This document shows, piece after piece, positions 1 to 64,000 of a stretch of DNA of 64,000 nt. The position numbers and the translations under genes were made by a program. The stretch is from NCBI RefSeq assembly GCF_021502675.1, contig NZ_JAKFHA010000016.1, positions 32,922-96,921 of the forward strand, given 5' to 3'. The DNA is from Yinghuangia soli (lineage in GTDB: Bacteria > Actinomycetota > Actinomycetes > Streptomycetales > Streptomycetaceae). The notes below the pieces were generated by a model. That model saw only the letters and a list, made by a program, of their open reading frames with translations. It searched no databases and was not told the DNA's origin. Numbering within the stretch: the stretch's first letter is position 1; each line of letters opens with the position of its first letter.

Positions 1-5
1 TGCGA

Positions 6-680
6 TTGGCCGGTTGGGTCCTCCGGGGCTTGGGGGGGGTGGGGGCCGCCAAGGGCGGCCGCAGACTCCAGCAGGCGGCCCGCGAGGCGGACCGGCGCGA
101 CGCTGCGGGCGGCCCGGCCGCCGGGCCCTCGTTCGCCAAGGCCGGCGAAGGCGCCGCGGACGACGTCGACACCAAGCTGACGACCGCTCAGGCCGCGCTC
201 CTGGTCCGCTACATCGCGGGCAAGCTGGTCCTCGGCCGGCTCGAGTTCATCTTCCTGCTGAAGTACGTGCTGCTCGTCTTCGGCGTGCTGCTCCTGTTCG
301 GCGGGGTCACCATCCCGCTCGGCGTCGCCCTGCTGGTGCTCTTCGTCATCGCCGTCGTCATCCAGTGGGCGATATCACGCACGGTCGGCCGTCTGGCCGG
401 CTTCAAGCGCCTCGACGGCGCCGAGGACGCGCTCATGGACGCCACCACCGTGTGGTGGCCCAACCTCAAGCGCGAACTCGCCCGCGTCGGACTGCCGTCC
501 CGGCCCTGGACGCTGCTCAAGATCGGAGCCGCGTACGCAGCCCGGCGGCTGCCCGCCGACCAGGAGCGCGCCCTGCGCGACATCCGATGGCGCGGCGCGG
601 TCCTGCCCCGCGACCAGTGGGCGCGCGCCCGGCAGGCACTGGCCAGGGGTGCGGCACGCGGAGGGCGCAGCGCCACGTAG
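6..680 (+). CDS. Membrane protein of unknown function, possibly 5'-truncated by the window edge
   Basis: The frame is open to the left edge, so the TTG at base 6 may not be the true start and the gene may begin outside the window. The visible product is about 224 residues. It has a basic, Ala/Gly-rich N-terminus, then a hydrophobic stretch around residues 80-125 that looks like two closely spaced membrane helices, and an Arg-rich cytoplasmic C-terminus. I see no catalytic motif and do not recognise the family. A 137-base gap separates it from the ABC exporter genes, so co-transcription is possible but not shown. Confidence 0.6.
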   Translation: MAGWVLRGLGGVGAAKGGRRLQQAAREADRRDAAGGPAAGPSFAKAGEGAADDVDTKLTTAQAALLVRYIAGKLVLGRLEFIFLLKYVLLVFGVLLLFGGVTIPLGVALLVLFVIAVVIQWAISRTVGRLAGFKRLDGAEDALMDATTVWWPNLKRELARVGLPSRPWTLLKIGAAYAARRLPADQERALRDIRWRGAVLPRDQWARARQALARGAARGGRSAT

Positions 681-817
681 AGTTTTGGGTCGGCGGACTC
701 TGCCCCCGCCGGGACGGCGGAGTCCGGACCGGACCGGCAGCATCCACACGTCACACGTCACCCTGGCGGAGCCGCAGCAGCGGCCGCACGGGCGGGAGAG
801 GCCAGGAGAGGCACAGC

Positions 818-1861
818 GTGGCCATGCTCGGCGCAGCCTTCACCAAGGGCGGGGGAGCCGCGGCCCCGGAACCGGGAGCCGCCCGCGGCCCCGCCGATTC
901 GTGCTACCGGGTCGCCGGCCTGACCAAGACGTACCGCACCGGCCGCCGCACGGCCCGCACCACCGTGCACGCCAACGTGGACATCGACCTGGACATCCGG
1001 CGCGGCGAGATCTTCGGCCTGCTCGGCCCCAACGGCGCCGGCAAGTCCACCCTGGTCCGCCAGCTCACCGGCCTGCTGCGGCCGGACGCGGGCTCCGTCG
1101 ACCTGCTCGGGTACGACGTCGTGCGGCGCCCCGACGTGGCCCCGCGGCTGGTCGCCTACCTCGGCCAGGAGGCCGGCGCCCTCGACGAACTGACCGTCGC
1201 GCTGGCCATCGAGACCACTGCCCGGCTGCGCGCGCTGAGCCCGGAGGCGGCCCGCGCGGCGCGCTCCGCGGTGGTCGCCGAACTGGGCCTGACCGACCTC
1301 GCCGAGCGGCCGCTCAAGAGGCTCTCCGGCGGCCAGCGGCGGCTCGCCTGCGTGGCCACCGCCCTGGTCGGCGACCGGCCGGTCCTCGTCCTGGACGAGC
1401 CGACCACCGGCATGGACCCGGTGGCCCGCCGCGCCGTCTGGGCGGCCATCGACCGGCGCCGCGCCGAGCACGGCACCACCGTGCTGCTCGTCACGCACAA
1501 CGTCATCGAGGCCGAGACCGTCCTCGACCGCGTCGCGGTGCTCGACGAAGGCCGCGTCATCGCCTGCGACACGCCCGGCGGGCTCAAGGCCGCGGTCGGC
1601 GACGAGGTCCGCCTCGAACTCGTGTGGCGCGGCGAACCGCCGCTCGACGACCCGGCGGTCGCCCGGCTGGCCCGCGACGCGGTGCGCATCGGGCGCCGCT
1701 GGACCACCCGCATGGACCCGGCCACCGCCCGCGAACTGCTGGCCGCGGTCACCTCGGGCCCGGCGTTCGCCGTACTGGACGACTTCACGCTGTCGACGCC
1801 GAGCCTGGAGGACGCGTACCTCGCCCTCGGCGGACGGCACGAAGGGCTGGTCAAGGGATGA
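818..1861 (+). CDS. ABC exporter ATP-binding protein
   Basis: ATPase subunit of an ABC-2-type exporter, about 347 residues. Visible motifs are Walker A (GPNGAGKST, near residue 70), the signature LSGGQ (near 169), Walker B (VLVLDE, near 189) and an H-loop histidine in VTHN. The first 30 residues precede the nucleotide-binding domain. The last 80 residues form the C-terminal extension common in drug- or polyketide-export ATPases of the DrrA/CcmA type. The GTG start is chosen because GGAGAG lies 7 bases upstream; an in-frame ATG two codons later is possible. The stop overlaps the permease start (ATGA), so the two are co-translated. The substrate cannot be inferred. Confidence 0.9.
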   Translation: MAMLGAAFTKGGGAAAPEPGAARGPADSCYRVAGLTKTYRTGRRTARTTVHANVDIDLDIRRGEIFGLLGPNGAGKSTLVRQLTGLLRPDAGSVDLLGYDVVRRPDVAPRLVAYLGQEAGALDELTVALAIETTARLRALSPEAARAARSAVVAELGLTDLAERPLKRLSGGQRRLACVATALVGDRPVLVLDEPTTGMDPVARRAVWAAIDRRRAEHGTTVLLVTHNVIEAETVLDRVAVLDEGRVIACDTPGGLKAAVGDEVRLELVWRGEPPLDDPAVARLARDAVRIGRRWTTRMDPATARELLAAVTSGPAFAVLDDFTLSTPSLEDAYLALGGRHEGLVKG

Positions 1862-2685
1862 CCCAGGCATTGGACACCCCGCGGACGGACGCAGCCGCGC
1901 CGACCGCCCCGGACGCTCCCGGCGGCGGGGTGCCGCTCGCCCCGGCCACTCCGCTGTGGGCCGGGCTGGCCGCGGTCTACCGGGCGCAGCTGTCCCGCAC
2001 CCGGGTCTCGCGCGTGCCGCTGCTGTTCGTCGCGGTCTTCCAGTCGGTCGGCATCATGATCCTGATGCGCGGCGTGGTCGACACCGGCTCGGACAGCGCC
2101 CGCGAGGCGGTCGTGGCGGGCTCCAGCGTCCTGGTCGTCGCGTTCGTCGCCCTCAACCTGCTGGCCCAGCACTTCGGCGCGCTGCGCGCCGCGAACGCCC
2201 TCGACTACTACATGACGCTGCCGGTCCGCCCGGCGGCGGTGGTGCTCGGCATGGCCGCCGCGTACGCCTCGTTCACGCTGCCCGGCACGGTCGCCACCGC
2301 GGTCATCGGCGCCCTGATGTTCCAGCTGCCGCTGGCCAACCTGTGGGCGCTGCTGCTCGTCGTCCCGCTGTCCGGAGCCGCGCTCGCGGGCGTCGGAGCG
2401 GTCTGCGGACTGCTCGCACCGCGCCAGGAACTCGCCACACTGCTGGGCCAGTTGGGCATGTCCGCGGCGCTGCTGCTGGGCATCATCCCGGTGGACCGGA
2501 TGCCGTGGATCATCGAACTGGGCCGCGACCTGCTGCCGTCCTCCTACGGGGTGGACGCCTTCATCGCGACCTACGGCACCCCCGACTGGACGGCCTTCGC
2601 GGCGAACCTCGCGGTCTGCGCCGGCGTGGGCGTGGCCATGCTCACCGTGGCGACCTGGGCCTTCCGCCGCAGCGCCCGCAACTGA
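1858..2685 (+). CDS. ABC-2 type transporter permease
   Basis: Integral membrane partner of the preceding ATPase, 275 residues. A Pro/Ala-rich N-terminal tail of about 30 residues is followed by an ABC-2 layout of about six hydrophobic segments. Examples lie near residues 53-70, 85-105, 120-145 and 165-185. The start ATG overlaps the ATPase stop, giving a two-gene operon for one half-exporter pair, which would dimerise to form the pore. Substrate unknown. Confidence 0.85.
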   Translation: MTQALDTPRTDAAAPTAPDAPGGGVPLAPATPLWAGLAAVYRAQLSRTRVSRVPLLFVAVFQSVGIMILMRGVVDTGSDSAREAVVAGSSVLVVAFVALNLLAQHFGALRAANALDYYMTLPVRPAAVVLGMAAAYASFTLPGTVATAVIGALMFQLPLANLWALLLVVPLSGAALAGVGAVCGLLAPRQELATLLGQLGMSAALLLGIIPVDRMPWIIELGRDLLPSSYGVDAFIATYGTPDWTAFAANLAVCAGVGVAMLTVATWAFRRSARN

Positions 2686-2808
2686 CCGGCGCACCGCCCC
2701 GCCGCCCGCCCGCTGCGCGGGTGTGCGGGTGCGCGGCCGGTGCGACACCTTGCCGCGTCGGCCCGTGCCGACCGGCCGACCCGACCACGATCATGGGACG
2801 CTGACCGT

Positions 2809-3765
2809 ATGACGTCGCCCTGGCACTCCGACCAGAACCCGGCCCCGGCTTCGAACCCGGGCCCGGACCCGGCCGGCCCCGGCCTGCCCGGCACCGCGTA
2901 CGGCCAGTCCGGTCCGCACGGCAGCGAGCCCGGCCAGACGCCCGGACCGATGCCCGGACCGATGCCTGGCCCGATGCCCGGCTCGGCACCCGGTTCGGCG
3001 TCCTGGGCGTTCCCGGGCCACGCCGCGCCGCGGCAGCCGGTGGACCTGTGGGCGGCCGCCAAGGGCGATGTGATCGCGGGCCTGATCGTGGTGGCGGCCT
3101 GCCTGGTCCTGGCTGCCGCGGTGGGCGCCATCTGGTACGCCGTCGCGCCGGACATCCCGCGCATCGTCGTCGACCACGTCGACTACCTGCGGCCCAGCGC
3201 CAAGCCTGAGTCGGAGTTCGCCCGGGACGGCTGGTTCGGCATCATCGGCATCTGCGCGGGCCTGCTGGTGGCCGCCGTCGCGTTCTGGAAGGGCGGCCGC
3301 AAGTACGGCATCGGCGTCGGCGCGGGCCTCGGCGTGGGCGGTCTGCTCGGCGCGTACGTCGCGTACAAGATCGGCGCGGCGCTCGGCCCCGACCACTTTG
3401 GCTCGTTCTACCTGGAGCGCGACGGCCGCATCGAGTACGACGAGCCGCTGCGCATCCAGGCCAAGGGCGTCCTCTACCTGTGGCCGATGGCGTCGCTGCT
3501 GCTCTTCATGTGCCTGACCGCCGGCTTCGGCGCCCGCGACCAGGAGCGCAAGAACCTGGGCCTGCCGCCCAAGGGGGCGTGGACGGGCGGTCAGCCGATG
3601 ATGTCCGGCACGCCGTATGGCACTCCGGGTGCCGCGCAGGCAGACCCGTACGCCCCGCCGAGCACCAACGGCGGCACGGCGTCCGGCGGCGCCGGCGAGG
3701 ACGCCGCTCCGGGCAGCGCGCAGCCGCCGTCCGCGGGGCCGGACCTCACCAAGCGCGACGACTGA
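2809..3765 (+). CDS. Proline-rich multi-pass membrane protein (DUF2567-like)
   Basis: About 318 residues. The first 75 are a flexible Pro/Gly/Ser segment containing a PGPM tetrapeptide repeat. Hydrophobic helices follow near residues 87-110, 148-168, 175-198 and 230-250, then a Pro/Gly-rich tail. Topology and genomic position resemble the DUF2567 family of streptomycetes; that assignment is from memory. The ATG at 2809 is preceded by no good ribosome-binding site. A GATCAT hexamer ends 14 bases upstream, so the untranslated leader may be very short. The gene converges with the YbaK/LON pair. Confidence 0.7.
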   Translation: MTSPWHSDQNPAPASNPGPDPAGPGLPGTAYGQSGPHGSEPGQTPGPMPGPMPGPMPGSAPGSASWAFPGHAAPRQPVDLWAAAKGDVIAGLIVVAACLVLAAAVGAIWYAVAPDIPRIVVDHVDYLRPSAKPESEFARDGWFGIIGICAGLLVAAVAFWKGGRKYGIGVGAGLGVGGLLGAYVAYKIGAALGPDHFGSFYLERDGRIEYDEPLRIQAKGVLYLWPMASLLLFMCLTAGFGARDQERKNLGLPPKGAWTGGQPMMSGTPYGTPGAAQADPYAPPSTNGGTASGGAGEDAAPGSAQPPSAGPDLTKRDD

Positions 3766-3801
3766 GCGCGGGCGCACCCGCGTACGCGCCGGGGGCGGGT
3801 C

Positions 3802-4302
3802 TCAGGCTCGGCCGATCTCCGCGGTCCCGGCGCCGGTCAGGCGGACCAAGTCGGCCGGAGCCAGCTCGATTTCCAGGCCGCGCTTGCCGGCCGACACGAA
3901 CACCGTGGGGTGCGCCAGCGCGCTCGCGTCCACCACCGTGGGGAGCCGCTTCTTCTGGCCCAGCGGGGAAATGCCCCCGACCACATAGCCGGTCACCCGC
4001 TCGGCCGCGGCCGGGTCGGCCATCGCGGCGCGCTTGCCGCCGACCGCGGCGGCCAGGGCCTTGAGGTCGAGCTTCCCCGCGACCGGGACCACGCCGACCG
4101 TGAGCGACCCGTCCACGTCCGCGAGCAGCGTCTTGAACACGCGGTCCGCGGAGACGCCGAGTGCGGCCGAGGCCTCCTCGCCGTACGACGCCGCGTCCGG
4201 GTCGTGCGTGTACGCGTGCAGCGTGAACGCGACGCCTTCGCGGGTCAGGGCGACGGTCGCCGGGGTGCCTGTGCCGCCGCGGGCGGCCTTGCTCTTCGCC
4301 AC
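3802..4302 (-). CDS. ybaK: YbaK/EbsC-type aminoacyl-tRNA deacylase (Cys-tRNA(Pro) type)
   Basis: A 166-residue protein of the YbaK/ProX trans-editing family, which hydrolyses mischarged tRNAs, typically Cys-tRNA(Pro). Family features include VFKTLL, the conserved lysine in GVVPVAGKLDLK and the GGISPLGQKKRLP loop. The GTG start is supported by AAGGG 8 bases upstream. It begins 13 bases after the stop of the LON-domain gene and is probably transcribed with it. Length is normal for a stand-alone deacylase. Which amino acid it removes cannot be told from sequence. Confidence 0.88.
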   Translation of the reverse strand: MAKSKAARGGTGTPATVALTREGVAFTLHAYTHDPDAASYGEEASAALGVSADRVFKTLLADVDGSLTVGVVPVAGKLDLKALAAAVGGKRAAMADPAAAERVTGYVVGGISPLGQKKRLPTVVDASALAHPTVFVSAGKRGLEIELAPADLVRLTGAGTAEIGRA

Positions 4303-4315
4303 GTACGGCAGCCCT

Positions 4316-4993
4316 TCAGTTCGGTTCCGTGCTTGCCCGGAGCAGCTCGACCGCGGGCAGCGCGCGCAGATGCTGCAGCAGCGCGTTCTCGCGGCGCAGC
4401 AGCGACAACTCCTCGCGCAGCCGGACGGTGCCGTCGCGCGCCACCAACAGGCCCTGCTTGTCCGGCAGATCCAGCACGACCGCGGCCGCGACCAGGTACG
4501 ACAGCACCACCGGGTCGTCCGGCAGCTCGGGCATCTCGATCGGGCTGCGGCCCTGCGCACCGAGGAGCCGGCGCTGGTACTCCGCGAACGCCTGCGTGAC
4601 GGCGAGTGCGAGGACGGCCGCGTCGTCGCCCTTCGGCTCGTCCAGGTACTCGACCTCGCCGACCAGGTACGGGCCGGTGCTGTCGACCGACAGCAGCCGG
4701 AAGCGCTGCGCGCCGGTGGCCACGATGTCGAACCGGCCGTCCGCGTGCGGCCGGATCGAGGCGACCTCGGCGGTGCAGCCCAGCGGGAACACCGCGTCCA
4801 CGGCGTCGACCGGCAGGTCGCCGACCTCCTGGCCGGCGCGCAGGGCCACGACTCCGAAGCGCCGTTCGTCCTCGGGCAGCGCGATGAGGTCGCGGGCAAG
4901 GCGCCGGTACCGCTCCTCGAAGATGTTCAAGGGCAGCACAAGACCCGGGTACAACACCGAGTTGAGCGGAAACAACGGGAGCCGGTCGGTCAC
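4316..4993 (-). CDS. LON peptidase substrate-binding domain protein
   Basis: A 225-residue stand-alone LON N-terminal (LAN/PUA-like) domain without the ATPase and protease domains of full Lon. It begins with the family hallmark LPLFPLNSVLYPGLVLPLNI and continues with FEERYR. A helical region forms the C-terminus. The GTG start places this hallmark right at the N-terminus as in homologues. Longer readings of the frame add 66 low-complexity residues and are rejected. It is the upstream member of a two-gene unit with ybaK. Stand-alone LON domain proteins are widespread in actinobacteria and their function is not established. Confidence 0.85.
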   Translation of the reverse strand: MTDRLPLFPLNSVLYPGLVLPLNIFEERYRRLARDLIALPEDERRFGVVALRAGQEVGDLPVDAVDAVFPLGCTAEVASIRPHADGRFDIVATGAQRFRLLSVDSTGPYLVGEVEYLDEPKGDDAAVLALAVTQAFAEYQRRLLGAQGRSPIEMPELPDDPVVLSYLVAAAVVLDLPDKQGLLVARDGTVRLREELSLLRRENALLQHLRALPAVELLRASTEPN

Positions 4994-5359
4994 GGAACCC
5001 AAGCCTAGTCCTGCACCCGGTGTCACCCCGGGGGACTTTTCCACAACCCGGGACGACGGCCGCGGCCGGGCACCGCGATCCGCCTGCCGGCGCGGGGAGA
5101 TGGCGCCGCAGTCCGGAATCGCGCGGGGCGGGCCTGCCGGGGCTGCACCGGGATCCGCGGCGACAGGTACCGGAATGTGACATCCCGTCACGTCACCTCG
5201 GCGACATCAGGGGCGGCGCGCTGGATATCTTGGGGGTCCGAAACGATCGCGGCGGCGGACCGACGGCACCGGTCCGCCCGCCTTCGCCCCCTGTCCAGTC
5301 CAGCCCGTCCGGCCCGCGCCGGACGGTCCGTCACGCGATGTCCTGGTGGTGTTTTTCCG

Positions 5360-7084
5360 ATGTCTGCCGTGGCCACCAGGCCGTCCAGCGAAGCGCACAT
5401 AGCCGAGGCCGGTTCCGCGGCCGGAGCGGCCGGGGCGGGCGGAACCGGGTCCGCGGGCAGCCGCCCGAAGACCGCGGAGAAGGCGTCCTGGCGCTGGAAG
5501 GCCGGCGCGGTGCTGGTCGCGGTGCTGACCATCGGCACGGTCTGGCTGGTGACCGGGGTCGTCGGGACCGTGTACGGCGCCGCCGACAACGGCGACGGGC
5601 CGCGGCTGACCTGCCCGTCCGGACTGCTGCCGGACACGCCCTCGCAGCGGTGGAACGGGCAGATAGGCGTCGTCCACGAGTACCAGGTCGGCGAGGGGCA
5701 GGACTGCTGGGCCGATGTGGTCTATCCCACGACGCGCCGGCTCCTGCTGAACGCCCTGGTCCCGGACACCGGGACCTTCAGTCTTCGCAAGCTCGCCGCG
5801 GTCGAGTCCTCGATGCTCGGCGTGGTCGTCGGATGCGGCGTCCTGCTCCTGCGGCGCTGGGGCCGACCGGGGATGTGCGCCCTTGCCGTGATCGGCTTTG
5901 CGGCCGTCGCCCCGGCGATGTCGCGCTTCTTCATGTCGCCGTTCTCCGAATCGGCGGGGCTGGTCGGGTCGGTCGCGCTGCTCATCGGTGCGGCGGGGCT
6001 GCTCGCCAATCCGGTGCGGGCGTACGCCGAGCGCTTCACCTCGGTCGCGCTCGTCCTGTTCGGGGCTGCGTACGGGGGACTGGCGAAGCAGGCGAACCTG
6101 CCGCTGATCGGCGTCGGCGTCGCGGTCCTGCTGTGCACCCGGCTCGTCGAACCCCGCCCCTTCCGGCCGCGCCGGGTGGCGTATTGGGCGCGGCTGGTGC
6201 TCCCGAGGCTGGTGTCGCTCGGCATGTGCGCGGCGCTGCTGGTGCCGGCGGCCCAGTGGTACAAGGCGGGGGAGACCTGGTCCCGCGAACTCAACTTCAA
6301 CGAACTCACCACCGGCGACTTCGTGCTCGGTGCGGTCGCCCTCGAAGTGCAGCGCAACGGCGGCTCCCTCGCCGACCTCGGCCTGCCCGAGTCCTTCGGG
6401 CCGCTGGTGGGCATGGAGGAGTGGCCGGACCAGGACCGCAAGGTGCAGCCCGACTGGCAGCACTACTTCAAGTTCGACATCGAGGAGACCCGGGCCCGCA
6501 CCGCCGAGTACATAGCCCGCAACCCCGAGATCGGCTACCGCCTGCTGACCACCGGGATAGCCGCGACGCAGGGCGTACGGAACAACTACCTGGCCGCGTA
6601 CGAGTTCGGGGGCGGGCCGGACAAGGGCAAGATCCGCATCACCATGGACACGCCGTACGTCGCGGTCGGCGCGGTCAACGCGGCGGGCAATGGCGCGGTC
6701 GGCTTCCTGCTGTTGAGCGGGCTGACCGTGTTGGGACCCGTGCGGTACGCGAACCAGCGCTTCCGCCGCCGCATAGGCCCGGAGCCCGGCCGGGGACACA
6801 CTCCCACGACCGGGCTCCTCCTCCTGGCCGCCGTCTCCGCGGCACTTGCGCTCACCACATGTGCGGTGGCGGTGTGGGGCGACGGGTACTACGAACTGAC
6901 CAAGCACGTATGGCTCGGCGCCTTCTTTGCGGCGGTGGCGGTGGGGCTGGCCGGGGTTGCCGGTGCCGGTCCTGTCCGGCGGCGGCTGTCCCGGATCCGC
7001 CGGAATCAGTGGAACGAGCGGAACGACCGGCCGGCCGGGGAACGACCGGGACGGCAGGACGCGCCGGACCGCGTGACGGCGTGA
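5360..7084 (+). CDS. Large multi-pass membrane protein of unknown function
   Basis: About 574 residues. The N-terminal 45 residues are Ala/Gly-rich and cytoplasmic, followed by a helix at about 48-70. An extracytoplasmic stretch of about 60 residues contains two Cys and a WNGQIG-type motif. Several helices follow in the middle (roughly 135-310), then a large soluble loop (about 310-440), and more helices at the C-terminus. The layout resembles polytopic GT-C-like glycosyltransferases of surface glycan synthesis, but I see no decisive motif. The ATG at 5360 has no clear Shine-Dalgarno. The stop codon lies inside an 8-bp tandem repeat. Confidence 0.7.
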   Translation: MSAVATRPSSEAHIAEAGSAAGAAGAGGTGSAGSRPKTAEKASWRWKAGAVLVAVLTIGTVWLVTGVVGTVYGAADNGDGPRLTCPSGLLPDTPSQRWNGQIGVVHEYQVGEGQDCWADVVYPTTRRLLLNALVPDTGTFSLRKLAAVESSMLGVVVGCGVLLLRRWGRPGMCALAVIGFAAVAPAMSRFFMSPFSESAGLVGSVALLIGAAGLLANPVRAYAERFTSVALVLFGAAYGGLAKQANLPLIGVGVAVLLCTRLVEPRPFRPRRVAYWARLVLPRLVSLGMCAALLVPAAQWYKAGETWSRELNFNELTTGDFVLGAVALEVQRNGGSLADLGLPESFGPLVGMEEWPDQDRKVQPDWQHYFKFDIEETRARTAEYIARNPEIGYRLLTTGIAATQGVRNNYLAAYEFGGGPDKGKIRITMDTPYVAVGAVNAAGNGAVGFLLLSGLTVLGPVRYANQRFRRRIGPEPGRGHTPTTGLLLLAAVSAALALTTCAVAVWGDGYYELTKHVWLGAFFAAVAVGLAGVAGAGPVRRRLSRIRRNQWNERNDRPAGERPGRQDAPDRVTA

Positions 7085-7117
7085 CGGCGTGACGGCGTGA
7101 CGGCGTGACGGCGTGAC
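7073..7117. repeat. Tandem 8-bp repeat GTGACGGC, five copies plus a partial sixth
   Basis: Five exact copies of GTGACGGC (7073-7112) followed by GTGAC. The first copy and a half encode the last residues and the TGA stop of the upstream membrane protein. The unit contains TGA, so every reading frame stops within about three units. Confidence 0.95.
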
Positions 7118-7128
7118 TATCCGGGACC

Positions 7129-7947
7129 CTACGCGGACCCGCGGAAGCGGTCCGCGTGCTGCTCCAGCCACTGCGCGAATGTCCGGGCCGGACGCCCGAG
7201 AAGCTTCTCCACCGTGGGGTCGACCGTCGCGGCCTCCGCCGGCGGATTGGCGTACCAGCCGACCACGTAGTCGGCGTCGGCGTGCGAAACTCCGTTCGCC
7301 ATAAGCCGCTCGACCGCCTGCTCGTGCGTGATGCGTACGAAGCCGATGCCGCGCCCGATCGCCTTGCCCAGCATCGCGAGCCGCTCGCTGCTCGTCAGGA
7401 GCTCGGGACCGGTCAGGTTGTAGACCTGCCCGTTGTGCCCGTCCTCCAGCAGAGCCAGCGCGGCCACCGCGCCGATGTCGCCCTCGTGGACCAGTGCGCT
7501 GGGGAAGTCGTACGGCTCGCGCACTGCCCCGTCGCTGCGGATCGACTCCGCCCAGGTCAGCGTGTTGGACATGAACTCCTGCGGCTCCAGCCGCGTCCAC
7601 TCCACGCCCGATTCCGCCACGGCCTGCTCGACCGGTCCCACGTAGCCCCCGTACAGCACGGTGATGCGCCGTACTCCCGCATCGACCGCGCGCTGCACCA
7701 ACTCCGGCCCCACCTCGGCGAGTCCCGACGTGACGGTGATGTGCAGCCGGTCCACCCCGGCCAGCGCGTCCCCCAACGCCCCCGGCTCGGCATGCGTCCC
7801 CGCGACCGGCTCCACCCCGTCCGGGAACAACCCCGCTGCTGCCCCCGGATCTCGCGTCAGCGCCCGCACATGCTCCCCGCGGCGGACCAGCTCCGCGACC
7901 ACATGCTTGCCCGTGTTCCCCGTCGCACCTGTAACCAGCGTCGTCAC
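7129..7947 (-). CDS. NmrA-like / SDR-type NAD(P)-binding oxidoreductase
   Basis: A 272-residue atypical short-chain dehydrogenase with an N-terminal Rossmann fold. The nucleotide-binding motif GATGNTG sits at residues 7-13 right after the GTG start. The classical YxxxK catalytic pair is not evident, which is usual in NmrA/NAD(P)H:quinone oxidoreductase-like proteins. The C-terminal part matches the substrate lobe of this group. The start is supported by AAAGGAG 8 bases upstream. The gene is transcribed away from the DUF2975 gene and has its own MerR-type promoter. These proteins often bind NAD(P)H as redox sensors or reduce quinones; the substrate is unknown. Confidence 0.85.
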   Translation of the reverse strand: MTTLVTGATGNTGKHVVAELVRRGEHVRALTRDPGAAAGLFPDGVEPVAGTHAEPGALGDALAGVDRLHITVTSGLAEVGPELVQRAVDAGVRRITVLYGGYVGPVEQAVAESGVEWTRLEPQEFMSNTLTWAESIRSDGAVREPYDFPSALVHEGDIGAVAALALLEDGHNGQVYNLTGPELLTSSERLAMLGKAIGRGIGFVRITHEQAVERLMANGVSHADADYVVGWYANPPAEAATVDPTVEKLLGRPARTFAQWLEQHADRFRGSA

Positions 7948-7972
7948 AGCCGAACTCCTTTCGTCTGCACCG

Positions 7973-8003
7973 ACGCTAGAAGTTGAACCGAACTTGAAGT
8001 CAA
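7973..8003 (-). promoter_or_regulatory. Candidate MerR-family-regulated promoter of the NmrA-like gene
   Basis: On the minus strand, TTGACT (-35, 8003-7998) and TAGCGT (-10, 7978-7973) are separated by 19 bases, the over-long spacer typical of MerR/SoxR-activated promoters. The spacer holds AAGTT/AACTT arms. The predicted start of transcription lies about 19 bases before the GTG codon. No MerR gene is present in the window. Confidence 0.45.
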
Positions 8004-8035
8004 CCTCTCCTGCGACCCGGTCTTCCGCAACAGCT

Positions 8036-8074
8036 CCCATATCGTTTATCGTTCGTATCGATAAACGATATGGG
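8036..8074. promoter_or_regulatory. Perfect 16-bp inverted repeat upstream of the DUF2975/HTH pair
   Basis: Two 16-base arms, 8036-8051 (CCCATATCGTTTATCG) and 8059-8074, are exact reverse complements around a 7-base spacer. The right arm ends only 6 bases before the start codon of the DUF2975 gene. The core ATCG-TTT-ATCG / CGAT-AAA-CGAT is AT-rich in a GC-rich background, as expected for an operator. The most likely ligand is the small HTH protein encoded two genes downstream. It could also fold in the mRNA and hide the start. Confidence 0.75.
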
Positions 8075-8080
8075 GGTCGC

Positions 8081-8689
8081 ATGAGCGTCGCACAGTGGCA
8101 GCGCGTGGACAGCAAGACACTTGAGATCCTGCTCGCCGCGATCGGCGTCGTCGTCCTGGTCGTAGGCATGGCCATGCCGCTGCTCGGCATAGTCGGGATC
8201 ATCGACCCGGTCATCACCAGCAGGGCCGTGCCGCTGGGCGGGGGCGGAGACGGGGCCGACATCCTCCGCCAAGGCTCGTTCGCTCTGACCGAAGGCTCCA
8301 CCGGAGAACTGAGCTTCGCCGACCCGAGCTTCAAGGAACGCGTGATGCTGGCGCTGCCGCGCTTGGTCAGCGCCGGCCTTGCACTAGCCGTGGTCTACCT
8401 ACTGCTGCGCGTCGTCCGCACCCTGAAAGCGGGCGACCCCTTCGTCCCGGCCAACGCCCGCCGCGTCACCGCGATCTCGGCTCTGGTGATCGCCTTCGGC
8501 ACCTTGGACCCCATCGTCGAGTCCCTCACCACCGGCTCCTTGATCGGGAACAGCGGGGCCCAGTACTTGATCGACACCGGAGTCACCTTCACGTGGCCCC
8601 CGATTCTGATCGGCATCCTCGTTGCCGCCCTGTCCGAGGTCTTCCGCCGCGGCACCCGCCTGCGCGCCGACGTCGAGGGCCTGGTCTGA
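8081..8689 (+). CDS. DUF2975-type membrane protein
   Basis: A 202-residue protein with four hydrophobic helices, near residues 15-42, 93-113, 123-142 and 163-182, and a charged C-terminus. It matches the DUF2975 layout. In many Gram-positive bacteria DUF2975 genes are followed by a YozG-family HTH regulator, exactly as here: the TGA stop shares one base with the ATG of the HTH gene. Function of the family is unknown. The conserved pairing suggests a membrane protein that modulates, or is controlled by, the regulator. No clear ribosome-binding site is seen apart from the G-run inside the inverted repeat. Confidence 0.8.
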   Translation: MSVAQWQRVDSKTLEILLAAIGVVVLVVGMAMPLLGIVGIIDPVITSRAVPLGGGGDGADILRQGSFALTEGSTGELSFADPSFKERVMLALPRLVSAGLALAVVYLLLRVVRTLKAGDPFVPANARRVTAISALVIAFGTLDPIVESLTTGSLIGNSGAQYLIDTGVTFTWPPILIGILVAALSEVFRRGTRLRADVEGLV

Positions 8690-8916
8690 TGCCACCGGAA
8701 GAGGAACACCGCGTAGAGGTCCACCTGGACCGACTCCTCGCCGCCCGCGGCATGACCCTCACCCAACTCGCGGAGGAAGTAGGCGTGACCGTCGTCAACC
8801 TGTCGATCCTGAAGAACGGCAGGGCAAAGGCCATCCGGTTCTCGACCCTGACGGCCATCTGCCACGCCCTCGACTGCACCGTAGGCGACCTCCTCACCTG
8901 CCGCGACCCGCAGTGA
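8689..8916 (+). CDS. Small Xre-family (YozG-like) HTH regulator
   Basis: A 75-residue protein that is essentially one Cro/C1-type helix-turn-helix. The recognisable parts are the LTQLAEEVGVTVVNLSILKNG helices around residues 24-44 and the CDLTVGDLL-like end (CTVGDLLTC). Its start overlaps the stop of the DUF2975 gene, so production is translationally coupled. YozG-type proteins usually regulate their own operon. The strong inverted repeat just upstream of the pair is the obvious candidate site. Confidence 0.88.
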   Translation: MPPEEEHRVEVHLDRLLAARGMTLTQLAEEVGVTVVNLSILKNGRAKAIRFSTLTAICHALDCTVGDLLTCRDPQ

Positions 8917-8927
8917 ACGGAGGCCTG

Positions 8928-9458
8928 GTGAACCTTGAGTCGTTCCGCACCCTCATCGGCGAACCTCGACTGCGCCATGACGTCGACGCGGACTGGACGG
9001 AGTTCGAGAACGATTTCGACGTGCGCTTGCCGATGGACTACAAGGCGTTCGTCTCCAGCTACGGGCCGTGCATCCTGGGAGACGAACTGGTCCTCTTCCA
9101 CCCACGGGCCCCCGCCGGCCCTGACGCAGCGGACCTGCGCTGGAAGGTGGAATCGCACGTGTACGCCTACGAGTCCATGCGTGAATGGCATCCGCAAAGC
9201 ATCGATTTCGTGGCGTACCCACAAGCCGGCGGGTACTTTCCCATCGGCCATAACCACATGGGCGTGGGGTGGTTGGTCGCAGTCGAAGGCGCCGAGCACG
9301 CCAACGGCCCCGTGCTGCTCGACTACGGCGCCGATCAGCGGGAGTTGGATATGCCGTTTCTCGAGGTGCTCTACCGCGGCCTCCGCGGCGAGTTCAACGG
9401 CGAGATCTTCAGCGACACCGCCGTCGAGAACCCCACCTATCAGCTGCTCTGGCCGTAG
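8928..9458 (+). CDS. SUKH-family (SMI1/KNR4) protein, orphan immunity-like
   Basis: A 176-residue SMI1/KNR4-fold protein. The family hallmark is the LPxDYKxF segment (LPMDYKAFVSSYG) near residues 35-48, followed by the WLVAVEG-type strands. SUKH proteins are mostly immunity factors against polymorphic toxins, but stand-alone members are common. No toxin, secretion or polymorphic-toxin cassette is nearby, so an immunity role is unproven. GTG at 8928 is chosen with GGAGG just upstream; GTG at 8913 is an alternative. It lies 11 bases after the HTH gene and could be read from the same promoter. Confidence 0.75.
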   Translation: MNLESFRTLIGEPRLRHDVDADWTEFENDFDVRLPMDYKAFVSSYGPCILGDELVLFHPRAPAGPDAADLRWKVESHVYAYESMREWHPQSIDFVAYPQAGGYFPIGHNHMGVGWLVAVEGAEHANGPVLLDYGADQRELDMPFLEVLYRGLRGEFNGEIFSDTAVENPTYQLLWP

Positions 9459-9561
9459 CGCTCCGCTGCGCCCGGCGCTGCTGGGTGAGATCGAGCCGCT
9501 GCTGTTCGACGAGGAAGCACTGCGGCCGGCGCCCTGCGAACAGGTCTGGTTTCGAACCCTG

Positions 9562-11097
9562 TTACGCGCGGTTGAGGACTCTTGTGGCGCCTGCGGCTGC
9601 GGCGCCGGCGAGGATCCAGCCGAGGATGATCAAGGTGTACGCGACCCACTGGGCCCAGCCGCCGGGGTTCCAGGCGGCTTCCTGGCCGAAGGTGACGACC
9701 GGGAGCAGCAGGTCGACGGTGTAGAAGAAGGCGTTCCAGTGCGGGGCTTCGTCGGCCTTGATGGGGGTCGGGCGGTCGATGCTGAACGCGACCGTGCCTA
9801 TGGCGATCAGGGCGACGAGCCACGAGAGCGCGCGGGCGGGGCGGTAGCCGTAGCCGATGGCCGCGTCCTGGATGTGGCCCCAGATCCGGCCTGCGGGGCG
9901 GAGCGTCTCGCGGTTGCGGCGCTGCTTGGCCAGCAAGACGCTGCGCGCCTCCTCGTCCTGCCCCGAGGCCCGGTACGCCGTGGCGAGTTGTTCGTACGGC
10001 TGCGGTTCGTACTCCGGCGTCGCGTGCGCGAGCCAGGTGAGGCGCTGGTCGAGGGTCATCGGACGTGTGGACCGCAGCACGGTGTACGTCATGCCGCCGA
10101 TGGCGATGCGGCCCGCGTCCGGCCAGGTGTCCGGGGTGTCGGTAAGTGCACCGAACTGCGAGCCGCTCATCAGGATGCGGCCTTGCGGGTCGGGTGCGAT
10201 GACCAGTGACAACGTGCGTGCGGTGACGCGCCACATGGCGAGCGCCTCGTCGGGGTCCCGCAGGATCTCCGCCTGGTCGATGACGATCGCGTCGCCGAAC
10301 CGCGCGTCGTTGAGCCGTATCGAGCCGGTGGCGGCGAAGTGGTCGCTCAGATGCAGGGTCTGCTCGACGTACATGGACGCACCGTCGAGCGCCAAGTGCC
10401 GGAAGCCGCGGGAGTCCAAACCCGGCCGGGCGTCGATGCGGGCCCTGAAGAAGGTCACCCGGCCGCCGATCCGCGCGCTGCGCAGGCTGACCGTTCCGGT
10501 GGCGTGGAACGGGCCGTGCGCGCTCAGGTCGCGGTTGAGCTCCAGGCCGTCCGCGTTGATGGATCGGCCGTCGTCCATCGGGAAGATGCGGCTGCCGTGC
10601 AGCACCAGATCGGTGGCGACCTGGGCGTCGACCAGGTTGATGCCGTGCCGTATACGGCAGTTCGTGAGGCACAGGTCGCCGTCAACCCGCGCACGCCGCC
10701 CGCGGACCGCCTCGACCGAGCAGCCCATCAGGCGGATCGTCGACGTCGTCGCGTCGTTGAGGGTGACGCGCCCGTCGAAGTGGCAGCCGCGCAGCGCGAC
10801 ATACGCGTCCACGCGCGCACCGCGAAGGTGCAGGTTGCCGGTGATCCGCGCACCGACCAGGTCGAGGGCGGGCATACGCCCTGGCACCGACTCCGCTGCG
10901 CCGAGCAGCAAACGGCTCAACACCTCGGCCCGCACGGTACGTTCCGGCCCCCAATCGGCCCCGAACCGCCCCCGCGGAGTAGGCCAGTCCGACGCCTGCG
11001 GCCCCGCCACCGCCCCGAACGCACACTGCGTCCCGTTGCGGTACGCCTCCCAGACCCGCACTTCCGCAGGCGTCAGATCGTCAGGCAGGTCGGCCAC
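9562..11097 (-). CDS. Beta-helix membrane-anchored protein of unknown function
   Basis: About 511 residues. Residues roughly 70-300 contain many short strands of the pattern L-x-L-x-G/A-A-x-x, consistent with a pentapeptide-like right-handed beta-helix. A short helical region (about 345-400) resembles TPR-like helices. The C-terminus has two or three membrane helices around 430-450 and 485-505. Homologues in streptomycetes are often labelled membrane-associated oxidoreductase, but I see no cofactor motif to justify that. The GTG at 11097 is preferred over an upstream ATG at 11154 because a GGGGA lies 7 bases before it. Confidence 0.7.
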   Translation of the reverse strand: MADLPDDLTPAEVRVWEAYRNGTQCAFGAVAGPQASDWPTPRGRFGADWGPERTVRAEVLSRLLLGAAESVPGRMPALDLVGARITGNLHLRGARVDAYVALRGCHFDGRVTLNDATTSTIRLMGCSVEAVRGRRARVDGDLCLTNCRIRHGINLVDAQVATDLVLHGSRIFPMDDGRSINADGLELNRDLSAHGPFHATGTVSLRSARIGGRVTFFRARIDARPGLDSRGFRHLALDGASMYVEQTLHLSDHFAATGSIRLNDARFGDAIVIDQAEILRDPDEALAMWRVTARTLSLVIAPDPQGRILMSGSQFGALTDTPDTWPDAGRIAIGGMTYTVLRSTRPMTLDQRLTWLAHATPEYEPQPYEQLATAYRASGQDEEARSVLLAKQRRNRETLRPAGRIWGHIQDAAIGYGYRPARALSWLVALIAIGTVAFSIDRPTPIKADEAPHWNAFFYTVDLLLPVVTFGQEAAWNPGGWAQWVAYTLIILGWILAGAAAAGATRVLNRA

Positions 11098-11181
11098 GTG
11101 AAGTCCCCGTTGTCGTGTCGTACCGCGTGCGGTTGGCAGCCCCAAGATTGCCATCGCCGACGCGTCGGCGGCGCAGCCAGC

Positions 11182-11205
11182 GTGCCGGTGCCGGTGCCGG
11201 TGCCG
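11182..11205. repeat. Tandem hexamer GTGCCG, four copies
   Basis: Four exact consecutive copies of GTGCCG in the intergenic region between the beta-helix gene and the toxin-antitoxin pair. It is a short simple repeat with no function visible. Confidence 0.9.
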
Positions 11206-11294
11206 GAGGGAAGACGGGAACCGCTCGGCGAGCCCCGCTCTGGCCCGTGCAAGCTCGGGATCTGACGACGAAAGTGCCTGCGTCGAAGCTGAGT

Positions 11295-11352
11295 TGTCGC
11301 GACACGGAAGTGCCGGTCACTCGAAGGGCGGACAGCGACATGTGCATGTCGC
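11295..11352. promoter_or_regulatory. Candidate operator region of the toxin-antitoxin pair
   Basis: Two palindromes share the half-site GCGACA/TGTCGC: TGTCGCGACA (11295-11304) and GCGACATG-TG-CATGTCGC (11335-11352). Four half-sites within 60 bases, about 100 bases upstream of the toxin start, fit an autoregulatory operator for the Xre-type antitoxin. Confidence 0.45.
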
Positions 11353-11443
11353 CCAATGTGTTCATTCAACTGCGAAAGGTAATGATCGTCGCTACCGTCC
11401 CGCTCCGTGCCGCAGGTTGCCCCGGCGGATGAGGAGTGACAAC

Positions 11444-11818
11444 ATGGATGTTGTAGGCGGCGAGTTGTACGACGTCGAACTCGAGCCGGAGGTGGGGGAA
11501 TGGCTGTCCTCGCTGACGCCGAAGCAGTATCGCCAGGCACTGGAAGCCGTCGACTTTCTCGTCGACGCGCCGACCACGCTTGGCGAGCCCCACGCGCGCT
11601 ATCTGGGCAGTGGTCTGCGGGAGCTGAGACTGCGTGTGCATCCCCGGAACATGCGGCTGACCTACTGGCTGGCCCCAGGCAGGAGAATCGTCCTCTTGAC
11701 CGTGTTCCCCAAGACCAGAAGCCTCGAGCGGCGCGAGGTCGAACGCGCCCGTGCCGTCATGAAGGAGTGCCAAGCTGAACATCCACCGGCAACGCACTTC
11801 TGGGAACCAGACGCCTAG
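11444..11818 (+). CDS. HigB/RelE-superfamily toxin, putative mRNA interferase
   Basis: A 124-residue small basic protein of the HigB/Gp49-like branch of the RelE fold. Features are the N-terminal EVGEWLSSL helix, the GLRELRLRV strand with basic residues, and the NMRLTYWL and IVLLTVFPKT strands that end the fold. These toxins cleave ribosome-bound mRNA and are neutralised by the downstream Xre antitoxin. The ATG at 11444 has GAGGAG 7 bases upstream. The toxin-first order is typical of higBA-type loci. The gap to the antitoxin is 22 bases. Confidence 0.82.
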   Translation: MDVVGGELYDVELEPEVGEWLSSLTPKQYRQALEAVDFLVDAPTTLGEPHARYLGSGLRELRLRVHPRNMRLTYWLAPGRRIVLLTVFPKTRSLERREVERARAVMKECQAEHPPATHFWEPDA

Positions 11819-11840
11819 CACTGCAGGGAGAAGGCGAGCA

Positions 11841-12380
11841 ATGGCCACTGGAAAGAGGACAGTGCAGGCCGCAGAGAGTCCTTCGGCGCCCGGCGCGGCA
11901 TTGCGGAAACAGGTAGGGCTGTCGGGACGCCGTGCCCGCGCCTTGCGTTCGACGGCGCTGCCGACCGGCGGGACCGGGAGCGTCCCCGAAAATGTGCCCG
12001 CTGCCGAACAGGCACCAGCACCCGTCTCGCGCAGAACCGGCGGCAGCGGCCACGGCCGTTGGGACGTCAAGGCCGAAGTCACGGCGTTGGACGCCGCCGA
12101 GCGCGCCGAGTTCGATGCCACGCGGGCTGCCAGATTGTTCGGCGAAGCGGTCTACAACCTGCGTACTGCCAAGGGCTGGTCGCAGCGGAAGCTCGCAGAC
12201 GCGGCCGGCATGAAGCAGCAGTCGGTGTCGCGTATCGAAGAGAGCGCTTCTGCGCTGCCCACGCTGGCGGTGATCGCTAAGCTCGCGCGAGCCCTGGACG
12301 CCGATGCGCTGGTCAGGGTCCGAACAGGCGAGGACGAGGGGTTCGAGTTCACTTTGACCCCGCATCACGGAGCGGCGTGA
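11841..12380 (+). CDS. Xre-family HTH antitoxin with long N-terminal extension (HigA-like)
   Basis: A 179-residue protein. The C-terminal third is a clear Cro/C1 HTH with LRTAKGWSQRKLADAAG and QQSVSRIEE around residues 112-135, followed by a short DUF-like tail. The first 70 residues are Ala/Gly/Arg-rich, low-complexity and longer than in standard HigA proteins. A GGGAGAAGG ribosome-binding site favours the ATG used, yet an internal start remains possible. As partner of the upstream toxin it should bind the toxin and repress the operon. Confidence 0.8.
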   Translation: MATGKRTVQAAESPSAPGAALRKQVGLSGRRARALRSTALPTGGTGSVPENVPAAEQAPAPVSRRTGGSGHGRWDVKAEVTALDAAERAEFDATRAARLFGEAVYNLRTAKGWSQRKLADAAGMKQQSVSRIEESASALPTLAVIAKLARALDADALVRVRTGEDEGFEFTLTPHHGAA

Positions 12381-12414
12381 CCGGCGCCGCGCCGGTCAGT
12401 TGCGGACGGTCAGC

Positions 12415-13977
12415 TCAGTAATAGCCGCCGGGTTGGGTGTCGAGCCAGAGGGTCCACCACGAGTCCTCCGCTGCGGTTGCCGGGTCGGCGGTGGTGAGGC
12501 GGGTGCGGATGTCGGTGCGCCATTCCTCTCGGGCTGGCTCGTCGGCGAAGCCCTGCGGGGCGCGGTCGGCGGCGTCGGCTTCGACGATCAGGCAGGCGAC
12601 GAATGCGTCGAGGCCGGTGTTGCCGGGCTCGGCTTGGCCGTTGTGGACGATGAGCACCGCGCCGCTTGCGCCGTCGACCAGGACTACGTCGTCGCCGAGT
12701 GCGCCGATGTCGAACAGGCCTGGATGTTCGGGGTCTTCCTCGGGGCCGATGTCGGCCAGTCCGGGGGCGGCTTCGAACCAGCCGGAGCCGGGGAGTCCGG
12801 TTTCGGTCAGCGCCGTGCGGGCGCCGGGGTCGGTGATGCCGGCGGGGAGTACGTCTTCGGGGACGCGGACCCAGGGGCCGGCGAAGACTGTGGTCGGGAG
12901 CTGGGCGGAGGCGTGTGCGGAGTTGTCGGGGTCGGCGGACGGTCCGGTGCCGGGGGCGTCCGGGGTCATTGCCGCGATGCCGGGGGCGTCCAGGGTCATT
13001 GCCGCGATGCCGGTGGCGTCCGGGGCCATCGCCGCGATGCCGTGTGCGCCTGCGACGAGCAGTGCGCCGTCGTCGCGGTACGCCAGGAAGCGGACCGGAG
13101 CGCCGAGGTCCAGCGTCGCGAGGCGTTCGCCGGTGGCCGGGACTGCGCGGAAGACCTTGTCGTACGCGCACCAGGCGACGACGACTCCGTCCTCGTCGGT
13201 ACGCCGTAGGGTCACGTGCAGGGCGCCTTCGCGTTCGCCCAACTCCACGGCGGGAGAGGACTCCTGACCGGTCATCGGATTCCACAGCCGCAGGCTTCGA
13301 CTGCCGATGGCGGCAAGCACCGGGTCGCGTCCCGGCTCGGCGAGTACCGCCGCGGCGGCGGCCCGGCAGGGTTCGTGCGCCGTCCACTGCGCCACCTGCG
13401 TACCGGTCCGCAGCGCGAGGGTCTCGGCGGAGCCGTCGCGGTAGAGCACTGTGGCGTGCAGTTCGCCGTCTGCCGAGAAGGCAGTCACCGCCGTCAGCTG
13501 CGCCGCGTGCTGCCCGAGCGGGATCTCCGCGGTCTCGCCCGATTCGGGGTCCACGACCGCCAGACCGGCACCGCGCGACGGCAGTACGGCCAGGACGCCT
13601 CGCGCGTCGGCAGCCGCCGCCACGTACTCGCCGGTGCGTCCCGAGCCGGGCAGCGAACGGTGCTCGAAGGAGTCCGGCGCCACGATCTCGCCGGCACCCG
13701 AACGGTCGACCAGCACGATTACGGCATCGGAGGGGTTTGCCGCGCCCGCGCTGCCGACCAGTACGTGTCCGAGGCCGGTACGCGTCCCCGGCCCGAAAGG
13801 CTCGCCCGTGCCCGCGTCGTACACCCGGATCAGCCCCGACTCGGCCGCGGTCACCACCGCCGCCTCGCCCTTCCGCACGGTCAGCGCACCCGCGACGACC
13901 GACCCCGGCCAGGCCCCGGACCGGCGCCGTGCCGCAGGCCCCCAGTGCGCCCACGAAGCGCCGTCCAGGATTGCCAT
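12415..13977 (-). CDS. Beta-propeller-like (WD40-type) protein with internal 10-residue repeats
   Basis: A 520-residue protein built of WD40/PQQ-like strand repeats, such as [13 protein letters not shown] near 50 and [13 protein letters not shown] near 230. Around residues 313-342 it carries three copies of a GIAAMxxDAx decapeptide encoded by a 30-bp tandem repeat. The last 70 residues, ending [14 protein letters not shown], form a separate small region. No enzyme motif is visible. It may be a scaffold or a contact-dependent immunity-type protein, but that is a guess. The ATG is well supported by GGGAGGGG 6 bases upstream. It is divergent from hisD. Confidence 0.7.
12949..13038. repeat. 30-bp in-frame tandem repeat, three copies
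   Basis: Three consecutive 30-base units (12949-12978, 12979-13008, 13009-13038) differ at only a few positions and encode a GIAAM-containing decapeptide within the propeller-like protein. A fourth, degenerate unit begins at 13039. Confidence 0.9.
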
Positions 13978-14136
13978 GCCCTGCCCCTCCCGGCGTCCGA
14001 GGGCTGTTCACGCTGCGTATCGGCCGCCTCGCCCGGACGCGATCGTCACACGCGTACCAGAGGCACCGTACGCCGTGTGACGCGTCTCACGTTGCCCCGA
14101 TGTGCCGTCTCACCACGCGACACGCGCAGTCCTCTA

Positions 14137-14163
14137 TGTAGGGCGCTCCCTACACTGGGACAG
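14137..14163 (+). promoter_or_regulatory. his operon promoter: leaderless -10 element inside an inverted repeat
   Basis: TACACT (14151-14156) lies 7 bases before the hisD GTG, so transcription is predicted to begin at or next to the start codon. It overlaps the dyad TGTAGGG-N4-CCCTACA (14137-14154), which would let a repressor occlude the -10 region. No clear -35 consensus is visible. Confidence 0.55.
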
Positions 14164-15492
14164 GTGATCTCCCGTATCGATCTGCGCGGCGCCGCCGGTC
14201 GGGCTGTCCTGGACAGCCCCGCGGCCCTGCGCGACGTGATGCCCCGTGCCGAGTTCGACGTCGAGGCGGCCCTGGAGTCGGTCCGCCCCATCTGCGCCGA
14301 CGTGCATCATCGCGGGGTCGAGGCGCTGATCGAGATCACCGAGCGCTTCGACGGCGTACGCCTCACCGACATCCGGGTCCCCGCCGACGCCATCGCCCGT
14401 GCCCTCGAGGAGCTGGACCCCAAGGTCCGCGCCGCACTCGAGGAGACCATCCGCCGCGCCCGCATCGTGCACCGCGACCAGCGCCGCACCGACACGACCA
14501 CGCAGGTCGCGCCGGGCGGCACGGTCACCGAGCGCTGGGTCCCGGTGGAGCGCGTCGGCCTGTACGTGCCGGGCGGCCGGGCGGTCTACCCGTCGTCCGT
14601 CGTCATGAACGTCGTCCCGGCCCAGGAGGCCGGCGTCGAGTCCCTGGCGGTCTCGTCGCCGCCGCAGAAGGAGTTCGGCGGCCTGCCGCACCCGACGATC
14701 CTGGCCGCGTGCGCGCTGCTCGGCGTCGACGAGGTGTACGCGGTCGGCGGCGCCCAGGCCGTCGCGATGTTCGCGTACGGCGCGGGCCCCTGCGCGCCCG
14801 TCAACCTGGTCACCGGCCCCGGCAACATCTACGTCACCTCCGCCAAGCGCCTGCTCAAGGGCCGCATCGGCATCGACTCCGAGGCCGGCCCCACCGAGAT
14901 CGCGGTGCTCGCGGACGCCACCGCCGACCCGGTCCACGTGGCCGCCGACCTGATCAGCCAGGCCGAGCACGACCCGCTGGCCGCGTCCGTCCTGGTCACC
15001 GACTCGGCCGAACTGGCCGACGCGGTCGAGGCCGAGCTGGCCACCCAGGTCGCCGCGACCAAGCATGTCGAGCGCGTCACCACCGCGCTGTCCGGGCGGC
15101 AGTCCGGCATCGTGCTGGTCGACTCGGTCGGCGACGGCCTCAAGGTGGTCGACGCATACGCCGCCGAGCACCTGGAGATCCAGACCGCGGACGCTGCCGC
15201 GGTGGCCGCCCGGGTGCGCAATGCCGGTGCGATCTTCGTCGGCCCGTGGGCGCCCGTCTCGCTCGGCGACTACTGCGCGGGCTCGAACCACGTGCTGCCC
15301 ACCGGCGGCTGCGCGTGCCACAGCTCGGGCCTGTCCGTGCAGTCCTTCCTGCGCGGCATCCACGTCATCGACTACAGCGAGAGCGCACTCGCCGAGGTCG
15401 CGCACCACGTCGTCAACCTCGCCGAGGCCGAGGACCTGCCCGGCCACGGTGCCGCCATCAAGGCGCGTTTCGGATGGGCGGTTCCCGAGTGA
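14164..15492 (+). CDS. hisD: Histidinol dehydrogenase
   Basis: Catalyses the last two steps of histidine synthesis, L-histidinol to L-histidine with 2 NAD+. The 442-residue length is normal. Seen motifs are the nucleotide/substrate region [14 protein letters not shown] (around 123-136), the [12 protein letters not shown] signature (around 218-229), and zinc/substrate ligands in SQAEHD and [11 protein letters not shown]. The GTG start gives VISRIDLRG, the usual actinobacterial N-terminus. There is no proper Shine-Dalgarno, and a TACACT element ends 7 bases upstream, so the mRNA is probably leaderless. First gene of the his operon; its stop overlaps hisC. Confidence 0.96.
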
Positions 15493-16631
15493 CCGGCACG
15501 ACCCCTTCCACCTCCGCTGCCGCGGCCGTACGGATCGACGATCTGCCGATCCGCGATGAGCTGCGCGGCCAATCGCCTTACGGCGCACCGCAGTTGCACG
15601 TCCCGGTACGCCTCAACACCAACGAGAACCCGTACCCGCTGCCCGACGAGCTGGTCGACCGCATCGCCGAGCGCGTCGCGGACGCCGCGCGCGAGCTCAA
15701 CCGCTACCCGGACCGCGACGCGGCCGAGCTGCGCACCAAGCTCGCCGCGTACCTCTCCGAGACCGGCGGCGTCGAGCTGGGCACCGCCAACGTGTGGGCG
15801 GCCAACGGCTCCAACGAGGTGCTGCAGCAGCTGCTCCAGGCCTTCGGCGGCCCCGGCCGCACCGCGCTGGGCTTCGACCCGTCGTACTCGATGCACGCGC
15901 TCATCGCGCGCGGCACCGGCACCGACTGGATCTCCGGCACCCGCCGCCCGGACTACTCGATCGACCTCGGCGAGGCGCTCGCCGCCATCGCCGAGCACCG
16001 GCCGAACGTCGTCTTCCTGTGCTCGCCGAACAACCCGACCGGCACCGCGCTGGACCCCGCGGTGGTCGAGGCGGTGTACGACGCGGCCCAGGCGGCCCGC
16101 CCTTCGCTCGTCATCCTGGACGAGGCGTACATCGAGTTCTCGCACGGCGTCTCGCTCCTGACGCTGCTCGAGGGCCGGCCGAACCTGGTCGTCTCGCGCA
16201 CGATGTCGAAGGCCTTCGGCGCCGCCGGCCTGCGCCTCGGCTACTTGGCCGCGGACCCTGCGGTGGTGGACGCGGTCCAGCTGGTGCGCCTGCCGTACCA
16301 CCTCTCCGCGGTCACCCAGGCCACCGCACTGGCCTGCCTGGAGCACACCGGGACGCTGCTCGGGTACGTCGCGGAGCTCAAGCAGCAGCGCGACCGCATC
16401 GTCGCCGAACTGACCGGCATGGGCTGCGAAGTCACCGCGTCCGACGCGAACTTCGTGCAGTTCGGCCGCTTCGAGGATGCGCACGCCGTGTGGCAGGCGA
16501 TCCTCGACCACGGCGTCCTGGTCCGCGACAACGGAGTCCCCGGGATGCTGCGGGTCACCGCGGGCACCGATGCCGAGAACACCGCGTTCCTGGACGCGAT
16601 GCGCGCCGTACTGAAGGAGATCAACCGATGA
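15489..16631 (+). CDS. hisC: Histidinol-phosphate aminotransferase
   Basis: PLP-dependent enzyme converting imidazole-acetol phosphate and glutamate to histidinol phosphate. It is 380 residues, a fold-type I class II aminotransferase. Visible are the [10 protein letters not shown]-terminal motif, [15 protein letters not shown] (PLP aspartate) and the Schiff-base lysine in SRTMSKAFG with the downstream GLRLGY arginine. The GTG start overlaps the hisD stop (GTGA), so it is translationally coupled. Its own stop overlaps hisB. Confidence 0.95.
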
Positions 16632-17224
16632 CCCGGATCGGCCGCGTCGAACGCGCCACGAAAGAGACCTCCGTCCTCGTCGAGGTGAACCTCGACGGTT
16701 CCGGCCGGGTGGACGTCGCGACCGGCGTCGGCTTCTTCGACCACATGCTCGACCAGCTGGGCAAGCACGGCCTGTTCGACCTCACCGTCAAGACCGACGG
16801 CGACCTGCACATCGACTCGCACCACACCATCGAGGACACCGCGCTGGCGCTGGGCGGCGCGTTCCGCCAGGCGCTCGGCGACAAGGCGGGCATCCGCCGC
16901 TTCGCGAACGCGTCGGTGCCGCTGGACGAGGCGCTCGCGCAGGTCACGGTCGACCTGTCGGGGCGGCCGTACCTGGTGCACAGCGAGCCCGAGGGCATGG
17001 CGCCGATGATCGGGACCGCGTACGACACGACGCTGACGCGGCACATCCTGGAGTCGTTCGTGGCGCAGGCGCAGATCTGCCTCCACGTGCACGTGCCCTA
17101 TGGGCGCAACGCGCACCACATCGTCGAAGCGCAGTTCAAGGCGCTCGCCCGGGCGCTGTCCGACGCGTGCGTGCTGGACCCGCGGCGCGCGGGCGTGATC
17201 CCGTCGACGAAGGGCGCGCTGTAG
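16628..17224 (+). CDS. hisB: Imidazoleglycerol-phosphate dehydratase
   Basis: Monofunctional dehydratase of 198 residues; the HisN phosphatase domain found in enterobacteria is absent, as usual for actinobacteria. Metal-binding histidines appear in the two family motifs, [14 protein letters not shown] (about 60-73) and [14 protein letters not shown] (about 159-172), plus FFDHMLDQ at 37-44. The ATG overlaps the hisC stop. The phosphatase step (HisN) must be encoded elsewhere. Confidence 0.95.
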
Positions 17225-17226
17225 GG

Positions 17227-17922
17227 ATGGGGCAGACGTACCAGCACATCCTCGTCCGCGCCGCGGCCGAGGACGTCGTCGAGGCGATGCTGCCTGACGA
17301 CACCGGGTACGTGTTGCCACTGATCGACGGTGTGAGCGCACTGTTCATGGACGAGTCCGCATACCGGCTCGACGAAGAGGCCGAACGCCTCAGCGGCGCG
17401 CTGCGGACCGATGCCATGACGGTCGGCGTGCTGATGTCGGACTTCTTGATCGCGCACGCCTACCAGGACGGTGTGTCGGTCAACGAGTACCACTCCGGTC
17501 CGGATACCGTGCAGGTCACCGAGGACGCGGACGGGGTCTTGCGGTTCGCGGACGGCACTGTCTTCGATCCTTACCGCGACGAGTTCCCGCGCCCTGAACC
17601 GGTGGGCGGCGAACCGCGGTGGTTCCTGCCGTACGGCGTCCCCGAGGCCGAAGCCGAAACCGTTGCGCAGGTGCTCCGCTGCGAGGCACCCGATGGCAGC
17701 GAACTCGGCGCCGAAGGGCAGCACGCCTACCTCTACATCGCACTCGGCCTGCCGGTGCTCTGCATCGGCTTCCGACATCTCGACGACGATCTGCTGAACA
17801 ACCCCGGCCTGGAGCAGCTGTTCGCCGCGGCCCTGCCGTTCGGCGAAGCCGAGCCGATCGTTCCGGTCGAAGAACCCGAGACCACCACAGAAGGCACTGA
17901 AGGCACCTCATGGGAACGCTGA
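17227..17922 (+). CDS. Uncharacterised protein inside the his operon
   Basis: A 231-residue acidic protein of unknown function, starting 2 bases after the hisB stop. It has no signal peptide or membrane segment and no motif that I recognise. The middle has a tract of alternating strands with conserved-looking GGEPRWFLPYG, and the C-terminal 25 residues are Glu/Thr-rich and probably disordered. It overlaps the following small membrane-protein gene by 13 bases. The tight packing implies co-expression with histidine synthesis. It need not be a his enzyme, and no function should be assumed. Confidence 0.78.
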   Translation: MGQTYQHILVRAAAEDVVEAMLPDDTGYVLPLIDGVSALFMDESAYRLDEEAERLSGALRTDAMTVGVLMSDFLIAHAYQDGVSVNEYHSGPDTVQVTEDADGVLRFADGTVFDPYRDEFPRPEPVGGEPRWFLPYGVPEAEAETVAQVLRCEAPDGSELGAEGQHAYLYIALGLPVLCIGFRHLDDDLLNNPGLEQLFAAALPFGEAEPIVPVEEPETTTEGTEGTSWER

Positions 17923-18062
17923 CCGTCGTATTCATCGCCCTCGGGTTGTTCCTGATCGGCGGGGTCATCTCGTTCGCCAAGCAGGGCATGCCGAAGGGTG
18001 TCATCGTCCTCCTCGGACTGTGCGCGGCCATGTCGCTCGCCGCCGGTCTGCTGCGCATCTAG
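17910..18062 (+). CDS. Small two-helix membrane protein inside the his operon
   Basis: A 50-residue ORF starting with ATG at 17910 inside the end of the previous gene and ending with TAG at 18060-18062. It predicts two hydrophobic helices, about residues 4-21 and 31-48, joined by a short basic turn ([10 protein letters not shown]). A GGCAC-type leader gives only a weak ribosome-binding site, so translation is likely coupled to the upstream gene. Codon use has the GC-rich third positions of its neighbours. Similar small membrane proteins sit next to hisH in other streptomycetes, from memory; function unknown. Confidence 0.65.
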
Positions 18063-18075
18063 TAGGGATCGCACC

Positions 18076-18705
18076 ATGAAGAAGGTCGTCATCCTCGACT
18101 ACGGGTCGGGGAACCTCAGGTCGGCCGAGCGCGCGGTGGCGCGCCTCGGTGTCGAGGTGGAAGTCACCGCCGACTACAAGACCGCACTCAACGCCGACGG
18201 GCTCGTGGTCCCCGGCGTCGGCGCGTTCGCCGCGTGCATGGACGGGCTCAAGGCGGTCCGCGGGGACCGCATCGTCGATCGGCGCCTGGCCGGCGGCCAG
18301 CCGGTGCTCGGGATCTGCGTGGGCATGCAGATCCTCTTCGAGCGCGGCGTGGAGCACGGCGTGGAGACCGCGGGCTGCGACGAGTGGCCCGGGACGGTCG
18401 AGCGCCTGGAGGCGCCGATCGTGCCGCACATGGGCTGGAACACCGTGGACGCGCCCGAGGACACCGTCCTCTTCAAGGGCATGGACGCCGACACCCGCTT
18501 CTACTTCGTCCACTCCTACGGCGTCCGCAAGTGGGAGATGGTCCCCTCCGACCACCTCGCGCCGCCGATGGTCACGTGGGCCACGCACGGCACGCCGTTC
18601 GTCGCGGCCGTCGAGAACGGGTACCTGTCCGCGACCCAGTTCCACCCCGAGAAGTCCGGCGACGCCGGGGCCCAGATGCTCCGCAACTGGCTTGCCACCC
18701 TCTGA
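18076..18705 (+). CDS. hisH: Imidazole glycerol phosphate synthase, glutamine amidotransferase subunit
   Basis: Class I glutaminase that supplies ammonia to HisF for formation of IGP and AICAR. It is 209 residues. The catalytic triad is visible: Cys81 in GICVGMQ, His190 and Glu192 in HPEKSG. The N-terminal [11 protein letters not shown] motif and oxyanion region PGVGAF are intact. ATG 18076 has AGTAGGGAT upstream. It works as a heterodimer with the hisF product encoded three genes later. Confidence 0.95.
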
Positions 18706-18724
18706 CACTCCGAAGGAACGAGAC

Positions 18725-19465
18725 ATGAGCGAGACCCCAGCCAGTCGCCTCGAACTGCTCCCCGCCGTCGACGTCGTGAACGGCCAGGCGGTACGCCTCG
18801 TCCAGGGCGAAGCCGGTTCCGAGACCTCCTACGGCGACCCGCTGACCGCCGCGCTGGCCTGGCAGAGCGCCGGCGCCGAGTGGATCCACCTGGTCGACCT
18901 GGACGCCGCCTTCGGGCGCGGCAGCAACAGCGCGCTGCTCGCCGAGGTGGTTGGCAAGCTGGACATCCCCGTCGAGCTGACCGGCGGCCTGCGCGACGAC
19001 GCCACGCTGGAGGCCGCGCTGGCCACCGGCTGCCGCCGGGTGAACCTGGGCACCGCGGTGCTCGAGCACCCCGAGTGGGCGCGCGAGGCCATCGGCCGGC
19101 ACGGCGACCGCATCGCGGTGGGCCTGGACGTGCGCGGCACCACGCTGGCCGGCCGCGGCTGGACCCGCGAAGGCGGCGACCTGTTCGAGGTGCTGGCCCG
19201 CCTCGACGCCGAGGGATGCGCCCGCTACGTGGTGACCGACGTCAACAAGGACGGCACCCTCACCGGCCCCAACCTGCAGCTGCTGCGCGACGTGTGCGCG
19301 GCGACCGACCGCCCGGTGGTGGCCAGCGGCGGCGTCTCGTCGCTGGACGACCTGCGCGCGATCGCCGAACTCGTCCCGATGGGCGTGGAAGGCGCGATCG
19401 TGGGCAAGGCCCTCTACGCGAACGCGTTCACCCTGGAAGAGGCCTTGGAGGCGGTGTCCCGATGA
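18725..19465 (+). CDS. priA: Bifunctional HisA/TrpF isomerase PriA
   Basis: A 246-residue (beta/alpha)8 isomerase. In actinobacteria this enzyme performs both the ProFAR isomerisation of histidine synthesis and the phosphoribosyl-anthranilate isomerisation of tryptophan synthesis. The two catalytic aspartates are visible, Asp16 in LLPAVDV and Asp172 in [10 protein letters not shown]. The Arg-containing loop [12 protein letters not shown] and GGLRDD are typical of PriA rather than plain HisA. Since trpF is absent from the trp genes in this window, the dual role is expected. ATG has GAAGGAACGAG upstream. Its stop overlaps the ridA start. Confidence 0.93.
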
Positions 19466-19854
19466 CCGGTGTCGAGCGGTTTTCCTCGGGCGGTCCGTAC
19501 GAGGACGTCATCGGCTACTCGCGTGCGGTCGCCGCGGGCGACTTCGTGCTGGTGTCCGGCTGCACGAGCATCGTGGACGGCATCTTCATCGGCGAGGGCG
19601 ACCCGTACGAGCAGGCCCTGACCGGCTTCAAGACCGCCGAGAAGGCGCTCGCGCAGGCCGGCCTGTCGCGCGCCGACGTGGTGCGCACCCGCATGTACCT
19701 CACGCACGCCCGGGACGCCGACGCGGTCGGGCGCGCGCACAAGGAGATGTTCGACGAGGTCCGGCCCGCCGCGACGATGGTCGTGGTGGCCGCGCTGGTC
19801 GACTCGCGCATGCTGGTCGAGGTCGAGGTCGAGGCGTACCGGGGGGCCAAGTGA
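19462..19854 (+). CDS. RidA-family enamine/imine deaminase in the his operon
   Basis: A 130-residue YjgF/YER057c/UK114-fold protein. Rid proteins hydrolyse reactive 2-aminoacrylate and related imines formed by PLP enzymes. The key arginine lies in [10 protein letters not shown] (about residue 75), and the [10 protein letters not shown] start of the fold is intact. It sits between priA and hisF with overlaps on both sides (ATGA and GTGA), so it is an integral cistron of the operon. Its presence fits the toxicity of PLP-enzyme intermediates. Which Rid subfamily it belongs to is not settled here. Confidence 0.88.
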
Positions 19855-20621
19855 GCCTCGCCGTACGCGTGATCCCCTGCCTGGACGTGGACGCCGGCCG
19901 GGTGGTCAAGGGCGTCAACTTCCAGAACCTGCGGGACGCCGGGGACCCGGTCGAGATGGCCCGCGTCTACGACGCCGAGGGCGCCGACGAGCTGGTCTTC
20001 CTCGACATCACCGCCTCCTCGGGCAGCCGCGAGACCACCTACGACGTGGTCCGGCGGACCGCCGAGCAGGTCTTCATCCCGCTGACCGTGGGCGGCGGCG
20101 TGCGGGCCGTCGAGGACGTCGACAAGCTGCTGCGCGCAGGCGCGGACAAGGTCGGCGTCAACACCGCGGCCATCGCCCGCCCCGAGCTGATCGCGGAGAT
20201 CGCCGACCGCTTCGGCGCGCAGGTCCTCGTGCTGTCGGTGGACGCGCGGCGCTGCGGCGAGGGCGTCACCACCGACTCGGGCTTCGAGGTCACCACGCAC
20301 GGCGGCCGCAAGGGCACCGGCATCGACGCGGTCGCCTGGGCCGCCCGGGCCGCCGAGCTGGGTGCGGGCGAGATCCTGCTCAACTCGATGGACGCGGACG
20401 GCACCAAGGACGGCTACGACCTGGAGCTGACCCGCCTGGTCCGCGCCGAGGTGTCGATCCCGGTCATCGCCTCGGGCGGCGCGGGCGCGCTGGAGCACTT
20501 CGCGCCGGCCGTCGACGCGGGCGCCGACGCGGTGCTCGCGGCGAGCGTCTTCCACTTCGGCATGCTGCGCATCCCGCAGGTCAAGGACGCGCTGCGGGAG
20601 GCCGGCCACCCGGTCCGCTGA
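19851..20621 (+). CDS. hisF: Imidazole glycerol phosphate synthase, cyclase subunit
   Basis: A (beta/alpha)8 cyclase of 256 residues that uses ammonia from HisH to make imidazole glycerol phosphate and AICAR. Catalytic aspartates are Asp12 in [14 protein letters not shown] and the aspartate in [13 protein letters not shown] (about 131). The phosphate-binding loops GGGVR and ASGGAG are intact. The GTG start overlaps the ridA stop. It is the last gene of the operon before a large hairpin. Confidence 0.95.
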
Positions 20622-20660
20622 CCCGCCGCGGCACCTGCCGCACCGCCGCCGCACCACCTG

Positions 20661-20696
20661 ACCGGCGCATCCCGGGACCTCCCGGGGTGCGCCGGT
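20661..20696 (+). terminator. Hairpin ending the his operon
   Basis: A 16-base stem, 20661-20676 with 20681-20696, with one G-T wobble and loop ACCT, lies 40 bases after the hisF stop. There is no T-run, which is common for actinobacterial terminators. Confidence 0.7.
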
Positions 20697-20769
20697 CGGC
20701 GTACCGGGCGAGTGTGGAGCGCAGTGGTCGGCTCCGCGGACGGGGCCGCGCGATCGCCCGGAGGACCCG

Positions 20770-21141
20770 ATGAGCACCGACCTGAACACCTACGGCGGCG
20801 GCCTGGACAGCAGCTACGGCGTGCTGGTGGTGACCACGAACGACGCCCCCGGCTACCGGGTCGACTCGGTCATCGGCGAGATCTTCGGCCTCACCGTGCG
20901 CTCCCGGCACCTCGGCAGCCAGCTCGGCGCGGGCCTGAAGTCGATCGTCGGCGGCGAACTGCGCGGCCTGACCAAGACCCTGGTGGAGAGCCGCAACGAG
21001 GCGATGCAGCGCCTCATCGAGCAGGCCCGGGCCCGCGGCGCCAACGGCGTGCTGGCGATGCGCTTCGACGTCACCGACGCCGGCAACGGCACCGAGATCT
21101 GCGCGTACGGCACCGCCGTGGTGATCAGCCGCGCGGAGTAG
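20770..21141 (+). CDS. YbjQ/DUF74-family heavy-metal-binding-domain protein
   Basis: A 123-residue protein of the YbjQ (DUF74, heavy-metal-binding domain) family. The family pattern is visible in VLVVTTNDAPGYRV, EIFGLTVRS, LVESRNEAMQRLIEQARARGANGVLAMRFD and the closing AYGTAVVI. These proteins form pentamers and their role is not established. ATG follows CGGAGGACCCG, a strong ribosome-binding site. It lies after the his operon terminator and is probably monocistronic. Confidence 0.88.
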   Translation: MSTDLNTYGGGLDSSYGVLVVTTNDAPGYRVDSVIGEIFGLTVRSRHLGSQLGAGLKSIVGGELRGLTKTLVESRNEAMQRLIEQARARGANGVLAMRFDVTDAGNGTEICAYGTAVVISRAE

Positions 21142-21199
21142 TCCGCAGGCCGGGCCTCTGCGAGAGTGTGCTGCGCATGAGCATGATCGCGGAGGGGGC

Positions 21200-22417
21200 G
21201 TGGCGGCGGTGGGGTTCGGGCGGCGGAAAGACCCGGCGGACGACTTCTGGACGCTCTTCGGGCGGGCCGGCGAGTTGGAGGAAGCCGAGGAGTACGGCGA
21301 ACTGCTCATGCTCGCCGACCGGTTGATCACGGAGGGCGCGGGGTACGCGCCGGCCTACGGCGAACACATGGGTCATGTGCACCGCTACCGCGTGGTGGCG
21401 CTCGGCGAACTCGGTCGCGGCGGGGAGGCCTGGGAGCACTTCTCCCTGGTCCTGCCGCAGTTCCTGGCCGCCGGACCGCGGTCCGGCAGCACGGTGCGCG
21501 TCCTCCGGCTGGCCATGGGGGACTTCCTGCTCCGTGCGGGCCACGACGCCGCCGCGTACGAACTGCTGGATCTGGCACTCGAGGAGTGCCGGTCCGGGTG
21601 GCTGCACGCCGAGGCCGTGGAGACGGACTACTCCATCGCCGCGATAGAGGTGAACGCCGGGCGCTTCGCCGCCGCGGAAAGCCGCGTGCGCTCCATGGCC
21701 GACCGCCTCGCCATCGTGCAGGTCCCCGAGGCGGACCGGGCCCGGATCGGGGCCTGGCGGCGCTGGACACTGGTGGCCGCACTCAACGGGCAGGAACGTT
21801 TCCACGAGGCGGAACGGGCGGCCGCGGCGGCGCAGGCGGCGGCGGTCGCCCACGAAGGGCCGGGCGGCGACCTCGGACGCAACGTGCGCCTCGCCCGGGC
21901 CCGTGCCCTGGCCGGATCGGGGCGTGCCTACGAGGCCGAAGCCGAATGCCGGGCGGTCCTGCAGGAGATCGACATCCACGACCGGGCCTACCGCGGGCAG
22001 CTGTGCGTCCTGCGTACGGTGCTGGGGCGCGCGTTCACCGCGCAGCGCCGCCACGACCAGGCCGTGGCGGACCTCGAGGCCGCAGTGGCCCATGGATGCG
22101 CGTCCCTGGGGGCCGGCGACCCGCTCACCGTCGATGCCGCCCTCGCGCTCGCCGAGGCGCGGACCGCACGCGCGGGCGCCGGCGACACCGCCGAGGCCCG
22201 GCGGGTCCTGGAGACCGCCGTCCGCGAGGGCGAAGCCGGAATGCACCGCGGGCACCCCTGGCTGCAGACGGCCCGCGAGCGGCTGTCGGCCGCGACGGAC
22301 CGGATCGAGACCGATGCCGCGCGGTCCGCGCATCTGCCCGCCCGGCCCTGGAAGTCCCGTGTGCAGCCGGGCCTGCGCCCGTGCTGGGACTGCGGCGACA
22401 ACGTCTGGGAGCCCTGA
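21200..22417 (+). CDS. TPR-like helical repeat protein
   Basis: About 405 residues, almost entirely helical, with several tetratricopeptide-like pairs. Examples are an ALEEC-type helix near 130 and further copies around 165-190, 250-270 and 285-305. The C-terminus carries a CxxC pair in RPCWDCGDNVWE that could bind a metal. No effector domain is attached. GTG 21200 is used with GGAGG a few bases upstream; GTG 21209 is an alternative. It converges with uppP with a 27-base gap. Probably a protein-interaction scaffold, partner unknown. Confidence 0.72.
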   Translation: MAAVGFGRRKDPADDFWTLFGRAGELEEAEEYGELLMLADRLITEGAGYAPAYGEHMGHVHRYRVVALGELGRGGEAWEHFSLVLPQFLAAGPRSGSTVRVLRLAMGDFLLRAGHDAAAYELLDLALEECRSGWLHAEAVETDYSIAAIEVNAGRFAAAESRVRSMADRLAIVQVPEADRARIGAWRRWTLVAALNGQERFHEAERAAAAAQAAAVAHEGPGGDLGRNVRLARARALAGSGRAYEAEAECRAVLQEIDIHDRAYRGQLCVLRTVLGRAFTAQRRHDQAVADLEAAVAHGCASLGAGDPLTVDAALALAEARTARAGAGDTAEARRVLETAVREGEAGMHRGHPWLQTARERLSAATDRIETDAARSAHLPARPWKSRVQPGLRPCWDCGDNVWEP

Positions 22418-22444
22418 CCGGCACCGGCCCGCGCCGCCGCGGGA

Positions 22445-23293
22445 TCAGGAGTCCAGGAAGCCCGACGCCAGCATGCCGATGAGGGCGAAGCCGACCACGA
22501 CGCGGTAGATCGCGAAGCCCTTGATGGTGTGCTTCGAGACGAACTTGAGCAGCCAGGCCACCGAGGCGTACGCGACCACGAACGACACCGCGGTGCCCAC
22601 GATCAGCGAGGTCACCGAGGTGTCGCCGCCGGTGGCGTCCTTGAGTTCGTAGATGCCCGCGCCGGTCAGCGCCGGGATGGACAGGAAGAAGGACAGCCGG
22701 GTCGCGGCCACCCGGTCCAGGCCCAGGATCAGGGCCGTGGAGATGGTCGCGCCGGACCGCGAGAAGCCCGGGAAGAGCAGCGCGAGGATCTGCGAGCTTC
22801 CCACCAGCATGGCGTCCTTGAGGGTGACCTCGTCCTCGCCGCGGCGCCGGGCGCGGGTGCCGCTCGCGACCTCGGCGTACCACATGACACCGCTGCCCAC
22901 GATGAGCGAGCCGGCCACCACCCACAACGAGGCGAGCGGGCCGTGGATCAGCGGCTTCATGGCGATGCCGACGATGACGATCGGGATCGTCGCGTAGATC
23001 ACCCACCACGCGAATTTGTAGTCGCGGTCCTGGCGTTGCGCCTTGTCCCCGATGCCGCGGCCCCACGCGGAGACGATGCGGACGATGTCCTTGAGGAAGT
23101 AGAACAGTACGGCCGCGATCGCGCCGACCTGGATCACCGCGGTGAAGCCGACGACGGACTTGTCGTCCACGTCGATGCCGAGCAGCCCCTCGGTGATCTT
23201 CAGGTGCCCGGTCGAGGACACCGGGAGGAACTCCGTGAGGCCCTCGACCACGCCAAGAATCACCGCGTCCAGGACGCCGATGTCGGAACTCAC
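22445..23293 (-). CDS. uppP: Undecaprenyl-diphosphatase (bacitracin resistance, BacA type)
   Basis: A 282-residue integral membrane phosphatase that recycles undecaprenyl pyrophosphate for peptidoglycan and other envelope polymers. The two family signatures are present: EGLTEFLPVSSTGH near residue 16, and PGFSRSGATIS (PGxSRSxxT) near residue 170. About eight hydrophobic helices are evident. The GTG start at 23293 has GAGGAG 9 bases upstream. Longer readings upstream add a non-conserved N-terminus and are rejected. Confidence 0.93.
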   Translation of the reverse strand: MSSDIGVLDAVILGVVEGLTEFLPVSSTGHLKITEGLLGIDVDDKSVVGFTAVIQVGAIAAVLFYFLKDIVRIVSAWGRGIGDKAQRQDRDYKFAWWVIYATIPIVIVGIAMKPLIHGPLASLWVVAGSLIVGSGVMWYAEVASGTRARRRGEDEVTLKDAMLVGSSQILALLFPGFSRSGATISTALILGLDRVAATRLSFFLSIPALTGAGIYELKDATGGDTSVTSLIVGTAVSFVVAYASVAWLLKFVSKHTIKGFAIYRVVVGFALIGMLASGFLDS

Positions 23294-23450
23294 GGACGAA
23301 GTCTCCTCGGGGGACCGGCAGATGGGCCCGTGGATCTTCCCAGCCGCACATGAACGGGACAAGGACGCGAGGTCAACGTAGGGCCATCGGGGTGAGGTGC
23401 GCAGGAGATCGCCGAAGGAGGCCGGCCGGCAGGGCCCGAAGAAGCGGCGA

Positions 23451-23502
23451 GATCCGAAAGGGAAACTTCGAAAGAGTTATTGCGAAAGACTTCCTTCGGA
23501 TC
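23451..23502. promoter_or_regulatory. Phased CGAAAG repeats upstream of the ArsR-type regulator
   Basis: CGAAAG occurs at 23455, 23469 and 23483, exactly 14 bases apart. The whole block is enclosed by GATCCGAA (23451-23458) and its reverse complement TTCGGATC (about 23495-23502). It ends 14 bases before the regulator start codon. The arrangement suggests an operator, probably autoregulatory. Confidence 0.5.
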
Positions 23503-23515
23503 TACGGTGGTGTGC

Positions 23516-24094
23516 ATGCCCGCAGACGAGTCCAAGCCCGTGACGCAAGACGTCGAGGCCCTCAAGGTCTTCGCCCACCCGCTGCGCCTGCGGCTGAGCC
23601 GCCTGCTCAATGCGGAAGGCCCGGCCACCGCCTCGACACTGGGGCGGGCTGTAGGCGCCACGCCGTCCCTGGTCAGCTACCACCTGCGCGCGATGGCCAA
23701 GTTCGGCTTCGTGGTCGAGGCGCCCGAGGCCGGGCAGGACGGCCGCGAGCGCTACTGGAAGTCCGCGCAGGACCTCCGCTTCCGCACCGGCGACTTCCAG
23801 GGCGACGACATCGGCCGCGAAGTCTCCGGGACGGTCATCCGGGTCATCGAGGCGGAGCGCGGCGAGCGCCGCGACGAGGGCTACCGGCGCGTGCTCGAAC
23901 TCGGCGGCCGCTGGCCGGAAGCCAGCTTCAGCACCGCCCCGGCCCTGCGCCTGACCGCGGAAGAACTCCTCGCGCTGTACGGCGAGTTGATGGAGGTCGT
24001 GGACCGCTACCGGGGCCTCCCGGAGGCCACGGGCGACGGTACGCCGCGCGAGCGGGTGCTGCTGGAGATGTACGGCTTCCCTTACGCGCCCTGA
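23516..24094 (+). CDS. ArsR/SmtB-like winged-helix regulator
   Basis: A 192-residue regulator. The N-terminal winged helix covers about residues 10-85, with LKVFAHPLRLRLSRLL and the recognition region ATPSLVSYHLRAMAKFGFV. It is followed by a C-terminal helical domain of about 100 residues common in streptomycete ArsR-type regulators that accompany MFS exporters. There is no obvious metal-binding CxxC, so the signal is probably an organic ligand. The MFS exporter gene starts about 20 bases downstream, so it is the likely target together with the regulator itself. The ATG at 23516 is preferred over a TTG at 23480. Confidence 0.85.
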   Translation: MPADESKPVTQDVEALKVFAHPLRLRLSRLLNAEGPATASTLGRAVGATPSLVSYHLRAMAKFGFVVEAPEAGQDGRERYWKSAQDLRFRTGDFQGDDIGREVSGTVIRVIEAERGERRDEGYRRVLELGGRWPEASFSTAPALRLTAEELLALYGELMEVVDRYRGLPEATGDGTPRERVLLEMYGFPYAP

Positions 24095-24113
24095 CCCTGA
24101 CCGCGAGGTGACC

Positions 24114-25514
24114 GTGAACCGCTCGTCGCGCACCACCGGCACAACCGCGACCAAGTCCCCGTCCGCGTCCACGGGCTCGTCCGCGTGCCCGTCCCCGACC
24201 GAGACCGCTGCGCACCCCGGGCCCGTGGCCCCGGCCGCCCCTCGGAAACCGGTCCCGGTTCCGGACGCGCCCCCCGCGTCCGGACCGGGGCCGGCCATCA
24301 CCCGCTGGCTCGGCGCGTTCGCCGCCTCGCTGGTCGGCGACCAGATGTGGTTCCTCGCCCTGGCATGGAGCGCGGCCGAGACCGCCGGCCCCACCGGGGC
24401 GGGCATCGTGGTCACCCTCGGCACCGTGCCGCGCGCGCTCCTGATGCTGCTCGGCGGCTCGATAGCGGACCGCTTCGGGGCCCGCCGCGTGGTCATCGGC
24501 AGCGTGCTGGTCCGGTTCGCGGTCATGGCCTTCGCCGCGGCCGCGGTCGCGCTCGCCGCCCCCGGGGTGGCCCTGCTGGCCGCGATCGCGCTCGTATTCG
24601 GGGCCGTGGACGCGCTGTTCATGCCGGCCATCGGCGCGCTGCCGCCCACGCTGACCATGCCTGAGCACTACGCCCGCGTCCAAGGCCTGCGCAGTCTGAT
24701 GACGCGGCTGTCGGCGATCGCCGGGGCTCCGGCGGCCGGCCTGGTGCTCGCGAACGGCGGCGTCGCGGCGGCGTTCGCAGCCAGCGCCGGGCTGTTCGCC
24801 TTCTCGTTCCTGCTGCTCTGGCGGCTGCGCCCGGTCCCCGCCGCGGTGGCCGCCGCCGACGCCAAGGACGGGGGAGTGCCGCCCGGCGACGGGAGCATCC
24901 GCGAAGGGCTCCGCTACGTGCGGTCCGTCCCGCTCCTCACCTGGGTGATCGCCGTCGGGATCATCTCCGAACTGGGCTTCAGCGCCCCGATGAACCTTGG
25001 GCTGGTGCTGCTCTCCGGCGACCGCGGCTGGGGCCCCGGCGGCGTCGGCCTGATGCTGGGCGCCTGGGGAGCCGGGGCGGTGGCCACCGGCCTGGTCCTG
25101 TCGGTGCGCGGCCATGTCCCGCACGCGGGCCGCGTCATGACCGCGGCGCTGGGCCTCGGCGCGGTCGGCATGGGCGTGATGGGCCTGGCGCCGACGCTGC
25201 CCGTCGCGATGGCGGGTGCTGCGGTCCTCGGCCTCGGCTCCGGTTTCTGGGGCGGGCTGAGCGCCGCCCTCATCCAGACGACCGCCGCCCGCAGCATGCT
25301 CGGCCGCGTCGTCGCCCTGCAGATGCTGGGCGCGGTCGGCCTGGTGCCGGTCACCTATCCGCTGGCCGGTCTGCTGTCCGATACCGCCGGACCGGCCGCG
25401 CTGTTCGCGGTCGGCACCGGCCTGCAGGCCCTGGCCTGCGCGGTCGCGCTGTGCTGCGCGCCGCTGCGCACCGCGCTCCTGGAGCGGCCCGGCCGCGCCG
25501 AGCGCGCGTCCTGA
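24114..25514 (+). CDS. MFS transporter (EntS-like drug or siderophore exporter)
   Basis: About 466 residues. An unusual Ser/Thr/Pro-rich N-terminal tail of about 55 residues precedes 12 predicted membrane helices. The loop between helices 2 and 3 carries the MFS motif-A-like segment GGSIADRFGARRVV. Overall layout is that of the MFS_3/EntS group of exporters. GTG 24114 is chosen because GAGG lies 5 bases upstream; GTG 24108 is an alternative. It follows the ArsR-type regulator by about 20 bases, so regulator and exporter form one unit. Substrate unknown. Confidence 0.85.
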   Translation: MNRSSRTTGTTATKSPSASTGSSACPSPTETAAHPGPVAPAAPRKPVPVPDAPPASGPGPAITRWLGAFAASLVGDQMWFLALAWSAAETAGPTGAGIVVTLGTVPRALLMLLGGSIADRFGARRVVIGSVLVRFAVMAFAAAAVALAAPGVALLAAIALVFGAVDALFMPAIGALPPTLTMPEHYARVQGLRSLMTRLSAIAGAPAAGLVLANGGVAAAFAASAGLFAFSFLLLWRLRPVPAAVAAADAKDGGVPPGDGSIREGLRYVRSVPLLTWVIAVGIISELGFSAPMNLGLVLLSGDRGWGPGGVGLMLGAWGAGAVATGLVLSVRGHVPHAGRVMTAALGLGAVGMGVMGLAPTLPVAMAGAAVLGLGSGFWGGLSAALIQTTAARSMLGRVVALQMLGAVGLVPVTYPLAGLLSDTAGPAALFAVGTGLQALACAVALCCAPLRTALLERPGRAERAS

Positions 25515-25540
25515 CCGGCGGGCGGACGGGGCCGTGGACA

Positions 25541-25597
25541 GGGCGGGCCGGGCAGCGGACCGGGCAGACGCGGCGAGCCGGGCGAGCCGGCCCGCCC
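25541..25597. terminator. Long-loop hairpin between convergent genes
   Basis: The 11-base arm GGGCGGGCCGG (25541-25551) pairs exactly with 25587-25597. It lies between the ends of the MFS gene and the oppositely oriented TIGR03085 gene, so it could end transcription from both sides. Confidence 0.45.
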
Positions 25598-25604
25598 ACC
25601 CGGC

Positions 25605-26249
25605 TCAGATGCCGGTCGGCGTGGCGTGCAGCTGCCGTACCGCGTCCTCGTCGCCCTCGACGGTGACCAGCGCCTGCTCCTTGCGCCCGTAGACGTAGAG
25701 CAGGAGTTCGGCGGGCGGCCCGGCGAGCGTCACCACGGGAGTGCCCTTGCGGACCACGACCGGCCGGGCCTCGTCCGCGGTGTCCGTGCGGCGCAGTTCC
25801 ACGCCGACCGGGACCTTGCGCATCATGAGCTTGGCGCCGCCCTTGACCCGCTTCCACAGGAAGTCGTTCAGCCCGGGGTCCAGGTCGCGCGGCTTGAAGT
25901 CGGGCTGCGCGCGGCGGACGTCCTCGAGGTGGACGAAGTACTCCATGGTGTTCGCCGCCGCGTCCACACCGGGCAGGCCGAACAGCGAAAGCCGCGGCGG
26001 GCCGGTCCGCACGAGGTGGATGAGCTCCTCGTACGGGCGGGCCGCCTTCGCGCGCCGCACCTTGTCGGTGTAGTTCGCCAGCGGCTTGAACAGGATGCCG
26101 GGGGAGGAGTCGGGCCGGCGCTCGCGGACCACCAGGTGGGCGGCGAGGTCGCGGGTAGTCCAACCGGCGCACAGCGTGGGGGCGTCCGGGCCGACCTGGG
26201 AGAGGAGGTCGGCGAGGGCAGCGCGTTCCGTACGGGCGTAGGAAGCCAT
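25605..26249 (-). CDS. TIGR03085-family DinB/mycothiol-isomerase-like protein
   Basis: A 214-residue protein of the maleylpyruvate isomerase/DinB-like four-helix bundle superfamily. Features are the N-terminal ERAALADLL, GWTTRDLAAHLVVRERRPD with a metal-type histidine, the second conserved histidine in EYFVHLEDVRRAQ, and a C-terminal MDMPI_C-like domain. This group is annotated TIGR03085 and is thought to bind a metal, often with mycothiol as cofactor; the reaction is unknown. The start ATG at 26249 is the usual MASYARTERA. An ATG three codons upstream is possible. Confidence 0.83.
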   Translation of the reverse strand: MASYARTERAALADLLSQVGPDAPTLCAGWTTRDLAAHLVVRERRPDSSPGILFKPLANYTDKVRRAKAARPYEELIHLVRTGPPRLSLFGLPGVDAAANTMEYFVHLEDVRRAQPDFKPRDLDPGLNDFLWKRVKGGAKLMMRKVPVGVELRRTDTADEARPVVVRKGTPVVTLAGPPAELLLYVYGRKEQALVTVEGDEDAVRQLHATPTGI

Positions 26250-26311
26250 GCGCCGCATCGTTCCGGTGCCCGGTGGCAAGGTCAAGCTCCACCGGGCGGC
26301 TGCGGCCGAGG

Positions 26312-27448
26312 TCACGGCCCGGGCGGCGGCCCCGCCTGCTGGTGCGCGCTCATCCAGCGCAGCACGTCGGGCATGAGCGCGGTCCAGGTCTTGAAGTTGT
26401 GGCCGCCGGTGGGCAGGACCAGCGTGTCGGCCTTCAGCGGTGCCTTGGCCAGCTTCAGGAACTCCTGGGTGGACGCGTAGTTCTCCTCGTCCTTGCTGGT
26501 GGTGAGCAGCAGGTTCACCGGCGGGGCGGGCAGGTTCTGCAGCCGCCAGAGCAGGTCCTGGCTGTTGCGGAACTGCTTGCTGCCGCCGTACAGGTCCCCG
26601 GTCTGCCCGTCCTGCACCGCGTCGTACATGCCGGACAGCGAGGCGCCCGCGCCGATCCGGTCGGAGTTGAGCATGGCCAGCTTGGCCGCGCAGTAGCCGC
26701 CGGTCGAGTTGCCGATCATGCCCCAGGCGGCCGGACCCGGCGCGACCCGGAAGGCGCCGCGGACGGCCTCGGGGAGGTCCTGCGAGAAGAAGGTGCCGGA
26801 CTGCGGGCCGCCGGGCACGTCGGTGCACTCGGTGTCGCGGCCCGAGGTCTGGGACGGCCGCACCATGACGTAGATGGTCGGCTGCACGCGGCCCGCGTTG
26901 ATCTCGGTGGCCGCGGTCTTGGGGATCTCCATGCGGGTGATCAGGTTGCGGGCGTCGCCGGGGTAGCCGGTCACCACGACCGCGACCGGGAAGCGGCGGT
27001 TCTGGCCGTCCGGCTGGAAGTACTGCGGCGGCAGGTAGACGTAGCCGCTGGTGTCCAGGCCGCTGCGGCGGCCGGTCACGTCGATCGCCACGATCTGGCC
27101 CGCGGCCTGCGGGTTGCCCCCGTTGGGGACGTCCACCGCCTCGGTGTCGCCCAGCTTGACCAGCTTCGCGGCCGGGTCGCCGGCACCGCCCTGCCCGGTG
27201 TACAGCGTCGGCTTGCCGGTCTTGCCGAGCAGGTCGTCCCAGCTTGTGTAGAAGAGGTAGTACCGGTTGCCGAAGAGCGCGAGCAGCGACAGGACCAGGG
27301 CCTGCACCACCAGCAGCGCGCCTATTCGGCCCAGGACCGCCTTCCAGTTCCGGCCGCCGAGCCGGGGCCACAGCCACACCACCGCGACGACCGACGCGAG
27401 GGCCAGCACACCCAGTACTGCGAGAAGGGTCCTGCTGGTCAGCCCCAC
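26312..27448 (-). CDS. Membrane-anchored alpha/beta-hydrolase, esterase D / antigen-85-like
   Basis: A 378-residue protein with two or three N-terminal hydrophobic helices (about 6-27 and 40-60) that anchor it, followed by an extracytoplasmic esterase domain of about 300 residues. The nucleophile elbow GNSTGG (about residue 245) and a late GGHNFKTW histidine are visible, the signature of the putative esterase (PF00756) family that includes mycolyltransferases. The GTG start has AAAGGAAAGATCAC upstream. Orthologues in non-mycolate actinobacteria are carbohydrate or ester hydrolases; the true substrate is unknown. Confidence 0.83.
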   Translation of the reverse strand: MGLTSRTLLAVLGVLALASVVAVVWLWPRLGGRNWKAVLGRIGALLVVQALVLSLLALFGNRYYLFYTSWDDLLGKTGKPTLYTGQGGAGDPAAKLVKLGDTEAVDVPNGGNPQAAGQIVAIDVTGRRSGLDTSGYVYLPPQYFQPDGQNRRFPVAVVVTGYPGDARNLITRMEIPKTAATEINAGRVQPTIYVMVRPSQTSGRDTECTDVPGGPQSGTFFSQDLPEAVRGAFRVAPGPAAWGMIGNSTGGYCAAKLAMLNSDRIGAGASLSGMYDAVQDGQTGDLYGGSKQFRNSQDLLWRLQNLPAPPVNLLLTTSKDEENYASTQEFLKLAKAPLKADTLVLPTGGHNFKTWTALMPDVLRWMSAHQQAGPPPGP

Positions 27449-27764
27449 GTGATCTTTCCTTTGCGGTGTCTGAAGCGGTCCCGGGAACGGCCGCTGAATC
27501 GGTCTCTTTACGGAGGAACAACCGCATAGCGGGATGATCCATTTTGCCCGTCGTCACAAGACGCGCGGCAGCCACCCCCGGTTGCATGCCCGCCGGGGGT
27601 GGCTGCGGGGAATGGCGCGCCGCCCGCCACACTTGTGAACATCGGATGAACCGCACACCGCCCGGCCGGCGTCCCGCACGCCGGTCGCGATGCGTGCGGC
27701 CCCGAATGCGGCCCTCCGGGGCTCCCGGCCCGGAATCCGGCACCCGCAGCGAAAGAGAGAACGC
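27449..27764. other. Divergent intergenic region between the esterase and ABC exporter genes
   Basis: A 316-base non-coding stretch that must hold promoters for both flanking units. Its one conspicuous element is a 14-base perfect inverted repeat, 27568-27581 with 27593-27606, around an 11-base loop. No convincing ORF or other motif was seen. Confidence 0.6.
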
Positions 27765-29591
27765 GTGACCGACAAGGACGTCCTGAGACGGGGCATGCAG
27801 GTCCTCGGCGTCGCGATCCGCGAGGAGCCGCGCATCTTCGCGGCCGCGGTCGGCGCCAGCGCGCTGTACGGCGCCACCACCGTCGCCTCCGCCCTCATCC
27901 TCGGCCAGGTCACCGACCGGGTGATCGTCCCCGCCTTTCGGGACGGCGAGACCACCACGGCCGCCATGGTCACGACGTTCGCGGTCGTCTTCGGCATCGC
28001 GCTGCTCAAGGCGCTCGGCATCGTCGGCCGCCGCCTGTGGGCCGGCGTGATGCAGTACCGCCTGCAGGCCACCTACCGCCGCCGCGTCACCCGCCAGTAC
28101 CTGCGCCTGCCGCTCGCCTGGCACCACCGGCACCCGACCGGCGCCCTGCTGTCCAACGCGAACGCCGACGTCGAGGCCGCCTGGTTCCCGATCGCGCCGC
28201 TGCCGATGGCCACCGGCGTCGTCGTCATGCTCGTCCTCGCCGCGGTGTCCATGCTGGCCACCGACTGGGCGCTCGCCCTGGTCGGCTTCGTGATCTTCCC
28301 GGCCATCTTCTTCCTCAACGTGGCCTACCAGCGCCGCCAGGGCCCGCTGGCCATGCGCGCCCAGGAACTGCGCGCCGACGTCAGCGCCATCGCGCACGAG
28401 AGCTTCGACGGCGCACTCGTCGTCAAGACGCTCGGCCGGGAGAACGAAGAGGCCGCCCGCTTCGAGGCCGCCGCCCGCGAACTCGCCGACGCCAACATCG
28501 CGGTGGGCCGCGTCCGCGCGCTGTTCGACCCGCTGCTCGAGGCGCTGCCCAGCCTCGGCGTGCTGCTGGTCCTCCTCGCGGGCAGCATCCGCATCTCGCA
28601 CGGCGACCTGGACCCCGGCGAACTCGTGCAGATCGCCTACCTGTTCACCCTGCTGGCCTTCCCGGTGCGGGCCATCGGCTGGCTGCTCGGCGACATGCCG
28701 CGCGCCATCGTCGGCTACGACCGGGTGCGCAGCGTCCTGGACGCCGAAGGCGAATCGTCGTACGGCGACGCCGCCGCGGAGAAGACCGGCCCGGCCGGCC
28801 TGCAGGCCCGCGCGGTGCGCTTCGGCTACCTCGACGGCGCCGACGTCCTCTCCGACGTCACCTTCGACGTCGAGCCCGGCCGCACGGTCGCGGTCGTCGG
28901 CCCGACCGGCTCCGGCAAGTCCACCCTCGTCTCGCTCCTGGTCCGCCTCGTCGACCCGTCGAGCGGCGCGGTCCTGCTGGACGGCACCGACCTGCGCGAC
29001 TTCCGGGCCGGCGGGGTGGCCGCCGCGGCCGCGCTCGTGCCGCAGCAGGCGTTCCTCTTCGACGACTCGATCCGCGACAACATCACGCTGGGCCTCGACG
29101 TCCCCGACGAGGACGTGCGCGCCGCGCTGCGCATCGCGCAGGCCGAGGAGTTCGTCGACCGCCTCCCGGACGGCATCCACACCCAGGTCGGCGAGCGCGG
29201 CACATCGCTGTCCGGCGGCCAGCGGCAGCGCATCGCGCTGGCCCGCGCCCTGGTCCGGCGGCCCCGGCTGCTGGTCATGGACGACGCCACCTCGGCCGTC
29301 GACCCGCGCGTCGAGGCGGCCATCCTGGCCGGGCTGCGCGACGGCGGCACCGGCCCGTCGACCGTGGTCGTGGTCGCGTACCGCAAGGCCACCATCGCGC
29401 TGGCCGACGAGGTCGTCTTCATCGAGGACGGCAAGGTCGCCGGCCGCGGCCCGCACCAGGAACTGCTGGAATCCTCGCTCGGCTACCGCCGCCTGGTCGA
29501 CGCCTACGAGCGCGCCGCGCGCGACCGCGAGCAGAACGCCGCCGCGGCCCCGGCCGACGACCTGACCGAGGACGAGGAGGTGCCGGCATGA
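27765..29591 (+). CDS. ABC exporter half-transporter (first subunit of a heterodimer)
   Basis: A 608-residue type I exporter half: six membrane helices in residues about 20-330, then a nucleotide-binding domain. Motifs are Walker A GPTGSGKST (about 383), signature LSGGQRQR (about 485) and the Walker B site VMDDATSAVD (about 505). The last of these has Asp instead of the usual catalytic Glu. A Glu-to-Asp change in one subunit is the classic degenerate site of heterodimeric exporters. GTG start after AGAGAGAACGC. The stop overlaps the second subunit. Confidence 0.9.
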   Translation: MTDKDVLRRGMQVLGVAIREEPRIFAAAVGASALYGATTVASALILGQVTDRVIVPAFRDGETTTAAMVTTFAVVFGIALLKALGIVGRRLWAGVMQYRLQATYRRRVTRQYLRLPLAWHHRHPTGALLSNANADVEAAWFPIAPLPMATGVVVMLVLAAVSMLATDWALALVGFVIFPAIFFLNVAYQRRQGPLAMRAQELRADVSAIAHESFDGALVVKTLGRENEEAARFEAAARELADANIAVGRVRALFDPLLEALPSLGVLLVLLAGSIRISHGDLDPGELVQIAYLFTLLAFPVRAIGWLLGDMPRAIVGYDRVRSVLDAEGESSYGDAAAEKTGPAGLQARAVRFGYLDGADVLSDVTFDVEPGRTVAVVGPTGSGKSTLVSLLVRLVDPSSGAVLLDGTDLRDFRAGGVAAAAALVPQQAFLFDDSIRDNITLGLDVPDEDVRAALRIAQAEEFVDRLPDGIHTQVGERGTSLSGGQRQRIALARALVRRPRLLVMDDATSAVDPRVEAAILAGLRDGGTGPSTVVVVAYRKATIALADEVVFIEDGKVAGRGPHQELLESSLGYRRLVDAYERAARDREQNAAAAPADDLTEDEEVPA

Positions 29592-31399
29592 CCACGGCAA
29601 CCGCGCCCACCCCGCTGTCCGCACCCGCCGAGAAGCAGCAGTCCGGCTGGGCGGTCCTGCGCCGCGGCCTGGCCCTGTCGCCCGAGTTCAAGCAGGGCAT
29701 CGCGGTCACCCTGGTGCTCGCCGCGATCGCCACCGCGGGCCGCATCATCGTGCCGCTCGCGGTGCAGCAGACCATCGACAACGGCCTGCGCGGCGACGGC
29801 GGCACGGACCTCGCGCTGGTCCGCTGGATGGTGGCCGGCGCCGCACTCGCGGTGATCGCCACCGCGATCTGCTCGTACGCCATGAACGTGCGCATCTACC
29901 ACGCCAGCGAGCGCGGCCTGGCCACGCTGCGGGTCCGCGCCTTCCGGCACGTGCACGACCTGTCGACCCTGCACCAGCAGACCGAGCGGCGCGGCTCGCT
30001 CGTCTCCCGGGTGACCGGCGACGTCGACACCATCACCCGGTTCATCCAGCAGGGCGGCCTCATGGTCGTCATCAGCGCGGGCCAACTCGTGGTGGTCACC
30101 GCGCTGATGCTCGCCTACTCGTGGCAGCTCACGCTGCTCGTGTGGGTCTGCTTCGCGCCGCTCTTCTTCCTGCTCAAGGCCTTCCAGAAGCGCGTCGCCG
30201 CGGCCGCCGTCGCGGTCCGCGTGCACGCCGGGCGGATGCTCGGAGCGATCTCCGAACCCGTGGTCGGCGCCTCGGTGGTGCGCGCGCACGGCATCGAGGA
30301 GCGCACCGCGGCCCGCATCGACGAGGCCATCGACGGCCACCGGGTCGCCCAGACCCGGGCCCAGACCCTCATCGCGCTGACCTTCCCGATGGGCGAGGTC
30401 GCGGTCGGCGTCGCCAACGCCGCGGTGGTCATCGTCGGCGTGCTGCTCGGCGTGGACGGGCAGCTCACGCTCGGCGAACTGGTCGCCTTCCTCTTCCTGG
30501 TCACGTTGTTCGTGATGCCCGTGCAGTTCGGCGTCGAGGTCCTCAACGAGGCCCAGAACGCGCTGGCCGGCTGGCGCCGCGTGCTGGAGATCCTGGACGC
30601 CGAGCCCGACATCGCCGACCCCGGCGCGGCCGGCGCCGACCTGCCGCGCGGCCCGGTCGAGGTGCGCTTCGACAACGTCGGGTACGCCTACCCGGACGGT
30701 CCGCGCGTGCTGCATGGCGTCGACGTCACGCTCGCCGCGCGCAGCCGCGTCGCGGTGGTCGGCGAGACCGGCTCGGGCAAAACCACCTTCGCCAAGCTCC
30801 TCACCCGCATCGTGGACCCCGACGAGGGCCGCGTGCTGCTGGACGGGATCCCGCTCACCGGCGTGCGGTTCGCCTCGCTGCGGGCCCGCGTGGTGATGGT
30901 GCCGCAGGACGGCTTCCTGTTCGACGCCTCGATCCGCGACAACGTGCGCTACGGCCGCCCGGACGCCGACGACGCCGCCATCGGCACCGCGTTCGCCGAC
31001 CTCGGCCTCGCCGACTGGCTGGCCGGGCTGCCGCTCGGCCTGGACACCCCGGTGGGCCAGCGCGGCGAGTCGCTGTCCGCGGGCGAGCGCCAACTGGTGG
31101 CGCTGGCCCGGGCGTATGTCGCCGACCCGGACCTGCTGGTGCTCGACGAGGCGACCTCCGCGGTCGACCCGGCCACCGAGGTGCGCATCCAGCGCGCCCT
31201 CGACGGCCTGACCCGCGGGCGCACCGCGGTGTTCATCGCGCACCGCATGTCCACCGCGGAATCCGCCGACGAGGTGCTGGTGTTCGACCGGGGCGTCCTG
31301 GTCGAGCGCGGACCGCACCGCGAACTCGTGGGCGCCGGCGGCACCTACAGCCGCCTGCACGCCTCCTGGGCGGCACAGCAGAAGCCCGCCGCGGACTGA
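29588..31399 (+). CDS. ABC exporter half-transporter (second subunit of a heterodimer)
   Basis: A 603-residue partner of the preceding half-exporter. It has six membrane helices and an ATPase domain with Walker A GETGSGKTT (about 396). The signature is LSAGERQL (SAG rather than SGG), and Walker B is VLDEATSAVD with the catalytic Glu intact. The canonical Glu here and the Asp in the first subunit are complementary, which supports an asymmetric heterodimer. The ATG overlaps the upstream stop. Likely exports lipids or drugs; substrate not inferable. Confidence 0.9.
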   Translation: MTTATAPTPLSAPAEKQQSGWAVLRRGLALSPEFKQGIAVTLVLAAIATAGRIIVPLAVQQTIDNGLRGDGGTDLALVRWMVAGAALAVIATAICSYAMNVRIYHASERGLATLRVRAFRHVHDLSTLHQQTERRGSLVSRVTGDVDTITRFIQQGGLMVVISAGQLVVVTALMLAYSWQLTLLVWVCFAPLFFLLKAFQKRVAAAAVAVRVHAGRMLGAISEPVVGASVVRAHGIEERTAARIDEAIDGHRVAQTRAQTLIALTFPMGEVAVGVANAAVVIVGVLLGVDGQLTLGELVAFLFLVTLFVMPVQFGVEVLNEAQNALAGWRRVLEILDAEPDIADPGAAGADLPRGPVEVRFDNVGYAYPDGPRVLHGVDVTLAARSRVAVVGETGSGKTTFAKLLTRIVDPDEGRVLLDGIPLTGVRFASLRARVVMVPQDGFLFDASIRDNVRYGRPDADDAAIGTAFADLGLADWLAGLPLGLDTPVGQRGESLSAGERQLVALARAYVADPDLLVLDEATSAVDPATEVRIQRALDGLTRGRTAVFIAHRMSTAESADEVLVFDRGVLVERGPHRELVGAGGTYSRLHASWAAQQKPAAD

Positions 31400-31415
31400 C
31401 GTCGCGCGGCGGGCT
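31383..31415 (+). terminator. Hairpin overlapping the ABC exporter stop codon
   Basis: The arm AGCCCGCCGCG (31383-31393) pairs exactly with 31405-31415, and the TGA stop lies in the loop. It separates the ABC unit from the convergent septum-formation genes. Confidence 0.5.
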
Positions 31416-31440
31416 GCTGCCTGCTCTTCTGCCTGCTTCC

Positions 31441-31489
31441 CGTACGGCCTTGCTTCTCGTACGGCCCTACTTCTTGCGGCCTTACTTCT
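31441..31489. repeat. Imperfect 17-bp tandem repeats at the 3' end of a convergent gene
   Basis: Three degenerate units (31441-31457, 31458-31474, 31475-31489), consensus CGTACGGCC-T-ACTTCT. The last contains the stop and the final Lys codons of the minus-strand gene, which suggests duplication of the gene's end. Confidence 0.65.
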
Positions 31490-32357
31490 TGAGCGGTGCG
31501 GTGAGCTTCGCCGAGCCCTTCATCTTGACCATGCACTGCACTTCGCGGTCGCCGTCCGCCCAGGTCTCCTCGGACGGGAAGATGAAGTCCGGGCCCATGC
31601 TGCTGCCGTTCGTCTGCTTGGCCAGCAGCGGCGCGATCTCCTTCTCGCACAGCGAGAAGGCCCGGGTCTCGGTCGCGTCGTCGCCGGCCCACGGGCCTTC
31701 CGGCAGGAACAGGTTCTTCACGTGCTCGGCGTCGTGCGGTGTCGTGCACGCGACCTTGTTCACCTGGTTGGTGCCGGCCGGGAAGTTGACGCAGTCGCCC
31801 GGCGACAGCTCGATCTTCTTGACGCTGTTCGGGTCGTCCGTGCCCGACGAGGTCGGGGTCCGGCTGGTGCTCGGCGTGGTCGCGCGCGTCGTCGACGGCG
31901 TCCGGCTGGTCGGCGCGGACGTCGTCGGCTCCTTGCTCGTGGCCGGCGCCGACGAGGCCGGCGGCGCACTCGACTTGTCCGCCTGGCCGCCCTTGTCGTC
32001 GTCGCCGCCCAGGCTCAGCACGATGCCGATCACGACGGCGGCCAGCACGAGCGCGCCGACCACCACCCACGCCACGACCTTGCCGCTGTTGCCGCCGCCG
32101 TTCGGCGGGCCCGGCGGATAGCCGGGCGGACCGCCGAAACCGCCCGGACCGCCCGGGCCGTCGGGCCCGCCGGGATAGCCGCCGCCGGGTCCGCCCGGAT
32201 AGCCGCCGCCGTACGGGCCCCCGCTTCCGTACGACCCCCCGCCGGCCGGCGGCACGCCGCCGCCCGGATAGCCGCTTCCGCCGTACCCGCCGCCGTATCC
32301 GCCGCCCTGCGGCTGTCCCGGCGGCCATCCCGACCCCGGGTACTGCGGAGTGCTCAT
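31482..32357 (-). CDS. Septum-formation-family protein with PGG-rich N-terminus
   Basis: A 291-residue single-pass membrane protein. The N-terminal 95 residues are a Pro/Gly/Tyr-rich cytoplasmic tail with repeated YPGG-type units. One membrane helix follows (about 95-117). Then comes a Ser/Thr/Pro-rich linker of about 60 residues, and an extracytoplasmic domain with the CVNFPAGTN and VACTTPHDAEHV motifs of the Septum_form family (PF13845). Four Cys in that domain could form disulfides. ATG with GGAGGGGG 8 bases upstream. It is the downstream member of a tandem pair of paralogues. Confidence 0.8.
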   Translation of the reverse strand: MSTPQYPGSGWPPGQPQGGGYGGGYGGSGYPGGGVPPAGGGSYGSGGPYGGGYPGGPGGGYPGGPDGPGGPGGFGGPPGYPPGPPNGGGNSGKVVAWVVVGALVLAAVVIGIVLSLGGDDDKGGQADKSSAPPASSAPATSKEPTTSAPTSRTPSTTRATTPSTSRTPTSSGTDDPNSVKKIELSPGDCVNFPAGTNQVNKVACTTPHDAEHVKNLFLPEGPWAGDDATETRAFSLCEKEIAPLLAKQTNGSSMGPDFIFPSEETWADGDREVQCMVKMKGSAKLTAPLKK

Positions 32358-32398
32358 CGCGCTACCCCCTCCGGTCTCGCCCGGTCTCGGACCGGCCG

Positions 32399-33247
32399 TC
32401 AGCCCAGCTTCTTGGTGAGCTTGGCGTCGCTCTTGTTCTGGATCAGGCAGGTGGCTTCCTTGTCGCCGCTCATGAAGGCCAGCTGCTGCGGAACCCGGTA
32501 GTACATGCCGAACGAGTTCGGCGCGGCCTCCTTGGCGGTGGCCGTGTTGAACGCCGCCTGGCAGGCCGCGACGACCTGGCGCTCGATCTCCGCCTCGGTC
32601 GGGTAGGTCGAGCCGGTCAGGTTGAAGTTCTTGAGCACCTGCTTGTCGTGCGGCGTGGTGCAGGCGACCTTGTCGATCTTGCCGGTGATCTCGTTCAGGT
32701 TGATGCAGTCGCCCGCGGCCAGCGGCGTGCTGTCCACCTGGGTGAGGCCGTCGGTGGACGTCGGGGTCGGGCTCGGTGTCCGGGTGGTCCGGCTCGGCGT
32801 CGGGCTCGCCGACTTGGTGGTGGCGCTCGGCGAGGGCTCCGAGGCCTTGGACGTCGGTGCCGCGGTCGGCGTTCCGGTGTTCTTGCCCTCGTTCTTCTTG
32901 TCCTTGTCGCCGCCGAGCAGGAAGACCAGGGCGGCGATCACGCCGCCGACCACCACGAGGGCGCCGACGACCACGAGCAGGAGCGGTCCGCGGCCGCCGC
33001 CTGGCGGCGGTCCGGGCGGCCCGGGAAACGTTCCGCCGGGGCCGCCGTAGCCGCCTCCGGGGTAAGTGGGTCCACCCGGGTACTGCGGGCCGCCTCCGGG
33101 CGGGCCGCTCGGGTACTGCGGGCCGCCCGGGTACGTGTTGCCCGAATAGCCCCCGGGGTAGGAGGGGTTGTTCTGATAGCCCGGGTCGGGCTGCTGTCCA
33201 TAGCCGGGCGGGAAGCCTCCCTGACCCGGCGGCGGCGGCATCGTCAT
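32399..33247 (-). CDS. Septum-formation-family protein, upstream paralogue
   Basis: A 282-residue protein of the same architecture as its downstream neighbour. It has a Pro/Gly/Tyr-rich cytoplasmic tail (about 1-85), one membrane helix (about 93-117), a Ser/Thr/Pro linker, and an extracytoplasmic domain with GDCINLNEITGKI, VACTTPHDKQVL and several Cys. The two genes share the same gene order and motifs but have diverged, so the duplication is old. The function of the family is not established despite its name. ATG at 33247 is chosen over an upstream ATG at 33283 outside the conserved start. Confidence 0.8.
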   Translation of the reverse strand: MTMPPPPGQGGFPPGYGQQPDPGYQNNPSYPGGYSGNTYPGGPQYPSGPPGGGPQYPGGPTYPGGGYGGPGGTFPGPPGPPPGGGRGPLLLVVVGALVVVGGVIAALVFLLGGDKDKKNEGKNTGTPTAAPTSKASEPSPSATTKSASPTPSRTTRTPSPTPTSTDGLTQVDSTPLAAGDCINLNEITGKIDKVACTTPHDKQVLKNFNLTGSTYPTEAEIERQVVAACQAAFNTATAKEAAPNSFGMYYRVPQQLAFMSGDKEATCLIQNKSDAKLTKKLG

Positions 33248-33362
33248 GCGCAAAGCTTGCCCGATCGGGTGAACCTCCCGCACGCATGGGTGTCACTGCT
33301 TGACAACCGCCGAGAACCTATGCGGTCACAGATGCGCCGCCGGGGCGTCCGGCCAGGTCTGC

Positions 33363-33374
33363 GAGAATGCGCCC
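33363..33374 (+). promoter_or_regulatory. Candidate near-leaderless promoter of hisI
   Basis: GAGAAT (33363-33368) lies 6 bases before the hisI ATG and no Shine-Dalgarno is visible. A perfect TTGACA is present at 33300-33305 but lacks a matching -10 at the usual distance, so the promoter is uncertain. Confidence 0.35.
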
Positions 33375-33782
33375 ATGACCGGTGACTCCTCCCCGTCCGT
33401 GCCGCCCGTGCGGCCCTCCGCTCTCGACCCGGCGGTGGCGGCCCGGCTCAAGCGCGACGAGAACGGCCTGTTCGCCGCCGTCGCCCAGCAGTACGACACC
33501 GGCGAAGTGCTGATGGTCGGCTGGATGGACGACGAGGCGCTGCACCGCACGCTCACCACCGGCCGCTGCACCTACTGGAGCCGCAGCCGCAAGGAGTACT
33601 GGGTCAAGGGCGACACCTCCGGGCACACCCAGCGCGTCGTGTCCGCGGCCCTGGACTGCGACGGCGACGCCGTGCTGGTCAAGGTCGACCAGGCCGGGGC
33701 CGCCTGCCACACCGGGGACCGCACCTGCTTCGACGCGGGCGCGCTGCCGGTGACCGCGCCGGCCGGGCCCGCCGCGACCTGA
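33375..33782 (+). CDS. hisI: Phosphoribosyl-AMP cyclohydrolase
   Basis: Opens the purine ring of PR-AMP in histidine synthesis. It is 135 residues, monofunctional, without the HisE domain found fused in enterobacteria. Visible are [18 protein letters not shown], the [18 protein letters not shown] motif, and the metal ligands in [11 protein letters not shown] and [10 protein letters not shown]. It is separated from the main his operon by about 13 kb. Instead it stands 98 bases before trpE, a his/trp linkage seen in streptomycetes. Confidence 0.94.
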
Positions 33783-33880
33783 CGTCCGCACCGCCCGCCC
33801 TGCCCCGACCCGCCCGACCTGACCGGCCTGACCGACCTGCCACGTACGAGCGCCACCTGCGTCCCGGGAGATCCCGCACC

Positions 33881-35437
33881 ATGACCACCGGCACCGTCAC
33901 CCCCGACCTCGACGCGTTCCGCGCGCTCGCGCGCAGCCTGCGGGTCATCCCCGTCACGCGGCGGTTCCTCGCGGACGGCGACACCCCGGTCGGCCTGTAC
34001 CGCAAGCTGGCCGCCGAGCGCCCGGGCACGTTCCTCCTCGAATCGGCGGAGAACGGGCGTACCTGGTCCCGGTATTCGTTCGTCGGCGTGCGCAGCCGCG
34101 CCACGCTGACCGAGTCCGGCGGCGCGGCCCGCTGGCTCGGCGAGCCGCCGGCCGGCATCCCGCGCGAAGGCGACCCGCTGGACGTGCTGCGCGCCACCGT
34201 CGAGGCGCTGCACACGCCGCACGAGCTCGCCGATTTCTCGGGGGCCGGCCTGCCCGATCTGCCGCCGCTGCACGGCGGCATGGTCGGCTACCTCGGCTAC
34301 GACATCGTGCGCCGCCTCGAACGGCTGCCCGAACTGGCCCGCGACGACCTGCGCGTGCCCGAGCTGATGATGATGCTGGCCACCGACCTCGCGGTCCTCG
34401 ACCACGCGGACGGCACCGTCCTGCTGATCGCCAACGCGATCAACTGGAACGGCCTGGAGTCCGGTGTCGACGAGGCCTACCGCGATGCGGTCGCCCGCCT
34501 CGACGCGATGACCGCCGACCTGGCCCGCCCCGCCGAGAGCAGCGCCTCGTACGTGCAGGGCGGCGTCACCCCCGAGTGGACGAGCCCGTGGGGCGGCGCC
34601 GAGTACCGCAAGGCGGTCGACGCGGCCAAGGAGGAGATCCGGGCCGGCGAGGCGTTCCAGATCGTCCTGTCGCAGCGCTTCGAGATGCCCACCGCGGCGA
34701 GCGCCCTGGACATCTACCGGGTGCTGCGCACCACCAACCCGAGCCCCTACATGTACCTGTTCCGGCTGCCCGGCCCGGACGGCGGCGCCGAGGGCGGCTT
34801 CGACATCGTCGGCTCCAGCCCCGAGGCGCTGGTCAAGGTCACCGGCGGCCGCGCGATGGTGCACCCCATCGCGGGCACCCGCCCGCGCGGCGCGGGCCCG
34901 GAGGAGGACGCCGAGCTGGCCGCCGAGCTGCTCGCCGACCCCAAGGAGCGCGCCGAGCACCTGATGCTCGTCGACCTGGGCCGCAACGACCTGGGCCGGG
35001 TCTGCGCGCCGGGCAGCGTCGAGGTCGTCGACTTCATGTCCATCGAGCGCTACAGCCACGTCATGCACATCGTCTCCACGGTCGTCGGGCAGCTGGACGA
35101 AGGCCGCACCGCGCTCGACGTGCTGGCCGCCTGCTTCCCCGCGGGCACGCTGTCCGGGGCGCCGAAGCCGCGCGCGATGGAGATCATCGAGGAGTTCGAG
35201 CCGACCCGGCGCGGGCTGTACGGCGGCTGCGTCGGCTACGTCGACTTCGCCGGCGACCTCGACACCGCGATCGCCATCCGCACCGCGCTGATCCGGGACG
35301 GCGTCGCGTACGTTCAGGCCGGGGCGGGGGTGGTGGCCGACTCCGACCCGGTCGGCGAGGACACCGAATGCCGCAACAAGGCCGCCGCGGTCCTCCGCGC
35401 GATCGCGACCGCCGCGACGCTGGAGTCGGCCCGATGA
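33881..35437 (+). CDS. trpE: Anthranilate synthase component I
   Basis: A 518-residue enzyme that makes anthranilate from chorismate with ammonia from a TrpG-type partner, which is not encoded here. The feedback-binding N-terminal region contains [18 protein letters not shown]. The catalytic chorismate-binding half contains [30 protein letters not shown] and [14 protein letters not shown] with GGGAGAT upstream. I looked for the Trp-codon leader peptide known from some streptomycete trpE genes and did not find it in the 98 bases after hisI. The gene stop overlaps the next ORF. Confidence 0.95.
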
Positions 35438-36126
35438 CCGGCCCCGCGAACTCCCCGGCGGCGCACCCCGCGAGCACCGGCACGACCGAGAACGCCGCGA
35501 CCGTGCGTACCGGCGGCAACGAAGCCGCCGCCGACGCCGCCGCCCGCAAGGCTGTCCGCCGCGAGATGGGCACCGCGCTCCTGCTGGTCCTCCTCGGCGC
35601 CGCACTCGTGCTCTCGCTCGGCGGCCGCGTCTGGGCGGAAGGGGCGGCGCTCTCGCACGGCACCCGCTTCCCGATCGAGGCCAGCGGCTCGGCGGTCAGC
35701 AAGGTCCCGGCCGTCCTCGCGCTCGTCGGCCTGGCCGGCGCCGTCGCGGTCCTGGCCACCCGGGGCGTGTTCCGCGGCATCGTGGGCGCCGTGCTGGCGC
35801 TGGCCGGCGCGGGTATTGCCGCGGCCGCGGTCGCGGGCTCCTCGGACCGCTCCGCGCTGGACGCCAAGGCCGCGACCAAGGCTGCGGTGGAAGGCGTCCG
35901 CGCGGTCGAGGTGACGCACACCATCTGGCCGTGGATCACCCTGGCCGGCGGAGTCCTGATGCTGCTCGGCGGCCTCGCCGTGATGGTCCGCGGCCGCAAC
36001 TGGCCCGGCATGGGCAGCCGTTACGAGGCCCCCAGCACCGAGGGACCGGCCCGGCAGGCCAAGAAGAGCCGGACTTCCGCGGACCTGTGGAACGCGCTCG
36101 ACCGCGGCGAGGACCCGACCGGCTGA
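35434..36126 (+). CDS. Trp-region conserved membrane protein (TIGR02234-like)
   Basis: A 230-residue protein with a low-complexity N-terminus of about 40 residues. It has four hydrophobic helices (about 45-65, 90-108, 110-130 and 165-190) and a charged C-terminus. The ATG overlaps the trpE stop. Size, topology and position match the actinobacterial trp-region membrane protein family TIGR02234. It has been kept next to trp genes in many genomes without an assigned role; transport or sensing of an aromatic compound is one possibility, but nothing shown here proves it. Confidence 0.82.
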
Positions 36127-36267
36127 CACCCCGCCGGACCGCCCGTCCGCCACCCCGGGTCAGGAGCACTGCTCCGTATGGGGACAATGGAAGCTGCGGC
36201 GCACCGCCGAGGCGCGGCCCGGCACCGCAGATATGAACTCTGTGAACCTGTGGAACAAGGAGCAACG

Positions 36268-36474
36268 ATGTCGCAGGCCGACCACCACGGGAATACCCCC
36301 GCCGCCTGGACCCTGACGATCCTCGCGCTGATCGGGTCGACCGTCTCCGGGGTGGCGCTGATCATGCCCAGCCCCGTGCTGTTCTGGGCCGGCCTCGCCG
36401 TCATAGCGGTCGGCGCCGTCGTGGCGGGCGGCATGCGCATGGCCGGCATGGGCGCGATCCCGGCCCGCCGGTAG
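36268..36474 (+). CDS. HGxxPAAW-motif small membrane protein
   Basis: A 68-residue protein with the N-terminal motif HGNTPAAW at residues 6-13 and two hydrophobic helices (about 16-36 and 40-58). The motif defines a small actinobacterial family found beside trp genes. ATG 36268 with AAGGAG 6 bases upstream; a longer reading from 36178 lacks a ribosome-binding site. Function unknown. Confidence 0.85.
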   Translation: MSQADHHGNTPAAWTLTILALIGSTVSGVALIMPSPVLFWAGLAVIAVGAVVAGGMRMAGMGAIPARR

Positions 36475-36496
36475 CCGCCGCACCGCTGCGCCGCAG

Positions 36497-36560
36497 GACG
36501 CCTCCTTCCCTGGTTTCCCTGGTTTTCCCCGGTTTTCCCCGGAGCAGGGGAGGAGGCGTC
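36497..36560 (+). terminator. Large inverted repeat with CCCCGGTTTT-rich loop
   Basis: Arms 36497-36512 (GACGCCTCCTTCCCTG) and 36545-36560 pair over 16 bases with one G-T wobble. The 32-base loop is a run of TTTCC/TTTTCCCCGG repeats. It sits between two genes and may act as terminator of the upstream unit or as a leader structure of the downstream gene. Confidence 0.5.
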
Positions 36561-36725
36561 GCCATGTCCGCTCGTTTGTCGGACAATCACCGCGGTCCGG
36601 GGCCGCGCACGCGCGCCGGTGTCGCTACTGTGGGCGTGCCGTCCGGCGTGGTCCGGACCATGGGGACCAGCGCGTCCGGGCCTGCCGCCCGGCGGACGCC
36701 TGGGCGCGAAGGGGATCGCAGGCAC

Positions 36726-37283
36726 ATGAGTCAGGGCTATCCGCCCCCGCCGCAGTCGGGCGGGCCACCGCAGTGGGGCAAGCCGCAGCCGTTCGGCAAC
36801 CCGTCGCCGCACGCGCAGCCCACCGCTCCCTACGGCGCCCCGCAGCCGTCCGCGCAAGGCCAGCCGCCGCCCCCGCAGCCGTACGGCACACCCGGCCCGG
36901 TGCCGCCCACCACTCCGTACGGCTATCCCGGCACACCCGGCCGGCAGCCCGGGCAGCCCTACTACGGTCAGGCGAGCAGCCCGCCCGGCTACGGCCCGCC
37001 CACGCAGCCCCCGGCCCCGCCCACCCCGCCGCCGGACAACTTCCTGGTGTGGGCGGTGCTGTCCACGGTCTTCTGCTGCTTCCTGGCCGGCATCCCCGCA
37101 CTGCTCGCCGCGACCTCGGTGAACGAGCGCTGGCTGCGCGGCGACCTCGCGGGCGCCCGCGAGGCCTCGCTGCGGGCCCGCAACTGGACGATCGGCGCGG
37201 TGCTGCTCGGCGTCATCTTCTGGACCAGCTGGATGATCGGCGTCTTCGTGCTCGGCTGGAAGGAAACGCTGGGCGACCTGTGA
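36726..37283 (+). CDS. CD225/dispanin-family membrane protein
   Basis: A 185-residue protein. The first 95 residues are a Pro/Gln/Gly/Tyr-rich disordered tail. The C-terminal part has the CD225 pattern: DNFLVWAVLSTVFCCFLAGIP with the Cys pair, the VNERWLRGDLAGAREAS loop, and a second helix ending in a short tail. Eukaryotic CD225 proteins include IFITMs; bacterial members are common in actinobacteria and not well understood. ATG 36726 after a weak ribosome-binding site. It is followed 25 bases later by a DUF2752 gene. Confidence 0.85.
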   Translation: MSQGYPPPPQSGGPPQWGKPQPFGNPSPHAQPTAPYGAPQPSAQGQPPPPQPYGTPGPVPPTTPYGYPGTPGRQPGQPYYGQASSPPGYGPPTQPPAPPTPPPDNFLVWAVLSTVFCCFLAGIPALLAATSVNERWLRGDLAGAREASLRARNWTIGAVLLGVIFWTSWMIGVFVLGWKETLGDL

Positions 37284-37308
37284 GCCGGCCCGCGCCGGGG
37301 AGGGCAGG

Positions 37309-37776
37309 ATGGACGACGTGACCGGTTCACCCACGCCCGACGCGGCGTTCCTGCGCCCCGCGCCGCCCCCGCCCGGGAAGCGGCTCGCGCTGCGCCTGGC
37401 GGGACCCGCCGCGGTGGCCGCCGGCGTGCTGGCCGCCACCGCGTACGTCGGCACCGTGGACCCGAACGAGCCCGGCCACTACCCGCTCTGCCCCACGCTG
37501 CAGTTCACCGGGCTGTTCTGCCCGGGCTGCGGCGGCCTGCGGTGCGTGCACGCGCTCGCCTCCGCCGACATCCCGGCCGCGCTGGGCTTCAATGCGTTCG
37601 CCGTCGCGATGGTCCCGCTGCTGGTGTTCATCTGGCTGCGCTGGACCGTGCGTTCGGCCCGCGGCCAGGTCCGCATGTCGGCCGCCGACCCGCGGCTGGT
37701 CAAGCTCCTCCTGGCCGGCATCGCGGTGTTCACCGTGCTCCGCAACCTGCCGTTCGGCACCTGGCTCGCGCCCTGA
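37309..37776 (+). CDS. DUF2752 membrane protein
   Basis: A 155-residue protein with the DUF2752 signature: CPTLQFTGLFCPGCGGLRCVH with a cluster of Cys and the (x)RxxH segment, around residues 63-84. There are hydrophobic helices before it (about 30-50) and after it (about 95-113 and 130-147). The Cys-rich loop could bind a metal or form disulfides. Family function is unknown. Start ATG with GGGCAGG upstream; it is close behind the dispanin-like gene, and the two often occur together. Confidence 0.85.
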   Translation: MDDVTGSPTPDAAFLRPAPPPPGKRLALRLAGPAAVAAGVLAATAYVGTVDPNEPGHYPLCPTLQFTGLFCPGCGGLRCVHALASADIPAALGFNAFAVAMVPLLVFIWLRWTVRSARGQVRMSAADPRLVKLLLAGIAVFTVLRNLPFGTWLAP

Positions 37777-37875
37777 TCCCGCAAACCGACCGGTGACGGG
37801 ACGGGTACAGGAGGGGTACAGGCCGCAAAATGCCCGCCTTGTGGACCGGCGGGGCAGTGGTTCCGTGCGACGCCG

Positions 37876-37881
37876 TATGCT
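37876..37881 (+). promoter_or_regulatory. Possible -10 of the trpC promoter
   Basis: TATGCT at 37876-37881 is a good -10 hexamer in the 266-base gap before trpC. No -35 at the proper distance is obvious. Transcription from here would give a leader of about 155 bases containing GC-rich hairpins but no Trp-rich leader peptide. Confidence 0.3.
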
Positions 37882-38042
37882 GCCCCCACCTCAGCGACGG
37901 TACGCGGTCGGCCGACTCCTTCGGCGGGCCGATACCATCGAAGGGCCGGAACCTTCCGACGCCGCCAGGCGTTGCCGGGCCCGGCCCGGGGCGACCCGGT
38001 CGGACGATCCAGTCCGTCACCTGTGACGAGGGGATGCAAAGC

Positions 38043-38852
38043 GTGAGCGTGCTCGACGAGATCATCGACGGTGTGAGCGCCGACCTCGCCGAGCGACAGG
38101 CCCGCGTATCCCTTGATGAAATCAAGGATTTGGCGGCCGCGGCACCGCCCGCCAAGGACGCGATCGGCGCGCTGCGCTCCGGCGGCATCGCGGTGATCGC
38201 CGAGGTCAAGCGCTCCAGCCCGTCCAAGGGCGCGCTCGCCGCCATCGCCGACCCGGCCGGCCTGGCCGCCGACTACGAGGCGGGCGGCGCGGCGATCATC
38301 TCCGTGCTCACCGAGCAGCGCCGCTTCGGCGGTTCGCTCGACGACCTCGACGCGGTCCGCGCCCGGGTGGACATCCCGGTGCTGCGCAAGGACTTCATCA
38401 CCACCAGCTACCAGCTGTGGGAGGCCCGTGCGCACGGCGCCGACCTCGCCCTGCTCATCGTCGCCGCACTGGACCAGAACGCCCTGGTCTCGCTCATCGA
38501 GCGCGCCAAGTCGATCGGCCTCACGCCGCTCGTCGAGGTGCACGACGAAGAGGAGACCGAGCGCGCCCTCGAAGCCGGTGCGCAGATCATCGGTGTGAAT
38601 GCGCGCAATCTCAAGACCCTCGAGGTCGACCGCGCAAACTTCGCGCGAATCGCTCCGATGATCCCCGAGACCGTCATCCGCATCGCCGAGTCCGGCGTCC
38701 GCGGCCCGCACGACCTGATCGCGTACGCCAACGCCGGCGCCGACGCGGTCCTGGTCGGCGAGTCGCTGGTCACCGGCCGCGACCCGCGCAGCAGCGTGGC
38801 CGACCTGGTCGCCGCCGGCGCGCACCCCGCGCTGCGGCACGGCCGCGGCTGA
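38043..38852 (+). CDS. trpC: Indole-3-glycerol phosphate synthase
   Basis: A 269-residue (beta/alpha)8 enzyme forming indole-3-glycerol phosphate from CdRP. Signature segments are [12 protein letters not shown] (catalytic Lys), [16 protein letters not shown] and ESGVRGP. GTG 38043 is chosen because GAGGGG lies 9 bases upstream and the product then starts VSVLDEII as in other streptomycetes; ATG 38034 is in frame but has no ribosome-binding site. It is monofunctional, not fused to TrpF. First gene of the trpC-M-B-A unit. Confidence 0.95.
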
Positions 38853-38868
38853 GCGGCGGAGGAGCACC

Positions 38869-39021
38869 ATGAACTGCCGAGACCTGGTCGGGCGCTTCGC
38901 CCGGGGCGCCAAGCCCCGCGGCTGCCGCGCGCCCGCGCGCCGCGTCCGCGGCCGCCGGGTCCGGTTCGTCATCGGCTGCGAGCCCGGCCAGATCCCGGGG
39001 AGGCGATGGCGGCACCGCTGA
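38869..39021 (+). CDS. trpM: TrpM, small basic tryptophan-biosynthesis modulator
   Basis: A 50-residue Arg-rich protein starting with MNCRDLVGRFARG and containing three Cys and the segment VRFVIGCEPGQIPG. ATG at 38869 with the strong ribosome-binding site CGGAGGAGCACC. Size, position between trpC and trpB and composition match TrpM of S. coelicolor, which was reported to affect growth, development and antibiotic production. How it acts is not settled. About one-third of the residues are Arg, so nucleic-acid or ribosome contact is conceivable. Confidence 0.8.
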   Translation: MNCRDLVGRFARGAKPRGCRAPARRVRGRRVRFVIGCEPGQIPGRRWRHR

Positions 39022-39129
39022 CCGTCCGTCAGTCGTGTGCCCGTCATCCGTGACGGCGCGCTGCACGCCACCCGCTCGCCGCGAGTGTCGTCCGGCGTTC
39101 CACCCACCTCTCCCCAGAGGATCAACTCC

Positions 39130-40359
39130 ATGTCTCACGAGACCGTCCAGCCGGATCCGTCCGGCCACTTCGGCGTCTTCGGCGGGCGTTTCCTGCCCGA
39201 GGCGCTCATCGCCGCCCTCGACGAGCTGACCGCCGCGTACGAGAAGGCCAAGGACGACCCCGAGTTCCAGGCCGAGTTCACCGGCCTGCTCAAGGACTAC
39301 GCGGGCCGGCCCAGCATCGTCACCGAGGCGCCGCGCTTCGCCGAGCACGCCGGCGGGGCCCGCATCATCCTCAAGCGCGAGGACCTCAACCACACCGGCT
39401 CGCACAAGATCAACAACGTGCTCGGCCAGGCCCTGCTCACCAAGCGCATGGGCAAGACCCGGGTCATCGCGGAGACCGGCGCGGGCCAGCACGGCGTGGC
39501 CACCGCCACCGCGTGCGCCCTGCTCGGCCTCGAATGCGTCGTCTACATGGGCGAGGCCGACACCAAGCGGCAGGCCCTGAACGTGGCCCGCATGCGCGTG
39601 CTCGGTGCCGAGGTCATCCCGGTCACGATCGGCTCGCGCACCCTCAAGGACGCCATCAACGAGGCGCTCCGCGACTGGGTCACCAACGTCGACAGCACGC
39701 ACTACCTGCTCGGTACCGCGGCCGGCGCGCACCCGTTCCCGGCCATGGTCCGGGACTTCGCGCGCATCGTCGGCGTCGAGGCCCGGCAGCAGGTCCTCGA
39801 CCTGACCGGCCGGCTCCCCGACGCGGTCGCCGCGTGCGTGGGCGGCGGCTCCAACGCGATCGGCATCTTCCACGCCTTCATCCCCGACGAGGGCGTCGCC
39901 CTCTACGGCTACGAGGCGGGCGGCGACGGTGTCGAGACCGGCCGGCACGCGGCCTCGATCACCGGCGGCTCCATCGGCGTGCTGCACGGCGCCCGCACCT
40001 ACCTGCTGCAGGACGAGTACGGCCAGACCCAGGAGAGCCACTCCATCTCCGCGGGCCTGGACTACCCGGCGGTCGGTCCCGAGCACGCCTGGCTGCACCA
40101 GACCGGCCGCGCGAACTACCGGCCGGTCAACGACGACGCGGCGATGGCCGCGTTCCGCCTGCTGTGCCGCACCGAGGGCATCATCCCGGCGATCGAGTCC
40201 GCGCACGCGCTGGCCGGCGCCATCGAACTGGGCAAGGAGCTCGGCCCGGACGCGACCATCCTGGTCTGCCTCTCCGGGCGCGGCGACAAGGACATGCACA
40301 CCGCCGCGCGCTACTTCGACCTGTTCGACGCCGACGTCCGCGAGGAGGACCAGCAGTGA
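39130..40359 (+). CDS. trpB: Tryptophan synthase beta chain
   Basis: A 409-residue PLP enzyme that condenses indole with serine. The PLP lysine is in [14 protein letters not shown], and further signatures are [10 protein letters not shown], the phosphate loop GGGSNAIG, and the C-terminal [12 protein letters not shown] at 39130 after AGAGGATCAACTCC. It forms an alpha2-beta2 complex with the product of the overlapping trpA gene. Confidence 0.96.
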
Positions 40360-41159
40360 GCACCCGCCTGACCGAAGTCCTTGCCGCGGCCAAGGCCGAG
40401 AACCGCGCGGCACTCGTCGGCTACCTGCCGGCCGGCTACCCGAGTGTCGAAGGGTCGGCCGCGGCCGCCCGCGCGATGGTCGAGGGCGGCTGCGACATCA
40501 TCGAGATCGGCCTGCCCTACAGCGACCCGCAGATGGACGGCCCGGTCATCCAGCGGGCCGTCGAGCACGCGCTCGCACACGGCACCAACACCCGCCACGT
40601 CATCGACAACGCCCGCGCGGTCGCCGAGACCGGGGCCGCGTCGCTGGTCATGACGTACTGGAACCCGATCGAGCGGTACGGCGTCGAGCGGTTCGCCGAG
40701 GAGCTGGCCGCGGCCGGCGGCTCCGGGGTCATCACCCCGGACCTCATCCCGGACGAGGCCGCGGAGTGGATCGCCGCGACCGACAAGCACGGCCTGGACC
40801 GCGTCTTCCTGGTCGCGCCGTCGTCCACCGACGCCCGCCTCAAGCTCACCGCGGATGCGGCCGGCGGCTTCGTCTACGCCGCATCCACGATGGGCATCAC
40901 CGGCACCCGCACCAGCGTCGGGAACCGGGCCGCCGAACTCGTGGGCCGCACCCGCAAGGTCACCGACCTGCCGATCTGCGTCGGCCTGGGCGTCTCGAAC
41001 GCCGCGCAGGCAGCCGAGATCGCCGGCTACGCGGACGGTGTCATCGTGGGTTCGGCCTTCGTGCGCGCACTGCTCGAAGCCGAGACCCCCGAGGCCGGCC
41101 TCGACGCGGTCCGCACCCTGGCCGCCGAGCTCGCCGAGGGTGTGCGCTCCGGGAGATAA
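40356..41159 (+). CDS. trpA: Tryptophan synthase alpha chain
   Basis: A 267-residue (beta/alpha)8 lyase releasing indole from indole-3-glycerol phosphate. Catalytic Glu in [16 protein letters not shown] and the Asp in MDGPVIQ are present, as are the loop-6 region [15 protein letters not shown] and GLGVSN. The GTG start overlaps the trpB stop. It is the last trp gene and is followed by a strong terminator. Confidence 0.95.
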
Positions 41160-41204
41160 GCACCACGTAAAAAATTGGGACATAGCCATCTAGATGGCAT
41201 CATG

Positions 41205-41240
41205 GCGGGCGGTCACCACGCGCAAGTGGTGGCCGCCCGC
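41205..41240 (+). terminator. Terminator after the trp genes
   Basis: A 15-base stem (41205-41219 with 41226-41240, one G-T wobble) and a 6-base loop, followed by TTCCGTTT. It lies 46 bases after the trpA stop. Confidence 0.8.
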
Positions 41241-41246
41241 TTCCGT

Positions 41247-41274
41247 TTGACCTCAACGAGTTACTCCGTACGAG
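41247..41274 (+). promoter_or_regulatory. Promoter candidate for the MauE-DsbA-like unit
   Basis: TTGACC (41247-41252) and TACGAG (41269-41274) are separated by 16 bases, right after the trp terminator and about 65 bases before the MauE-like start codon. Confidence 0.4.
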
Positions 41275-41339
41275 GAACCTCGGGCCCTGCAAATCGGTTA
41301 AACAAGGGCACCCCACCCATCCGTGACGGAGGTCGAACG

Positions 41340-41876
41340 ATGAACGCGGCTGTCGCCGTGGACCGCCCGACAGGCGGCTCTTCCGGCCCCTCTGCCCTGC
41401 GCCGCGCGATCCCCTGGATCGGCGTCGCCGCCCGCCTGGCCCTGGCCGTGGTGTGGGCCTGGGCCGGCTGGGAGAAGGCCGTCAACCCCGCCCAGGCCGC
41501 CCAGGCCGTGCGCGCGTTCGACGTGCTGCCCGAGAGCCTGGTCGAACCGGTCGGCTACGCCCTGCCCTACCTCGAACTGGGCCTGGCGGCGCTCCTGCTG
41601 GTCGGCCTCGGCACCCGCATCGTGGCCGGCATCTCGGCCCTGCTGCTGATCGTGTTCATCGCGGGCATCGCCCAGGCCTGGGCCCGCGGCCTGGCCATCG
41701 ACTGCGGCTGCTTCGGCGGCGGCGGCCCGATCGCCCCGGACCAGACCAAGTACCTGCAGGAGATCCTGCGCGACCTGGCGTTCATGGTGCCTGCCGTGTG
41801 GCTGCTCTTCTTCCCGCGCACGCACCTGTCCGCGGACGCGTGGCTGGCCATAGAGGGCGACGCGTACGACGACTGA
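41340..41876 (+). CDS. MauE/DoxX-like membrane protein
   Basis: A 178-residue protein with four membrane helices (about 23-42, 60-78, 85-108 and 135-155). It has a Cys pair in the loop after helix 3 (AIDCGCFGGGGP), a hallmark of MauE-type proteins that resemble DoxX/vitamin K epoxide reductase-like redox carriers. ATG with CGGAGGTCGAACG. It is followed by a DsbA-like thioredoxin-fold gene 72 bases downstream. The two together suggest an extracytoplasmic disulfide system: MauE-like as membrane oxidant/reductant and the DsbA-like protein as thiol catalyst. Confidence 0.85.
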   Translation: MNAAVAVDRPTGGSSGPSALRRAIPWIGVAARLALAVVWAWAGWEKAVNPAQAAQAVRAFDVLPESLVEPVGYALPYLELGLAALLLVGLGTRIVAGISALLLIVFIAGIAQAWARGLAIDCGCFGGGGPIAPDQTKYLQEILRDLAFMVPAVWLLFFPRTHLSADAWLAIEGDAYDD

Positions 41877-41948
41877 ACCACCCGGGCGCAGCGCCTGGCC
41901 CGGCACTCCCGAAGAAAACCGACCGACAGATAGCGGTGACCTGAGGAC

Positions 41949-42767
41949 ATGAGCAAGAAGAACGACGACGGGAAGCGCAACGCCCGCGAGCGCATGCAGG
42001 CCGAGCGGGCCCGCCAGCAGGCCGCGGACAAGCGGAAGCGCGCGTTGATCATCGGCGGTTCCGTCGTCGCGGTCCTCGCGGTCGCCGCCACGATCGGCAT
42101 CGTCGTCGGCAACTCCAAGTCCGACAAGAACGAGACCAGCTGGGCCACCGTCGCGGACAAGCCGCTCAAGCTGCCCGCCAACATGACCAGCACCGTGGTG
42201 CCCTACGGCAGCAACCCGAACGCGCCGGTCGTGACGGTGTACGAAGACTTCCGCTGCCCGATCTGCGAGCAGGTCGAGACCAAGCTCGGCGGCACGCTGA
42301 CGCAGCTCGCCGACGCGGGGACGATCCGCATCGAGTACCACATCGCGTCGTTCCTGGACAAAAACCTCGGCGGCAACGGTTCGAAGTACGCGGCGGCCGC
42401 GGCCGGCTGCGCGCAGGACGCCGGCAAGTTCAAGGCGTACCACGACGTGCTCTACGCGAACCAGCCGGACGAGAGCAGCGACAAGTTCGGCAAGCGCTCC
42501 TACCTGCTCGACCTGGCGAGCAAGGTCGACGGCCTGCGCAGTGCCACCTTCGACCAGTGCGTCAACGACCTGACCTACGCGCCCTGGGTGAAGGCCTCGC
42601 AGGAGGAGTTCAACAACGCCAAGGTCGGCAACGACAAGGTCACCGGCACGCCGACGATCGCGCTGAACAACCAGAAGCTCAAGTACACCGAGGGCAACCA
42701 GATCATGAGCCCCGAGGCGTTCAAGGCGCAGATCGAGGGGATCATCGCCACCATGCCCAAGAGCTGA
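41949..42767 (+). CDS. Membrane-anchored DsbA-like thioredoxin-fold protein
   Basis: A 272-residue protein with a basic cytoplasmic N-terminus (1-30), one membrane anchor (about 31-53) and an extracytoplasmic DsbA/DSBA-like (thioredoxin_4) domain. The active-site motif CPIC is at residues 103-106, with the cis-proline segment TGTPTIALN near residue 238. Two more Cys lie in the helical insert. It likely makes or isomerises disulfides in exported proteins. ATG with TGACCTGAGGAC upstream. It forms a unit with the upstream MauE-like gene; lgt follows after 109 bases. Confidence 0.88.
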   Translation: MSKKNDDGKRNARERMQAERARQQAADKRKRALIIGGSVVAVLAVAATIGIVVGNSKSDKNETSWATVADKPLKLPANMTSTVVPYGSNPNAPVVTVYEDFRCPICEQVETKLGGTLTQLADAGTIRIEYHIASFLDKNLGGNGSKYAAAAAGCAQDAGKFKAYHDVLYANQPDESSDKFGKRSYLLDLASKVDGLRSATFDQCVNDLTYAPWVKASQEEFNNAKVGNDKVTGTPTIALNNQKLKYTEGNQIMSPEAFKAQIEGIIATMPKS

Positions 42768-42876
42768 CCCGATCCGACCGGATCCCGCAGCACGACCGGG
42801 GCCGGGCCGCTCCCGCACGGCGTACTCCGCCCGCGGCAGCAGCCCGGCCCCCGGCACGTGTACCGTCATCCCTGCC

Positions 42877-43896
42877 ATGGACCTCGCATACATCCCCAGC
42901 CCGTCGCGCGGTGTGATCCACCTGGGTCCGCTGCCGCTGCGCGGTTACGCGCTCTGCATCATCCTCGGCGTCGTCGTCGCGATCTGGCTCGGCGAACGCC
43001 GCTGGATCGCCCGCGGCGGCCGGCCCGGCACCGTGATGGACCTTGCGGTGTGGGCGGTGCCGTTCGGCCTGATCGGCGGCCGGCTCTACCACGTGATCAC
43101 CACGCCGGGGCCGTACTTCGGCGAGGACGGCGACCCGATGCAGGCCTTCGCCATCTGGAAGGGCGGCCTGGGCATCTGGGGCGCGATCTTCCTGGGCGGC
43201 GTGGGCGCCTGGATCGCGTGCCGCCGGCGCGGCATCCCGCTGCCCGCGATGGCCGACGCGCTGGCCCCCGGCATCGTGCTGGCCCAGGCGGTCGGCCGCT
43301 GGGGCAACTGGTTCAACCAGGAGCTGTACGGCAAGGCCACCGACGTGCCGTGGGCGGTCAAGATCGACGCCGACCACAGCTCGACCGGCGAGGCGGCCAC
43401 CTACCACCCGACGTTCCTGTACGAGTCGCTGTGGTGCGTCGGCGTCGCGCTGCTGGTCATCTGGGCGGACCGCAAGTTCAAGCTCGGCCACGGCCGCGCC
43501 TTCGCGCTCTACGTCGCCGCCTACACCGTCGGCCGCTTCTGGATCGAGGCGCTGCGCATCGACGAGGCCGAGAAGATCCTCGGCATGCGGCTCAACAACT
43601 GGACGTCGATCCTCGTCTTCGCGGGCGCGGTGGCGTACATCGTCGTCTCGGCGAAGAAGCGCCCGGGCCGTGAGGCACCCGAGACCCTCAAGGGCACGCG
43701 CCCGTACGAGGACGACGAGGACGAGGACGAGGTCAAGCGGGCGGGCGAGGCCGACGAGCCGGAAGCCGCCCCCGCCCAGGACACTGCGGCGGACACCGGC
43801 GCCGAGGACACGGCCGAGGTCCCGGACAGCGACAAACCCACCGAGGACGCCACGCCGGTAGGCCTCAAGAAGAACGCCGCGGACAAGGACGACTGA
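42877..43896 (+). CDS. lgt: Prolipoprotein diacylglyceryl transferase
   Basis: A 339-residue integral membrane enzyme that transfers diacylglyceryl to the lipobox Cys of prolipoproteins. About seven helices are visible. Family motifs are GRLYHVITTPG (essential His), KGGLGIWGAIFLGG and GRWGNWFNQELYG. The last 70 residues are an acidic Asp/Glu-rich hydrophilic tail, an extension typical of streptomycete Lgt. ATG has no ribosome-binding site. TACCGT ends 10 bases upstream, so the mRNA leader may be only a few bases long. Confidence 0.94.
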   Translation: MDLAYIPSPSRGVIHLGPLPLRGYALCIILGVVVAIWLGERRWIARGGRPGTVMDLAVWAVPFGLIGGRLYHVITTPGPYFGEDGDPMQAFAIWKGGLGIWGAIFLGGVGAWIACRRRGIPLPAMADALAPGIVLAQAVGRWGNWFNQELYGKATDVPWAVKIDADHSSTGEAATYHPTFLYESLWCVGVALLVIWADRKFKLGHGRAFALYVAAYTVGRFWIEALRIDEAEKILGMRLNNWTSILVFAGAVAYIVVSAKKRPGREAPETLKGTRPYEDDEDEDEVKRAGEADEPEAAPAQDTAADTGAEDTAEVPDSDKPTEDATPVGLKKNAADKDD

Positions 43897-43928
43897 CCCC
43901 GGTTCCGCAAGCAGCCCCGCAGCAGTCC

Positions 43929-43971
43929 CGAGGGCCCGGAACCCGCCGCCGAGGCAGGTTCCGGGCCCTCG
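43929..43971 (+). terminator. Terminator after lgt
   Basis: A 15-base perfect stem, 43929-43943 with 43957-43971, around a 13-base GC-rich loop, 33 bases after the lgt stop. Confidence 0.7.
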
Positions 43972-44141
43972 CGCATGCCCCGGGAAGATTCCGCCGCGGT
44001 GCGGCGTTGCACCCACGGATCCAGCCGTTCCGACGCGTCCCCATAGCCTCTGACCTGCGGGTTTGGTCAGCCTTGCCTTGCTGGTGGGGGCCCCGCGCGG
44101 CGCGGTAGCTTCGAAGAGACGAACCCGGAGGAGGACCTGAC

Positions 44142-45011
44142 GTGGCCGAGCGCAGCGAGGACGGTACGGACGCCGTCGGCGGCATAGCCCAGGAAGCCGG
44201 CACCCAGCTCCTCAAGACCCGCACCTCCGGGGACACCGGTGCGGACCTGCCCGACGACGCCACGCAGCAGACTCCGCAGCGCACCGCGGTGGACCACCGC
44301 AAGGCGGCGGAGGACGAACCCGAGATCGACCACACGCACCGCGACATCGCGGGCGGCTGGCTGCGCCCCGCCGTCTTCGGCGCGATGGACGGCCTCGTCT
44401 CCAACTTCGCGCTGATCGCCGGTGTGGCGGGCAGCAATGCCACCGCCAAGACGATCGCCATCACGGGCCTGGCCGGCCTGGCCGGCGGGGCGTTCTCGAT
44501 GGCCGCGGGGGAGTACACCTCGGTGGCCTCGCAGTCCGAGCTGGCCCAGGCCGAGGTCGAGATCGAGCGCCGCGAACTGGTCCGCGCCCCCGAGGCCGAG
44601 CTGCGCGAGCTGGCCGAGCTCTACATCGCCCGCGGCCTGGACGAGGACCTCGCGTTCGAGGTGGCCACCCAGCTGTCCCGCGACCCGGACCTCGCGCTGG
44701 AGGTGCACGCCCGCGAGGAGCTCGGCGTGGACCCGCACGACCTGCCGTCCCCGTGGCTCGCGGCCGGCTCGTCCTTCGCGTTCTTCGCGGTCGGCGCGCT
44801 GCTGCCGCTGCTGCCCTACCTGCTCGGCGCCACCGCGCTGTGGCCCGCGATCATCCTGACCACCCTCGGCCTCTTCACCGCGGGCGCCGTGGTGTCCCGG
44901 GTGACCGGCCGCCCGTGGTGGTTCGGCGGCCTGCGGCAACTGCTGCTGGGCGGTGCCGCGGGCGGGCTCACGTACCTTCTCGGCATGGCCATCGGCCAGA
45001 GCCTGGGCTGA
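44142..45011 (+). CDS. VIT1/CCC1-family Fe/Mn transporter
   Basis: A 289-residue protein with an acidic N-terminal segment of about 65 residues and five hydrophobic helices. Signature segments are [15 protein letters not shown] (about 86-100) and [18 protein letters not shown] (about 120-137). The central cytoplasmic stretch carries Glu-rich helices ([19 protein letters not shown]-like) that form the metal-binding domain in homologues. The GTG start has GGAGGAGG 7 bases upstream. Homologues export or store Fe(II)/Mn(II). Confidence 0.85.
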
Positions 45012-45367
45012 CCGCGGCGACAACCGGCCACCGGTACCTCACGTGCAGTGCGCCCCGCGGTGAGATTTCTGTAACAGGCCTGTCATGTGCAGTGACCGGC
45101 ACCAACCGCTCATCAAATGATCACCTTCGGTACGCCCGATCGCCCGTTTCGGTGATGGGGTGGCCGGGAATGAGCCCGGAGCGCGGAGGCGGCGGTGGCT
45201 CCGGACCGGACCTCAGGCTCCGATTTCTGGCGGCCTGTCCGGATGGCGAGACAAGGACGTCTTGTGTTCCGGATGCCACAACTGATCGTGTAACCTGCAC
45301 GAAATCGCAGAGGGCCAACGTCGTCCCTGTTGCGCACCACACGCCACGACGACGACCGGGAGCGCCC
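45012..45367. other. gltB upstream region
   Basis: A 356-base non-coding stretch between the VIT-like gene and gltB. It carries the gltB -10 candidate TAACCT at 45291-45296 and the GlnR-type motif described separately. There is also GTAAC followed 6 bases later by GTCAT (45071-45086), with nnnAC triplets on the other strand spaced 11 bases apart. I see no gene. Confidence 0.6.
45290..45305 (+). promoter_or_regulatory. Candidate GlnR box at the gltB promoter
   Basis: GTAAC (45290-45294)-CTGCAC-GAAAT (45301-45305) fits the actinobacterial GlnR consensus gTnAC-N6-GaAAc with one mismatch. It overlaps the -10 hexamer TAACCT (45291-45296), where binding would repress. GlnR control of nitrogen-assimilation genes including gltB is known in streptomycetes, but this site is untested. 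Confidence 0.5.
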
Positions 45368-48300
45368 ATGCCTCCTGCTGCATCCACGCCCCGACAGGGT
45401 CCTCTCTTTTCCGCAGTTCCCGCGGCCCAGGGCCTGTACGACCCCCGTAACGAGCACGACGCCTGCGGTGTCGGTTTCGTCGCCACGCTCACCGGCGAGC
45501 CCAGCCACGACATCGTCCAGCAGGCCCTCACCGTGCTCCGCAACATGGAGCACCGCGGTGCCACGGGTGCCGAGCCGGACACCGGCGACGGCGCCGGCAT
45601 CCTGACCCAGATCCCGGACGAGTTCTTCCGTGCGGTGGCCGGATTCGACCTCCCCGCCGCCGGCTCGTACGCAGCGGGCATGGCCTTCCTGCCGGACGAC
45701 GACACGCACGCCGGCCGCGCCAAGTCCTCCATCGAGCGCATCGCCGCCGAGGAGGGCCTCAAGGTCCTCGGCTGGCGCGACGTCCCGACCACCCCCGAGC
45801 TGGTCGGCGCCACCGCCCGCGCCACGATGCCGCGCTTCGCCCAGGTCTTCGTCGCCGACGCGACCGGCGACCGCAGCGGCCTGGCGCTGGACCGCCTGGC
45901 CTTCTGCCTGCGCAAGCGCGCCGAGCGCGAGGTCGAGGTCTACTTCGCCTCGCTGTCCGCGCGCACCCTGATCTACAAGGGCATGCTGACCACCGGCCAG
46001 CTGGAGCCGTTCTTCCCGGACCTGTCCGACCGCCGCTTCACCTCGGCCATCGGCCTGATCCACTCGCGGTTCTCCACGAACACCTTCCCGGCCTGGCCGC
46101 TGGCCCACCCGTACCGGTTCATCGCGCACAACGGCGAGATCAACACGGTCATGGGCAACCGCAACTGGATGGCCGCGCGCGAGTCGATGATCGCGACCGA
46201 CCTCATCCCCGGCGACCTGTCCCGGCTGTTCCCGATCTGCACCCCGGGCGCCTCGGACTCCGCGTCCTTCGACGAGGTCCTGGAGCTGCTCCACCTCGGC
46301 GGCCGGACGCTGCCGCACGCGGTCCTCATGATGATCCCCGAGGCGTGGGAGAACCACGGCTCGATGGACCCCGCGCGCCGCGACTTCTACCGCTTCCACG
46401 GCACCGTCATGGAGCCCTGGGACGGCCCGGCCTGCGTGACCTTCACCGACGGCGCCCAGATCGGCGCGGTCCTGGACCGCAACGGCCTGCGCCCCTCCCG
46501 CTACTGGGTCACCGACGACGGCCTCGTGGTGCTGTCCTCCGAGGTCGGCGTCCTGGACATCGACCCCGCCAGGATCGTGCGCAAGGGCCGCCTGCAGCCC
46601 GGCCGCATGTTCCTGGTCGACACGGTCGCGCACCGCATCGTCGAGGACGACGAGATCAAGTCCGCACTGGCCGCCGAACACCCGTACGGCGACTGGCTGC
46701 ACGCCGGCCTGATCAACCTCGAGGACCTGCCCGAGCGCGAGCACGTCGTGCACACGCACGCATCCGTCTCGCGCCGCCAGCAGACCTTCGGCTACACCGA
46801 GGAAGAGCTCCGCGTCATCCTCGCGCCGATGGCCCGCAGCGGCGGCGAGCCGCTCGGCTCGATGGGCACCGACAGCCCGATCGCCGCGCTGTCCGAGAAG
46901 CCGCGCCTGCTGTTCGACTACTTCGTGCAGCTGTTCGCCCAGGTCACCAACCCGCCGCTGGACGCCATCCGCGAGGAACTGGTCACCTCCCTCGGCTCGT
47001 TCGTCGGCCCCGAGGCCAACCTCCTCGACCCGACCCCGGCGGCCTGCCGCAACGTCGTGCTGCCGTTCCCGGTGATCGACAACGACGAGCTCGCCAAGCT
47101 CATCCACATCAACGCCGACGGCGACATGCCCGGCCTCAAGGCCGCCACCATCTCGGGCCTGTACCGGGTGGACGGCGGCGGCGAGGCGCTGCGCCGCCGC
47201 CTGGAGGAGATCCGCACCGAGGCGACCAGCGCGATCGCCGACGGCGCGCGCATCATCGTGCTCTCCGACCGGCACTCCGACGCGGAGAACGCGCCGATCC
47301 CCTCGCTGCTCCTCACCAGCGCGGTGCACCACCACCTGATCCGCACCAAGACCCGCACCCAGGTCGGCCTGATCGTCGAGGCCGGCGACGTGCGCGAGGT
47401 GCACCACGTGGCGCTGCTGATCGGCTACGGTGCGGCCGCGGTCAACCCGTACCTGGCCATGGAGTCGGTCGAGGACCTGGTCCGCGAGGGCGTCTTCCTC
47501 CAGGACATCGAGTCCGAGAAGGCCATCAGGAACCTCATCAAGGCGCTCGGCAAGGGCGTCCTGAAGGTGATGTCCAAGATGGGCATCTCCACGGTCTCCT
47601 CGTACCGCGGCGCGCAGGTCTTCGAGGCCGTCGGCCTCGCGGACGGCGTGGTCACGGAGTACTTCTCCGGCACCACCAGCAAGCTCGGCGGCGTCGACCT
47701 GGACGTCCTCGCCCGCGAGGTCGAGCAGCGGCACGCCAAGGCGTACCCGCCCAGCGGCATCGCGCCGTCGCACCGCCGCCTGGAGATCGGCGGCGAGTAC
47801 CAGTGGCGCCGCGAGGGCGAGCCGCACCTGTTCGACCCGGAGACGGTCTTCCGGCTGCAGCACTCTACCCGCGAGCGCCGCTACGACATCTTCAAGAAGT
47901 ACACCTCGCGCGTCGACGAGCAGTCCGAGCGCCTGATGACGCTGCGCGGCCTGTTCACCTTCAAGGACGGGGCCCGCGCCCCGATCTCCATCGACGAGGT
48001 CGAGCCGGTCTCGGAGATCGTCAAGCGCTTCTCCACCGGCGCCATGTCGTACGGCTCCATCTCGATGGAGGCGCACCAGACCCTCGCCATCGCGATGAAC
48101 CGCCTCGGCGGCAAGTCCAACACCGGCGAAGGCGGCGAGGACCCGGAGCGCCTGTACGACCCGGAGCGCCGCTCCGCGATCAAGCAGGTCGCCTCCGGCC
48201 GCTTCGGCGTCACCTCCGAGTACCTGGTCAACGCGGACGACATCCAGATCAAGATGGCGCAGGGCGCCAAGCCCGGCGAGGGCGGCCAGCTGCCCGGCCA

Positions 48301-49933
48301 CAAGGTCTACCCGTGGGTCGCGAAGACCCGGCACTCGACGCCCGGCGTCGGCCTGATCTCGCCCCCGCCGCACCACGACATCTACTCGATCGAGGACCTC
48401 GCCCAGCTCATCCACGACCTGAAGAACGCCAACCCGCAGGCGCGCATCCACGTGAAGCTCGTCGCCGAGGTCGGGGTCGGCACGGTCGCGGCGGGCGTCA
48501 GCAAGGCGCACGCGGACGTGGTGCTCATCTCCGGGCACGACGGCGGCACCGGCGCCTCGCCGCTCACCTCGCTCAAGCACGCGGGCGGACCGTGGGAGCT
48601 CGGCCTCGCCGAGACCCAGCAGACGCTGCTCCTCAACGGCCTGCGCGACCGCATCGTCGTGCAGACCGACGGCCAGCTCAAGACCGGCCGCGACGTCATC
48701 ATCGCCGCCCTGCTGGGCGCCGAGGAGTACGGCTTCGCGACCGCTCCGCTGGTGGTCTCGGGCTGCATCATGATGCGGGTCTGCCACCTGGACACCTGCC
48801 CGGTCGGCGTCGCCACGCAGAACCCCGAGCTGCGCTCCCGGTTCTCCGGCAAGGCCGAATACGTCGTCAACTTCTTCGAGTTCATCGCCGAAGAGGTCCG
48901 CGAGCACCTGGCCGCGCTGGGCTTCCGCACCCTGGAAGAGGCCATCGGGCACGCCGAACTCCTCGACACGCAGGCCGCGGTCGACCACTGGAAGGCGGCC
49001 GGGCTGGACCTGGCTCCGCTGTTCCACGTCCCCGAGCTGCCCGCGGGCGCCGCGCTCACCTGCACCACGGTGCAGGACCACGGCCTCGCCAAGGCGCTCG
49101 ACAACCAGCTCATCGAGCTGGCCGCGGACGCCCTGGAGAAGGCCGAGCCGGTCCGCATCCAGCTGCCCGTGCAGAACATCAACCGCACGGTCGGCACGAT
49201 GCTCGGCCACGAGGTCACCAAGAAGTACCGCGGCGAGGGCCTGCCGGACGGCACCATCGACATCACCCTCACCGGCTCGGCGGGCCAGTCGTTCGGCGCG
49301 TTCGTGCCGCGCGGCATCACGCTGCGCCTGGAGGGCGACGGCAACGACTACGTCGGCAAGGGCCTCTCCGGCGGCCGCATCGTGGTCCGCCCGGCGCGCA
49401 CCGCGACGTTCGCCGCCGAGGACAACGTCATCGCCGGCAACACCATCGCCTACGGCGCGACCGGCGGCGAGATCCTCATCCGCGGCCGGGTCGGCGAGCG
49501 CTTCTGCGTCCGCAACTCCGGTGCCACCGTGGTCGCGGAGGGCGTGGGCGACCACGGCTGCGAGTACATGACGGGCGGCCGCGCGGTCGTCCTCGGCCCG
49601 ACCGGGCGCAACTTCGCGGCCGGCATGTCGGGCGGCGTCGCGTACCTGCTCGACCTGGACGAGGCCAACGTCAACACCGAGCTGGCCGGCATCGAGGAGC
49701 CCTCGGCCGCCGACCTCCTGGAGCTGCACGACGTGGTGCGGCGCCACTTCGAGGAGACGGGTTCCGCGGTCGCGGAGTCCCTCCTCGCGGACTGGGACAC
49801 CGCGTCCCGGCGCTTCGGCAAGATCATGCCGAGGGACTACAAGGCAGTGCTCGCCGCCAAGGACGCCGCCGAGCAGGCCGGACTCACCGAGTCCGAGACC
49901 GTCCAGAAGATGATGGAGGCGGCACATGGCTGA
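45368..49933 (+). CDS. gltB: Glutamate synthase, large subunit
   Basis: A 1521-residue NADPH-dependent glutamate synthase subunit. The N-terminal glutaminase begins after a propeptide of 32 residues, with the nucleophile Cys33 in DACGVGFVA. Central and FMN domains follow; the 3Fe-4S cluster Cys are in [12 protein letters not shown]. The C-terminal GXGXG beta-helix domain ends the protein. Loop segments such as [12 protein letters not shown] and [15 protein letters not shown] are intact. The ATG at 45368 gives the standard N-terminus. It ends 8 bases inside gltD. The enzyme makes glutamate from 2-oxoglutarate and glutamine, feeding the amino donors used by hisC. Confidence 0.96.
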
Positions 49934-51386
49934 CCCGAAGGGCTTCCTCACCACCCCCCAGCAGCTGGGCACGCGTCGCCCCGTCGACGTCCGCCTGCGC
50001 GACTGGAAGGAGGTGTACGAGGAGCGCACCCTGCTCCCCATCATCACCAAGCAGGCCGGCCGCTGCATGGACTGCGGCATCCCGTTCTGCCACAACGGCT
50101 GCCCGCTGGGGAACCTCATCCCCGAGTGGAACGACCTGACCTGGCGCGAGGACTGGGAGGGCGCCGCGGAGCGCCTGCACGCGACCAACAACTTCCCGGA
50201 GTTCACCGGGCGGCTGTGCCCCGCGCCCTGCGAGGCCGCGTGCGTGCTGGGCATCAACCAGCCGCCGGTCACCATCAAGAACGTCGAGGTGTCGATCATC
50301 GACCGGGCCTGGGAGGACGGCAACGTCGCCGCCCAGCCGCCCGAGCGCCTCTCCGGCAAGACCGTCGCGGTCATCGGCTCGGGCCCCGCGGGCCTGGCCG
50401 TCGCGCAGCAGCTGACCCGGGCCGGCCACACGGTGGCGGTGTACGAGCGCGCGGACCGCATCGGCGGCCTGCTGCGCTACGGCATCCCCGAGTTCAAGAT
50501 GGAGAAGCGCCACATCAACCGCCGCATCGAGCAGATGCGCGCGGAGGGCACCAAGTTCTACACCGGCATGCAGATCGGCACCGACGTCGACGCGGGCAAG
50601 CTGCGCCGCCGCTACGACGCCGTGGTCATCGCCGCGGGTGCCACCGCCTGGCGCGAACTCCCGGTCCCGGGCCGCGAGCTGGACGGCATCCACCAGGCGA
50701 TGGAGTACCTGCCGTACGCCAACAAGGTGCAGGAGGGCGACCTCGTCACCTCGCCGATCGACGTGGCCGGAAAGCACGTGGTCATCATCGGCGGCGGCGA
50801 CACCGGCGCGGACTGCCTGGGCACCGCGCACCGCCAGGGCGCGGCCTCGGTCACCCAGCTGGAGATCATGCCGCGGCCGCCGGAGGAGCGCCCCGCGGGC
50901 CAGCCGTGGCCGACGTACCCGATGACCTACCGGGTGGCCAGTGCGCACGAAGAGGGCGGCGAGCGCGTCTACGCGGTCAACACCCAGGAGTTCGTGGGCG
51001 GCGAGGACGGCCGGGTCAAGGCGCTGCGCCTGGTCGAGGTCGCCATGGTCGACGGCCGCTTCCAGCCGGTCGAGGGCAGCGAGCGCGAGATCCCCGCGGA
51101 CTACGTGTTCCTGGCCATGGGCTTCACCGGCACCGACCGGGCCAACGGCCTGATCGAGCAGATGGGCCTGGAGATGGACGAGCGCGGCAACATCGCGCGC
51201 GACGGGGCGTACGCCACCAACGTGGACGGCGTCTTCGTGGCCGGCGACGCGGGCCGCGGCCAGTCGCTGATCGTCTGGGCGATCGCCGAGGGCCGCTCGT
51301 GCGCGGCCGAGGTCGACCAGTGGCTGACCGGCAGCACCAACCTGCCGCGGCCGATCAAGCCGACCGACCGCCAACTGCTCGTCTGA
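49926..51386 (+). CDS. gltD: Glutamate synthase, small subunit
   Basis: A 486-residue NADPH-oxidising flavoprotein that passes electrons to GltB. N-terminal Cys clusters [14 protein letters not shown] and [12 protein letters not shown] bind 4Fe-4S centres. The FAD site GSGPAGLA and the NADPH site GGGDTGADC, plus the C-terminal [13 protein letters not shown], are all present. The ATG overlaps the last 8 bases of gltB with a different frame, so translation is coupled. Confidence 0.95.
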
Positions 51387-51396
51387 CAGAACCAGG

Positions 51397-51435
51397 AGGG
51401 GCCCCTGTGTCGTTGTCTACGGCACAGGGGCCTTT
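51397..51435 (+). terminator. Terminator after gltBD
   Basis: Stem GGCCCCTGTG (51400-51409) with CACAGGGGCC (51423-51432) and a 13-base loop, followed by TTT, right after the gltD stop. Confidence 0.75.
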
Positions 51436-51483
51436 CCATGTCCCGGCAACGCCCCTGTATCTCCCGGGCACGACTGATTTCCC

Positions 51484-51510
51484 GGTTGTTCAACAAAATG
51501 TTGAGCAACC
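51484..51510. promoter_or_regulatory. 12-bp inverted repeat upstream of pyk
   Basis: GGTTGTTCAACA (51484-51495), AAA, TGTTGAGCAACC (51499-51510): 12-base arms with one mismatch. It is AT-rich against the background and lies about 50 bases upstream of the predicted pyk -10. It resembles operators of GntR-type regulators; the regulator is unknown. Confidence 0.5.
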
Positions 51511-51558
51511 TTATGCGGCAAACCGGACACCGCTCACTCGTTACTTTCCGGTAGGAAC

Positions 51559-51570
51559 TAGGGTTGACCC
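51559..51570 (+). promoter_or_regulatory. Leaderless promoter of pyk
   Basis: TAGGGT (51559-51564) is 6 bases before the ATG of pyk. No Shine-Dalgarno precedes the start, so transcription is predicted to begin at the start codon. Confidence 0.55.
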
Positions 51571-52995
51571 ATGCGTCGAGCGAAAATTGTCTGCACCCTG
51601 GGCCCAGCCACCAACAGCTACGAGCAGATCCGCACGCTCGTGGACGCAGGCATGGACGTAGCCCGCTTCAACCTCAGCCACGGCACCTACGCCGAGCATG
51701 AGGAGCGCTACCACCGCGTCCGCAAGGCGTCCGACGAGTCGGGCCGCAGCGTCGGCATCCTCATGGACCTGCAGGGCCCGAAGATCCGCCTCGGCAACTT
51801 CGCCGAAGGCCCCGTGCTGCTCGAGCGCGGCGACGAGTTCACCATCACCACCGACGAGGTCCCCGGCGACCGCAACGAGGTCTCCACGACCTACAAGGGC
51901 CTGCCGGGCGACGTCCGCAAGGGCGAGCGCATCCTCGTCGACGACGGCCGCGTGACCCTCGAGGTGACCGATGTGGAGGGCTCCCGGGTCCACACCATGG
52001 TCATCGAGGGCGGCATGGTCTCCGACCACAAGGGCCTCAACCTCCCCGGTGTCGCGGTCAGCGTCCCGGCGCTGTCCGAAAAGGACATCGAGGACCTGCG
52101 CTGGGCGCTGCGCATGCGCTGCGACCTGATCGCGCTCTCCTTCGTGCGGAACGCGAAGGACGTCGAGGACGTGCACCGCATCATGGACGAGGCCGGCTAC
52201 CGCGTGCCGGTCATCGCCAAGATCGAGAAGCCGCAGGCGGTCGAGAACCTCGAGGAGATCGTCGAGGCCTTCGACGCCATCATGGTGGCGCGCGGCGACC
52301 TCGGCGTGGAGATGCCGCTGGAGCAGGTCCCGCTGGTGCAGAAGCGCTGCATCACGCTGGCCCGCGCGGCGGCCAAGCCGGTCATCGTGGCGACCCAGAT
52401 GCTGGACTCGATGATCAGCGCGTCCCGCCCGACCCGCGCCGAGGCCTCCGACGTGGCCAACGCGGTCCTGGACGGCACCGACGCGGTGATGCTGTCCGGC
52501 GAGACCTCGGTCGGCAAGTACGCCATCGAGACGGTCAAGACGATGGCCCGCATCATCTGCGCCGCCGAGGAGTCCCCGGCGCTGCAGGAGGAGCTGCGCT
52601 CGCTTCCGGACCCGCGCACCCAGGGCGGCGTCATCGCCTCCGCGGCCGCGGAGATCGGCGACCGGCTCGGCGCCAAGTACCTGGTCGCGTTCACCCAGAG
52701 CGGTGACACCGCGCGGCGGCTCTCGCGCTACCGGCCGATGATCCCGGTGCTGGCCTTCACCCCCGAGCAGGGCGTGCGCAGCCAGCTGTCGCTGACCTGG
52801 GGCGTGGAGACCTTCCTCGGCGAGCTGTGCGAGCACACCGACGAGATGGTCCGCCAGGTGGACGCCTCGCTGCTCAACATCGGCCGGTGCAAGCCGGGCG
52901 ACGTGGTGATCATCACGGCCGGTTCGCCGCCGGGTGTCCCGGGTTCGACCAACATGATCCGGGTCCACCACATAGGAGAAATGCTCGCCAAGTAG
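51571..52995 (+). CDS. pyk: Pyruvate kinase
   Basis: A 474-residue glycolytic enzyme converting PEP and ADP to pyruvate and ATP. Visible are the N-terminal KIVCTLGPA, RFNLSHG, the MDLQGPKIRLG metal/substrate strand, IAKIEKPQA, and the family signature MVARGDLGVEMP. The C-terminal domain ends in GDVVIITAGSPPGVPGSTN. Length is normal. The ATG lacks a ribosome-binding site and has a -10 hexamer 6 bases upstream. A strong hairpin follows. Confidence 0.96.
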   Translation: MRRAKIVCTLGPATNSYEQIRTLVDAGMDVARFNLSHGTYAEHEERYHRVRKASDESGRSVGILMDLQGPKIRLGNFAEGPVLLERGDEFTITTDEVPGDRNEVSTTYKGLPGDVRKGERILVDDGRVTLEVTDVEGSRVHTMVIEGGMVSDHKGLNLPGVAVSVPALSEKDIEDLRWALRMRCDLIALSFVRNAKDVEDVHRIMDEAGYRVPVIAKIEKPQAVENLEEIVEAFDAIMVARGDLGVEMPLEQVPLVQKRCITLARAAAKPVIVATQMLDSMISASRPTRAEASDVANAVLDGTDAVMLSGETSVGKYAIETVKTMARIICAAEESPALQEELRSLPDPRTQGGVIASAAAEIGDRLGAKYLVAFTQSGDTARRLSRYRPMIPVLAFTPEQGVRSQLSLTWGVETFLGELCEHTDEMVRQVDASLLNIGRCKPGDVVIITAGSPPGVPGSTNMIRVHHIGEMLAK

Positions 52996-53052
52996 CGCCT
53001 CCGAGCGCGAACTCGCTGGGCAGGCCCGCTGGTTCGGGTCTCCGGACGAAAG

Positions 53053-53105
53053 CGGCGGCCGGCTGCTCCGCCCCCTCGGGGGCCGGGCGGCCGGCCGCCG
53101 TGATT
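53053..53105 (+). terminator. Terminator after pyk
   Basis: Outer arms CGGCGGCCGGC (53053-53063) and 53090-53100 pair exactly over 11 bases, an inner CCCC/GGGG stem is nested in the loop, and TGATTTTG follows. Confidence 0.7.
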
Positions 53106-53160
53106 TTGCCGACGTCCGGCATGCGGACACCGGGAGGGCCCGGCCGATGCGCCCGGGAAC

Positions 53161-53190
53161 GACGAAACCCCGACGTCGGGGACGTCGGGG
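53161..53190 (-). terminator. Terminator of the tRNA-Leu gene
   Basis: On the minus strand a 9-base stem (53190-53182 with 53176-53168, loop CCCCG) is followed by TTTCGTC, beginning 7 bases after the tRNA 3' end. Confidence 0.7.
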
Positions 53191-53197
53191 TCGGGGG

Positions 53198-53280
53198 TGC
53201 CGGAAGCGGGATTCGAACCCGCACGCCCTTTCAGGCAGAGGTGTTTGAGACCTCCGTGTCTGCCGTTCCACCATTCCGGC
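53198..53280 (-). tRNA. tRNA-Leu (CAA)
   Basis: An 83-base cloverleaf on the minus strand. The acceptor arm GCCGGAA pairs with TTCCGGC, followed by discriminator A. The anticodon stem GAGGT/ACCTC encloses loop CTCAAAC, giving anticodon CAA (reads UUG). A long class II variable arm and T-arm GCGGG-TTCGAAT-CCCGC follow. The 3' CCA is not encoded. It points toward pyk, away from the PdtaR gene. Confidence 0.93.
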
Positions 53281-53400
53281 CGAATGGCGCGGACCGCCCG
53301 CACGCACCTTGGCCGGTGTGCCGGACGCCCTCCGCGAGGCTCACCATACCGCCTCTGGGTACCCTTCTGCCTGCAGGTATCGCCCCGACCTAGGAGTGCC

Positions 53401-54018
53401 GTGACGTCAGCCGCAAGCCCGCCCGCGCCTTCCGACGCCTCCGTCATCCGTGTGGTCATCGCCGAGGACGAGGCGCTGATCCGCCTCGACCTCAAAGAGA
53501 TGCTGGAGGAGGAGGGGTACCGCGTCGTCGGCGAGGCCGGCGACGGGGCGGCCGCGGTGCGGCTGGTCGAGGAGCACCGGCCGGATCTGGTCATCCTGGA
53601 CGTCAAGATGCCGATCCTCGACGGCATCTCGGCGGCCGAGCAGATCGCCGGGGCGCGGCTCGCGCCGGTGCTCATGCTGACCGCGTTCTCGCAGCGCGAG
53701 CTGGTCGAGCGGGCCCGCGACGCGGGGGCCATGGCGTACCTGGTCAAGCCGTTCACGAAGGGGGACCTCGTCCCGGCCATCGAGATGGCGGTTTCGAGGT
53801 TTACCGAACTCGCGGCCCTGGAACGTGAGGTGGAGGACCTGACGCAGCGTCTGGAGACCCGCAAACTGGTCGACCGGGCGAAGTCGGTGCTCCAGGAGCG
53901 GTACGGGCTGTCCGAACCTGAGGCCTTCCGCTGGATCCAGAAGACGTCCATGGACCGCCGCCTTTCGATGCGCGCCGTGGCCGAGGTTGTCGTCTCCGGA
54001 GGCGAAGTGGGAGAGTAG
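53401..54018 (+). CDS. pdtaR: ANTAR-domain response regulator (PdtaR)
   Basis: A 205-residue two-domain regulator. The receiver domain has the acidic pair in IAEDEALIR, the phospho-acceptor Asp in VILDVKMP (about residue 67) and the Lys in YLVKPFT. The C-terminal ANTAR domain (about 140-200), with RKLVDRAKSVLQ and the recurring aromatic/Arg pattern, binds RNA hairpins to prevent termination. Gene neighbourhood next to pyk and livs is that of streptomycete PdtaR. GTG 53401 with AGGAG 4 bases upstream. The cognate kinase PdtaS is not in the window. Confidence 0.92.
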   Translation: MTSAASPPAPSDASVIRVVIAEDEALIRLDLKEMLEEEGYRVVGEAGDGAAAVRLVEEHRPDLVILDVKMPILDGISAAEQIAGARLAPVLMLTAFSQRELVERARDAGAMAYLVKPFTKGDLVPAIEMAVSRFTELAALEREVEDLTQRLETRKLVDRAKSVLQERYGLSEPEAFRWIQKTSMDRRLSMRAVAEVVVSGGEVGE

Positions 54019-54307
54019 CGCCCGCTTTTCGCGCGTAGATCCCCAAGTGCCGCCCCAATCTGTCCGGATTGGGGCGGTTTTGCCGTTCTTTATCAGATGC
54101 GTGACCGGTTTGGCTTCCATCTGAGCTTCATCTGAGGTTCCTGTTGCCCTGGGATGACGTTTGATTACGCCTGCATCACATCTCATCCCGTGGACTCCCG
54201 CGCCCGAACTCCGTCGGGCTACATTTCGGCGCACCGCGCAGAACGCCGCGGCCGCCCGATCGTTTCGGGTTTTTCGGTTCCTCTCAGAACACTCAAGGGG
54301 TTGGGCT
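54019..54307. other. livJ upstream region
   Basis: A 289-base stretch holding the pdtaR terminator (54050-54081) and a tandem direct repeat CTTCCATCTGAG/CTTCATCTGAG (54114-54136). TACATT at 54220-54225 is a good -10 candidate for livJ, but no -35 of standard spacing is clear. No further gene is visible. Confidence 0.55.
54050..54081 (+). terminator. Terminator after pdtaR
   Basis: Stem CCGCCCCAATC (54050-54060) with GATTGGGGCGG (54067-54077), loop TGTCCG, followed by TTTT. A textbook intrinsic terminator. Confidence 0.88.
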
Positions 54308-55504
54308 GTGCTGAAGCGAAGCATGATCAAGATCGCGCTGCCAGTGGTGGCATCGGCACTAGTGCTGAGCGCTTGTGGGAGCGACGACAAGGACGACGAC
54401 GCGAGCTCGAACCCGGGTGGCGGCAACAAGCCGACTTACACCATCGGGTTCCAGGGCGGTCTGACCGGCAAGAACGCGCAGCTGGGCATCAACGAGGCCA
54501 ACGGCGTCAAGCTGGCGATCGAGCAGGCCAACGCCAAGGGCGACCTGCCGTTCAAGCTCGAGGTCAAGACCTCGGACGACGAGGCCTCGCCGGACAAGTC
54601 GCAGTCGGCCGCGCAGAAGCTGATCGACGACGGCAACGTCGTCGCGGTCGTCGGCCCCGCCTTCTCGGGCCCGACCAAGGCGGCCTCGCCGAACTACGCG
54701 GCGGCCAAGCTCGCGACCCTGACGCCGTCGGCGACGAACCCGAGCCTGACGGCTCCGGCGAACAAGTTCACCGCCCTCCTGCGCGGTACGCCGAACGACA
54801 ACATGCAGGGCTCGGGCATGGCGACCTACTACGCCAAGAAGCTCAAGCTGAAGACCGTCCTGCTCATCGACGACAAGTCGGAGTACGGCATCGGTCTCGC
54901 CGCGGTCGCCAAGGCGGACCTCGAGAAGGCCGGCATCACGGTCAAGACCGAGTCGATCCCGCAGGGCACCCCGGACTACACCGCGGCCGCGACCACGGTG
55001 AAGAACTCCGGCGCGGACGGCATGATCTACGCGGGCTACTACCAGGACGGCGCGCCGTTCGCGAAGAAGCTCAAGGAAGCCGGCGTCAGCATCCCGATGA
55101 TCTCGGGTGACGGCACCAACGACCCCGAGTTCATCAAGCTCGCCGGTGCGGCTGCCGACAACTGGTACCTGACCTGCCCGTGCGCCGACGCCAACGTGGA
55201 AGAGGCGACCAAGAAGTTCGCCGCCGACTACAAGGCGAAGTTCAACGAGCCGGCCGGCACCTACTCCGCCGAGTCCTTCGACCTGGCGAACATGATCATC
55301 GAGCAGATGAAGACCTTCGGTGCCGAGAAGATCACCCGCGAGGCGCTGCTCAACAAGCTGAAGGCGGCCGAGTACAAGGGCCTCACCAAGTCCTTCAAGT
55401 TCGACCAGAACGGCGAGTACGTCGGCGGCGCGATCTTCCTCTACCAGGTCAAGGCCGGGAAGATCGAGTACCTCGGCGACATCGACAAGCTGTCCGCGGC
55501 CTGA
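54308..55504 (+). CDS. livJ: Branched-chain amino acid ABC transporter substrate-binding lipoprotein
   Basis: A 398-residue extracytoplasmic binding protein. The signal peptide ends in the lipobox LSAC with Cys at residue 23, so it needs Lgt (encoded 11 kb upstream) for anchoring. The mature part is a type I periplasmic-binding fold (Leu/Ile/Val family). GTG 54308 is supported by AAGGGG 7 bases upstream; an ATG at 54323 would shorten the signal peptide. It is followed by a 20-base perfect hairpin and then by the four remaining transporter genes. Confidence 0.92.
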   Translation: MLKRSMIKIALPVVASALVLSACGSDDKDDDASSNPGGGNKPTYTIGFQGGLTGKNAQLGINEANGVKLAIEQANAKGDLPFKLEVKTSDDEASPDKSQSAAQKLIDDGNVVAVVGPAFSGPTKAASPNYAAAKLATLTPSATNPSLTAPANKFTALLRGTPNDNMQGSGMATYYAKKLKLKTVLLIDDKSEYGIGLAAVAKADLEKAGITVKTESIPQGTPDYTAAATTVKNSGADGMIYAGYYQDGAPFAKKLKEAGVSIPMISGDGTNDPEFIKLAGAAADNWYLTCPCADANVEEATKKFAADYKAKFNEPAGTYSAESFDLANMIIEQMKTFGAEKITREALLNKLKAAEYKGLTKSFKFDQNGEYVGGAIFLYQVKAGKIEYLGDIDKLSAA

Positions 55505-55545
55505 GCGACACAGCGCATAGCACGGCCTCGGCCTGATGTGACGTA

Positions 55546-55588
55546 GAGAGGGCCCGGGTCCTTCCCTGGGAAGGACCCGGGCCCTCTC
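55546..55588 (+). terminator. 20-bp perfect hairpin between livJ and livH
   Basis: Arms 55546-55565 and 55569-55588 are exactly complementary with a 3-base loop and no T-run. It probably limits read-through or protects the 3' end of the livJ message, giving more binding protein than permease. Confidence 0.75.
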
Positions 55589-55730
55589 CGCATCTCGGAG
55601 CACCATTCGGCGGACGCGCTCCGCCCACTTCTCTCCGGACTCCTCCCCGCGGCTCCAGTGTCGGGATATCGGCTCCACGAGAGATCCGGCCCGACCTGTC
55701 GTCAGCTCCCGTCCAGGAAGCTTCAGTTCA

Positions 55731-56651
55731 ATGAATCTCAACGAATTCTGGGACTACCTGATCCCAGGCATCTCGCTAGGCGCGCTCTACGCCGTCATCG
55801 CGATCGGGTACACCCTCGTGTACGGCGTCCTGCAGCTCATCAACTTCGCGCACAGCGAGGTGTTCATGGTGGGCGCGTTCGCCGCGCTGCTGGTCTTCAC
55901 CAAGATCGAGCCCTCGAACCCGTCCGGACTGATGTCCGTGGGCCTCGTGGCGCTCGGCTTCGCGGTGTCCGGACTGGCGGGCGCAGGCACCGCGTTCGCT
56001 CTGGAGAAAGTGGCCTATAAACCGCTGAGAGTGAGAAACGCCCCGCGGCTGGCGTTCCTCATCAGCGCGATCGGCGCGTCCTTCTTCCTGACCCACATCG
56101 CGGGCAAGCTGTTCGGCCGCGACCCCAAGCCGATCCCGGACCTCTTCGTCAACAAGAAGGTGTTCGAGATCTTCGGGGCGCGCGTCTCGGTGCTCCAGCT
56201 CATCATGGTCGGCGCGGCCATCGTGATGATGATCGGCCTCGACCTCCTGGTGAACCGCACCAAGATGGGCATGGGCATCCGCGCGGTCGCACAGGACGCG
56301 GAGACCGCCGGCCTCATGGGCGTGGACATCAACAAGGTCATCTCGCGCACCTTCGTGATCGGCGGCCTGCTCGGCGGCTGCGCCGGCTTCCTGTTCGGCC
56401 TCAACTCGCAAGTCACGTACACGATGGGCTTCTTCCCGGGTATCACCGCGTTCGCCGCGGCGGTCCTGGGCGGTATCGGCAACATCCGCGGCGCGATGAT
56501 CGGCGGCATGGTGCTGGGCATCGTGGAGAGCTTCTCCGCTTGGCAGTTCGGCGACGAGTGGCGGTACGTCTCGGCATTCGCCGTCCTCATCCTGGTGCTG
56601 ATGTTCCGTCCGACTGGCATCCTGGGTGAGCGGCTGGGGAGGACAGCATGA
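55731..56651 (+). CDS. livH: Branched-chain amino acid ABC transporter permease LivH
   Basis: A 306-residue permease with about eight hydrophobic helices. The BPD_transp_2 hallmark is the segment MGIRAVAQDAETAGLMGVD (about 180-198), and GSLGALYAVIAIGYTLVYG-type sequence opens the fold. ATG with AGGAAG upstream. Its stop overlaps livM by ATGA. Partner of LivM in the membrane. Confidence 0.93.
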   Translation: MNLNEFWDYLIPGISLGALYAVIAIGYTLVYGVLQLINFAHSEVFMVGAFAALLVFTKIEPSNPSGLMSVGLVALGFAVSGLAGAGTAFALEKVAYKPLRVRNAPRLAFLISAIGASFFLTHIAGKLFGRDPKPIPDLFVNKKVFEIFGARVSVLQLIMVGAAIVMMIGLDLLVNRTKMGMGIRAVAQDAETAGLMGVDINKVISRTFVIGGLLGGCAGFLFGLNSQVTYTMGFFPGITAFAAAVLGGIGNIRGAMIGGMVLGIVESFSAWQFGDEWRYVSAFAVLILVLMFRPTGILGERLGRTA

Positions 56652-58048
56652 GCAGCGTGACGACGAAGACCCGCGAGCCCGAAGCGTCGTTCAGCGCGAC
56701 CTCGTTGGCGAAGCTGCGCCACAAGCCCTGGTACAAGTCGGACGCGTTCCGCCGCCTGGTCATGTGTGTCCTGCTGGGCGTGCTGTTCACGATCATGACC
56801 GGCGAGCAGGCCGGCGACGACGTCTTCTACTCGCTCAACGACTCGCTGACCAACTGGCCCTGGCTGGGCACGTGGGTGGCGGTCGCAGTCGGTATCTGGG
56901 CCCTGATCACTTTCCACAGCTACCTTCTCGGCAACCCCGCGCTGTCGCCCGTGCACAAGGTGATCAAGGACGCCACCGCCGAGGTCAAGAAGGTCACCCC
57001 GGTGCTGGGCCGCCGCGAGGTCAAGTGGCCGCTGATCATCGCGCTGGTGGTCGTGCTCGCACTGCTGCCCACCTGGGTCTCCGGTTTCTGGAACCAGGTC
57101 ATGGTCAACGAGATCGCGGTCTACGTGCTGCTGGCCATCGGCCTCAACGTGGTCGTCGGCTGGGCCGGCCTGCTGGACCTGGGCTTCATCGCGTTCTTCG
57201 CGATCGGCGCCTACAGCGCGGCCTACTGGACCGGCAAGCTGCCGGTCTCGCCGCCCGTCGAGCTCACCCCGTTCCTGGTCATCCCGGTCGCGGTGCTCAC
57301 CTGCCTGGTCGCCGGCGTGCTGCTGGGCGCACCGACACTGCGGCTGCGCGGCGACTACCTGGCGATCGTGACGCTCGGCTTCCACGAGATCATCTACCTG
57401 CTGGCCACCAACGCGGACGAGTTCACCAACGGCCCCGCCGGTGTCCAGGGTGTGCCGCACCCGACGCTGGACCTCGGGTTCTGGTCGTACGAGTGGACCA
57501 CCACCGACCTCGAGCAGTACTGGTGGATGATCATGGTCATCGCCGGCATCCTGATCTTCCTGTTCCTGCGCCTGGAGCACTCGAAGGTCGGCCGTGCGTG
57601 GACCGCCATCCGCGAGGACGAGGTCGCCGCCGCGGCGAACGGCGTCAACACCGTCAAGTACAAGCTGATGGCGTTCGCGATCGGCGCGTCGACCTCCGGC
57701 ATCGCCGGCGTGGTCATGGCGAGCAAGGTGCAGTTCGTCTCGCCCGCGTCGTTCGAGCTGATGTTCTCGGTGCTGGTGCTCGCGTACGTCATCTTCGGCG
57801 GCATGGGCTCGATCTGGGGCGTCATGCTCGGCACCGCGTTCCTCGCGTGGCTGCCGCAGATCCTCAAGGACTACGTCGACGAGCAGGACCGCCACATGTA
57901 CCTCGGCGCGATCCTGGTCATCATGATGATCTTCCGTCCGCAGGGCCTGATCCCGTCCCGGCGCCGCAAGCGCGAACTGAACTTGGCGAAGGAAGGCCTC
58001 GGGGACGCCGACGCGATGACCGAGCCGGTCGGCGGGAGGGTCTCATGA
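56648..58048 (+). CDS. livM: Branched-chain amino acid ABC transporter permease LivM
   Basis: A 466-residue permease, longer than the usual 300-330 residues because of an N-terminal extension of about 110 residues carrying two extra helices. The conserved core has GLNVVVGWAGLLDLGFIAFFAIGAY-type sequence and RAWTAIREDEVAAAANG, the coupling loop. Starts inside the livH stop and ends overlapping livG. Confidence 0.93.
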   Translation: MSSVTTKTREPEASFSATSLAKLRHKPWYKSDAFRRLVMCVLLGVLFTIMTGEQAGDDVFYSLNDSLTNWPWLGTWVAVAVGIWALITFHSYLLGNPALSPVHKVIKDATAEVKKVTPVLGRREVKWPLIIALVVVLALLPTWVSGFWNQVMVNEIAVYVLLAIGLNVVVGWAGLLDLGFIAFFAIGAYSAAYWTGKLPVSPPVELTPFLVIPVAVLTCLVAGVLLGAPTLRLRGDYLAIVTLGFHEIIYLLATNADEFTNGPAGVQGVPHPTLDLGFWSYEWTTTDLEQYWWMIMVIAGILIFLFLRLEHSKVGRAWTAIREDEVAAAANGVNTVKYKLMAFAIGASTSGIAGVVMASKVQFVSPASFELMFSVLVLAYVIFGGMGSIWGVMLGTAFLAWLPQILKDYVDEQDRHMYLGAILVIMMIFRPQGLIPSRRRKRELNLAKEGLGDADAMTEPVGGRVS

Positions 58049-58914
58049 GCAACAACACCGTCATCAAGCAGCGTTCGGCCGAATCCGACACGGCGACCCC
58101 GGTCATCGCGGTCCGCGGCGTCACGCTGCGGTTCGGCGGCCTGGTCTGCCTCTCCGACGTGGAGCTGACCCTGAACCGCGGCGAGATCCTCGCCGTCATC
58201 GGCCCCAACGGCGCCGGCAAGACCTCGCTGTTCAACTCCCTGACGGGCGTGTACGTCCCGCAGGAAGGCTCCATCACGCTGAACAGCGCGAACGGTTCGA
58301 CGCACGCCCTGCTGGGCCAGAAGACGCACGTCGTCAACAAGCTCGGCCTGGCGCGCACGTTCCAGAACATCCGGCTCTTCGGGGCGCTCACCGCCCTGGA
58401 GAACGTCAAGATCGCCGCCGAGACGCGGCAGCGCACCGGCCCGGTCAGCATCATGCTCGGCCTGCCGAACGCGCGCCGCGCGGAGCGCGCGAGCGACCGC
58501 CGGGCGCACAACCTGATGGAGTTCGTCGGCCTCGGCGACAAGATCAACGAGCTGGCCTCGTCGCTGAGCTACGGCGACCAGCGCCGCCTGGAGATCGCCC
58601 GGGCGCTGGCCACCGACCCGCAGGTCCTCCTGCTGGACGAGCCGGCGGCCGGCACCAACCCCACCGAGAAGCTCGAACTGGCGGAGCTGATCCGGCACAT
58701 CAACGCCGAGCTGGGCATCAGCGTGCTGCTCATCGAGCACGACATGCGCCTGGTCATGTCGGTTGCGCACCGCGTCACGGTGCTCAACTTCGGCAAGGTC
58801 ATCGCCTCCGGCACCACCGCCGAGGTGCAGCGCGACCCGGCGGTCGTCGAGGCCTACCTCGGCGCCGAGATGGCGGCCGAAATGCTGGACGCCCAGGCCC
58901 AGGAGGAAGAGTGA
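58045..58914 (+). CDS. livG: Branched-chain amino acid ABC transporter ATP-binding protein LivG
   Basis: A 289-residue ATPase. Walker A GPNGAGKTS (about 54), the LivG-specific signature LSYGDQRRLEIARAL (about 173), Walker B VLLLDEPAAG and H-loop IEHD are visible. The first 23 residues are an extra N-terminal tail. The ATG overlaps livM and the stop overlaps livF. Confidence 0.94.
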   Translation: MSNNTVIKQRSAESDTATPVIAVRGVTLRFGGLVCLSDVELTLNRGEILAVIGPNGAGKTSLFNSLTGVYVPQEGSITLNSANGSTHALLGQKTHVVNKLGLARTFQNIRLFGALTALENVKIAAETRQRTGPVSIMLGLPNARRAERASDRRAHNLMEFVGLGDKINELASSLSYGDQRRLEIARALATDPQVLLLDEPAAGTNPTEKLELAELIRHINAELGISVLLIEHDMRLVMSVAHRVTVLNFGKVIASGTTAEVQRDPAVVEAYLGAEMAAEMLDAQAQEEE

Positions 58915-59693
58915 GCACCATCGAGACTCCCGACCTGAGCAAGGCACCGGCCGCGAACGGCGACGCGTCGACCGCCAAGCCGCTGCTGGAGCTGCGCGAC
59001 CTGCAGGTGTTCTACGGCGCCATCCAGGCCCTCAAGGGCATCGACGTGACCGTCCGCGAGGGCGAGATCGTCACCCTGCTGGGCGCGAACGGCGCGGGCA
59101 AGACGACCACGCTGCGCACCATCTCCGGCCTGCTCACGCCGCGCGCCGGCGAGATCCGGTACGGCGGCGAGCGCATCGACGGGGTGCCCGCGCACCACGT
59201 GGTCAGCCTCGGCATCGGCCAGTCGCCGGAAGGCCGCCGCGTCTTCCCGATGATGACCGTCACCGACAACCTGCTGATGGGCGCGTACCGGTTCAAGAAG
59301 GTCCCGCAGAGCGACCTGGACCGGGTCTTCGAGCTGTTCCCGCGGCTCAAGGAGCGCCGGTCGCAGCTGGCCGGCACGCTGTCCGGCGGTGAGCAGCAGA
59401 TGCTCGCCATCGGCCGCGCGATGATGGGGCGGCCCCGGCTGCTCCTGCTCGACGAGCCGTCCATGGGCCTGGCGCCGCTGATCGTCGCCCAGATCTTCTC
59501 GATCATCAAGGAGATCAACGCGGGCGGCACCACGGTGCTGCTGGTCGAGCAGAACGCCGCGCAGGCGCTCAAGCTCTCCGACCGCGCGTATGTCCTGGAG
59601 ACCGGCTCGGTGCTGGTCTCCGGCACCGGCGAGCAGCTCCTCGCCGACCCGCGCGTGCGCGAGGCGTACCTGGGCGAGGGCGCCGGGGGCTGA
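58911..59693 (+). CDS. livF: Branched-chain amino acid ABC transporter ATP-binding protein LivF
   Basis: A 260-residue ATPase that pairs with LivG. Walker A GANGAGKTT (about 60), signature LSGGEQQMLAIGRA, and the LivF hallmark LLDEPSMGLAP are clear. The GTG start overlaps livG. It completes the five-gene high-affinity Leu/Ile/Val importer and is followed by a bidirectional hairpin. Confidence 0.94.
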   Translation: MSTIETPDLSKAPAANGDASTAKPLLELRDLQVFYGAIQALKGIDVTVREGEIVTLLGANGAGKTTTLRTISGLLTPRAGEIRYGGERIDGVPAHHVVSLGIGQSPEGRRVFPMMTVTDNLLMGAYRFKKVPQSDLDRVFELFPRLKERRSQLAGTLSGGEQQMLAIGRAMMGRPRLLLLDEPSMGLAPLIVAQIFSIIKEINAGGTTVLLVEQNAAQALKLSDRAYVLETGSVLVSGTGEQLLADPRVREAYLGEGAGG

Positions 59694-59719
59694 CCCGGAC
59701 GCCGCAGGCGACACAGTGA

Positions 59720-59763
59720 CGGCCCTGTGCGGGCCCGGGAAACCGGGCCCGCACAGGGCCGTT
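59720..59763. terminator. Bidirectional 20-bp hairpin with GAAA tetraloop
   Basis: Arms 59720-59739 and 59744-59763 pair perfectly over 20 bases and are closed by GAAA. It lies between the convergent ends of livF and the gene at 59810, so it can serve both. No T-run on the plus side. Confidence 0.8.
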
Positions 59764-59809
59764 GCTCGTCGGCGCCGTCCGCGTCGCCTGCGGCGCGGAC
59801 CGCTGCCGC

Positions 59810-60394
59810 TCAGTTCCGCTTCGTGTAGCGCGGCAGCGGCACGTCCACCGGGCGCGGGGGCTCGTGGCCGCGCAGGTCCGGCTCGCTGATCAGCCGGATC
59901 GCCTTGGGATGGCGGTCGACCGGTATGTCGTACCAGAGGTCCAGCGTGATCACATTGCGCCCGCCCACCGACTGGGTGCGCAACTGCCGCTTGATCTGCA
60001 TGACTTCATTGCCGGTCTGGACGACGCTGCCGTCGTCGAGGACCAGTTCCTGGCGCCGCGTGTCGATGTCCGCGGTCACCGGCTGGTCGTTGTGGAAGGT
60101 CACCCGGACCGCGCAGAACTGCCCGCGGGCCATCGCCTCCGCGTGCGTGCCGGTGGTGAACTCCAGGCCGCACTGCAGGGTGCGGACCTCCATCTCGATC
60201 TCGCCGCTGCGCACCGGCGCGGCGTGCACGATCAGGTCGTTCTTGTCCGGGTGCAGCCGCGGGTCGCCGTTCGAGCCGTCCGGCCACAGCAGTGCCGCGG
60301 TGCCGGCCGCCGCGCCCGCGCCGACCAGCAGGCCCAGTACGGTCCCCACTACCGCGGCACGGACCGCCCGCGGCCGCCCCCCGTCGTCCGCCAT
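59810..60394 (-). CDS. Membrane-anchored extracytoplasmic protein, unknown function
   Basis: A 194-residue protein with a basic cytoplasmic tail (1-13), one hydrophobic anchor (about 14-37), and an extracytoplasmic beta-rich domain of 150 residues with two Cys. The domain (VRVTFHNDQPVTADIDTRRQELVLDDG) looks like a DUF4352/Telomeric-type immunoglobulin-like fold. ATG 60394; the ribosome-binding site is weak. It converges with livF. No function can be assigned. Confidence 0.72.
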   Translation of the reverse strand: MADDGGRPRAVRAAVVGTVLGLLVGAGAAAGTAALLWPDGSNGDPRLHPDKNDLIVHAAPVRSGEIEMEVRTLQCGLEFTTGTHAEAMARGQFCAVRVTFHNDQPVTADIDTRRQELVLDDGSVVQTGNEVMQIKRQLRTQSVGGRNVITLDLWYDIPVDRHPKAIRLISEPDLRGHEPPRPVDVPLPRYTKRN

Positions 60395-60484
60395 GCGCGT
60401 CCTCCCGCCGATCGTCGCCTCGTGGCCGAATCGCCTGGTCGTGCGCGATGAACGGTACGGGCCGGGCGGGCCGGTCGCCAGCGG

Positions 60485-60922
60485 TCAGCCGCGCCGGATC
60501 ATGCAGCTCAGCCGGGCCGTGCAAATGCGCTTGCCGGCCTCGTCGGTGAGCACGATCTCGTAGGTGGCCAGCGTGCGGCCCAGGTGCAGGGGAGTCGCGA
60601 CGCCGGTCACCAGGCCCGCGGTGGCCGAGCGGTGGTGCGTGGCGTTGAGCTCGATGCCGACCGTGATGGCGTCCGGACCGGCGTGGATCGCCGCACCGAC
60701 CGAGCCGAGCGTCTCGGCCAGCACGCACGAAGCGCCGCCGTGCAGCAGGCCGTACGGCTGGGTGTTGCCCTCGACCGGCATGGTGCCGACCATCCGCTCC
60801 GCGGACGCCTCGTGGATCAGGATGCCCATCTTGGTGCCCAGCGTCGGCGTCGCGGTCGAGCCGAACACCTTGGCCAGCTCGTCGACCGGCATGGGGAACT
60901 CGAACTGCGGCGTGCTGGTCAT
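60485..60922 (-). CDS. PaaI-family hotdog thioesterase
   Basis: A 145-residue single hotdog domain. The catalytic region is HGGASCVLAETLGSVGA (about 74-90), and the closing strand region ends in ICTARLSCMI. Members hydrolyse acyl- or aryl-CoA. ATG 60922 is supported by GAGGAG 7 bases upstream. It is divergent from polA. Confidence 0.9.
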   Translation of the reverse strand: MTSTPQFEFPMPVDELAKVFGSTATPTLGTKMGILIHEASAERMVGTMPVEGNTQPYGLLHGGASCVLAETLGSVGAAIHAGPDAITVGIELNATHHRSATAGLVTGVATPLHLGRTLATYEIVLTDEAGKRICTARLSCMIRRG

Positions 60923-61032
60923 GCTGTCTCCTCGAGGTGCGGCCGGGGCGCATGGGCCGGCCCGGCGGTCCGGCGGCCACCGTTCGGCCACGCGGGTGGA
61001 GTGACATGACCGGATGTGTCGGCGTACCAGCC

Positions 61033-61044
61033 TAGGATCTGTTC
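61033..61044 (+). promoter_or_regulatory. Leaderless promoter of polA
   Basis: TAGGAT (61033-61038) is 6 bases before the GTG of polA, with no Shine-Dalgarno, so transcription is predicted to start at the initiation codon. Confidence 0.55.
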
Positions 61045-63813
61045 GTGGCTTCCACTGACGCACCCCAGGCTTCCGCACGTACCGGCTCGCGGCCGCGGCT
61101 TCTGCTGCTCGACGGGCACTCCTTGGCGTACCGCGCGTTCTACGCGCTCAAGGAGGCCTCGATGTCGACGGCGACCGGCCAGCCGACGCAGGCGGTGTAC
61201 GGCTTCACCTCGATGCTCGCGAACGTGCTGCGCGACGAGGCGCCCACCCACCTCGGGGTGGCCTTCGACGTGTCGCGCAAGTCGTTCCGCACCGACCGCT
61301 TCCCGGACTACAAGGCGAACCGCTCCGCGACGCCCGACGAGTTCAAGGGCCAGGTCGAGCTGATCGTCGAGGTCCTCGAATCGATGGGCATCACCACGAT
61401 GCGCGTCGAGGGCTACGAGGCGGACGACGTGATCGCCACGGTCTCCACCAAGGCCGCCGAGGAGGGCTACGAAGTCCTCATCCTGACCGGCGACCGCGAC
61501 TCGCTCCAGCTGGTCACCCCGGACATCACGGTGCTCTACCCGATGATGGGGGTCAGCAAGCTGCACCGCTTCACCCCCGACGCGGTCGAGGAGAAGTACC
61601 AGCTGACTCCGCAGCAGTACCCGGACTTCGCGGCGCTGCGCGGCGACCCCTCCGACAACCTGCCCGGCATCCCGGGCGTCGGCGAGAAGACCGCGGCCAA
61701 GTGGATCCGCGAGTTCGGCTCCTTCCAGGAGCTCGTCGAGCGCGCCGACGAGGTCAAGGGCAAGGCCGGCCAGAACCTGCGCGACCACCTCGACGCGGTC
61801 CGCCTCAACCGCGAACTGACCGAGCTGGTCCGCGACGTGCAGCTCGACGTCGTGCCGGCCGACCTGGAGCGCAAGCCGTACGACCGACCCGCGGTGGAAC
61901 AGGTCCTGGACGCCCTGGAGTTCCGCAACAGCGGCTTCCGCGACCGGCTCTGGGCGGTGGACCCCGGCGCCGCCGCAGCCACCGACGAGCAGGACGGCCC
62001 CGCCGACCCCGGCTTCACGCTGGAGACCACGGTGCTCGGCACCGGCGAACTGGCCGCCTGGCTGGCCGACCACGCCGCGGGCAGCGGGCGCACCGGCCTG
62101 GCCGTCGACGGCACCTGGGGCCGCGGCACCGGGACGGTCGCCGGGCTCGCCTTCGCGGCCGCCGACGGCACCGCCGCCTACGTGGACGCCACCGCACTCG
62201 ACGAGGCCGACGACGCGGCCCTGGCGGCCTGGCTGGCCGACCCGGAGCGGCCGAAGGCGGTGCACGACTGCAAGGGCCCGATGCTCGCCCTCAAGGCGCA
62301 CGGCTGGGACCTCGCCGGGGTCACCTCGGACACCGCGCTGGGCGCGTACCTGGTGCTGCCCGGGCAGCGCTCGTTCGCCCTGGAGACCCTCACGCACCGC
62401 TTCCTGGGCCGCGAGCTCAAGCTCGACGACGCCGCGGACAGCGGCCAGTTGGCACTGGACGTGTCCGGTGACGACGACGCCGAGGCGGCCAAGGGCGAGG
62501 CCCTGATGCTCGCCGCCCGCGCGGTCGTCGACCTGGCCGCCGAGCTCGACAAGGAACTGGAGAGCCGCGGCGCGCTCAAGCTGCTCCAGGACATGGAACT
62601 GCCGCTCACCACCGTCCTCGCCCGCATGGAGCGCGACGGCATCGCCGCGGACCGGGCCTACCTCGACACGCTGGAAGCGCAGTTCGGCGCCGCGGTGAAG
62701 CAGGCCACCGAGCTGGCCCACCAGGCGATCGGGCACGAGTTCAACCTCGGATCGCCCAAGCAGCTGCAGGAGATCCTCTTCGGCGAGCTGAACCTCCCCA
62801 AGACGAAGAAGATCAAGACCGGCTACACCACCGACGCCGACGCGCTCACCTGGCTCGCCACGCAGCCCGGCATCGCGGCACCCGCCCAGGACCTGCTCAC
62901 CGCGCTGCTCCGGCACCGCGACCAGACCCGGCTGCGGACGACGGTCGAGGGCCTGGTCAAGACCATCACGGACGACGGCCGCATCCACACCACGTTCAAC
63001 CAGACGGTGGCCGCCACCGGGCGCCTCTCGTCGACCGACCCCAACCTGCAGAACATCCCGATCCGCACCGAGGAAGGCCGCCTGATCCGGCGCTCGTTCG
63101 TGGTCGGCGAGGGATACGAGGGGCTGCTCACCGCCGACTACAGCCAGATCGAGCTGCGCATCATGGCGCACCTGTCCGGCGACGAGGCGCTCATCGAGGC
63201 GTTCGAGTCCGGCGAGGACCTGCACAACACGGTCGCGTCCGCGGTGTTCGGGGTGCCGACCAGCCAGGTCGATGCGGAGATGCGCCGCAAGATCAAGGCC
63301 ATGTCGTACGGACTCGCCTACGGGCTCTCGGCGTTCGGCCTGTCGCAGCAGCTGGACATCACGCCCGAGGAAGCCCGCAAGCTGATGTCCACCTACTTCG
63401 AGCGCTTCGGCGGCGTGCGGGACTACCTGCGCGCGGTGGTCGACGAGGCGCGGCAGACCGGCTACACGGAGACCGTCTTCGGCCGCCGCCGGTACCTGCC
63501 GGACCTCACCAGCGACAACCGCCAGCGGCGCGAGATGGCCGAGCGCATGGCCCTCAACGCGCCCATCCAGGGTTCGGCGGCGGACATCGTCAAGGTGGCC
63601 ATGCTGGGCGTCGACAAGGCGTTGCGGGACGGCGGCTTCGCGTCCCGGATACTGCTCCAGGTGCACGACGAACTCGTGCTCGAGGTCGCGCCCGGCGAGC
63701 GCTCCCGCCTGGAGGAGATGGTCCGCCGCGAGATGGGCGGCGCGTACCCGCTGCGTGCCCCGCTCGATGTGTCGGTCGGCTTCGGCGCGACGTGGGAGGA
63801 CGCCGGGCACTGA
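61045..63813 (+). CDS. polA: DNA polymerase I
   Basis: A 922-residue repair and Okazaki-fragment polymerase. The 5'-3' exonuclease domain (about 12-300) has LLLDGHSLAYRAFYALKE and LTGDRDSLQLV. The central 3'-5' domain (about 320-510) starts LAVDGTWGRG and lacks the DxE metal-binding pair of E. coli Pol I, so proofreading is probably absent, as in many Gram-positive and actinobacterial enzymes. The polymerase domain carries motif A DYSQIELRIMAHLSGD, motif B RRKIKAMSYGLAYG, and motif C VHDELVLEV. GTG start, predicted leaderless. Confidence 0.96.
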   Translation: MASTDAPQASARTGSRPRLLLLDGHSLAYRAFYALKEASMSTATGQPTQAVYGFTSMLANVLRDEAPTHLGVAFDVSRKSFRTDRFPDYKANRSATPDEFKGQVELIVEVLESMGITTMRVEGYEADDVIATVSTKAAEEGYEVLILTGDRDSLQLVTPDITVLYPMMGVSKLHRFTPDAVEEKYQLTPQQYPDFAALRGDPSDNLPGIPGVGEKTAAKWIREFGSFQELVERADEVKGKAGQNLRDHLDAVRLNRELTELVRDVQLDVVPADLERKPYDRPAVEQVLDALEFRNSGFRDRLWAVDPGAAAATDEQDGPADPGFTLETTVLGTGELAAWLADHAAGSGRTGLAVDGTWGRGTGTVAGLAFAAADGTAAYVDATALDEADDAALAAWLADPERPKAVHDCKGPMLALKAHGWDLAGVTSDTALGAYLVLPGQRSFALETLTHRFLGRELKLDDAADSGQLALDVSGDDDAEAAKGEALMLAARAVVDLAAELDKELESRGALKLLQDMELPLTTVLARMERDGIAADRAYLDTLEAQFGAAVKQATELAHQAIGHEFNLGSPKQLQEILFGELNLPKTKKIKTGYTTDADALTWLATQPGIAAPAQDLLTALLRHRDQTRLRTTVEGLVKTITDDGRIHTTFNQTVAATGRLSSTDPNLQNIPIRTEEGRLIRRSFVVGEGYEGLLTADYSQIELRIMAHLSGDEALIEAFESGEDLHNTVASAVFGVPTSQVDAEMRRKIKAMSYGLAYGLSAFGLSQQLDITPEEARKLMSTYFERFGGVRDYLRAVVDEARQTGYTETVFGRRRYLPDLTSDNRQRREMAERMALNAPIQGSAADIVKVAMLGVDKALRDGGFASRILLQVHDELVLEVAPGERSRLEEMVRREMGGAYPLRAPLDVSVGFGATWEDAGH

Positions 63814-63898
63814 GGTGCTTGCCGCTCCCTCGCGCCGCCGCTGTGCCGGGGCGAGGAGGAGCGGCGACGGAGTCTGAAGTCTGCAGTCCGGAGTCTGC

Positions 63899-63934
63899 GC
63901 GGGGTGGGTGCCGGAGGTCCGGTGCCCACCCCGC
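63899..63934 (+). terminator. Hairpin after polA
   Basis: A 16-base stem (63899-63914 with 63919-63934, two G-T wobbles) and loop AGGT, 85 bases after the polA stop. The remaining 187 bases to the window end hold no gene. Confidence 0.6.
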
Positions 63935-64000
63935 CGGCGTTGCGGTGGTGACACGTGTCGACCGGCACGGTGTCGGTATACCCGCTTTCACAAAAAGGGT

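Follow-up and report, generated by a model that had tools for sequence, protein, structure and literature searches.

The closest described system is the his operon of C. glutamicum, in which, according to the passages of PMC3896937 on this operon, hisB is directly followed by cg2302 (orf1), then by the MFS-like gene cg2301 and then by hisHA. The same passages give cg2302 as a gene of unknown function and cite an unpublished observation that deletion of cg2301 left the growth of a histidine auxotroph on histidine unimpaired. As described in the part of PMC6432763 on this operon, a histidine-producer strain carries the whole hisDCB-cg2302-cg2301 operon under a strong promoter. In the open-licence papers searched, the small membrane protein treated below was found described only as cg2302/orf1 of this one species, and no description of its soluble neighbor was found.

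The window (the whole 64,000-nucleotide stretch of DNA analysed here) differs from the cg2302 locus in that it has no MFS gene after hisB but has a gene for a soluble protein, which we call X, upstream of the gene for the small membrane protein, which we call the hairpin. The genes around the junction are as follows.

16628–17224, + strand: hisB, imidazoleglycerol-phosphate dehydratase (NCBIfam NF002110, E 7.8e-98)
17227–17922, + strand: X, 231-residue acidic soluble protein (open reading frame; homologs before hisH in families f2, f11, f35 and f42)
17910–18062, + strand: hairpin, 50-residue two-helix membrane protein (open reading frame; conserved small protein of the his operon)
17910–17922, + strand: overlap of the X and hairpin reading frames, 13 bp
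18076–18705, + strand: hisH (TIGR01855, E 9.6e-63)
18725–19465, + strand: priA, hisA/trpF bifunctional isomerase (TIGR01919, E 1.4e-117)

The original prediction had placed two uncharacterised genes of 231 and 50 codons, overlapping by 13 bases, between hisB and hisH, and all of this was borne out: both reading frames and their overlap are found, Pfam is blank for both proteins and NCBIfam gives nothing above its cut-off. The description of X as acidic also agrees with its composition (19 D, 26 E and 11 R, with K absent). The ATG of X lies 2 bp downstream of the hisB stop (17224), the hairpin frame opens with an ATG, and hisH starts (18076) 13 bp beyond the end of the hairpin. Both frames look coding because their GC3 (0.835 for X and 0.90 for the hairpin) stands against a GC2 of 0.42; this GC3 is lower than that of the his enzymes (0.975 for hisB, 0.976 for hisH). 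A search of the region for RNA elements returned two matches, both far below gathering scores and neither convincing, and a search for regulatory sites found no promoter-like site and one terminator-like site against 0.6 expected. Further downstream, a RidA/L-PSP gene (19462–19854; Pfam PF01042, E 4.5e-21) lies between hisA/priA and hisF and overlaps the hisA stop, and a YbjQ family gene (20770–21141; Pfam PF01906, E 3.5e-32) is found shortly 3′ of hisF.

The two-helix architecture assigned to the 50-residue protein is reproduced by AlphaFold, which places helices at residues 3–24 and 29–48 with a pLDDT of 97.7 (38-row alignment). The protein thus has the size and shape that define the family, about 50 residues with two predicted transmembrane (TM) helices, and carries the motif LxGGxxSxxKQ ahead of the turn. 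G17 and G18 are invariant in 24 of 24 diverse rows, and in window-centered alignments S21 and Q25 are invariant and K24 almost so. The turn region has at least two K/R residues in 24 of 24 rows and the N-terminal tail has none in 21 of 24. Because positive charges cluster at the turn and are mostly missing from the N-terminal tail, the positive-inside rule suggests that the turn is probably cytosolic; the C-terminal tail, with at least one K/R in 16 of 24 rows, weakens the topology call at that end.

Selection on the hairpin was estimated from 80 named loci, 77 of which aligned without gaps to give 71 distinct rows. The pN/pS ratio is 0.50 in frame, compared with 0.86 and 1.75 in the shifted frames (45 of the 71 rows), and the median dN/dS over the 71 rows is 0.43. 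The hairpin is therefore under protein-level constraint, which is real yet moderate.

In size and helical hairpin shape the window protein resembles Ost5/TMEM258-like subunits, and its best Foldseek match is the OST chain 6s7o_C (TMq 0.76); the match is, however, not significant (E 0.86 in PDB). With the Pfam threshold relaxed to an E value of 1, 7 of 27 hairpin rows match Ost5 (best 0.0054), 8 of 27 match UbiA and 8 of 27 match FixQ (best 0.00053 and 0.0083, respectively), and the row of the window itself has no match. The likeness to Ost5 is one of generic hydrophobicity, not of homology. A PHROG search with the 50-residue protein returned only noise (E ≥ 0.33), and PADLOC gave no match.

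Among 61 relatives searched, the hairpin was found in all 37 Streptomycetaceae genomes (E ≤ 1.8e-7). In the 30 best genomes with loci (26 from the family and 4 from the order), the order hisB, hairpin, hisH is invariant, with X intervening between hisB and the hairpin in two of them (G000 and G001). A scan of named genomes gave at least 565 hairpin relatives. The best 80 of these loci are nearly all from Streptomyces (other names, as deposited, are Actinacidiphila, Streptantibioticus, Streptosporangium nondiastaticum and Microtetraspora glauca); all 80 read hisB-hairpin-hisH, and their hisB-hisH gap of 166–264 bp has no room for X. In another Streptomyces genome (G191; L103, 1044–2435, + strand) an insertion of about 1.4 kb parts the hairpin from hisH and carries an IS605 OrfB/TnpB-type gene (Pfam PF01385, E 1.3e-31) antisense to the operon. 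Plasmid records contain one hairpin, in the order hisB-hairpin-hisH, in an 11.85 Mb Nonomuraea record labeled as a plasmid.

To cover the class, 197 genomes were sampled, and the hisB-hisH gap was read in one or a few genomes of most families for any small ORF with two TM segments, irrespective of its sequence. Such ORFs of 48–57 residues occupy the gap in f2, f3, f4, f9, f19, f25, f26, f34, f39 and f40, some of the loci read (f2, f3, f25, f36 G242 and f39 among them) having been chosen because the hairpin profile matched; in f36 the gap holds a two-TM ORF in one of five genomes read. The hairpin was also confirmed in f37 and in a second f26 genome, and in f19 it is present in 15 of 15 genomes. 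In f5 (G053) it sits between hisH and hisA, still inside the his operon. Altogether, about 15 families, f1 and f6 included, have the hairpin in the his operon.

Fifty-seven loci around hisH supplied 2,195 frames for a search with a profile restricted to the window's order (f1 and f3), whose top 16 matches were all his-operon hairpins, 15 of them before hisH and the other that of G053. The weakest of the 16 had an E value of 0.11 and the next match 0.34; 13 are from outside the window's order, and G037, G038 and G051 are from within it. This profile did not pick up the f9 hairpin. A broader one (A4), in which many gap-hairpin rows are included by construction, detects the hairpin in 48 of the 197 class genomes at E < 1e-5. 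In 45 of these 48 it is at the his locus: 41 copies are directly before hisH, and the others are in G191, G053, G124 and G134, the last two placed by tblastn. The relatives of G058, G081 and G155 are away from the his locus. Because 45 of 48 class genomes with a hairpin carry it at the his locus, this gene order exceeds chance expectation by far. In a sample of 198 genomes from the phylum, for 168 of which the class is not shown, all ten hairpin matches belong to the window's class. The 50-residue gene is thus a real conserved family with members in the his operons of much of the class.

Family f6 has the hairpin in 106 of 251 genomes (E ≤ 0.001), and loci were placed for the best 30 of these 106. 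In ten of the 30 the hairpin follows hisB. In three of the ten (G707, G838 and G829), from a genus with genomes of 2.2–2.9 Mb, the hairpin comes directly after hisB, with hisH not within 1.5 kb. An MFS gene adjoins the hairpin in G707 and G685 (Pfam) and in G838 (by eye); the Pfam MFS_1 E values are 2.4e-33 (L295) and 2.1e-31 (L311), with L307 assigned by eye. G658 and G730 have opposite-strand genes after the hairpin, and four other genomes read hisB-hairpin-hisH. The opposite-strand gene between the hairpin and hisH in G658 (L309, 1713–2783) belongs to the TerC family (Pfam PF03741). The position of cg2302 after hisB is that of the hairpin, and in G707, G829 and G838 a profile-matching hairpin occupies precisely this place; judged by position and by these family members, the window hairpin and cg2302 are probably of the same family.

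The MFS neighbors raise the question of whether the hairpin is an accessory subunit or regulator of a cg2301-type MFS transporter of the histidine pathway, the permease being encoded elsewhere in most Streptomyces. The hisB-hairpin-MFS order in G707, G685 and G838 and the hisB-cg2302-cg2301 order reported in the cited passages of PMC3896937 are consistent with this explanation. Among the loci read, however, an MFS neighbor of the hairpin is confined to part of a single family, no permease intervenes between the hairpin and hisH at most hairpin loci, and deletion of cg2301 is cited in the same source as without effect on the growth of an auxotroph on histidine. We regard a role tied to such a transporter as quite improbable.

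The other 20 of the best 30 f6 hairpins are away from his genes, and all belong to one genus, g51. In 19 tested of these 20, none of hisB, hisH and hisA is found within 1.5 kb of the hairpin, and in G081 hisH is on a different contig. In g51 the gene has left the his operon, or it is a relative outside it. In two g51 genomes (L253 of G081 and L254 of G155) the hairpin relative adjoins an AtuA-family gene (Pfam on L253), acyl-CoA and thiamine genes lie further away (by eye), and hisB and hisH are adjacent elsewhere. In G058 the relative (L256, 6528–6692) is immediately followed by a UvrD/PcrA helicase gene (Pfam).

X is distributed differently. A single-sequence search, which is insensitive in that it missed the X of G037, gave matches with E ≤ 0.001 in 4 of 61 relatives, located at the his locus in G000 and G001 and elsewhere in G007 and G050. 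Two of the 37 Streptomycetaceae genomes thus have X at their his locus, and in 24 of 26 Streptomycetaceae loci read the gap between hisB and the hairpin is too short for it; the third genome of the window's genus (G002) reads hisB-hairpin-hisH with X absent. A six-row X profile matched 8 of 245 genomes of the order, four of them rows of the profile itself, with two at the his locus (G000 and G037) and the rest solitary. No shared neighbors were seen around the solitary X genes in gene calls read by eye. A tree of the X genes of the order leaves the his-located and the solitary ones without clear separation. Plasmids gave no X.

Outside the window's family, G037 (f2, another family of the same order) has hisB-X-hairpin-hisH, as in the window, and an X-like protein occupies the hisB-hisH junction in four of eight f11 genomes of the class sample, in four of four f35 genomes and in f42 (G206). 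In full, X lies between hisB and hisH in G000, G001, G037, G059, G083, G156, G167, G097, G129, G176, G226 and G206, and away from this site in G007, G050, G149, G458, G557, G571 and G601. In G167 (f11), hisB and X are separated by a methyltransferase-like gene. X and the hairpin occur together in G000, G001 and G037; in f35 and f42, X has no hairpin gene alongside.

These distributions bear on the suggestion, in the original prediction, that a soluble and a membrane protein are co-expressed with the histidine enzymes, which absence from other his operons was to refute. The hairpin is conserved at the hisB-hisH site and present in other his operons (the 45 of 48 class genomes above), and X is missing from most his operons of its own family (2 of 37 Streptomycetaceae). 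A fixed unit of the two did not hold up, the hairpin usually being alone and the X of f35 and f42 being without it. X is thus rare and patchy in its own family, with homologs before hisH in five actinomycete families including its own. A recent insertion of X, considered in view of its absence from most Streptomycetaceae, was set aside in view of the X genes before hisH in f2, f11, f35 and f42.

The homology of the X proteins was examined by searching 10,322 six-frame stretches, drawn from all the loci, with lineage-restricted profiles. The best non-self matches of the Streptomycetales profile are the four f11 proteins (E 6.9e-7, 3.1e-5, 3.2e-4 and 1.2e-3; next 0.032), and a profile of the three his-located Streptomycetales rows places three of these four first after known relatives, weakly (0.004, 0.013 and 0.069). 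In the reverse direction, the f11 profile reaches G206 of f42 (3.2e-6), the solitary G007 (5.7e-6), G129 of f35 (0.018), G176 and G037 (0.053 each) and G001 (1.0), with the window X not among its matches. With the f35/f42 profile, three f11 proteins are recovered (1.1e-7, 6.1e-6 and 1.6e-3) ahead of two unrelated frames (0.006 and 0.026), and the fourth is at 0.17. Comparison of the three groups by hhalign gives E values of 4e-7, 7e-9 and 7e-4, the last, between Streptomycetales and f35/f42, being the weakest link, for which f11 serves as a bridge. Profile similarity between families exceeds that of decoys.

Beyond these relatives, X has no family match in Pfam, NCBIfam, PHROG or PADLOC and no sequence relative with a solved structure (best PDB E 0.08), and the AlphaFold model of X alone (pLDDT 34) was discarded. 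A defence or phage origin was rejected: the PADLOC and PHROG profiles do not match, and no shared neighbors were seen by eye around the solitary X genes. In two f11 genomes (G059 and G083), X ends in two C-terminal TM segments (hydropathy). This pair has no detectable homology to the hairpin, and its interpretation as a fused hairpin copy was dropped. The X proteins of the other two f11 genomes, like those of f35 and f42, have neither a C-terminal TM pair nor an adjacent hairpin. A soluble-plus-two-TM protein of about 219 residues fills the hisB-hisH gap in G080 (f32; L090, 692–1351), and its comparison with X gives an hhalign E of 0.034 or worse. The gap of f21 was considered as a further case and set aside: an opposite-strand alpha/beta-hydrolase gene (Pfam on L079, by eye on L108, with L109 having the same gap size) occupies it. 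In f21 (L079, L108 and L109) this gap of about 1.2 kb splits hisB from hisH.

X evolves fast. Comparison of the window with G001 gives pN/pS values of 0.33/0.48 (X) and 0.20/0.26 (hairpin), against 0.018/0.35 (hisB) and 0.041/0.35 (hisH), and the proteins are 46% (X), 61% (hairpin), 97% (HisB) and 92% (HisH) identical. The window hairpin is nearer to that of G002 (83%) than to that of G001, and HisB and HisH rank the genomes oppositely, a pattern that fits an exchange or a fast change of the X-hairpin block in the window or the G001 genome. Strict co-evolution with the enzymes is not visible in these identities, and this counts against the hairpin as a membrane tether. Such a tether would use its cytosolic turn, alone or together with X, to bring HisH/HisF, PriA or HisB to the membrane, and histidine synthesis would thereby be linked with export, with the energy state or with some other process at the membrane. 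The same proposal also has to accommodate hairpin relatives outside his loci and the representatives of many families in which hisB and hisH adjoin with neither gene. Its merits are that the commonest position of the hairpin in the class sample is between hisB and hisH, that the turn is basic and conserved, and that the G053 hairpin, lying between hisH and hisA, retains its operon membership. Coupling of histidine synthesis to the membrane, as the original prediction had it, is possible but finds no support here; recruitment of these enzymes by the hairpin is in our judgment unlikely.

The hisB-hisH gap is at most 82 bp, with neither gene, in representatives of f7, f8, f15, f16, f17, f20, f22, f23, f24, f28, f29, f30, f31, f33, f38 and f41 and in part of the representatives of f6 and f36. 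Since so many families have hisB next to hisH without either gene, the hairpin and X are not generally needed for histidine synthesis. Together with the non-his locations, including the 20 of the best 30 f6 matches in one genus, these families make the strongest rival to the accessory role set out below. According to it, the his operon serves only to express a small membrane protein of a general kind and a soluble protein unrelated to it, and the gene order is kept because rearrangement within an operon is costly. The solitary X genes, around which no shared neighbors were seen, the moderate dN/dS of the hairpin and the high pN/pS of X are in line with such passengers. They explain less well that the hairpin keeps to the same operon across about 15 families although its absence is tolerated, that X homologs of five families are placed before hisH, and that the G053 hairpin moved and is still in the his operon. 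We consider this explanation as a whole, the borrowed expression together with the order kept by cost, doubtful, if less so than a tether.

Proteins of this size with two helices frequently serve larger membrane proteins as accessory subunits or regulators. Combining these findings, we propose that the 50-residue gene encodes an inner-membrane two-helix hairpin with a basic, probably cytosolic turn, which would be made from the his operon in tight packing with the neighboring genes. Rather than being a biosynthetic component, the hairpin would most likely belong to a larger membrane protein or complex as a small accessory subunit, produced when the his operon is active; in some lineages the complex may include the adjacent cg2301-type permease, and the permease adjacency in part of f6 points the same way. 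X would be an optional cytosolic partner, fast-evolving and probably docked to the membrane, which is retained at the same site in some lineages. We infer the accessory role, the topology and the partnership of X from the conservation of the hairpin at the his locus, its confidently modeled fold (pLDDT 97.7), the K/R distribution between turn and N-terminal tail, the MFS adjacency and the co-occurrence of X and hairpin; the TM pair fused to X in G059 and G083 argues for an X-membrane partnership by analogy only. Several observations count against an accessory subunit: the hairpin relatives away from his genes (G058 and the 20 f6 loci), the moderate constraint (dN/dS 0.43), the majority of hairpin loci with no permease before hisH, the X genes of f35, f42 and two f11 genomes with neither TM pair nor hairpin, and the harmless deletion of cg2301 in an auxotroph on histidine, as cited in PMC3896937. 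The whole statement, accessory hairpin plus optional docking partner, is accordingly tentative, with a chance that we put somewhat below even. That a conserved membrane hairpin family of his operons exists, together with a patchy X family, is by comparison nearly certain.

A bolder version would make his operons of actinomycetes encode a membrane-bound control module, in which the hairpin anchors X, a fast-evolving soluble sensor that in some cases has a TM pair of its own, and recruits HisH/HisF-PriA or an exporter of the pathway to the membrane. If this were true, a membrane signal would set the flux in the branch that the pathway has in common with tryptophan and purine synthesis; we hold it to be very unlikely.

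Few operons have been studied as well as the his operon, yet in a large part of the Actinomycetes an unstudied membrane gene lies in its middle. The findings make the hairpin a conserved family and X a second, unnamed one that is met repeatedly at the hisB-hisH junction. For histidine-producer strains the finding is of relevance in that cg2302 lies within the engineered hisDCB-cg2302-cg2301 operon, as described in the part of PMC6432763 cited above. The hairpin may prove to be an ordinary accessory operon gene, yet it is a good and overlooked target, and its conservation as a family makes it a clear candidate for deletion in Streptomyces and C. glutamicum.
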